From: a virus
Reading direction: 5' to 3' (one strand)
IMG/VR virus record: IMGVR_UViG_3300046727_000088
Span: 1-30,094 of that record
DNA length: 30,094 bases
A program made the translations under genes and the position numbers. Below are positions 1-30,094 of the stretch, piece by piece. Position 1 is the stretch's first letter, and each line of letters opens with the position of its first letter. The notes below the pieces were generated by a model, which saw nothing but the letters and a program-made list of their open reading frames with translations, searched no databases and was not told the DNA's origin.

Positions 1-100
1 GTTTGCGAGCGCCGCCGCGCCCCCCTTACAAATTCTGAGTTTTCGGTCGGGGTTAACCGCCGCAGGTTAACGCCGAACCCGGTGGCACACGTGCCGACCG
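1..100. promoter_or_regulatory. Non-coding stretch upstream of terminase small subunit
   Basis: No convincing gene lies here. The stretch begins GC-rich, becomes AT-richer around 27-45, and then carries two GGTTAAC copies (51-57 and 65-71) and a short inverted repeat, GGCAC-AC-GTGCC, at 84-95 just before the first gene. In lambda-type phages the DNA before the small terminase gene holds the cos site where terminase binds and cuts, so this is a reasonable place for a packaging site or a late promoter. I see no convincing -35/-10 pair. Confidence 0.4.
51..71 (+). repeat. Direct repeat of GGTTAAC, 14-base period
   Basis: GGTTAAC occurs at 51-57 and again at 65-71. The first copy is part of the perfect 8-base palindrome GGTTAACC. 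Both are followed by CGCC or GCC, so the similarity extends slightly beyond the core. The position, 30 bases before the small terminase gene, suits a terminase-binding or regulator-binding site. The repeat is seen directly; its role is inferred. Confidence 0.5.
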
Positions 101-832
101 ATGGCACAGCGACTTCTATCAAAGGCGGAATTCGCCAAGCTCGCGCAGGTCACGAAGCCGGCGATCTCGAAGGCGCTCCGCGGCCCGCTCGCTGCCGCGC
201 TCGTCGGCGACCGCATCGACGCGGAGCACGCCGCGGCTCGCACCTACATCGGCGCTCGGAAGGGCACCGGATCCGACCGCGCTCCGATCAAGGGAACGAA
301 AGCGGCACCGAAGAGCGCACGCGCTCCGACGGAGCCGCCGAAGCCGGCCCCGAAACGACGACGCGAACCGACCGCGCTCCGACCGAAAGGCGACGTTCCG
401 GCGCCCCGCATCAAGATCGGAATGGGCCTCGGGCTCGAGCAGCTCGCCGAGCTCCCGACCTACGCGGACATGACGATCCGCGAGCTCGCCGAACGGTTCG
501 GCACCTTCCGCGCTTTCTCGGATCTCCTCGGTGCCCTGAAGACGATCGAGGACATCCGCAAGACCCATCTCGCGAACGAGGAGACCGAAGGGTCTCTCAT
601 CTCGCGTGAGCTCGTCCGAAAGAGCATCTTCGGCGCGCTCGAGGAGCAGAACAAACGGCTCCTCGGGGACACGCCCCGCACGATCGCCGGGCGCCTGCTC
701 GGAATGGGCGCCGCCGGCGCCGGCGTCGAGGAAGCGGAGCGCGTCGTCCGCGAGCTCATCTCCTCGCAGCTGAAGATCGTGAAGTCGCGCGCGACGCGGA
801 CGCTCCGCGAGCCGCCGGCGGCGAATGCCTGA
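101..832 (+). CDS. Putative terminase small subunit (Nu1-like)
   Basis: 243 residues. The N-terminal ~50 residues look like a winged-helix/HTH DNA-binding domain (pattern LSKAEFAKLAQVTKPAISKAL), as in lambda Nu1 and related DNA-recognition subunits that direct terminase to the packaging site. Residues ~55-110 are a basic Pro/Ala/Arg-rich linker, and the C-terminal half is helical and charged, suitable for oligomerisation or contact with the large subunit. The next gene is a clear large terminase and overlaps this one by 8 bases. It is longer than lambda Nu1 (181 residues) because of the linker. The start at 101 has no strong ribosome binding site. The assignment rests on the HTH and on gene order; sequence identity to Nu1 is weak. 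Confidence 0.7.
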   Translation: MAQRLLSKAEFAKLAQVTKPAISKALRGPLAAALVGDRIDAEHAAARTYIGARKGTGSDRAPIKGTKAAPKSARAPTEPPKPAPKRRREPTALRPKGDVPAPRIKIGMGLGLEQLAELPTYADMTIRELAERFGTFRAFSDLLGALKTIEDIRKTHLANEETEGSLISRELVRKSIFGALEEQNKRLLGDTPRTIAGRLLGMGAAGAGVEEAERVVRELISSQLKIVKSRATRTLREPPAANA

Positions 833-2816
833 CACTCGGACAACGGACGAGGACTGGCTCGCGACGCAGTTCGACGGGCTCACGGACGAGCTCGCCGTGC
901 TCCTGCCTTCCGCCTGGGCGGAGGCGCAACGCTACCTCCCCGCGTCGACGACGGCGCTCCCGGGCCCGTTCCGTTTCAGTGTCGCGCCATACCTTCGAGA
1001 GATCGTCGACTGCCTGAGCGTCGACTCGCCGATCCGCGAGGTCGCCTTCATGAAAGGCGTCCAGATCTGCGCGACGACCGGCGTCCTCGAGAACGCTCTC
1101 GGCTACTGCATCGCGCACGTGAAGACGGCGCCGGTGATGCTCGTCACCGCGGACGCCGAGCTCGCGAAGATCCGGCTCGAGTCGTACATCATTCCGATGC
1201 TCCAGGCCTCCGGCCTCGAGCACCTCATCACCTCGAGCGACGAGGGGAACGCCCGGAAGACTGGGCGGACCGAGAAAAAAGTCGAGTGGTACGGCGGCGG
1301 GTTCCTGATCCCGTTCGGCGCGCAGAACGCCAACAAGCTCCGCTCGATGTCGATCCGGATCATGCTCCGGGACGAGATCGACGCCTTCCCGTTGACCGTT
1401 GGGAAGGACGGCGACCCGATGAAGCTCTCGTTCGACCGCACGGCGGCGTTCGAGGGCTCGCGCAAGGTGCTCGACATCTCGACCCCGCTCATCCGCGGGC
1501 AGTCGAACATCGAGAAGAGATTCAAGCGCGGCGACCAGCGCCGCTATTTCGTCCGGTGCCTGAAGTGCAACTTCGCCCAGGTGCTGCGGTTCCAGCACAC
1601 GGATCCCGACACGGGCGTCGTCGGCGGGATGACGTGGCAGACCGAGAACGACCAGCTCGTTCACGACTCGGTCCGTTATCTCTGTCAGGAGTGCGGGCAC
1701 CCGCACGCAAACGACGACAAGACGCGGCTCCTCGACCCGGATCACGGGGCCGAGTGGAAGCCGACCGCGCCCGGAGAGCCGTTCGTCCGGAGCTACCAGC
1801 TCAGCGCGCTCTATTCGCCGGTGGGGATGCAAACCTTCGCGGCGTGCGTCGCGAAGTGGCTCGACGGCTGGGACGTTCCTCGGAACCGCCCGCGCGACAT
1901 GGGCGCGCTCCAGGTCTTCTACAACAACGTTTTGGGTGAGCCGTTCACGCTCACCGGTGAGAGGGTCCGCTACGAGGCCGTGAGCGGCCACAAGCGGCTC
2001 GACTACCACTTCGGCAAGGTGCCGAACGGCTTCGCAGCGAAGCACTGCGGCGGCCCCGTCCTGCTCCTCACGTGCACGGTCGACGTGCACAAGGATAACC
2101 TCGCCGTTTCCGTCTTCGGGTGGTGCCGAGATCGTCGAGCGATCCTCATCGACTACTGGCGGTTCGAGGGCGACACGGAGCAACTCGACAACGCGCCGAC
2201 GTGGGGCCGGCTCCGGACGCTCATCGAGAACCCGGAGCTCTACACCGCGGACGACGGGAAGAAGTACCGCATCGCGATCACGCTGATCGATTCCGGCTAT
2301 CGGAGCGACGACGTCTACCGCTTCGCGAATGAATACGAGTCGAGCGTCTACCCGGTGAAGGGACGCGACGCTCCGGCGAAGAGCGCGACGCTCAAAGAGT
2401 TCTCCGAGTTCACGACGCCGATGGGCGCGCGGGCTTTCGCGATCACCGTCGACTTCTACAAGGATCGATGGTCGGCCGCGCTCCGGCGCAGCTGGGACGG
2501 TGTCAGTCTGCAGCCGCAGGGGCACTTCAACGCGCCGCTCGACGCGAGCGAGGCGCAGCTGAAGGAGCTCACCGTCGAGCAGAAGAAAGAGCAGCTCGAG
2601 CCGGGGACGCAAAACCGGATCGGCTGGAAGTGGGTCCGCCCCTCGGGCGCACCGAACGAGCTTTGGGACCTTCTCGTCTACGCGAACGCGGGGCTCGACC
2701 TCCTCGCGTGGGAAATCTGCCGCGGGCAGCTCGAGATGGAGTTCGTGAACTGGCAGGCCTTCTACGACATGTGTCTCGAGCAGCGACTCTTCTTCGTGGA
2801 ACCCCCCAATGGTTGA
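825..2816 (+). CDS. Terminase large subunit, lambda gpA family
   Basis: 663 residues, close to lambda gpA (641). This packaging motor hydrolyses ATP to pump DNA into the prohead and cuts concatemers. A deviant Walker A-like segment (MKGVQICATTG) lies near residues 76-86, and a Walker B (IMLRDEID, D183-E184) near 179-186. A zinc-ribbon-like pair CxxC...CxxC (C245/C248 and C287/C290) lies between ATPase and nuclease, as in the gpA/GpA family. The C-terminal nuclease half contains the TVDVHKD and LIDSGYRSDDVY acidic motifs. The gene overlaps the small subunit by 8 bases and the next gene by 8 bases, so the three are probably translationally coupled. Confidence 0.93.
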   Translation: MPDTRTTDEDWLATQFDGLTDELAVLLPSAWAEAQRYLPASTTALPGPFRFSVAPYLREIVDCLSVDSPIREVAFMKGVQICATTGVLENALGYCIAHVKTAPVMLVTADAELAKIRLESYIIPMLQASGLEHLITSSDEGNARKTGRTEKKVEWYGGGFLIPFGAQNANKLRSMSIRIMLRDEIDAFPLTVGKDGDPMKLSFDRTAAFEGSRKVLDISTPLIRGQSNIEKRFKRGDQRRYFVRCLKCNFAQVLRFQHTDPDTGVVGGMTWQTENDQLVHDSVRYLCQECGHPHANDDKTRLLDPDHGAEWKPTAPGEPFVRSYQLSALYSPVGMQTFAACVAKWLDGWDVPRNRPRDMGALQVFYNNVLGEPFTLTGERVRYEAVSGHKRLDYHFGKVPNGFAAKHCGGPVLLLTCTVDVHKDNLAVSVFGWCRDRRAILIDYWRFEGDTEQLDNAPTWGRLRTLIENPELYTADDGKKYRIAITLIDSGYRSDDVYRFANEYESSVYPVKGRDAPAKSATLKEFSEFTTPMGARAFAITVDFYKDRWSAALRRSWDGVSLQPQGHFNAPLDASEAQLKELTVEQKKEQLEPGTQNRIGWKWVRPSGAPNELWDLLVYANAGLDLLAWEICRGQLEMEFVNWQAFYDMCLEQRLFFVEPPNG

Positions 2817-3075
2817 TTGCTGCGACGATGACTCGACGTTTCTTGACGCGCGGATCGCTGCCGTCGAAGCGACGATTGTCGCGTTCGAGGCGGCCGTTCT
2901 CGCGTTGAACACCGGCGTCCAATCCTACGAGCTCGACACGGGCCAAACGAGACAACGCGTGACGAAGGCGGACCTGATTCGCCTCTCCGGGATGATCGAT
3001 TCGCTCATGAACCGGCGTCAGACGCTCCGCGCGCTTCGGTGTGGCGGCGCGACGCACGTCACACCCTCCTACTGA
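2809..3075 (+). CDS. gpW-like head-tail connector protein
   Basis: 88 residues between terminase and portal, the place of lambda gpW, a small protein added after packaging that completes the head for tail joining. The pattern fits: an N-terminal helix rich in Ala/Val (residues 10-35), a short polar turn with a Gly, then KADLIRLSGMIDSLMNRRQTL, like the gpW sequence in which a second helix starts after 'DL'. It is slightly longer than gpW (68). The stop overlaps the portal start by one base (TGATG). The fold match is inferred from pattern and position. Confidence 0.6.
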   Translation: MVDCCDDDSTFLDARIAAVEATIVAFEAAVLALNTGVQSYELDTGQTRQRVTKADLIRLSGMIDSLMNRRQTLRALRCGGATHVTPSY

Positions 3076-4742
3076 TGTTCGGCCTCAGCCCTCCCAAAGT
3101 TCGGCTCGTGAGCGCGAAGCGCAGGGACGCCGAACCCGGCGGCCGTGTGAGGAACGCCGCCCGCCCGGACTGGCGGATGCAGTGGTACTTCGACGACGGT
3201 TCGAAGTGGCAGGGCGGCTTCGGTCCGACCCGCCTCCTCTTCACCGACTACTGGACCCTCCGTCAGAGGTCGGTCGATCTCTTCGAGACCAACCTCTACG
3301 CGCGCGGGATCATCCGACGCCTCGTCACGAACGAGATCAACACGGGCCTCCATCTCGAGGCCTCTCCCGATGAGGACCTCCTCGGAGTCGAGGAGAACGA
3401 TCTCGCCGAGTGGTCGGAGGACGTCGAGAACCGATTCGCGATCTGGGGCAACGAGCCGCGGCTTTGCGACTTCGCGGAGCAGAGCACCTTCGGCGCGCTC
3501 CAAGTGGCTGCGCGGATGGAGGCGCTCATCGCCGGAGACGTCCTCGTCGTCAATCGGCAGGACCAGCGCACGGGGCTTCCGAAGATCCAGCTCGTCTCGG
3601 GCTCGTGCGTGCAAAGCCCGATGAAGAACGACACGGGGAACCGTATCGACCACGGCGTCGAGCGCGACGCGCAAGGACGTCACCTCGCCTACTGGATCGT
3701 TCAGGAGACGGGAAACTACGGCGGGACGCAATACAAGCGCCTCCCGGCGTACGGCGAGAAGAGCGGCCGACGCCTCGCGTGGCTCGTCTACGGGAGCGAC
3801 CGAAAGCTCGACGACGTCCGCGGGAAGCCGATGCTCTCGCTCATCCTTCAGTCGCTGAAGGAGGTCGACCGATATCGCGATGCCGCGCTCCGGAAGGCGG
3901 TCATCAACTCGATGTATGCGATGTTCGTCGAGAAGAACGCGGACAAGCCCGGAACGCGCCCACTCACCGGCGGCGCCATCCGTCGAGGGTCCGAGACCGC
4001 GGCGGCGTCCGACAACTCGGTTCGGAGCTTCAAAGCCGCCGAGCAGATTCCGGGCGTCGTCATCGAAGAGCTGCAGCAGGGCGAATCGCCCAAGGCGTTC
4101 CCGTCAACGGGCACCGACGAGCGCTTCGGCGGATTCGAGGAAGCGATCATTCAAGCGGTCGCGTGGGCGAACGAGATCCCGCCCGAGATTCTGACGCTCT
4201 CGTTCAACTCGAACTACTCGGCGTCGCAGGCGGCGATCAACGAGTTCAAGATGTATCTCAACAAGATCCGCACGGAGTTCGGCGATCGCTTCTGCGACCC
4301 GATCTATCGTGAGTGGCTTCTCGGTGAGGTAGCGGCGAAGCGGATCGAGGCGCGCGGGCTGCTCGACGCTACGCGCGACCCCTCGAGCTACGCGACGTCC
4401 GGCGCATGGATGTCGGCGGACTGGACCGGCCACATCAAGCCGGCGGTGGACCTCTCGAAGCTCGTCTCTGGGTACTCAGAGGCGATCGAGAAGGGGCTCA
4501 TCACTCGGGCGCGCGCGGCCCGCGAGCTCTTCGGTACTCGGTACTCGAAGGTCGTCGCGCAGCTCGTCCGCGAGAACGAGGAGCTCTTCCACGCGAATCG
4601 GTGGCTCGCGGAGCTCGCCGCGATGGGCAAGGGATCAAAGGCGGCACCGGCCGCGAACCCCGACGACATCAACGCCGATCCAACGAACGACGACGGCTCC
4701 GCGGCGCCCGCAAAGGCACCCGCGCTGAGGGCACTCGCATGA
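3075..4742 (+). CDS. Portal protein, lambda gpB family
   Basis: 555 residues (lambda gpB is 533). Portal dodecamers form the DNA entry and exit channel at one head vertex. Family-typical segments are visible: RGIIRRLVTNEINTGLHLE near the N terminus, an HGVE...AYWIVQE stretch, and the helical PGVIEELQQGE region followed by NEIPPEILTLSFNSNYSASQAAINEF, a hallmark of this portal group. I chose the ATG at 3075 because it overlaps the preceding stop as TGATG; an earlier in-frame ATG at 3039 would add 12 unlikely residues inside the previous gene. The stop overlaps the protease start (ATGA). Confidence 0.93.
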   Translation: MFGLSPPKVRLVSAKRRDAEPGGRVRNAARPDWRMQWYFDDGSKWQGGFGPTRLLFTDYWTLRQRSVDLFETNLYARGIIRRLVTNEINTGLHLEASPDEDLLGVEENDLAEWSEDVENRFAIWGNEPRLCDFAEQSTFGALQVAARMEALIAGDVLVVNRQDQRTGLPKIQLVSGSCVQSPMKNDTGNRIDHGVERDAQGRHLAYWIVQETGNYGGTQYKRLPAYGEKSGRRLAWLVYGSDRKLDDVRGKPMLSLILQSLKEVDRYRDAALRKAVINSMYAMFVEKNADKPGTRPLTGGAIRRGSETAAASDNSVRSFKAAEQIPGVVIEELQQGESPKAFPSTGTDERFGGFEEAIIQAVAWANEIPPEILTLSFNSNYSASQAAINEFKMYLNKIRTEFGDRFCDPIYREWLLGEVAAKRIEARGLLDATRDPSSYATSGAWMSADWTGHIKPAVDLSKLVSGYSEAIEKGLITRARAARELFGTRYSKVVAQLVRENEELFHANRWLAELAAMGKGSKAAPAANPDDINADPTNDDGSAAPAKAPALRALA

Positions 4743-6409
4743 AGACCAGGTGGGCATTCGATGTCGCGGTGCGCAGTGAAGCGGCTCAAAAGGTCGTCGA
4801 CATCGCGCTCTACGACGTGATCGGGGATTCGTACGGCGATTCTCCGACCGCGAAGCAAGTGCTCGACACGCTCGCGGCGAATCCGGACGCGTCTCAGATC
4901 AACGTCCGCATCAACTCCCGAGGCGGGATCGTCGACGAGGGGGTCACGATCCACAACATCCTCGCGCAGCACCCGGCGCCCGTCCGGGTGCATGTGGATG
5001 GCCTGGCGGCATCGATCGCGAGCGTGATCGCGATGGCGGGGGACGAGATCATCATGGCCGACAACGCCATGATGATGATCCACGACCCGTGGACGCTGGC
5101 AATCGGCTCCGCGAGCGACATGCGGAAGACCGCCGACTATCTCGACAAGACCGGCGACACGCTCGCAGGGGTCTACGCCGCGCGCACTGGGAAGAGCCTC
5201 GACGAAGTGAAAGCGGCGATGGCCGCCGAGACGTGGATGAACGCCGACGAGGCGCTCGGAAACGGGTACGCGACGAAGGTCGTTCCCGCGAAGAAAGCTG
5301 CCGCGGCGATGGCCTCGGCGCTCGATCTGAGCGGGTTTCGGCATGCGCCGGCGGCTGCGATGGCGCTAGCGGCGGCATCCAAGGCGCCGCCGCTCGCGAA
5401 GGCCGTCCCGTACAAGGAATACCCGAAGCGCGAGGACACCTCATGGGACGGGGCCGCCGCGGTCGGTCGGATGCGCAAGTGGGCCTCGTCCGACGGCAGC
5501 GGGTCGAAGGACAAGATCGACTGGACGAAGTACCGAAACGGATTCGCCTGGTACGACGAGAAGAACGTCGAGGACTTCGGCTCGTACAAGCTTCCGCATC
5601 ACGACGTTTCGAACGGCGGTCTCGTCACGAGCCGCCAGGGGACGATCGCCGCGGGCGACGCGGTCTCCGGATCGCGCGGCGGCACGAGCATCCCAGAGAG
5701 TGAACTCGGCGGCGTCCGCTCGCACCTCCAAAAGCACTACGCGCAGTTCGGGCTCAAGGCGCCGTGGGAGAGCTCCTCGGACAACGCTCTCCGCGCAGCG
5801 ACGAAAGAAGAGCCCGCGGACGCGCCTCCTCCTCACGATCCGGAAGCGGCAGTTCCGGTTATCGAGCTGGGCCTGCGGATGCTCAGCGGACACGACGTCG
5901 AGGTCACCATGGGCCCAGGCCCGGACGTGCCGCTCGAGAAGCCGATGGACAGCTCCACGGCCAAACGCGCCCAGAACACTCACCCCAACGCGGCCCATCC
6001 TGCCGCACCTCGAGGAAAAACGAACATGACGAAAGAAGAACTGAAGGCCCAACACCCCGAGCTCTACGCAGCGGTTCTCGCCGAAGGCGAGAAGGACGGC
6101 GTCTCGAAGGAGCGCAAGCGCGTGAGCGCCCACATCAAGCTGGGCACCTCGAGCGGGGACATGAAGTTCGCGCACGACTGCATCGCGAACGGCGCGAGCG
6201 CGCAGGACGACGAGGTCTTCGCCTCCTACCAGTCCGCGGCGATGAACCGTCGCGACGGACAGGCGCGGCAGAGCGACTCCAACGCCGCGGGCGCGGCACT
6301 CGACGGCGTCGCCGCGCCGAAAGCGAACGCGGGCACCGAGGTGAAGGACGCGGTCGACGAGGGCGTCGAGCGGTTCCTCGCTTCGCGAGGCAAGGCCGCC
6401 AACGGCTGA
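4739..6409 (+). CDS. ClpP-type prohead protease with C-terminal scaffold (gpC-like)
   Basis: 556 residues in three parts. Residues ~1-190 are a ClpP/S49-like serine protease: GLAAS with likely nucleophile S92, MMIHDP with likely catalytic H115, and the TWMNADEAL segment. Residues ~225-345 hold a separate domain with W..., KYRNGFAWYD, YKLPHHDV and a GSRGGTSIP motif; I recall the same module in other phage prohead proteases. After a Pro-rich linker, residues 430-556 are a charged helical scaffold. As in lambda gpC, the protease should mature the prohead and degrade the scaffold. The ATG at 4739 overlaps the portal stop. The fusion with the middle domain is the odd feature. Confidence 0.88.
   Translation: MKTRWAFDVAVRSEAAQKVVDIALYDVIGDSYGDSPTAKQVLDTLAANPDASQINVRINSRGGIVDEGVTIHNILAQHPAPVRVHVDGLAASIASVIAMAGDEIIMADNAMMMIHDPWTLAIGSASDMRKTADYLDKTGDTLAGVYAARTGKSLDEVKAAMAAETWMNADEALGNGYATKVVPAKKAAAAMASALDLSGFRHAPAAAMALAAASKAPPLAKAVPYKEYPKREDTSWDGAAAVGRMRKWASSDGSGSKDKIDWTKYRNGFAWYDEKNVEDFGSYKLPHHDVSNGGLVTSRQGTIAAGDAVSGSRGGTSIPESELGGVRSHLQKHYAQFGLKAPWESSSDNALRAATKEEPADAPPPHDPEAAVPVIELGLRMLSGHDVEVTMGPGPDVPLEKPMDSSTAKRAQNTHPNAAHPAAPRGKTNMTKEELKAQHPELYAAVLAEGEKDGVSKERKRVSAHIKLGTSSGDMKFAHDCIANGASAQDDEVFASYQSAAMNRRDGQARQSDSNAAGAALDGVAAPKANAGTEVKDAVDEGVERFLASRGKAANG
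6026..6409 (+). CDS. Nested in-frame scaffold protein (Nu3-like), internal start
   Basis: Inside the protease gene, an in-frame ATG at 6026 (Met430 of the long product) is preceded by GAGGA at 6012-6016, nine bases upstream, after a Pro/Ala-rich linker and exactly where the scaffold region begins (MTKEELKAQHPELYAAVLAEG). This would give a separate 127-residue scaffold sharing the protease C terminus. Lambda does the same with Nu3 inside C, to produce scaffold in excess over protease. The ribosome site and start are seen; the separate product is inferred. Confidence 0.65.
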   Translation: MTKEELKAQHPELYAAVLAEGEKDGVSKERKRVSAHIKLGTSSGDMKFAHDCIANGASAQDDEVFASYQSAAMNRRDGQARQSDSNAAGAALDGVAAPKANAGTEVKDAVDEGVERFLASRGKAANG

Positions 6410-6422
6410 TTAGGGCTCAGCC
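6404..6422 (+). promoter_or_regulatory. Hairpin over the protease stop codon, before the decoration gene
   Basis: GGCTGA (6404-6409) pairs perfectly with TCAGCC (6417-6422) across a 7-base loop, so the protease stop codon sits in the stem. The 49-base gap then carries AGAGGA before the decoration-protein ATG. There is no T tract, so it is more likely an mRNA processing or stability element or a translation-uncoupling element than a strong terminator. Confidence 0.45.
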
Positions 6423-6458
6423 CGATCAGCACCCTTTTCCAAGAAAGAGGACATCACC

Positions 6459-7151
6459 ATGTCAGATCCTGTTTCCACTTCCGTCGATCTCGGTTCTCCC
6501 GCCCTTCAGGAGGAGGCGTTCGCGGACGATCTCCTGACCTTCGGGGGCGCCGCCACCTATCCAGCCGGCACCATTCTCGGACGGCGTCGCGTCGCTGCGG
6601 CGATCACCCCGTCCGCGGTGACCGGTACGGGCAACGGCACCGTCACCGCTGCGAGCGTGCTGACCGGCGACTACGTGCCGAAATCCGGCAACTGGACGCT
6701 GAAGTGCGTCGCGGCCGCAACCAACGGCGGGACGTTCGTCCTGCTCGACCCCGACGGGGAGCAGGTCGCCGGCGGCCTCGTTCTGACGGCGGGCTCCGGT
6801 GGCGCGAACGCCTTCAAGGCCGGCGGGATGGCGTTCACCATCAACGACGGATCCACCGATTTCGCCGTGGGCGACGTGTTCACCCTTCCGGTCACGGCCG
6901 GCGGGAAGCTCGAGGCCTACAGCAAGACGGGCACGGGCGGCACGCAGATCCCGGTCGCAGTGCTGACGTACGACGTCGTGGCGGCCGGCGCGGGCGACAT
7001 CAAGGTGCGGGCCCTCATCAAGGGCGTCCTCAAGAAGAAGCGCCTGATCATCAACGCCGACGGCGACGACAGCAACATCGACTTCCTCGTGAGAGACCAG
7101 CTCCGCCGGACCGGTCTCACCGCAGTCGACAGCACGCAGACCTCGTCCTGA
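6459..7151 (+). CDS. Head decoration protein (gpD-like) with inserted domain
   Basis: 230 residues. The N-terminal ~50 residues (a typical start, LLTFGGAATYPAGTILGR) and the C-terminal ~75 residues (IPVAVLTYDVVAAG..., ending with the NIDFLVRDQLRRTGL segment) match the lambda gpD family, trimers that stabilise the expanded capsid. Between them, about residues 53-146, is an extra Gly/Thr-rich beta domain with FVLLDPDG and STDFAVGD, which recurs in the tail sheath protein at 9867-11651. Without it the protein would be ~136 residues, close to ordinary gpD-like proteins. The insertion probably projects from the capsid surface. It has its own ribosome site (AGAGGA) and lies directly upstream of the capsid gene. 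Confidence 0.85.
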   Translation: MSDPVSTSVDLGSPALQEEAFADDLLTFGGAATYPAGTILGRRRVAAAITPSAVTGTGNGTVTAASVLTGDYVPKSGNWTLKCVAAATNGGTFVLLDPDGEQVAGGLVLTAGSGGANAFKAGGMAFTINDGSTDFAVGDVFTLPVTAGGKLEAYSKTGTGGTQIPVAVLTYDVVAAGAGDIKVRALIKGVLKKKRLIINADGDDSNIDFLVRDQLRRTGLTAVDSTQTSS

Positions 7152-7157
7152 CGAGTA

Positions 7158-7196
7158 GCCGGCGCGCTCCCGCTTAGGCGGTTCGTGCGCGCCGGC
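7158..7196 (+). promoter_or_regulatory. Strong hairpin between decoration and capsid genes
   Basis: A perfect 10-base inverted repeat, GCCGGCGCGC (7158-7167) and GCGCGCCGGC (7187-7196), with an inner CCGC/GCGG pair (7170-7173 and 7178-7181). No T-run follows. It begins seven bases after the decoration stop, in the 149-base untranslated leader of the capsid gene. Likely roles are 3'-end protection of the upstream mRNA, an RNase processing site, or a partial terminator. Confidence 0.6.
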
Positions 7197-7252
7197 ACCC
7201 CAACCAAACCCAAGTCCATCGCGCCGAAAGCGACGCCGACCGCACCCGCGGT

Positions 7253-7280
7253 CTCGGTGGGCGCACCGGTGCATTCCGAG
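7253..7280 (+). promoter_or_regulatory. Second hairpin in the capsid-gene leader
   Basis: CTCGG (7253-7257) pairs with CCGAG (7276-7280), flanking the perfect palindrome GCACCGGTGC (7263-7272). It ends a few bases before the AAAGG ribosome site of the major capsid gene (ATG at 7301), so it could shape ribosome access or stabilise the 5' end of a processed capsid mRNA. Confidence 0.45.
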
Positions 7281-7300
7281 AATCGAAAGGCAACATCCAA

Positions 7301-8386
7301 ATGTCCGACAAGAGCACGACGCGGCTGATTGCGCCCTACCTCGAGGAAGCGACGGCCCCGCTCTTCCTCTCCTCGTTCTTCCAGACCCCGCAGCAGAACT
7401 TCTTCAACTCGGAGAAGGTCGAATACGACGTGATGCGCGACGGCGAAGACATCGCCGTACCCATCCCGGACACCTCGACGGATCCGCGGGAGATCGAGGC
7501 GAACAAGTTCACGAACAAGGCCGTCGTGCCGCCGGTGTTCGACCTGGCGGGTGCGGTGGCGGCGTTCGAGACCTCGCACCGCCAGCCCGGGGATACCCCG
7601 TTCGACAACCCGGACTTCATGGCGCACGCGATCGCGCAATCGATGCTCATCGGACGCAAGGCGGAGAACATGATCCGCCGGTCCATCGAGCTCGAATGCG
7701 CGCAGGTCTTCCAGACGGGGAAGATCTCGCTGAAGGACTCCGCAGGCGTCGAGCAATTCGCGTGCGACTTCAGCATGAAGTCGGGCCACAAGATCACCAC
7801 GACCGCGTGGGCCGCGGACGGCAGCACTGGCGACCCGCTCGGCGATCTCAACACCGCCGCGACGGTCGTCAAGCAGGACGGCAAGCGCGTCGCGGACGTC
7901 GCCCTCTTCGGCGCCGTCGCGATGCAGCGCTTCCTCGCGAACGCGAAGGTGAAGCAGGTCATCTTCAACAACTTCACCTCACCGGAATACGCGGGTCTGA
8001 AGCCCTCCCTCAAGGGTGAGGACGCGACGTTCATGGGCTGGGTGTGGGTCGGCGCCTACCGGATCGAGATCTGGCAGTACACCGGATTCTACAAGGACCC
8101 GCAGTCGGGCACGCTCACGCCGTACATCGACGACAACAAGGTCGTCGTGATGTCGTCGAAGGCGCGCCGAGACCTCTGCTTCGGATACCTGCCGCTCATC
8201 GTGCCGCCGGACGCGCGCGCCGCGAAGTTCATGCCGCCCCGGATTCAGAGCCAGTCGCTCGGTCTCGACCTGAGCGTCAACGCCTGGATCACTCCCAACA
8301 ACAAGCACGTGAAGGTCTCGTTCGGAACGCGTCCCCTCGCGATCCCGACCGCGATCGACTGCCACGCCGCACTCACGGTCTACTGA
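7301..8386 (+). CDS. Major capsid protein, lambda gpE family
   Basis: 361 residues (lambda gpE is 341). Family-like features are the N-terminal FFQTPQQNFFNSEKVEYDV strand region, AVPIPDTS, the middle helix region with IGRKAENMIRR, the GDPLGDLNTAATVVKQ segment, and the C-terminal NKVVVMSSKARRDLCFGYL and PRIQSQSLGLDLSVNAWITP. The protein adopts the HK97 fold and forms the icosahedral shell. It follows the decoration gene, as in lambda (D-E). It has its own structured leader, and the start has AAAGG about ten bases upstream, consistent with high expression. Confidence 0.93.
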   Translation: MSDKSTTRLIAPYLEEATAPLFLSSFFQTPQQNFFNSEKVEYDVMRDGEDIAVPIPDTSTDPREIEANKFTNKAVVPPVFDLAGAVAAFETSHRQPGDTPFDNPDFMAHAIAQSMLIGRKAENMIRRSIELECAQVFQTGKISLKDSAGVEQFACDFSMKSGHKITTTAWAADGSTGDPLGDLNTAATVVKQDGKRVADVALFGAVAMQRFLANAKVKQVIFNNFTSPEYAGLKPSLKGEDATFMGWVWVGAYRIEIWQYTGFYKDPQSGTLTPYIDDNKVVVMSSKARRDLCFGYLPLIVPPDARAAKFMPPRIQSQSLGLDLSVNAWITPNNKHVKVSFGTRPLAIPTAIDCHAALTVY

Positions 8387-8406
8387 GACCGGGAAAGAAC
8401 ACGCAG

Positions 8407-8709
8407 ATGGCAGACCCGAAGAAAGCCGCCGTGGACAAGGTCGCGGCGGCGGCAGAACAGCCGGCGCCCGAGCCGACCCCGGCTCCGGAGCCCGCTCCCG
8501 CTCCCGTCGATGCGGCTCCTCCTCCCCCCGCGCCGGCTCCGGAGCCGCCGAAGCCCCGCGTGCCGCCCTACACCGTCGCGCCGGGAACCTCGATCGTCTG
8601 CGCCGGAGGACATCTCGACGCGGGCACCGAGATCTCGGCCCGTGACTTCGTCGGTGGCCAGAAGGACCTCGACGACCTCATCGCGCGCGGCGCCATCGTC
8701 AAGTCGTGA
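8407..8709 (+). CDS. Small head-neck protein with Pro/Ala/Glu-rich linker
   Basis: 100 residues. The first half is a basic start followed by a Pro-Ala-Glu repeat (PAPEPTPAPEPAPAP-type, about residues 20-52). The second half is a compact ~45-residue domain (TVAPGTSIVCAGGHLDAGTEISARDF...LIARGAIV), which resembles short conserved phage proteins placed right after the capsid gene (the lambda FI position). The ATG at 8407 fits the 20-base gap after the capsid stop. The last bases overlap the next gene's GTG. The exact role is unknown. Confidence 0.7.
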   Translation: MADPKKAAVDKVAAAAEQPAPEPTPAPEPAPAPVDAAPPPPAPAPEPPKPRVPPYTVAPGTSIVCAGGHLDAGTEISARDFVGGQKDLDDLIARGAIVKS

Positions 8710-9089
8710 GCCTCCGCGCGCAAGCCGCGGCGGATCTCGGGGCCATCCTCGGGGACGCCGCGGGCGGGTTCGGATGGCCGATCACGGTGACGGACCCGAG
8801 CGGCACGGCGAGGACCCTCACCGGGTTCTCGTCGGACATCGGCCAGGTCATCGACCCGCAGACTGGTGTCGCGGTCGCTGGACGAACGGCCTCGGTCGCG
8901 CTAGCGCTCGCCGCGCTCACTGCCGCCGGCCTCGGAATGCCTCGCGGGATCGCGGACCCGGCTTCGAAGCCCTGGGTCGTGTCGTTCAACGACATCGGCG
9001 GGACGTCGCACACGTTCAAGGTCCTCGAGGCGATGCCGGACAGGGCGCTCGGCGTCGTGGTCTGCACCCTCGAGAGCTACAAGCCGTGA
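8706..9089 (+). CDS. Head completion / head-tail joining protein (gpFII-like)
   Basis: 127 residues, starting at a GTG that overlaps the preceding stop (GTGA). Size and place match lambda gpFII (117), which joins the filled head to the tail. The visible pattern is an N-terminal helix, a beta-rich middle containing ITVTDPSGTARTLTG and IGQVIDPQTGVAVAGR, then WVVSFNDIGG, and a final strand ending LGVVVCTLESYKP. It ends by overlapping the next gene's GTG. The assignment is by pattern and gene order. Confidence 0.6.
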   Translation: MSLRAQAAADLGAILGDAAGGFGWPITVTDPSGTARTLTGFSSDIGQVIDPQTGVAVAGRTASVALALAALTAAGLGMPRGIADPASKPWVVSFNDIGGTSHTFKVLEAMPDRALGVVVCTLESYKP

Positions 9090-9784
9090 CCCTCACGCCG
9101 CAGATCTCGACGCTCATCGACGCGCCGGACGCCTACGAGGTCGTGCGCGACCAGATCGCGGCGCTCCTCCTCGTCGAGAGCACGAATCAGCAGGCCCTCG
9201 CGACGGCGGCCAGCAAGACCGATCCGACGCTCTGGAAGCTTCGCGTCTTCACCGAGCGGTCGAATCCGTGGGCGGAGTACCAGCCGACCGAGGAAGGCTC
9301 TCCGCCGCCCGATCGCGCGCCGATCGTGAACGTCTCCTACGACAACTCGATATTCGACAAATCGAGCTCGAACGTCGTCGCGCGACAGACGGCGACCGGG
9401 ACGTTCAACATCGACTGCTACGGCTACGGAGTGAGTGCCGCGAACGGAAGCGGCCACGACTCCGGAGACGAGCTCGCCGCCCGCGCCGCACAGAGAGCGC
9501 TCCGCCTCGTGCGCAATATCCTGATGGCGGACTCGTACACGTACCTCGGTCTACGAAAGACCGTGGGGCGTCGATGGCCGGCGTCCGTGACGATGTTTCA
9601 GCCCTCCGACGGTGAGAGACCCGTCGAGCAGGTGATGGCCGCGCGCATCTCGCTCGAGGTGCAGTTCAACGAGTTCTCGCCGCAATACGTCGCGCAGACG
9701 ATCGAATCCGTCTACGCGACCGTGAAGCGGACCGAGACGGGCGAGATCTTCCTCGTCGCTCAGTACCAGCCCCCCGGCCCCTAG
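9086..9784 (+). CDS. Neck / tail-completion protein
   Basis: 232 residues from a GTG overlapping the previous stop (GTGA). It lies just before the sheath, the usual place of a tail terminator or neck protein in contractile-tail phages. It starts with a helical ~40 residues (LTPQISTLIDAPDAYEVVRDQ), followed by mixed alpha/beta sequence with NVSYDNSIFD, FNIDCYGYGV, and GDELAARAAQRALRLVRNIL, a helix that recurs in such proteins. No catalytic motif is seen. It ends 82 bases before the sheath gene. Confidence 0.6.
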   Translation: MTLTPQISTLIDAPDAYEVVRDQIAALLLVESTNQQALATAASKTDPTLWKLRVFTERSNPWAEYQPTEEGSPPPDRAPIVNVSYDNSIFDKSSSNVVARQTATGTFNIDCYGYGVSAANGSGHDSGDELAARAAQRALRLVRNILMADSYTYLGLRKTVGRRWPASVTMFQPSDGERPVEQVMAARISLEVQFNEFSPQYVAQTIESVYATVKRTETGEIFLVAQYQPPGP

Positions 9785-9823
9785 CCGTTTCGCAACTCCT
9801 GGCACTGCGAGCTCCGTTCCGAC

Positions 9824-9838
9824 GGGGCGCGGCGCCCC
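9824..9838 (+). promoter_or_regulatory. GC hairpin in the sheath-gene leader
   Basis: GGGGC (9824-9828) pairs with GCCCC (9834-9838) across GCGGC. It stands in the 82-base gap before the sheath ATG, where CGGAGAAAAG follows as a ribosome site. No T tract. It resembles the hairpin-plus-strong-ribosome-site arrangement before the other abundant structural genes here. Confidence 0.4.
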
Positions 9839-9866
9839 CTCGTTCCAAGCAACGGAGAAAAGACCC

Positions 9867-11651
9867 ATGAGCATCGACGCATCCGCCATCGCTCGCGTGA
9901 TCGGCATTGCCACCACCTTCGTCAACCTTCGCGGCGGAGTCGCGTTCCTCCCGCAGCGCATCGCGGTGCTCGCGCAGGGATCGACCGCCGTCACGTACCC
10001 GACGACGAAACAGCAGATCACGAGCAGCGCGCAGGCCGGGAACCTCTACGGCTGGGGCTCGCCGATCCACAAGATCGCGCGCCAGCTCTTCCCGGACAAC
10101 AACGACGGCGTCGGGACCATCCCCGTCACGGTGTACCCGCTCGTCGACGACGGCTCGGGTGCTGCCGCGACGGCGGACATCACGCCTTCTGGGACGACGA
10201 CGGCAGCCGCGAGCTACTACGTCCGAGTCAGCGGGACGCTCTCGGCGCCCTTCACGATCCCAAGCGGCGCGGCCGTCGTGAATGACCGTTGCCGCGCGAT
10301 CGGGAAGGCGGTCGCCGCCATCCTGAACATGCCGGTGCTCTCGACCTACGCCTACGGCGCGGTCACGTCGGCCGCGGGCGGATCGAACGTCGGTAACGGC
10401 ACGTGCACGGTGCTCTCGGTCACTGGGACGCCCGTTCCGGGCGCCTGGAGCCTCGTGGTGAACACGGCCGTCGCGAACGGCGGCGTGTGGACGCTCACGG
10501 ATCCGGACGGGAACGTCATCTCGACGTCGGTCACCATGACGCCCGGAGTGGGCGGCGCGACGGTGATCAACGTCGGCGGGATCCAGTTCACGCTCACGGA
10601 TGCGTCGACCGACTTCGCCGTCGGCGACAAGTTCACGATCACCGTCCCCGCCACGAAGGTGAACCTCACCGCGAAGTGGAAGGGCGTCACGGGGAACGAC
10701 CTCGTCGTCGAGGTCCTTCAGCCTTCGCCGTCCGTCGGCGCAGTGTTCACGATCACGGCCCCGCACGGCGGCCTCGTGAACCCGAGCATCTCCACGGCGC
10801 TCACCCTGATGGGCAACGTCTGGGAGACGATGGTCATCAATCAGATGGGCACGGAGGATACGACGACGCTCGACCTCCTCTCGACCTTCGGTGAAGGCCG
10901 GTGGGGCCAGCTCGTCCGGAAGCCGCTCATCGCGTTCTGCGGGAACACCAAGTCGTCCGTCTCGACGGCGACGGCGGTCTCCTCGACGCGCCTCACGGAC
11001 CGCACGAACTGCGAGCTCGTCGCGCCCGGATCGGTGGCCCTGCCGTTCGTCGTGGCCGCGCGCCAGGTCGCGCGGATCGCCGTCATGGCGAACAACAACC
11101 CGCCGACCGACTACGGCTCGCTCCCGGTGGACGGGATCCTTCCGGGCGACGATAGCGTGCAATGGGACTACCCGACGCGCGACCTCGCCGTGAAAGCGGG
11201 CTGCTCGACCGTCGAAGTGAACGACGGCGTGATGCAGATCGGCGACGTCGTGACGATGTACCACCCGACGGGGGACCCGAACCCGGCGTACCGGTACGTC
11301 GTGGATATCGTGAAGCTGCAGAACATCATCTTCAATACGAACCTGATCTTTGCAGCTCCGGAGTGGGCCGCGGCCCCGCTCATCCCAGACGATCAGCCGA
11401 CGGTGAACCCGAACGCGCGCAAGCCGCGATCGGCGAAGACGGAAGTCGCCGTGATGATCGACAGCCTCGGCCTGAACGCGATCATCAGTGATCCGAAGAC
11501 GGCGAAGAAGAGCATTCAGGCGAGCATCAACGCTCAGAACCCGAAGCGCCTCGATCTTCAGTTCACGGTGCAACTCGCGGGCAATAGCAACGTGAAGAGC
11601 GTCGATTTGCTATTTGGATTTTTCTACGGCTCGCCCGCGCTCGCGGCATGA
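9867..11651 (+). CDS. Contractile tail sheath protein (Mu gpL-like) with inserted domain
   Basis: 594 residues. The start (VRIGIATTFVNLRGGVAFLPQRIAVLAQG-like region) and the C-terminal half (a long beta/helix region ending FTVQLAGNSNVKSVDLLFGFFYG) fit the Mu-type sheath, the contracting outer tube that drives the tail tube through the envelope. Residues ~166-262 hold an extra Gly/Thr-rich domain with VWTLTDPDG and STDFAVGD, matching the insertion in the decoration protein at 6459-7151. Without it the protein would be ~497 residues, near the size of Mu gpL. The insert probably lies on the outer sheath surface. The gene stands alone with a structured leader, and tube follows. Confidence 0.9.
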   Translation: MSIDASAIARVIGIATTFVNLRGGVAFLPQRIAVLAQGSTAVTYPTTKQQITSSAQAGNLYGWGSPIHKIARQLFPDNNDGVGTIPVTVYPLVDDGSGAAATADITPSGTTTAAASYYVRVSGTLSAPFTIPSGAAVVNDRCRAIGKAVAAILNMPVLSTYAYGAVTSAAGGSNVGNGTCTVLSVTGTPVPGAWSLVVNTAVANGGVWTLTDPDGNVISTSVTMTPGVGGATVINVGGIQFTLTDASTDFAVGDKFTITVPATKVNLTAKWKGVTGNDLVVEVLQPSPSVGAVFTITAPHGGLVNPSISTALTLMGNVWETMVINQMGTEDTTTLDLLSTFGEGRWGQLVRKPLIAFCGNTKSSVSTATAVSSTRLTDRTNCELVAPGSVALPFVVAARQVARIAVMANNNPPTDYGSLPVDGILPGDDSVQWDYPTRDLAVKAGCSTVEVNDGVMQIGDVVTMYHPTGDPNPAYRYVVDIVKLQNIIFNTNLIFAAPEWAAAPLIPDDQPTVNPNARKPRSAKTEVAVMIDSLGLNAIISDPKTAKKSIQASINAQNPKRLDLQFTVQLAGNSNVKSVDLLFGFFYGSPALAA

Positions 11652-11689
11652 TCTCCGCTCTCGCGGCGTAACAACTAAGGAGGAGTGAG

Positions 11690-11749
11690 ACGGAGGCCAC
11701 TCGGCCCGCGCCACTGCGCGGCTCGGGGCGGCCGAGGTCCGCCTTCCGT
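11690..11749 (+). promoter_or_regulatory. Large stem-loop in the tube-gene leader
   Basis: Nested pairing: ACGGA (11690-11694) with TCCGT (11745-11749), GGC (11695-11697) with GCC (11741-11743), CTCGGCC (11700-11706) with GGCCGAG (11730-11736), and CGCGC (11707-11711) with GCGCG (11716-11720). Upstream, at 11677-11683, is a perfect AAGGAGG that has no start codon at usable spacing. The tube gene's own site (AGAAAGAGGA) lies after the hairpin. This looks like a leader that controls or stabilises a strongly expressed message. Confidence 0.55.
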
Positions 11750-11769
11750 ACAGAAAGAGGATTGCTCCC

Positions 11770-12156
11770 ATGGGTGCAGCAGTAGGCGGCTCGGTCGAAG
11801 CCGTGGACATCAAGGGCCGAAACTTCCCGGTGGCGGCGGACGCGGACGCGAACCGTTCGCTCGGAGGCTTCACGAACGAAGTGTCCGCAAACGGCGACGG
11901 TACCGCGCGCATTCTGAAGACGCGCGTTCCGTGGAACCTCGACGGCCTCGCGCTCGAGATCAACAACGATCGGCAGGATCTCGAGTTCCTGCAGGACGTC
12001 GCGAACTCGCTCGACTTCGTCCCGATGACGATCACCTTCGCCGACGGGAACACGTACATGGGCCCCGGGATGATCACGGGAGACGTCAAGGCGAGCAGCG
12101 CCACGGCGACCGCCCCGATCGGGCTCATGGGCCCGGGTGAGCTGAGCATCCAATGA
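11770..12156 (+). CDS. Tail tube protein (Mu gpM-like)
   Basis: 128 residues, directly after the sheath, the standard sheath-tube order. Features are an N-terminal AVGGSVEAVDIKGRNFPVA start, a strand-rich core, NLDGLALEINNDRQDLEFLQDV as the long helix region, and MTITFADGNTYMGPGMITGD, typical of the Mu/P2 tube family, in which 'DG..Y.G.G.I.G' forms the beta sandwich. The hexameric rings form the inner rigid tube. The ribosome site AGAGGA stands ~8 bases before the ATG. The stop overlaps the chaperone start (ATGA). Confidence 0.88.
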   Translation: MGAAVGGSVEAVDIKGRNFPVAADADANRSLGGFTNEVSANGDGTARILKTRVPWNLDGLALEINNDRQDLEFLQDVANSLDFVPMTITFADGNTYMGPGMITGDVKASSATATAPIGLMGPGELSIQ

Positions 12157-12563
12157 GCGAGAAGGTCGTTGCGACGGAAGTCGCGGAAGCCGACTTCGCT
12201 CGATGGGTCTCGGCGATGGACCTCGTCGATAAGCTCGATCCGTCGCAACTCGACGACGAGGACAAGAAGAGCCTCGCCGCCGCGAAGACGACGCTCATCC
12301 AAGCGATGGAGTCAGGGCGGCTCGTCGTCGACGAGAAGGGACAGTTCGTCTTCACGCCGGCCGTAGGCCAAGGCCCCATCACCTTCTACGAGCCGTCGGG
12401 CGCGACCCTGATCGCGATGGACGGAAAGAAGGACGGTCATTCCAACGCGAAGATGTTCGCCGCGATGGCCGACTTCACGAAGACGCCGTCGGCGACTCTC
12501 GCGGCGCTGAAGATGCGAGACCTCCGCGTCTGTCAGGCGATCACCGTGCTTTTTTTGGGCTAA
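12153..12563 (+). CDS. Tail assembly chaperone, short form
   Basis: 136 residues between tube and tape measure, where contractile and siphophages encode two chaperone forms that coat the tape measure during tail assembly. The N-terminal half is acidic and helical; the middle has FTPAVGQGPITFYEP and a helical end, MRDLRVCQAITVLFLG. The last codons contain a run of seven T within GTG CTT TTT TTG GGC TAA, the frameshift site described separately. The start overlaps the tube stop. Confidence 0.85.
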   Translation: MSEKVVATEVAEADFARWVSAMDLVDKLDPSQLDDEDKKSLAAAKTTLIQAMESGRLVVDEKGQFVFTPAVGQGPITFYEPSGATLIAMDGKKDGHSNAKMFAAMADFTKTPSATLAALKMRDLRVCQAITVLFLG

Positions 12564-12793
12564 CGGCAGCCACGGATCTCGTCCGCGCAGGGAGAGACGC
12601 GCGGCTGCCGCGCAAAGACGGCATCGAGCTTCACACGCTCGGAAACGTCTATCGTGAAATGCTCCGGCAAATCTGCCGCGACTATGCCGGGCTCCCAGAT
12701 CCGCGGACTCTGACGATGGGGGAGATCCGGTTCTTCTACGAAGGGCTTCGCCCCGAGCTGCGAGAAGCCACGCGACCGCGCGCAAGGAAATGA
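12153..12793 (+). CDS. Tail assembly chaperone, -1 frameshift extended form
   Basis: A shift of -1 on T TTT TTG (12551-12557) continues into an open frame to the TGA at 12791-12793 and gives 213 residues: 135 shared and 78 new. The added part reads GLTAATDLVRAGRDARLP..., includes LHTLGNVYREMLRQICRDY, and ends with LTMGEIRFFYEGLRPEL, a segment that strongly resembles the second chaperone frame of Mu/P2-like tails. The extension has no suitable start codon with a ribosome site of its own and fills the otherwise unexplained 237-base gap before the tape measure. P2 uses the same slippery heptamer for its E/E' pair, as I recall. Confidence 0.85.
12551..12610 (+). promoter_or_regulatory. Programmed -1 frameshift site with downstream stem
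   Basis: The heptamer T TTT TTG at 12551-12557 is in the proper phase of the short chaperone frame. Six bases later, CGGCAGCC (12564-12571) pairs perfectly with GGCTGCCG (12603-12610), an 8-bp GC-rich stem at the classic distance for stimulating slippage. The zero-frame stop TAA lies at 12561-12563, in the spacer. Confidence 0.85.
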
Positions 12794-12800
12794 ACCTCGA

Positions 12801-14909
12801 ATGGCCGGGCGGTTTTCAATCGAAGCGGTCTTCAAGGCCATCGACAAGTTCTCCGCGCCCGTCGCGAAGATGTCGGGAGTCGCCGACCGAATGGCGCGCA
12901 AGGCCCGAAGTGGGATCGGCGCCACGAATCGCGTCGTCGACAAGATCGCCGGCGGGATGAAGGACTCCGCCCTCGCTTTCGGCGCCGCGAGCGTCGTGGC
13001 GGGGGCTGCCGTTTTGGGGGTCGCGAAGACGGGCGCCGACTTCGAGCAGTCGATCGTCAACGTCGGCGCCGTGATGGGGAAGAGCCGCTCGCAGATCCAG
13101 GATCTCGAGAAAGAGGCGATGCGCCTCGGCGTCGTGACTCAGTTCTCCTCGAGCGAAGTCGCGGACGCCATGGAAATGATGGCCCGGAAGGGCTTCGACT
13201 CGAAGGAGATCCTACAAGGGATCCCCGGCGTCCTGAACGCCGTCGCCGCGTCTGGTGAAGGCATGGCGGAGGTCTCGACGGTCGTCGGTAGCGCCATCCG
13301 AGGCTTCGGCCTCGAGGCGGGCGCCGCGAGTCACGTCGCGGACATCCTAGCCTTTAGCGCCGAGAAGACGGGCGCTCGCATCACGGAGATGGGAGAGGCG
13401 CTTTCGATCGCCGCCCCCACCGCGAAGACTCTCGGAGTGTCGATCGAGGACACGGCCGCCGCGGTCGGTCTCCTCCAGAAGATGGGCATCGACGCCTCGA
13501 CGGCGGGCACCGCGACCGCGACGATGCTCGCGAAGATCACGAAGCCCTCGAAGGATGCCGCCGAGCAGATGGCGCACCTCGGGATCAAGTTCAAAGACGC
13601 GAAGGGGAATATGCTTCCCTTCCGCGACGTCCTCGGTCAGTTCGTGAAGGCAGGAGACAAGGCCGGCGGGAACATGAACCGCATGGCGTTCTTCGCCGAG
13701 CTCGTCGGGCTCCGTGGCGACAAGGCCGCGATCGCGCTCTCCGACATGTCGAAGAGCGGCGACTTCGACAAGCTCGCGCAGTCCCTGCAGAAGGTCGACG
13801 GCTATTCCGAGAAGGTCGCGAAGCTCCGCATGGACACGACGAAGGGCTCGTGGAAGCTCCTCACGTCCACGGTCGAGGTGCTCGAGACGAGGCTCTTCAA
13901 TCTGAAGAGCGGCGCGATCAAGGGCGTGATCGACCAGACGAACGCATGGATCGCCGCGAACCAAGACCTCATCGTCCAGAAGGTCCAAGACACGATCAAG
14001 GACGTCGCGGACAACCTTCCGAAGATCGAAATGTGGCTGAAGCGCATCGGAATCGCGCTTGCGGTCTTCGCCGCTTTCGCGATCGCCACGAAAGTCGCCA
14101 TGTTCGCGACTCTCGCATTCGAGATCGGGCTCGGCGTCGCGAGCGCCGCTGGGACGGCCTTCTCTGCCGTCCTCGGAGTCGTCCGGGCCGTCATGACGTC
14201 GGCGACCCTAGCGACGGCCGCTAGCACCGTGGCGACCTGGGCGCAGAACACGGCCCTCGCGGTCGGCAAGATCGGAACGACGGGTTTCACGGTCGCGACG
14301 ATCGCGAGCACCGTCTCGACGTGGGCGCAAAATGCCGCCCTCGCGGTGAAGAACGCCGCCCTCGCGCTGGCGGCTTCCGTGACCTCCGGGCTCACTCTCT
14401 CGACGCTCTCGTCGACCATTGCGACCGCGGCGAACACCGTCGCGACCTGGGCGAGGAATGCCGCTCTGACCGCCGGGACAACCGTGCTCGGCCTCTACCA
14501 AATCGCGACCGGCACGGCGACCGAAGCAACGATCGCGGCGACCGGCGCCATGGCCCCATTCCTCGTGACGATCGGCGCGGTGACGGCCGCGGTCCTCGCT
14601 CTCGTGGCGGCGTGGGATCAGTGGTCGAAGCTGAAGGACGTCTCGGGCGGCATGGGCGTGACGGACTTCTTCAAGACGGCGATCAAGGAAGGCACGCTCG
14701 ACCCGGCGAAGGTGGTCGACGCCTACCAGAACGACCAGGCGCGCGCCTCGTCCGGTGAGACGGCGCAGATGGTGAGCCCGCAGGAGCGCGCCGCCTCGCT
14801 CGGCAAGGGCGAGATCACGATCAAGGACCAGACGGGCCGCGCGTCCGTCACGAAGGCACCGAAGGGCGGCTTCGCGATGCCGCTCGTCCCCGCGAGCGGG
14901 ACGCTCTGA
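12801..14909 (+). CDS. Tail tape measure protein
   Basis: 702 residues. Residues ~75-240 match the TP901-type tape-measure core: DFEQSIVNVGAVMG, the LGVVTQFSSSEVADAMEMMARKG segment, and TAKTLGVSIEDTAAAVGLLQKMG. Hydrophobic segments lie around residues 415-465 and 580-605. Residues ~474-558 contain three copies of an A-T-V-x-TWAxNxAL repeat. The protein sets tail length and is ejected ahead of the DNA; at ~0.15 nm per residue it would set a tail of very roughly 100 nm (a rule of thumb, not measured). AAGGAA precedes the start by ~12 bases. The stop overlaps the next start (TGATG). Confidence 0.93.
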   Translation: MAGRFSIEAVFKAIDKFSAPVAKMSGVADRMARKARSGIGATNRVVDKIAGGMKDSALAFGAASVVAGAAVLGVAKTGADFEQSIVNVGAVMGKSRSQIQDLEKEAMRLGVVTQFSSSEVADAMEMMARKGFDSKEILQGIPGVLNAVAASGEGMAEVSTVVGSAIRGFGLEAGAASHVADILAFSAEKTGARITEMGEALSIAAPTAKTLGVSIEDTAAAVGLLQKMGIDASTAGTATATMLAKITKPSKDAAEQMAHLGIKFKDAKGNMLPFRDVLGQFVKAGDKAGGNMNRMAFFAELVGLRGDKAAIALSDMSKSGDFDKLAQSLQKVDGYSEKVAKLRMDTTKGSWKLLTSTVEVLETRLFNLKSGAIKGVIDQTNAWIAANQDLIVQKVQDTIKDVADNLPKIEMWLKRIGIALAVFAAFAIATKVAMFATLAFEIGLGVASAAGTAFSAVLGVVRAVMTSATLATAASTVATWAQNTALAVGKIGTTGFTVATIASTVSTWAQNAALAVKNAALALAASVTSGLTLSTLSSTIATAANTVATWARNAALTAGTTVLGLYQIATGTATEATIAATGAMAPFLVTIGAVTAAVLALVAAWDQWSKLKDVSGGMGVTDFFKTAIKEGTLDPAKVVDAYQNDQARASSGETAQMVSPQERAASLGKGEITIKDQTGRASVTKAPKGGFAMPLVPASGTL
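14217..14475 (+). repeat. Three degenerate repeats inside the tape measure gene
   Basis: Units begin near 14220, 14302 and 14431 and encode STVATWAQNTALAV, STVSTWAQNAALAV and NTVATWARNAALTA. The spacing is 27 and 43 residues, so insertions or deletions have occurred between units. Tape measure genes change length by such internal duplications, which would alter tail length. Confidence 0.7.
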
Positions 14910-16270
14910 TGGCCGGCTTCGTTCCGCCGGGCATCGCCGGTCTACTGGGCCTCTTTGGTGCGGATCAATCCTGGAAAGACCGTCTCAAAGAGGCCGCCTA
15001 TACGTCCCCGGGGGGCACCCGGATCAAGTTCCTCTACGAGGCAGTGAGTCGGGAGACCACGAGGCGCACGACGGCATTCGAGTTCCCCGGGGTAAACAAC
15101 GCGTACGTACAGGACAACGGGAACGGCTCTCGCCGGTACCCGCTCACCTGTTTTTTCTCTGGCAAGGACTGCGACATGGTCGCGACCGCCTTCGAGGCGG
15201 CCCTGCTCGAGCGCGGAGTGGGGAAGCTCGAGCACCCTCTCTACGGGACGTTCGACGTGATTCCGTTCGGGGACATCACGCGCAGGGACGACCTGAAGAA
15301 CGCGGCGAATCAGGCCGTCGTCGAGGTGACCTTCTGGACGACGACGGGAGCGGTCTACCCCTCCTCGCAGACGGACGCGGCGAGTGAGATCACCGCGGCC
15401 CTCGCCGGCTTCGACGTGGCCGCCGCGCAGCAATTCTCGGCGAGCACGAGCCTCGGGAGCGCGCTCAGTGCCGCGAACGCGATCCACACGATCAAGAGCC
15501 TGCTCCGCGCCGTGAGCGCCGTCCTGCAGGGGATCTCGGACGCGACCGCGAGCGTCGACCGGGACTTCCGCGACGCCCAGCGCCTCGTGAACGAGAGCAT
15601 GGATGTGCTCATCGGGCAGCCGCTACAGCTCGCCCTTCAGATCTCGAACCTCATCAAAGCGCCTGGGCGCGCGCTCTCCGGTATCGAGAACCGTCTCGAC
15701 GGTTACGAAGCCCTTGCGCAGCGGATCTTCGGATCGCCGGCGGGGCGCCCGGCGGCTTCGTTCTCCTCGGGCTCGAGCATCCCGGCCCGCGTGAAGCGGA
15801 TCTCGAACGACTTCCTGATCGCGGACCTCTTCGCGACGAACGCCGTCGGCGGATCCATCGTCTCGGTGGTCAACAACACCTTCGCGACAAAGACCGAGGC
15901 CGTCGGAGCCGCGGACAAGATCCTTTCTCAGCTCGACGCCGCGGTCTCCTGGCGCGACAGCGGGTTTCAGGCCGTAGGGCAAACGGGCGGCGTGAGCACG
16001 TCCCAGGTAGACACCGGAGAGGCTTACCAGGCGCTGCAACGGGCGGCCTCGCTTGCGGCCGGCTTCCTGATCCAACTCTCCTTTTCGCTCATCCCGGAGC
16101 GGGCGATCGTGCTCGACCGCGCTCGGACGATCATCGACGTAGCCGCGGAGCTCTACGGAAGCGTAGACGACCGGCTCGACTTCCTGATCGACACGAACGA
16201 TCTCAGCGGCAACGAAATACTCGAGCTCCCGGCTGGTCGGAAGATCGTCTACTACGTCGCAGCGGCGTGA
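14909..16270 (+). CDS. Mu gpN-like tail/baseplate protein (DNA circularisation N-terminal family)
   Basis: 453 residues. The first ~130 residues match the family named for Mu gpN: W22KDRLKEAAY, TAFEFPG, the N/G-rich turn before RRYPLTCFFSG, and LEHPLYGTFDVIPFG. The remainder is helical with a long central segment (residues ~150-270) and beta sequence at the end. The family name mentions DNA circularisation, but in Mu-like phages it is a tail component at the baseplate hub, directly after the tape measure as here. The start overlaps the tape measure stop by one base. Confidence 0.88.
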   Translation: MAGFVPPGIAGLLGLFGADQSWKDRLKEAAYTSPGGTRIKFLYEAVSRETTRRTTAFEFPGVNNAYVQDNGNGSRRYPLTCFFSGKDCDMVATAFEAALLERGVGKLEHPLYGTFDVIPFGDITRRDDLKNAANQAVVEVTFWTTTGAVYPSSQTDAASEITAALAGFDVAAAQQFSASTSLGSALSAANAIHTIKSLLRAVSAVLQGISDATASVDRDFRDAQRLVNESMDVLIGQPLQLALQISNLIKAPGRALSGIENRLDGYEALAQRIFGSPAGRPAASFSSGSSIPARVKRISNDFLIADLFATNAVGGSIVSVVNNTFATKTEAVGAADKILSQLDAAVSWRDSGFQAVGQTGGVSTSQVDTGEAYQALQRAASLAAGFLIQLSFSLIPERAIVLDRARTIIDVAAELYGSVDDRLDFLIDTNDLSGNEILELPAGRKIVYYVAAA

Positions 16271-16273
16271 CGG

Positions 16274-17482
16274 ATGGCGCTCTCGTCATTCGCCGCAGCG
16301 CTTCTCGGTGGGGCGGGCAGCTCGGACACGAGCCGGGCCTCGCTCCTCATCGACGGGAAGCGGTTCGACTTCTGGACGGAGGTCGAGATCGTCCGGTCGA
16401 TCGACGCCTTCTCCACGGTCGGCTTCTCGGCGCCGTTCGAGGCGGACCGGAAAGAGTTTCGCGCGACGTTTCGCCCGTTCTCGTTCAAGCCGGTGAAGGT
16501 GCTGGTCGGGACCGAGGGGCTCTTCACGGGGACGATGCTCGGGATCGACCCTCGGATCGAGCCGGACTCCAAATCCGTCGCGGTCACTTGTTATGGAAAG
16601 CCCGGCGTCCTCTGCGACTGCGAGCCTCCCGCGAGCGCCTACCCGCTCGAGTTCAACGGGATGGACATCATCCAGATCGCGAATCAGATCTGCGCGCCCT
16701 TCGGAATCACCGCCAGCGTCGAGCAGGCGAGCATCGCGCGCGACGGCGCGACGGTCGACGCGGAGTTTTTCAAGAAGCCTGTCATCCGCGGCAAGCGCGG
16801 AGGGATCAAGGGCGGCAAGGGGAGCAAGTTCGCGCGGCTCGCGCTGAAGCCGGGCGACGACATCCATGGATTCCTAGTCGGGCTCGCGAAGCAACGTGCG
16901 CTCGTGATGGCGGACGACGAGGACGGAAACGTCCTCTTCCGGAACTCGATTCAGCCGGGGGATCCGGTCGTCACACTGATCGAGGGGCAAGCCCCGCTCA
17001 TCTCGGTGACTCCGACGTTCAACCCGCAGGAGTGCTTCAGCGAGATCACCTCGTTCAAGGACGCGACACGCGGTCACAAGGGCGCGAAGTACACGGAAGT
17101 GAACCCGCTCGCGACAGGGCTCGTCCGTCCGAAATCGTTCAACCCGGACGACACCGACCCGAGCGCCGCGGCAGACGCCGCGAAGGGCTTCCTCGCGAGG
17201 ATGTTCGGAAATATGGTCGGGTGGGTCGTCGAGCTGCCGACATGGCGCGACCCTCAGGGGAAACTCTTCCGCCCGAACACCACTCTGAAGCTCACTGCGC
17301 CCGACGCGATGATCTTCCGCCCGACGGAGCTCCTGATCCGGTCGGTGACGTTGCGCCAGAAGGCCGACGACACGAGCTGTGCGCTCGGCGTCGTGCTCCC
17401 CGGTGCTTTCTCCGGGGACGTCCCGGATTCTCTCCCGTGGGACGACGACGATCTCGCGAGCCTTCGCGGGCTCGCTCACTGA
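16274..17482 (+). CDS. Baseplate hub protein (Mu gpP/gp44-like)
   Basis: 402 residues (Mu gpP about 380). Family-type segments: SLLIDGKRFDFWTEVEIVRSID near the start, the FRPFSFKPVKVLVGTEGLFTG barrel strand, and YPLEFNGMDIIQIANQICAPFGI, followed by HGFLVGLAKQRALVMADDEDG and, near the end, TLRQKADDTSCALGVVLPGAF. Hub trimers connect the tube to the spike. It sits three bases after the gpN-like gene and three bases before the spike gene, the Mu order N-P-45. Confidence 0.88.
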   Translation: MALSSFAAALLGGAGSSDTSRASLLIDGKRFDFWTEVEIVRSIDAFSTVGFSAPFEADRKEFRATFRPFSFKPVKVLVGTEGLFTGTMLGIDPRIEPDSKSVAVTCYGKPGVLCDCEPPASAYPLEFNGMDIIQIANQICAPFGITASVEQASIARDGATVDAEFFKKPVIRGKRGGIKGGKGSKFARLALKPGDDIHGFLVGLAKQRALVMADDEDGNVLFRNSIQPGDPVVTLIEGQAPLISVTPTFNPQECFSEITSFKDATRGHKGAKYTEVNPLATGLVRPKSFNPDDTDPSAAADAAKGFLARMFGNMVGWVVELPTWRDPQGKLFRPNTTLKLTAPDAMIFRPTELLIRSVTLRQKADDTSCALGVVLPGAFSGDVPDSLPWDDDDLASLRGLAH

Positions 17483-17485
17483 GCC

Positions 17486-18025
17486 ATGGCCCAGATCGCT
17501 ACCGTCCTCTCCTCCGCGCGCTCGACCGATGAGACGGGGGCCCACCTCACCGACGTGAAGGTCGACCCCGGAGGGAATACGTCGGTCACTGCCGAGCACT
17601 ACGCGGCAGCGGGCGACGATTCACTCCCGCTCCCGGGTGACTCCGTCGCCCTCGACGACTCCTCCGGCACCGGCGTGAAGCGCGCGTCGGCCTACGCCGA
17701 CACGAAGAACGCCGGCAAGGCAGGACCCGGCGAGAAACGCTCCTACGCTCGAGCGGCGGACGGGACGCCGGTCGTCGAGATGTGGCTGAAGGCCGATGGG
17801 ACATTCGTCATCTCTGGACTGCTCCCCGCGGGCGGGAAGATCGAACTCGACCCGCTCACCGGGACGCTCGACCTGAACGGCCTGAAGATCGACACGAGCG
17901 GGAACCTCACGACGCCGGGCGAGATCACCGCGAAGGACGCGACGCCGGCGACCTCCGTCACGCTCTCGCGGCACCTACACGGCACCGCGGTCGGTCCGAC
18001 GTCGGCCCCAACACCGGGAACTTGA
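17486..18025 (+). CDS. Baseplate spike protein (Mu gp45-like)
   Basis: 179 residues (Mu gp45 197). After an N-terminal OB-like part (residues ~1-75), a GEKRSYARAADGTPVVEMWLKADGTFVISG stretch begins the repeat-rich beta-helix needle region, with DPLTGTLDLNGLKIDTSGNL repeats. The C terminus is SRHLHGTAVGPTSAPTPGT: the HxH followed by a Thr/Pro tail is the usual end of membrane-piercing spikes, in which the histidines of three chains bind a metal ion at the tip. The stop overlaps the next start by one base (TGATG). Confidence 0.85.
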   Translation: MAQIATVLSSARSTDETGAHLTDVKVDPGGNTSVTAEHYAAAGDDSLPLPGDSVALDDSSGTGVKRASAYADTKNAGKAGPGEKRSYARAADGTPVVEMWLKADGTFVISGLLPAGGKIELDPLTGTLDLNGLKIDTSGNLTTPGEITAKDATPATSVTLSRHLHGTAVGPTSAPTPGT

Positions 18026-18465
18026 TGCCGCTCGACCTTCCCGACCTGAAGTCGGCGATCGCGAACCTAGGCGAGAACCCTCCCGCGACGATCGCCGCCG
18101 CGGCCCAGGGCTGGGCGGACGCCATGGCTTCGTATGCATCGGGGATCGTCCCGCCCTCCACGACGGTCTCAGCGGCGGCCGCGACGCTCTCCGGGGCGCT
18201 CGCTACGGCCTTCGGAGCTCCCGCCGCGGCTCCGGGCATGGAGTCCGCCTTCGCGGCCTTCTCAGCGACCGTGGGCGGAGGGATGGCGGGGTTTACGCCG
18301 GTGCCTCCTCCGGCGCCGGTGGGCTTTGCGGGACAGTTCGCCGGGCCGTACCCGGAGACGCACCAGGACGCCGGGGACCAGATCGGGACGCTGATCGACG
18401 GCTGGATGAAGACCGGGAGCGCGACCCTCATCGCTCCGCCGAACACTTTCAGTCTGTGGAGCTAA
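18025..18465 (+). CDS. Small conserved baseplate-module protein, unknown role
   Basis: 146 residues, between the spike and the gp46-like wedge. It is Ala/Pro-rich: a helical N-terminal region (LKSAIANLGENPPATIAAAAQGWADAM), a long Ala-rich helix, and a C-terminal part with a Pro-rich turn (PVPPPAPVGFAGQF), a HQDAGDQIGTLIDGWMKTG segment and an NTFSLWS end. The C terminus resembles small proteins I recall in other Mu-like baseplate operons at the same place. The start at 18025 is fixed by the TGATG overlap. The function is not known to me. Confidence 0.7.
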   Translation: MPLDLPDLKSAIANLGENPPATIAAAAQGWADAMASYASGIVPPSTTVSAAAATLSGALATAFGAPAAAPGMESAFAAFSATVGGGMAGFTPVPPPAPVGFAGQFAGPYPETHQDAGDQIGTLIDGWMKTGSATLIAPPNTFSLWS

Positions 18466-18469
18466 GATC

Positions 18470-18907
18470 GTGACCGACGTTCGCCTGTACCAGACGCCAG
18501 ACGGAGGCGAGATCGACTTCGCGAACGGCCTCGCGATCATGGCGGACGGTGTAGAGAGCTCGGTCTACCTCTCGCTTTTCGGCGGGAATGAAAACGACGG
18601 CGGAGGAGACGCCGACGCTTCGAAGCAATTTTGGGGCAACCTCTCCGAAAGCGATCCCGCACGCCGCTACCGCAGCGAGACGCAAGCTCTCCTTCGCTCG
18701 ATTCCTCTCGTCCCAGCGAACCTGCAGCGCATCCAAGACGCCGCCGTGCGTGACCTGGCTTGGCTGAAGGACTCGAAGCTCTCCGACTCCGTCACTGTCC
18801 GCGCGACGATCCCGGCTCTCAATTCGCTGAAGCTCGAGGTCCGCGTCGAGATCGACGGCAAGCTCTATCCGTTCTCGTTCGTTGAATCCGGGAAGAAATC
18901 CACGTGA
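18470..18907 (+). CDS. Baseplate wedge protein (Mu gp46-like)
   Basis: 145 residues, near-identical in length to Mu gp46 (144). It starts with MTDVRLYQTPDGGEIDFANG, has GVESSVYLSLFGG where the family has an 'ETAV..SLF' block, then FWGNL and the helical RIQDAAVRDLAWLKD, and ends with a strand-rich tail. In Mu-like tails it forms wedges with gp47 and gp48. The start is a GTG at 18470, four bases after the preceding stop. It ends with GTGA, which starts the HNH gene; in Mu, gp47 would follow directly. Confidence 0.85.
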   Translation: MTDVRLYQTPDGGEIDFANGLAIMADGVESSVYLSLFGGNENDGGGDADASKQFWGNLSESDPARRYRSETQALLRSIPLVPANLQRIQDAAVRDLAWLKDSKLSDSVTVRATIPALNSLKLEVRVEIDGKLYPFSFVESGKKST

Positions 18908-19545
18908 GAGCGACTCGGCCGCCCACCCAGAAAGAGCGACTCAGGTTTGAGGCTAAGTATTGCCCCGAGCCGACCACTGGCTGCTGGCTTTGGACCGCGG
19001 CATCCGGTCGAGGCGGATATGGCGCCTTTGAGATCAGGGGGAAGACGCTCCGTGCCCACCGGGTCGCGTACTGGATGGCCTTCGGGAGTATTCCGCTTGG
19101 GCTTGGTGTCTGTCACCGGTGCGATACCCCGGCGTGCGTGAACCCGGACCATTTCTTCCTCGGCACCAATGCGCAAAACACCGCCGATCGGCATGCCAAG
19201 AAGCGGGATGCCACGGGTGACCGCAACGGTTCCCGGCTTCACCGGGAACGCCTCCCGCGAGGAGCCGCGCACTGGACTCGCTCGAAGCCAGAGCGATTGG
19301 CCCGAGGAGACAGGAACGGGGCGAGAACGAAACCAGGAAGTCTGCCAGTTCACGAGGGCAAGCTGAACCCGTCCGCCAAACTGACGGAAGCCGATGTGCT
19401 CGAAATTCGGGCCTCGTATCGCGGGCCAGGGCTTGGTCCGCGGCAATCTGATCTAGCGGCCACATATGGGGTCGACCGTTCACTGGTGAGCCTCATCGTG
19501 AACCGCAGGCTCTGGCCGAAGCTGGAAGCGGAGACGAGACAATGA
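18904..19545 (+). CDS. Free-standing HNH homing endonuclease
   Basis: 213 residues. Residues ~25-100 are an HNH_3-type nuclease: CWLWTAASGRGGYG, RAHRVAYWMAFG, VCHRCDTPACVNPDHFFLGT and N92, with likely core residues H71, N80 and H83 and zinc-type cysteines C70, C73 and C78. Residues ~105-160 contain repeated GDRNG motifs and GKLNPSAKLT, like NUMOD-type DNA-contact modules. The end is a helix-turn-helix (LAATYGVDRSLVSLIVN). Such enzymes cut alleles lacking the gene and spread by repair. It begins at the GTGA of the gp46 stop and ends in the ATGA of the gp47 start. Codon use seems less extreme than in neighbouring genes, consistent with acquisition. Confidence 0.9.
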   Translation: MRATRPPTQKERLRFEAKYCPEPTTGCWLWTAASGRGGYGAFEIRGKTLRAHRVAYWMAFGSIPLGLGVCHRCDTPACVNPDHFFLGTNAQNTADRHAKKRDATGDRNGSRLHRERLPRGAAHWTRSKPERLARGDRNGARTKPGSLPVHEGKLNPSAKLTEADVLEIRASYRGPGLGPRQSDLAATYGVDRSLVSLIVNRRLWPKLEAETRQ

Positions 19546-20732
19546 GCTTGGTCGTCCCGACAACCCAGACCATCGCCGACACGATCGTCGCGCAGCTCGA
19601 GAGCTCGCTCTCGCAGACGATCCCGCTGCTCCCGAAGACGTTCACGCGCGTGATCGCGAAGGCGCTCGCGGGCGTCTTCGTACTTCTTTGGAAGTACGCG
19701 GGGTTCGTGTGGTTGCAGATGTTCGTCGCGACCGCCTCGATGGCGGAAACGACGATCAACGGGAAGACGATCATCCCACTCGTGCAGTGGGGGCGCCTCG
19801 TAGGCGTCGGAGACCCGCTCGCCTCGACGCGCGCGGAGCTGCTCGTCAATGTCGTCGTTACTAACCAAGTCGGAAGCCTCCCGGCTGGCTCGCAGCTGCT
19901 CTTCACGGACACAGGGGTCCTCTATGAGACCGTCGCGGCCGTCACGCTCAACGCGAGCACGGTACCGGCGACGATCCGCGCGCTCTCTGACCAGAGCGGC
20001 GGGGATGGGTCGGGAGCGATCGGCAACCTCATCGCGGGTCAGATCGTCTCATTCACGAACGCACTCCCGAACGTTGCGCAAGCGACGACGGTCGTCTCTC
20101 AGACCATCACGGGCGCAGACGCCGAAGCGCCCGATGCCTACCGCTCCCGCGTCCTGAAGCGCTTCCAGCGGAAGCCGCAGGGCGGCGCTTATGCCGACTA
20201 CCAGCAATGGGGCGAGGCCGTCGCCGGCATCCTGAACGTCTACCCGTATGCGGGGAATCCCGGAGAGGTCGACGTCTACGTCGAGGCGACGGCAACTTTG
20301 GCTGAGCCCGATGGCTTTCCGACCGCCGCTCAGATCGCCGCAGTCTTCGATGCGATTCAGCTCGACGTCTCTGGAGCCGCAACACTTCGCCCGGTGAATG
20401 CCGCGGTGAATGTCTTCCCGATTACCCGGAAGAGTCTCAACGTCGTCGTGAGCGGGCTGCAGGCGGACGACATCGACGGGACCAAGCTCTCGATCTCCGC
20501 CGGCATCGACGAGTACTTCCGTTCCCGCGAGCCGTTTATCGTAGGCCTCTCCGTGCTTCCGCGCGCAGACAGGATCACGGTCGCCGCTCTCGGCGGCGTC
20601 GTCGAGGGCATCGTATCCGCCTCGGGTGGCTCAATGACGTCCGTCTCGCTCTCGATCGATTCCGCGCTTCAGACTGCCTACACGCTCGGAGACGGCGAGA
20701 AGGCGAAGCTCGGGACCGTGAGCTACGCCTAA
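19542..20732 (+). CDS. Baseplate J-like wedge protein (Mu gp47-like)
   Basis: 396 residues. Baseplate J family features: the N-terminal helix region followed by GVFVLLWKYAGFVWLQMF, PLVQWGRLVGVGDPLASTRAELLVNV, GAIGNLIAGQIVSFTNALPNV, then GADAEAPDAYRSRVLKRFQRKPQGG, which is a family signature ('E..e.yR.Rvl......p..g'), and AVAGILNVYPYAGNPGEVDVYV. It forms the wedge arm with gp46 and gp48. The start overlaps the HNH stop (ATGA). Two unrelated genes and a reverse gene then separate it from gp48. Confidence 0.9.
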   Translation: MSLVVPTTQTIADTIVAQLESSLSQTIPLLPKTFTRVIAKALAGVFVLLWKYAGFVWLQMFVATASMAETTINGKTIIPLVQWGRLVGVGDPLASTRAELLVNVVVTNQVGSLPAGSQLLFTDTGVLYETVAAVTLNASTVPATIRALSDQSGGDGSGAIGNLIAGQIVSFTNALPNVAQATTVVSQTITGADAEAPDAYRSRVLKRFQRKPQGGAYADYQQWGEAVAGILNVYPYAGNPGEVDVYVEATATLAEPDGFPTAAQIAAVFDAIQLDVSGAATLRPVNAAVNVFPITRKSLNVVVSGLQADDIDGTKLSISAGIDEYFRSREPFIVGLSVLPRADRITVAALGGVVEGIVSASGGSMTSVSLSIDSALQTAYTLGDGEKAKLGTVSYA

Positions 20733-20734
20733 CC

Positions 20735-21493
20735 ATGTCGCTCCCCGACAGCGTCCGAAGCGATCTGCTCATCGTTTGCGCCGACGCGCCCGCGCTCGCG
20801 GATCGCGTCTCGGCTCACTCCCTACTCGCGCGGGACATGTGCGCGACGATTCGAGGGGCATTGCGAGACGCCTCACACGACCCGTCCCACCCTGCCTTCC
20901 GCGATCTCGCCGAGGGAGCGCACGGCGGACCGAACGCCGCGCAGTGGTACTTCACGCACCCGACGGGACTCGCCGGCGGAACGATCACACGCGGGCCTCT
21001 GAACCCGCAGGCTTCGCCGCAATCTCTCGCGCCGGAGTTCGCGGCGATCAACGCGGCCGCCCCCCCGCTCATCTCCTCGGTAAAAACCGCGATGACGACC
21101 GCGCGGTTCAACGCCGCGCGACGAAGACTCCGCGGGATCCCGGCAGCGGCGGCTGCGAACTTTCAGCTCGACTGGTTGCTCTCGTGGCCCACGAGCCAAG
21201 ACATCACGCTCGCCGCCGGAACATGGCACGTCGAATTCAAGGGCATCGGGTGGACGCGCAACACGGCGCCAGGGTGCGACGTCACGCTCTCCTTCGTGCT
21301 GAACGGCGGCGCGCCGTTCGCGACGCACTCGGTCGCGCGCCCGGTCGCCCCGGCCGGGGAAGCGGAGGTCGACCAGATCTCCACGTTCGACGTCGCGGAC
21401 ACGGTCGTCGTCGGATCCGACTCGATCCTCACCGTCAACAACTCCGGCGCGTTCGAGGAACGCCTTCTCGGCATCCTGCGTTTCTACACGTGA
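20735..21493 (+). CDS. Tail-associated protein of unknown function
   Basis: 252 residues. I do not recognise it. The first ~90 residues are helical with conserved-looking His/Trp turns (HPAFRDLAEGAHGGPNAAQWYF). Residues ~95-150 are Ala-rich, and residues ~155-252 look like a beta-sandwich (WHVEFKGIGWTR, CDVTLSFVLNGG, VVVGSDSILTVNNSG) ending LLGILRFYT, a jelly-roll-like strand pattern. Placed between baseplate J and the fibre gene, it is likely a virion or fibre-attachment protein. It starts two bases after the gp47 stop. Confidence 0.65.
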   Translation: MSLPDSVRSDLLIVCADAPALADRVSAHSLLARDMCATIRGALRDASHDPSHPAFRDLAEGAHGGPNAAQWYFTHPTGLAGGTITRGPLNPQASPQSLAPEFAAINAAAPPLISSVKTAMTTARFNAARRRLRGIPAAAAANFQLDWLLSWPTSQDITLAAGTWHVEFKGIGWTRNTAPGCDVTLSFVLNGGAPFATHSVARPVAPAGEAEVDQISTFDVADTVVVGSDSILTVNNSGAFEERLLGILRFYT

Positions 21494-21501
21494 GCTGAAC
21501 C

Positions 21502-22347
21502 ATGGCAGTCAATCCCCGCACGACCTATGCCGCCCAGACGGTCGACGACGCGAACTATCCCTACGGCAAGGCGCGCAACGTCACCGTCGCCCGAGACGGC
21601 ACGGGCACGCCGCTCGAGAAGGCTTGGGTGAACGACCTTTGGGGCTTCCTGCAGTCCCTGCTCAGCGCCGCGAGCATCGTCCCGACCAATACCCCGGACC
21701 AGCTGGGCGCCTCGCAGTACCTCGACGCAGTCAAATATCTGATCGCGAACGTCGCCGAAGACGTCACGTTCTCGGGCCTCGTGCGGTTCAACGCGGCGAT
21801 CACGGCGATGGCCGCCGCGGCATTCGAGGCGGCCGTCACGTTCGGCGCCCCCGTGACGTTCGAGGATACCGCGGCCTTCTCCGGGAACGTCGACCACTCA
21901 GGGGACGACACCTGGCACAACAGGAACACGATCTTCAAAGACGCCGGCGGGGCCACGATCGGCACGATCGGCGCCGGCGCCGGACTCATCTGGACGCTGC
22001 TCGCTGGGTTCTCGAACGAGATCGTCCTCACCGGGGCGGGACGAATTCGCCAGAACGTCGCCATCGCGCCCGACGCGGACCACACATACTCCGAGGGAGA
22101 CGCGACGGTCATCGTCTGGGGAAGCGGCATCGCTGCGACGCGGACGATCAAATTCAACAATGCGGCGTCAGTGGGCGCGAAGATCCGGCTCGTGAACTAC
22201 TCGGCCCACGCGATGACGCTGCAGAATCAGGCAGGGGGATCACTGATCCTCGCGCCGACCCTTCCCGCGGTCGCCTCGTTCCGGCCCGGGGTGATGGATC
22301 TGATCTGGGTCAACAACGGGACGTATACGGGATGGAGCGAGGGCTGA
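21502..22347 (+). CDS. Tail fibre protein
   Basis: 281 residues. The N-terminal ~80 residues carry a tail-fibre attachment pattern: YP.GKARNVTVARDGTGTPLEK, WVNDLWGFLQSLLSAASIVP and the LGASQYLDAVKYLI ending. A shaft-like segment follows (residues ~85-130, FNAAITAMAAAAFEAAVTFGAPVTF, with regular V/A-T-F spacing), then a C-terminal beta domain (DHTYSEGDATVIVWG...). The family is found in many phage fibres that bind baseplates. The stop at 22347 abuts the reverse-strand lipoprotein stop with no intervening base. Confidence 0.75.
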   Translation: MAVNPRTTYAAQTVDDANYPYGKARNVTVARDGTGTPLEKAWVNDLWGFLQSLLSAASIVPTNTPDQLGASQYLDAVKYLIANVAEDVTFSGLVRFNAAITAMAAAAFEAAVTFGAPVTFEDTAAFSGNVDHSGDDTWHNRNTIFKDAGGATIGTIGAGAGLIWTLLAGFSNEIVLTGAGRIRQNVAIAPDADHTYSEGDATVIVWGSGIAATRTIKFNNAASVGAKIRLVNYSAHAMTLQNQAGGSLILAPTLPAVASFRPGVMDLIWVNNGTYTGWSEG

Positions 22348-22986
22348 TTAGTCGCAGGTCTGCCCCCGCGCGTGCATGTAGTAGTAGAGGTCATTCGTCG
22401 TAATGGAGCAGTGGTATCCGGTCTGGGCGTCCCACGTAATATCGACGCCCCAGATGCCGAGTTCTCCGCATGCGGGAACGACGCCCGGATCGTTGCACGG
22501 CGTCTTCCAGCACGGTCTCCATCCCTCAGTTCCCGACGAGGTCATCCCGACGTAGTCGCATGTGAACCCGTTGGTCCAAGTGTTCGGCGGCGGACACGCG
22601 TTGTCGAGCTTCGGGCAGGTCGCAAACCTCGTGAAGACCGGCTGCGGACCGGCATCGAACGGCGCCGCGTCGGAGCCAGCATCGAGAGCTCCACCGGTCC
22701 CGCTTCCTCCCGAAGCAGTCCGGCTTCCGCCGGCGCTCGCTCCTCCCTCCGAAGCTCCGCCGGTTCCCTGATCGCCTCCGTCCCCGATCGTCTCGCCGCC
22801 TGATCCCGCTCCGCCCGATCCGCTCCCGGCGCTACCTCCAGAGGCTCCGCCGCTCGATCTCGCCGCGGTCCCTGAGTCGTTCGCCGCTCCCCCGGTGCCT
22901 GACACCGCCGCGAGACGCGTCCCCGGAGCATTGCTCCCGCACGCGAGAGTCAGAGCGAGAGCGAGCCAAGAAAGACTTTTCCCCAT
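22348..22986 (-). CDS. Secreted lipoprotein on the reverse strand (likely moron)
   Basis: 212 residues on the opposite strand to the rest of the operon. A short hydrophobic signal, MGKSLSWLALALTLAC, ends at Cys16 in a lipobox-like but not ideal context (T-L-A-C). Residues ~17-110 are a Gly/Ser/Ala linker with many GG and SGG repeats, a style common in myxobacterial surface lipoproteins. The C-terminal ~90 residues hold eight cysteines (likely disulfide-bonded) and aromatic residues. I chose the ATG at 22986 because the signal begins there; upstream in-frame codons give no signal. The product probably alters the lysogen's surface (for example superinfection exclusion), but that is inference. 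It could also be a leftover host gene. Confidence 0.75.
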   Translation of the reverse strand: MGKSLSWLALALTLACGSNAPGTRLAAVSGTGGAANDSGTAARSSGGASGGSAGSGSGGAGSGGETIGDGGDQGTGGASEGGASAGGSRTASGGSGTGGALDAGSDAAPFDAGPQPVFTRFATCPKLDNACPPPNTWTNGFTCDYVGMTSSGTEGWRPCWKTPCNDPGVVPACGELGIWGVDITWDAQTGYHCSITTNDLYYYMHARGQTCD

Positions 22987-22992
22987 CGGGGA

Positions 22993-23021
22993 AGTCTCGG
23001 GACGACTCGATCGCGCGTCAA
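22993..23021 (-). promoter_or_regulatory. Predicted promoter for the reverse lipoprotein gene
   Basis: On the reverse strand, TTGACG (23021-23016) is followed after 17 bases by GAGACT (22998-22993), a weak -10. The predicted start falls at or next to the lipoprotein ATG, so the message would be leaderless or nearly so. No clear ribosome site precedes the ATG, which agrees with this. The -35 is good (5 of 6) but the -10 is poor (3 of 6). Confidence 0.35.
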
Positions 23022-23023
23022 CT

Positions 23024-23043
23024 GAACGTTCGAACGTATGTTC
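23024..23043. promoter_or_regulatory. GAAC/GTTC half-site cluster, possible operator
   Basis: The stretch reads GAAC-GTTC-GAAC-GTAT-GTTC. It contains the perfect 12-base palindrome ACGTTCGAACGT (23026-23037) and a GAAC-N4-GTTC element (23032-23043), the core of a Gram-positive-type SOS box. It lies just upstream of the predicted lipoprotein -35 and across the gp48 start codon. A repressor site is possible; gp48 coding constrains the last bases. Confidence 0.4.
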
Positions 23044-23847
23044 TTTCGCGTTATTCAACACCTTCTGCCGACGGGCGCGGCCTGGCGCACGACGGTCACT
23101 AAGACCCTGCGAAAGTTCTTCCTAGGGCTTTCTCAGGCTCCGGAGGACGCTCGGACCTACATCGATCTGGTCCTCCTCGACGTCTTCCCCGACACGACGA
23201 GAGAGCTCGCAACATGGGAAGCGCAGTTCGGTCTCACGCCGGCCGCGACCGCAGACGAGGCGACGAGGCGGCTCGCGCTCGCGGCAGAGTGGGCCGCCGG
23301 CGGAGGGCAGGATCCGACCTACATTCAGGGCGTCCTGCAGACGGCGGGCTTCGACGTCTACGTCCACGAGTTCTGGACCTCCGGCCCCCCGTACATCGCG
23401 AGGGACCCGAGGAGCTACACGACGCCGCCGGAGTTCGGGACGGCGCAGTGCAACGGGACGGACGCGCTCGGACAGGCCCAGTGCGGGGACGGACTCCCGG
23501 GGCATGAGGTCGACGCGGACGTGAGCCAGTACCAGTGCGATCGGTTCCTTCAAAACGATCCGCACTACTTCGCGAACAAGAATCTGACGGACGTCGCTCC
23601 GCCACCGATCCCCGATGACCCGGCACGCTGGCAGTACTTCCTGTACGTCGGCGCACAGAACTTCCCCGACTACGCCGAGGTCCCCCTCGAGCGGAAGGCG
23701 GAATTCGAGCGTCTGATCCTGAAGCTTCGGCCGCTGCAGAACTGGATCGTGACGCTGATCGACTTCTTCGGCGCGGCTGAGGTCCTCGATACCGAGGCGG
23801 GCGATGCGTTCCTGACCGAGGCCGGAGACGAGTTCCTGCTCGGGTGA
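23038..23847 (+). CDS. Baseplate protein (Mu gp48-like)
   Basis: 269 residues (Mu gp48 ~190). The start MFFRVIQHLLPTGAAW fits the 'LLP.G.AW' signature of the gp48 family, followed by ELATWEAQFGLTPAATADEATRRL. Residues ~100-190 are a larger insert with cysteines (AQCNGTDALGQAQCGDGLPG), and the end has WQYFLYVGAQNFPDYA and FERLILKLRPLQNWIV, as in longer homologues. It ends with an acidic tandem, TEAGDAFLTEAGDEFLLG. In Mu it follows gp47 directly; here three genes intervene. No clear ribosome site precedes the ATG. Confidence 0.83.
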   Translation: MFFRVIQHLLPTGAAWRTTVTKTLRKFFLGLSQAPEDARTYIDLVLLDVFPDTTRELATWEAQFGLTPAATADEATRRLALAAEWAAGGGQDPTYIQGVLQTAGFDVYVHEFWTSGPPYIARDPRSYTTPPEFGTAQCNGTDALGQAQCGDGLPGHEVDADVSQYQCDRFLQNDPHYFANKNLTDVAPPPIPDDPARWQYFLYVGAQNFPDYAEVPLERKAEFERLILKLRPLQNWIVTLIDFFGAAEVLDTEAGDAFLTEAGDEFLLG

Positions 23848-23856
23848 GAAAACCAC

Positions 23857-24789
23857 ATGGGTACCAAGACAACAGCACTACCGAGCGGGACTCCGGCGGC
23901 GTCGGATATCCTCGCTATCGTCCAGGGCGGCGTATCGAAGCAAGCGTCCATCGGGTCTCTGCTCGCGCTGATGGATCCGAAGACCGAGGTCCGCGCAGTC
24001 GCAACTAGCAACATCGCTTCTCTATCGGGTCTCGCGACGACGGTCGATGGAGTCGCTTTCACGTCGGACGGAATGCGCGTCGGGCTCGTCGCACAGAGCA
24101 CCGCGAGCCAAAATGGACCCTGGGTCGTGCATGCAGGGGCGTGGACGCGCCCGACAGACTTCGCGACGGGAGCGGCCGCGTCGGGAGCGACATTCATCGC
24201 GATCGGCGGGACGCTCGGGGCCGGATCCGGCTGGGTCTGCACGTCCGCGCCCGGGGCCGACGTCGTCGACACGAACAACCTCACCTTCCAGCGCTTCGGG
24301 GCGCCGCTCTCGAACGCGACGCCGGCGGTGCAAAGCGTCCTCGGGTCGGCTGGGACGGACGTGTCTGTCTCTCGAGACGACCACTCGCACCCGGCCTTCC
24401 TGCTCGCTCCCGTCGAAGCCGTCTTCGACCATACCTCCGGGAACCACGTCGACGTCACGCTCACACTGCTCGTCGATTGCTGGATCGAGAAGGCGTTCTT
24501 CCGAGTCAGCGAGGCAATCGTCGGGGGCGGGACGGTCACGGGTCGCATTGGGATCACGACGGGCGGCCAGGAGATCGTCACCGATTCCGCGATGACGTCA
24601 GGGACCGCGCTCGGGACCGTGGCCGGCGGAAAGGCGCTCTCCGGAATGGGCTCTTCGATGCCGTCGACGGACGGCTACGAGGGCGTCTTCGCGGCGGGAA
24701 CGGTCTTCACGTTCCGATTCACGACCTCCGTCGCGAACATCACCGCCGGTAAGGCGAAGTGCGCGCTCAAGGGATTCCCGCTCCCGTGA
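23857..24789 (+). CDS. Tail fibre / receptor-binding protein A
   Basis: 310 residues. The N terminus has LPSGTPAASDILAIVQGGVSKQASI, a common fibre start. Residues ~45-150 hold a stalk module (VRAVATSNIASLSGL, TVDGVAFTSDGMRVGLVAQS, QNGPWVVHAGAWTRPTDF) found in many phage fibres, in which 'T..NI.L.G..TIDGV...G..VLV..Q....NG.Y' is the usual pattern. SRDDHSHPAF (a DHxHP collar-type motif) precedes a C-terminal beta domain (EAVFDHTSGNHVDVTLTL...). It is paired by overlap with the lectin-like gene that follows. Confidence 0.75.
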   Translation: MGTKTTALPSGTPAASDILAIVQGGVSKQASIGSLLALMDPKTEVRAVATSNIASLSGLATTVDGVAFTSDGMRVGLVAQSTASQNGPWVVHAGAWTRPTDFATGAAASGATFIAIGGTLGAGSGWVCTSAPGADVVDTNNLTFQRFGAPLSNATPAVQSVLGSAGTDVSVSRDDHSHPAFLLAPVEAVFDHTSGNHVDVTLTLLVDCWIEKAFFRVSEAIVGGGTVTGRIGITTGGQEIVTDSAMTSGTALGTVAGGKALSGMGSSMPSTDGYEGVFAAGTVFTFRFTTSVANITAGKAKCALKGFPLP

Positions 24790-25562
24790 GCCGCCGTTAC
24801 CCAGGGGCCTACGATCCGAGCACGGATGCGGGACTCGCGCTCTGGCTCGACGGGCGCGACAGCACCTCCGCGTCTCTTCTCGACACGGGCGGCGGCGCGA
24901 TCGCCAACGGCGCCACGATCGGCACGTGGAAGAGCAAGAAAGGGACGACGCGCTCCTTCACACAGTGGGGCACGAACGCCCGCCCGACCTGGGACTCCAC
25001 TGGGATCAACGGCTTCGCGGCGGTGCGATCCAATTCGCAGATACTGACGACGCAAACGACGATGTCGGACTTCGCGTCGATGTCGGGGCTCACCGTCTCG
25101 TGCGTCGTCAAGCGGAACGGATCCCTCGGAGGCCAGGGGCCGGCGTTCTCGATGACGATGACCGGACCTGGAAACTCCGACAACTCCATGGTCCAGGTTC
25201 AAAGCAGGGATACGTTCTTTGTCGGCGGCAGGCGCATCAACACGGACGGATTTCAATCGGTCTCCGGAGCCAGCACCCCTAGCGTCTACGTGATCACCGG
25301 CGTCTTCGACTACGCGAACGCTCTCGGATCGGAATACGCGAATGGCGTGAAGGATACTATCGGCGCGACCTACCAGACAGCCGGAACTTCGGCGACGCCG
25401 TTCGCGCTTTCGGTCGGAGCGTTCGCGCAGCAAAGCGGTAACGCGATGAGCTCGCCGGCGGCCGATTGTTGGATCGGCGAGGTTCTCGTGACGCTGAGCG
25501 CGCTCACGGCGGACCAGCTGCTGACTCGGCACCACTACCTACGCACGCGCTGGGGCGTCTAG
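24786..25562 (+). CDS. Lectin-like (LamG/ConA-type) fibre protein A
   Basis: 258 residues from a GTG overlapping the fibre stop (GTGA). The start YPGAYDPSTDAGLALWLDGRDS and the end CWIGEVLVTLSALTADQLLTR fit the laminin-G/concanavalin-A-like sandwich used by phage fibres to bind glycans. The central strands (LTVSCVVKRNG, DTFFVGGRRINTDG) are consistent. No signal peptide. It likely binds a surface sugar of the host; the exact ligand cannot be read. Confidence 0.7.
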   Translation: MSRRYPGAYDPSTDAGLALWLDGRDSTSASLLDTGGGAIANGATIGTWKSKKGTTRSFTQWGTNARPTWDSTGINGFAAVRSNSQILTTQTTMSDFASMSGLTVSCVVKRNGSLGGQGPAFSMTMTGPGNSDNSMVQVQSRDTFFVGGRRINTDGFQSVSGASTPSVYVITGVFDYANALGSEYANGVKDTIGATYQTAGTSATPFALSVGAFAQQSGNAMSSPAADCWIGEVLVTLSALTADQLLTRHHYLRTRWGV

Positions 25563-25583
25563 CCAGCCAACACCCTTCTCGAG

Positions 25584-25618
25584 GCGCTTCCGTCCCGCAT
25601 GTCGCGGGCGAGGAGCGC
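25584..25618 (+). promoter_or_regulatory. Hairpin before the spike-base-like gene
   Basis: GCGCT (25584-25588) pairs with AGCGC (25614-25618), and inside it CCCGC (25594-25598) with GCGGG (25604-25608) across ATGTC. It fills part of the 79-base gap before the ATG at 25642, where CACGGAGACG supplies the ribosome site. No T-run, so it may be a processing or stability element. Confidence 0.4.
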
Positions 25619-25641
25619 TCAATTCACCACGGAGACGTCCC

Positions 25642-25914
25642 ATGGCCGACAAGTCTTTCCCAGGGCAGAACAACCTCAGCAGTCAGGCAGAGACATGGGG
25701 AAACCTGACACCGAGTGACTCTGTAGACTTCACCTTCGTGCCGAAGGCCGTTCAGGTCTCCTCGACGACGGGCGGTCAGTTCGTCGCGGTCGGCGCAGAC
25801 GACGTCGCCGGAACCTTCTACGGGAACCCGGGACAAATTCTCCCAATCCGCCCGAAGCGAATCAACACGACGGGGATGACGGGCGGGATGACGTTCGTCG
25901 GTCTGAAGACGTGA
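25642..25914 (+). CDS. Spike-base-like small virion protein
   Basis: 90 residues. The pattern NLTPSDSVDFTFVPKAVQVSSTTGG, VGADDVAGTFYGNPGQILPIRPKRINTTGMTG resembles the small 'spike base' proteins of gene transfer agents and many prophages ('ItPsDd.dl..vtRal.v...G.....P.Gs.lPvr...v..tGTTA'). Such proteins form a trimeric or ring-like base for a fibre or head spike. It is Gly/Thr-rich with no signal. The match is from memory of the pattern, so it is moderate. Confidence 0.55.
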   Translation: MADKSFPGQNNLSSQAETWGNLTPSDSVDFTFVPKAVQVSSTTGGQFVAVGADDVAGTFYGNPGQILPIRPKRINTTGMTGGMTFVGLKT

Positions 25915-25927
25915 AGGGGCCGCGCCA

Positions 25928-26041
25928 ATGCTCGATCTGCTTCTCTCGCTCTCTCTCTGCGGCGTGGTCACGGAACTATTCTCGAGCGGATCTGGAACCA
26001 CGCGCGTCTTCGACTCCACCTTCGACTCGACGTTCAACTGA
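25928..26041 (+). CDS. 37-residue ORF in the fibre region
   Basis: Reads MLDLLLSLSLCGVVTELFSSGS..., ending VFDSTFDSTFN. It fills the gap between the spike-base-like gene and the next fibre gene almost exactly, and AAGGGG lies ~10 bases before the ATG. The end repeats FDST. The first half is hydrophobic enough to be membrane-seeking or to pack on a fibre. Its function is unknown and expression is unproven. Confidence 0.5.
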   Translation: MLDLLLSLSLCGVVTELFSSGSGTTRVFDSTFDSTFN

Positions 26042-26050
26042 GGCCACACC

Positions 26051-27124
26051 ATGACGGCACGATCAACAGCACAGGGCCATGCGGCAACGATCCGGGATGA
26101 GACCGCCGCGGGCGCGAACACTGCAACGCGCGTCGGAACAAACCTTCGCGAGCTTGCGGACAACGCGGCATTCACGGAGGACATTGGAACGTCCTTCGAT
26201 CTGACATCGACCGCTCTACCCGCCGCGCTCCCCGCCAACAACATGCGTGGCGTCATCGAGGTCAACTACGCGACCACGACGACGCTGCCTGCCTGCACGT
26301 ACGCGAACGGCACGCTCGGGGTCGGGGCGACCCTCACCGGCAACGCGAACGGCGCGCTAGCGGCGCAGGACGGACAGAGCCCAGCGGCAAACGACATCAT
26401 CCTCGTCAAGGACCAGGCCTCGGGTCTGCAAAACGGCGTCTATGTCGTCACGACTCTCGGAGACGGATCAAACCCGTTCGTCCTGACCCGGATCGTGGCC
26501 GCCGCCACCGCCGCGAATCTCTCCGGATGCCAGGTAAGCGTCTTGCTCGGCACCGCGAATGCCAACACGGCTTGGACGATCAATCTGGCGGCAGCGTCGA
26601 TCACGGTCGGAACCACGGCGCTCACGTTCGTTAATCCGCACACGAGCGCGACGGTCCCGGCGGCCCTCAGCACGGCAGCGGCAGGCACTTCGCCTCATCT
26701 CGCGCGTCGCGATCACGTGCACACGATGCCGAGCGCGGATCAGCTCGCTACCTGCGCGGGCGCGGTGCCGCTCAACAACAACAATCTCACTGGCGTCAAA
26801 ACTGCCGTCCTCAATGGACTGATCGACGACGGCAACTCGAGCACGTCCAAGACGATCGATTTCACGACCGGTCTGATGCACAAGCTCACGCTGACGGGCA
26901 ACTGTGCCCTGACGCTCACGAATCCTAGCGGGCCTGCTACCTGCCTCTTGCTCCTCACGCAAGACGGCAGCGGCAGCCGAACGATCAGCTTCGTGACGAC
27001 GGTGATCAGCGCAGGCGGAGCCGTTCCGGTCCCCACGTCCACTGCCACGACGGGCAAGACCATGCTCATGCTCGTGTGGGATGGGACCAACTGGTGGTGC
27101 ACCGCCGCATACGGGTTCGCATGA
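26051..27124 (+). CDS. Tail fibre / receptor-binding protein B
   Basis: 357 residues. After a helical N terminus (ARSTAQGHAATIRDETAAG), residues ~70-200 hold the same type of stalk module as fibre A (ANDIILVKDQASGLQNGVYVV, FVLTRIVAAATAANL, TINLAAASITVGTTALTFVNP). A PHLARRDHVHTMP motif parallels SRDDHSHP of fibre A, and the C-terminal ~90 residues are beta-rich. The ATG is nine bases after the short ORF. It is coupled by ATGA to the second lectin-like gene. Confidence 0.75.
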   Translation: MTARSTAQGHAATIRDETAAGANTATRVGTNLRELADNAAFTEDIGTSFDLTSTALPAALPANNMRGVIEVNYATTTTLPACTYANGTLGVGATLTGNANGALAAQDGQSPAANDIILVKDQASGLQNGVYVVTTLGDGSNPFVLTRIVAAATAANLSGCQVSVLLGTANANTAWTINLAAASITVGTTALTFVNPHTSATVPAALSTAAAGTSPHLARRDHVHTMPSADQLATCAGAVPLNNNNLTGVKTAVLNGLIDDGNSSTSKTIDFTTGLMHKLTLTGNCALTLTNPSGPATCLLLLTQDGSGSRTISFVTTVISAGGAVPVPTSTATTGKTMLMLVWDGTNWWCTAAYGFA

Positions 27125-27987
27125 ACTCGCGTCGCATCATTGCCGGCGCGGCAGCCCTAGCGGCGTTCAACTCGCTACCGGCGCACTACGCGCGGATCCC
27201 GAAGGGTCCGATCGCCGAGCCGTCGTCGCGGCACGTGGACGCTCGCCCGCTCGCGGCGATGTTCCCGTTCTGCATGCCGACGACGAGCGGCGCGGGCGCC
27301 CTGATCCACAAGGTGGTGACGGGCGCGACGGTACTGCAAGCCGTGCAGTCGGACTTCGGCGTCACGCTCGCGACGGGCGTCAGCGCGTGGGCCGATCAAA
27401 GCGGGAACGGGAAGGACTACGGGCAAGCCACATCTGGCAAGCAGCCGGCTTACGCGCAAACGGCACTCAACGGGTTTCCGTCGATCACGACGGACGGGGT
27501 GGACGACAGTCTGACGTCCAGCCTCAACCTCAGCACGCCCGGAACGACGCCTACGTACTTCTGCGGGGTCGTAAAGCTAAAGGCCTGGACGAACTCGAGG
27601 CGCGTAATCGGGTCGACGTCGAACGGGAACTTTTTCGTCCTCTTCTGCAACTCCGTGACTCCGCAGGTCGCGTTGTTCGTTTCGTCGACGGTCGATACCG
27701 TCAGCCCGACCCTGGGTCTCTGGTACCGCGTTGAGGCGTACGTAAGCAACTCGGCGAGCGACTACAATCAATGGGGAGCACTACGCGCGACGGGAAGCGC
27801 GGGCAACGTGGCTGCGGCGACCGGTCGCGAGATCGGTAGCGCTGCGGGAACGAACTTTTCAAACACCGAGTGGGCCTTCCTTATGTACTGCAACGCGCTC
27901 CCGAATGAGCGCTCGGTTGCAGCCGGAGGCAACGGCAAGATCGACGGGGTGATTCGGTCCAAGTACGGAACGGCGGTGAATTTCTGA
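27121..27987 (+). CDS. Lectin-like fibre protein B
   Basis: 288 residues. After a basic/hydrophobic start (MNSRRIIAGAAALAAFNSLP), residues ~85-288 form a LamG/ConA-like domain: VSAWADQSGNGKDYGQATS, YAQTALNGFPSITTDGVDDSL, CGVVKLKAWTNSRRVIG, GLWYRVEAYVSNSASDYNQW. The W.D.SGNG entry and 'NGFPS..TDG' are typical for phage lectin domains. It corresponds to lectin-like protein A at the same relative place. The ATG at 27121 overlaps the fibre stop; an upstream in-frame start would run into fibre B. Confidence 0.72.
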   Translation: MNSRRIIAGAAALAAFNSLPAHYARIPKGPIAEPSSRHVDARPLAAMFPFCMPTTSGAGALIHKVVTGATVLQAVQSDFGVTLATGVSAWADQSGNGKDYGQATSGKQPAYAQTALNGFPSITTDGVDDSLTSSLNLSTPGTTPTYFCGVVKLKAWTNSRRVIGSTSNGNFFVLFCNSVTPQVALFVSSTVDTVSPTLGLWYRVEAYVSNSASDYNQWGALRATGSAGNVAAATGREIGSAAGTNFSNTEWAFLMYCNALPNERSVAAGGNGKIDGVIRSKYGTAVNF

Positions 27988-28346
27988 TGGCGACTAAGCT
28001 CATCGCTTCCGGGGCCATCCAGACTGACGCGGATATCTGCAACGCGCTCGACGCGCCGGTTGCCGGGACGCATGTCGGCGGCGGGCTTCATGTCGTGATC
28101 CCAGCGGACTTCGCGGCGCAGATCGCGAGCGGCAAGGACGTTCCTGGGTGCAGCTATGCGCGTCTTGAGCTCGAAGGCCTCTACGTTTCCGACGCCGCGC
28201 AGACGGGCGCCGTGGCCCCCAACGCCGTCACGAAACTCACCCTCGCCCAGGCGCAGGAATTGACCAACTTCAAAACGAAGATCGCGAGCGCCACGGTCGT
28301 CGTCTCTGGAAGCACCGCTGCGCTCGGAACGAAAGGAACCCCATGA
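27987..28346 (+). CDS. Small fibre-region protein of unknown function
   Basis: 119 residues, coupled to the lectin-like gene (TGATG) and to the next gene (ATGA). Features: SGAIQTDADICNALDAPVAGTHVGGGLHVVIPADFAAQI, then GCSYARLELEGLYVSD and a helical Lys-rich region before VVVSGSTAALGTKGTP. No signal or transmembrane segment. I do not recognise the family; context suggests a virion or fibre-associated role. Confidence 0.55.
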   Translation: MATKLIASGAIQTDADICNALDAPVAGTHVGGGLHVVIPADFAAQIASGKDVPGCSYARLELEGLYVSDAAQTGAVAPNAVTKLTLAQAQELTNFKTKIASATVVVSGSTAALGTKGTP

Positions 28347-28810
28347 ACACCATCGCCATGTTTCTCACTGTCCACTGGACCGCGATCCTCGCCTATTTGG
28401 CGATCGGCACGGTGCTCGTGCGCATCTGCGATCGGGTCGCCGAGAAGTTCCCGAAGTTCGCGCCGTACGCGGCGGTCGTCGATGCGCTGTTTCACGACCT
28501 AGTCGAGCTCGCCGCGGCCGTAGCTTCAGTCTTCGGGCTGAAGCCTCCGAGCGCGGGGAACGCTGCGAAGGCAGCGCTCGTGCTGCTCGTGAGTCTCTTC
28601 CTCGGCGGGTGCACTCCCTCTGAGATCCAAACGGCCGTCAAGGTCGCGGACTCGGTCGAATCAATCGCGCGCGTTCTGTGTCTTCAGGACCATGCGCTAC
28701 GGGCTCACACTCACGCGCTCACCGTCCAAGACGCCTGCCGCGATATCTCGCAGCTTCAGCCGTACATCCCGCAGGCGAGCGGGCTGGCACCCCGAGGGGC
28801 CTGCCAATGA
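28343..28810 (+). CDS. Membrane protein with embedded lipobox, possible holin/spanin-like
   Basis: 155 residues. One transmembrane helix near residues 10-28 (TAILAYLAIGTVLVRI) is followed by a basic/aromatic stretch. A second hydrophobic segment, residues 77-89, ends FLGGC at Cys90, a lipobox-like site, and is followed by a Cys- and His-containing soluble region (CTPSEIQTAVKVADSVESIARVLC...). Two topologies are possible: a two-helix membrane protein, or a second lipoprotein made from an internal GTG at 28580, which has GAAGG at 28567-28571. The first looks more likely, as the internal product lacks basic residues before its hydrophobic core. Placement before lipoprotein-like genes suggests lysis or membrane attack. 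Confidence 0.5.
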   Translation: MNTIAMFLTVHWTAILAYLAIGTVLVRICDRVAEKFPKFAPYAAVVDALFHDLVELAAAVASVFGLKPPSAGNAAKAALVLLVSLFLGGCTPSEIQTAVKVADSVESIARVLCLQDHALRAHTHALTVQDACRDISQLQPYIPQASGLAPRGACQ

Positions 28811-29106
28811 GGCTCACGCTCGTCGCTCTGGCGCTCTCGACGTGCACATCGACGACAGCGCCGCCCGCCCCGACGCCTACCTCCGTATCGGACCCTCCGA
28901 CCGTCGTCACCGTGACGCCGGCTCCCGCCGCGGTCGACGCCGGGGCGCCCTGCGCCTCAGGATGCGCCGTCGCTCAGACGGCGTGCCCGAAGCCGAACCA
29001 CACCGCCACCGAGTGCGAGGCGAACTGCCGCGACGTCGTCCGCTACGGCGTGCAGACGGCGAGCTGCGCCGCGCGCGTCTTCACCTGCGAGCTCGGCTGC
29101 CCATGA
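28807..29106 (+). CDS. Pro/Thr-rich, Cys-rich lipoprotein-like protein (o-spanin candidate)
   Basis: 99 residues. MRLTLVALALSTC is a signal-like start with Cys13 in a weak lipobox (L-S-T-C). Residues 14-45 are Thr/Pro/Val-rich, as in outer-membrane spanins (lambda Rz1 is Pro-rich). Residues ~50-99 hold eight cysteines (PCASGC, TECEANC, SCAARVFTCELGC). The start overlaps the previous stop (ATGA). The spanin reading is inference; many deltaproteobacterial small lipoproteins look similar. Confidence 0.55.
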   Translation: MRLTLVALALSTCTSTTAPPAPTPTSVSDPPTVVTVTPAPAAVDAGAPCASGCAVAQTACPKPNHTATECEANCRDVVRYGVQTASCAARVFTCELGCP

Positions 29107-29855
29107 GCCTTCATCGCGTCCCCCACCGAAAGGCTCACAAGCCCATGAAAATCCAAGTTCTGAATCGCTCGACCCTCGTCAAAGATTCCGACGTCCAGAC
29201 GTGGACGACGGCCTGCGCAATGCAGCTCACCGACGACGTCGCGCCCGCCCACGAGAAGACGGCGCCGACGGTGACGTTCCTCGCCGGCGGGCAGAAGGCC
29301 GACGCGGACGCATTCCAGGCCGTACTCCTCGACCACGCCGACGCGGCCGGCGCGCTCGGGTACCACGATCTCGATCCCGACGGCCGCCCTTACGAGAAGA
29401 TCTTCGTCAAGGACACGCTCGACGCGGGCTGCAATGTCTCGACGACGCTGTCGCACGAGATGTGCGAGATGTTCCTCGATCCGCTCTGCACGCTGTGGGC
29501 GAACGCGAAGGACGGCGGGATCGACGCCTACGAGCTGTGCGACGCCGTCGAAGCCGACGAGTACTCGAAGAACGTCGGCGGGGTTCACGTCCCGGTGAGC
29601 AACTTCCTCCTTCCCGCGTACTTCGCGCCGTCGAACCCGCACAGCGCGCCGACCGACTTCCTCGGTCTCCTGCACGGTGCGGTCTCTCCGGCGCTCCGTC
29701 CCGGCGGTTACCGCATCTACGCGAGCATGGGCCAGGCGAACCAGGCCTTCGGGCGCACGGTGCACGCGGAGTTCCACGTCGACTACCCGGAAGCGCAGCG
29801 GGCGGCGAAGCAGCACCCCGCGGCGAGAACCGCTCGGAGGCTCGCGGCACCGTGA
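29103..29855 (+). CDS. Putative HExxE metallopeptidase-like protein
   Basis: 250 residues, start fixed by ATGA overlap (an alternative ATG at 29145 would remove 14 residues). The key motif is THE-type H118-E-M-C-E122 followed by D126-P, then DAYELCDAVE with E144/D147. This H-E-x-x-E...D-P...E-x-x-D arrangement recalls metallopeptidase-like proteins in phages and EXORDIUM-type proteins. Also SNFLLPAYFAPSNPHSAP and PGGYRIYASM. No signal peptide. It could be a lytic or virion peptidase, but activity is not shown, since the canonical HExxH is replaced by HExxE. Confidence 0.5.
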   Translation: MSLHRVPHRKAHKPMKIQVLNRSTLVKDSDVQTWTTACAMQLTDDVAPAHEKTAPTVTFLAGGQKADADAFQAVLLDHADAAGALGYHDLDPDGRPYEKIFVKDTLDAGCNVSTTLSHEMCEMFLDPLCTLWANAKDGGIDAYELCDAVEADEYSKNVGGVHVPVSNFLLPAYFAPSNPHSAPTDFLGLLHGAVSPALRPGGYRIYASMGQANQAFGRTVHAEFHVDYPEAQRAAKQHPAARTARRLAAP

Positions 29856-30094
29856 AGCGTTGGCACCTCATCCCGACGCCCTCCGGCTGGCAGCGGGTCT
29901 TCATCGAGCTCCCGACGATGCGAACCGTCGTCGGGATGCTCGCCGGCTTCGCGATCCTCGCGGTCGCGACGGTCTCGCTCGTCTCGTGCGGCGGCCACAT
30001 CCCCGGCCCCAAGACGGGACCCGGGACCGAGATGCCTTGCGGCGCGAATCGGGTCTCCTGCCTGCCGTTCGACGGGACGCATTCGTGCTGCGAG
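29852..30094 (+). CDS. Lipoprotein-like protein, truncated by the window edge
   Basis: 81 codons are visible from a GTG overlapping the previous stop (GTGA). Basic start MKRWHLIPTPSGWQRVF, then a hydrophobic segment (VVGMLAGFAILAVATVSLVSC) with an ideal lipobox L-V-S-C followed by GG. Downstream is a Pro/Gly linker and cysteines (CGANRVSC, CC near the window end). An ATG at 29918 would give a shorter signal (MRTVVGMLAG...) and may be the true start. The rest lies outside the window. Confidence 0.6.
   Translation, partial: MKRWHLIPTPSGWQRVFIELPTMRTVVGMLAGFAILAVATVSLVSCGGHIPGPKTGPGTEMPCGANRVSCLPFDGTHSCCE

Follow-up and report, generated by a model that had tools for sequence, protein, structure and literature searches.

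A lipoprotein gene in the window, the 30,094-nucleotide stretch of viral DNA analyzed here (IMG/VR record IMGVR_UViG_3300046727_000088, positions 1 to 30,094), belongs to a phage family that is known only from metagenomes and in which this gene, where present, is located at one fixed spot among the tail genes, always backwards. It looks like a gene that changes the surface of the host cell and not like a component of the virion. Our favored reading, held with moderate confidence, is that the gene is a moron (lysogenic-conversion gene) for which the late operon reserves a slot and which, together with its own promoter, forms a membrane-anchored display cassette.

The lipoprotein gene and its surroundings

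The 30-kb record is probably a fragment, and apart from the lipoprotein gene it contains the plus-strand late region of a contractile-tail phage, with genes for the terminase, portal, protease, capsid, sheath, tube, tape measure, hub, baseplate J, and fibers. All of the other credible genes are on the plus strand, and most of them match head, tail, or baseplate families, in agreement with the original prediction of a sole reverse-strand gene. The predicted coordinates and strand were also exact, with the stop of the gene touching that of the tail fiber gene, whose TGA ends at 22347 (zero bases between them), and with a gap of 51 bases separating it head to head from the gp48 gene (Phage_Mu_Gp48, E 2e-10). 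The features of this region, in window positions, are as follows.

19542 to 20732, plus strand: baseplate J gene (PF04865), the query for relatives and for the tree
21502 to 22347, plus strand: tail fiber gene (PHROG tail fiber matches), convergent with the lipoprotein gene
22348 to 22986, minus strand: lipoprotein gene, 212 amino acids plus stop, with ATG at 22986 and TAA at 22350 to 22348
22351 to 22647, minus strand: C-terminal domain with eight cysteines, class 1 (CPxLDNxCPPPxxWxxGFxCDYVGM)
22648 to 22938, minus strand: flexible linker rich in G, S, A, and T (G/S/A/T/P = 80%), from sequence
22939 to 22986, minus strand: signal peptide and lipobox, from sequence and regex comparison
22993 to 23021, minus strand: promoter-like element TTGACG-N17-GAGACT, six bases before the ATG, position conserved at 16 of 25 loci
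23022 to 23027, minus strand: GTTCAG element directly upstream of the -35 hexamer, found at -40 to -47 at 10 of 25 loci
23038 to 23847, plus strand: gp48 baseplate gene (PF10076, phrog_203), divergent from the lipoprotein gene

An HNH endonuclease gene (PF13392; 18904 to 19545) is also present between the baseplate wedge gene and the baseplate J gene, and a distal plus-strand gene (29139 to 29852) encodes a peptidase-like-looking protein that has a LSHEMCEMFLDP stretch and no Pfam match.

The protein had been predicted to be Gly/Ser linked with eight C-terminal cysteines, and a lipobox, a G/S/A-rich linker, and eight cysteines were indeed found. The signal peptide ends in LTLAC, with the lipobox MGKSLSWLALALTLAC followed by GSN, and Cys16 is the predicted lipidated residue, with glycine next to it. 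In myxobacteria, the absence of lysine after the lipidated cysteine suggests outer-membrane sorting (PMC5562445). The linker, some 100 residues in length, consists mainly of G, S, A, T, and P, and exactly eight cysteines follow the acylated one. Family searches with Pfam, PHROG, NCBIfam, and PADLOC returned no match for the protein. The base composition of the gene deviates from that of its neighbors, as it does in morons, with a third-position GC of 0.72 versus 0.83 to 0.90 in the phage genes, a difference to which the G/S/A-rich linker contributes. A hairpin, TTCCCC-GAT-GGGGAA, surrounds the start codon (22979 to 22993, minus strand); the scan that returned it found three hairpins against 2.0 expected, which is near chance.

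Because the window is GC rich and antisense open reading frames of more than 200 amino acids abound in it by chance, the length of this frame is no proof of a gene. It is the comparison with related loci that sets the gene apart from such chance frames. Homologs are present in the same slot and in the same orientation at loci L096 and L019, with 52 to 57% identity over the aligned C-terminal domain. These are the closest homologs of the window domain, and the differences are most numerous at third codon positions (26, 17, and 43 changes at codon positions 1, 2, and 3 between L096 and the window). Under a strict lipobox test, the slots (27.5 kb) gave eight hits on the reverse strand and none on the forward strand, and 544 kb elsewhere gave five on each. 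In nearly all slot proteins, the number of cysteines after the lipidated one is even, as expected for disulfide-bonded exported domains. The signal peptides, the even cysteine counts, the homologous domains, and the third-position bias together indicate selection on the protein.

The slot and its promoter among related phages

Searches with baseplate J and gp48 gathered 126 distinct related loci. Two gene orders occur in this phage group. In the first, J-gp48-fiber, which is that of the isolated Shewanella phage SppYZU01, gp48 directly follows J. All lipoprotein slots found belong to the second, J-fiber-gp48. The second order is represented by 49 distinct contigs, namely, 46 with a recognized fiber (the window included) together with L004, L109, and L177, with the contigs of L004 and L109 stopping before gp48. 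A lipoprotein gene follows the fiber gene in 25 of the 49 contigs and is on the reverse strand in every one of them. In 21 contigs, the fiber stop abuts gp48 and the slot is empty, which indicates that the lipoprotein is dispensable for the virion. The remaining three are ambiguous and consist of a decayed-looking copy (L010) and two loci without a recognized lipoprotein (L023 and L052). The convergent stops touch or overlap at many slot loci, and since such stops are too close together for a terminator, late transcription should cross and oppose the gene. The lipoprotein domain is present in at most one copy in each of the 20 whole records searched, and no description of the slot was found in the open-access literature searched.

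Further proteins of this kind were observed in these contigs. In several cassettes, a second family of small membrane-anchored proteins or lipoproteins, with ends resembling AAFLQAKDEANYRVWKATEATDCAAAGMP, lies ahead of the main lipoprotein on the minus strand (L031:5613-5945, L032:5616-5978, L099:4816-5070, and L021:5639-5941). A second lipoprotein with a G/S/A linker and a cysteine-rich start is encoded on the plus strand of a related contig, close to its distal end (L003:12942-13665).

An integrase scored above the Pfam cutoff in 7 of 20 related records and in none of the window fragment's 30 kb, and no serine recombinase was found among the relatives. As the relatives often carry an integrase, the family is read as temperate.

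The lipoprotein gene probably has its own promoter and a leaderless transcript, as judged from the conserved arrangement of its upstream sequence, which in the window reads GTTCAG-TTGACG-N17-GAGACT-N6-ATG. In the sequence that precedes the first cassette gene at the 25 loci, TTG(A/C)(C/G/T) occurs 33 to 38 bases before the start codon at 16 loci (mean of 0.7 and maximum of 4 in 1,000 shuffles) and GTTCAG occurs 40 to 47 bases before it at 10 loci (mean of 0.04 and maximum of 1), although the shuffles take no account of shared descent, so that these figures overstate independence. The promoter pattern is absent at nine loci. The original claim of a separate promoter is thus supported in that the position is conserved over the family and falls short in that the window copy was below threshold in a plain consensus scan. 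With this spacing, transcription would begin at the ATG or directly beside it, so that a leaderless message, as had been proposed, is to be expected.

GTTCAG at 23022 to 23027 and in 10 related promoters equals one half of the SOS box of Myxococcus xanthus, CTRHAMRYBYGTTCAGS (PMC9705874). The other half is poorly kept (5.8 of 10 positions versus 4.6 in shuffled sequences), and SOS control is not claimed. A second match to the GTTCAG pattern is located at 19357 in the window.

Tail-domain classes and their exchange

The C-terminal domains fall into two main classes. Class 1 ("CPPP/CDYVGM") comprises the window, L096, L019, and, more distantly, L037, and class 2 ("CCDGC," with the motif CxCxxGxCCDGC) comprises 14 loci. 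The slots of L004 and L007 encode short metzincin-type proteases, and other domains are present at five more loci. The two metzincin-like lipoproteins (L004:9655-10185 and L007:7059-7586, both minus strand) contain the motifs HEQGHTFGASH and HEIGHTLGLRH and give weak matches to matrixin and reprolysin profiles; a further match is to a metalloprotease family from Myxococcus (E 3e-4). Homology between classes 1 and 2 was rejected, with an hhalign probability of 1%.

On the baseplate J tree, the slot labels require 18 changes. One supported clade (99/90) contains the window and L096 of class 1 together with L032 and L022 of class 2, and a second (92/96) joins L019 of class 1 to L035 of class 2. 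This mixing within supported clades indicates that the tail domain has been exchanged while the slot persisted.

The search for homologs of the C-terminal domain that the original prediction had called for returned domains that lie antisense to tail genes, and no same-strand virion homolog, which that prediction had named as a refutation, was among the domain-scan matches. The class 1 scan returned only L096 and L019, both in the J-fiber-gp48 slot. Of the 12 loci in the class 2 scan, 11 are in this slot, and one is in a different, unrelated tail cluster, where a class 2 lipoprotein gene (L181:4927-5499) is antisense between spike-like and hub-like genes. A direct search with the window domain gave no relative among viral contigs, genomes, or plasmids, and its one match in phages was weak and partial.

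The structural model of the window domain is poor (pLDDT of 44, too low for use), and that of the class 2 domain reached a pLDDT of 81. Comparison of the class 2 model with solved and viral structures gave no significant match. When the class 2 profile was searched against PDB, all 11 hits were disintegrins, the best having an E value of 0.056 over only 23 positions, and PF00200 (disintegrin) was not among the Pfam matches of class 2. A kinship of the class 2 domain with disintegrins is suggestive only, and the question does not extend to the domain encoded in the window.

Candidate roles of the lipoprotein

Phage surface lipoproteins determine which cells are open to infection and what infected cells do. 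The layout proposed originally, that of a moron, is well supported by a slot that is facultative (25 filled and 21 empty), always reversed, provided with a conserved promoter, and present in an integrase-carrying family. Examples of phage morons are bor and lom of lambda. The window gene resembles such genes in being facultative, with 21 contigs lacking it between the same neighbors, in having its own promoter among late genes, by sequence comparison at 16 of 25 loci, and in its putative change to the cell envelope. The slot differs from morons in general in that it is fixed, always reversed, and almost always filled by a lipoprotein and in that it holds many unrelated domains.

Under the moron reading, the 51 bases that separate the gene from gp48 would contain a sigma-70-like promoter driving a leaderless reverse transcript. 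Because it appears to have a promoter of its own, the lipoprotein gene is best placed to act when the late genes are off, and transcription would occur while they are silent, in the prophage or early in infection; expression early in the lytic cycle would fit as well as expression from the prophage. The product would be exported, lipidated at Cys16, and presumably sorted to the outer membrane, where the tail domain, stapled by disulfides, may stand off from the membrane on the long flexible linker. The domain would most likely be exposed on the cell surface, a location suggested by the linker and the cysteines only. The displayed domain may change what the lysogen binds or admits, with receptor blocking being one possibility among several for the molecular effect. 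Late transcription, once on, would cross the gene head-on and should damp it. Recombination between phages would exchange the tail domain while the promoter and the anchor plan are kept. More tentatively, and with less confidence than in the moron reading itself, the slot may be a standing display platform. In this view, the temperate phages of a single large and mostly uncultured family would swap outer domains, new cysteine-rich folds and proteases among them, on a fixed promoter and lipid-anchor plan, and the platform would change how lysogens meet other cells, prey, or phages.

A narrower form of the moron reading is superinfection exclusion in the style of Llp or Cor, in which the lipoprotein inactivates the receptor of the phage's own fiber and closes the cell to sister phages. 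Its layout has precedents. The best is the T5 llp gene, located beside that of pb5, with Llp acting from the periplasmic side (PMC9586334), which speaks against taking surface exposure for granted, and exclusion lipoproteins have also been reported downstream of gpJ in other coliphages (PMC8594841). Like those of T5 Llp and Cor of T1-like phages, which are thought to act at the outer membrane, the window gene is a phage lipoprotein gene beside a putative receptor-binding gene, if the neighboring fiber has that role. However, Llp and Cor are small and have neither the long G/S/A linker nor the distinct cysteine-rich domain, whereas the window gene is antisense in the late operon, its tail domains are swapped, and searches via Pfam and PHROGs gave no sequence relation to them. 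A lipoprotein matched to the fiber would also be expected to travel with it, so that domain class and fiber tip would go together, but at class resolution they do not. The same domain class was found in 5 of 13 pairs with related fiber tips versus 92 of 140 pairs with unrelated tips (permutation P = 0.98 for positive coupling), in a coarse test limited to loci of the two main classes, as a single class could hold several specificities. The coupling was thus rejected at the class level, and the originally suggested blocking of phages that carry the neighboring fiber was not borne out. In addition, the fiber tips of the window and L177 are 45% identical, yet their lipoprotein domains are unrelated, the linkers and domains are far larger than Llp needs, and some slot proteins are proteases. 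On these grounds, we consider exclusion rather unlikely and do not favor it over the wider surface-altering role.

Less likely again is that the lipoprotein is social or competitive cargo of a myxobacterial host, acting on neighboring cells in a SitA-like manner, on prey, or on the matrix. The SitA toxins of the Myxococcus Mx-alpha prophages are, like the window protein as interpreted here, prophage-borne outer-membrane lipoproteins with variable C termini (PMC5562445), and the Myxococcus match of the two protease versions points the same way. The window cassette differs from SitA, however, in that no toxin domain was recognized in family searches and no immunity gene is present since the cassette consists of a single gene. 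The proposal also presumes a myxobacterial host, which is itself only suspected from the metalloprotease match and from the linker style of the slot proteins, which we take to point to myxobacteria; two genome scans for host assignment gave no match.

Outer spanins are lipoproteins, and a lysis or virion protein on the other strand, such as an outer spanin or a decoration lipoprotein, might be suspected from the location of the gene among tail genes. This is very improbable, as the gene is absent from 21 of 49 close relatives and opposes the direction of late transcription, the payloads are nonhomologous, and the lysis region is far away. No same-strand homolog was found in the domain scans or the 20 whole records, and with many relatives lacking the gene, a virion role was rejected. 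That an antisense transcript tuning fiber or late-gene expression is the main role, with the protein secondary, deserves slightly less credence still. The touching or overlapping stops mean that transcripts must overlap, which speaks for it, but the features of selection on the protein described above argue against it.

The best-known phage surface lipoproteins are single small proteins of enterobacterial phages. The repeatedly refilled reverse slot provides a list of candidate surface-altering proteins from a little-studied phage family, together with a rule for finding more, namely, a reverse-strand signal peptide within a late operon. The antisense class 2 domain at L181, in an unrelated tail operon, suggests that this rule may extend beyond the family.
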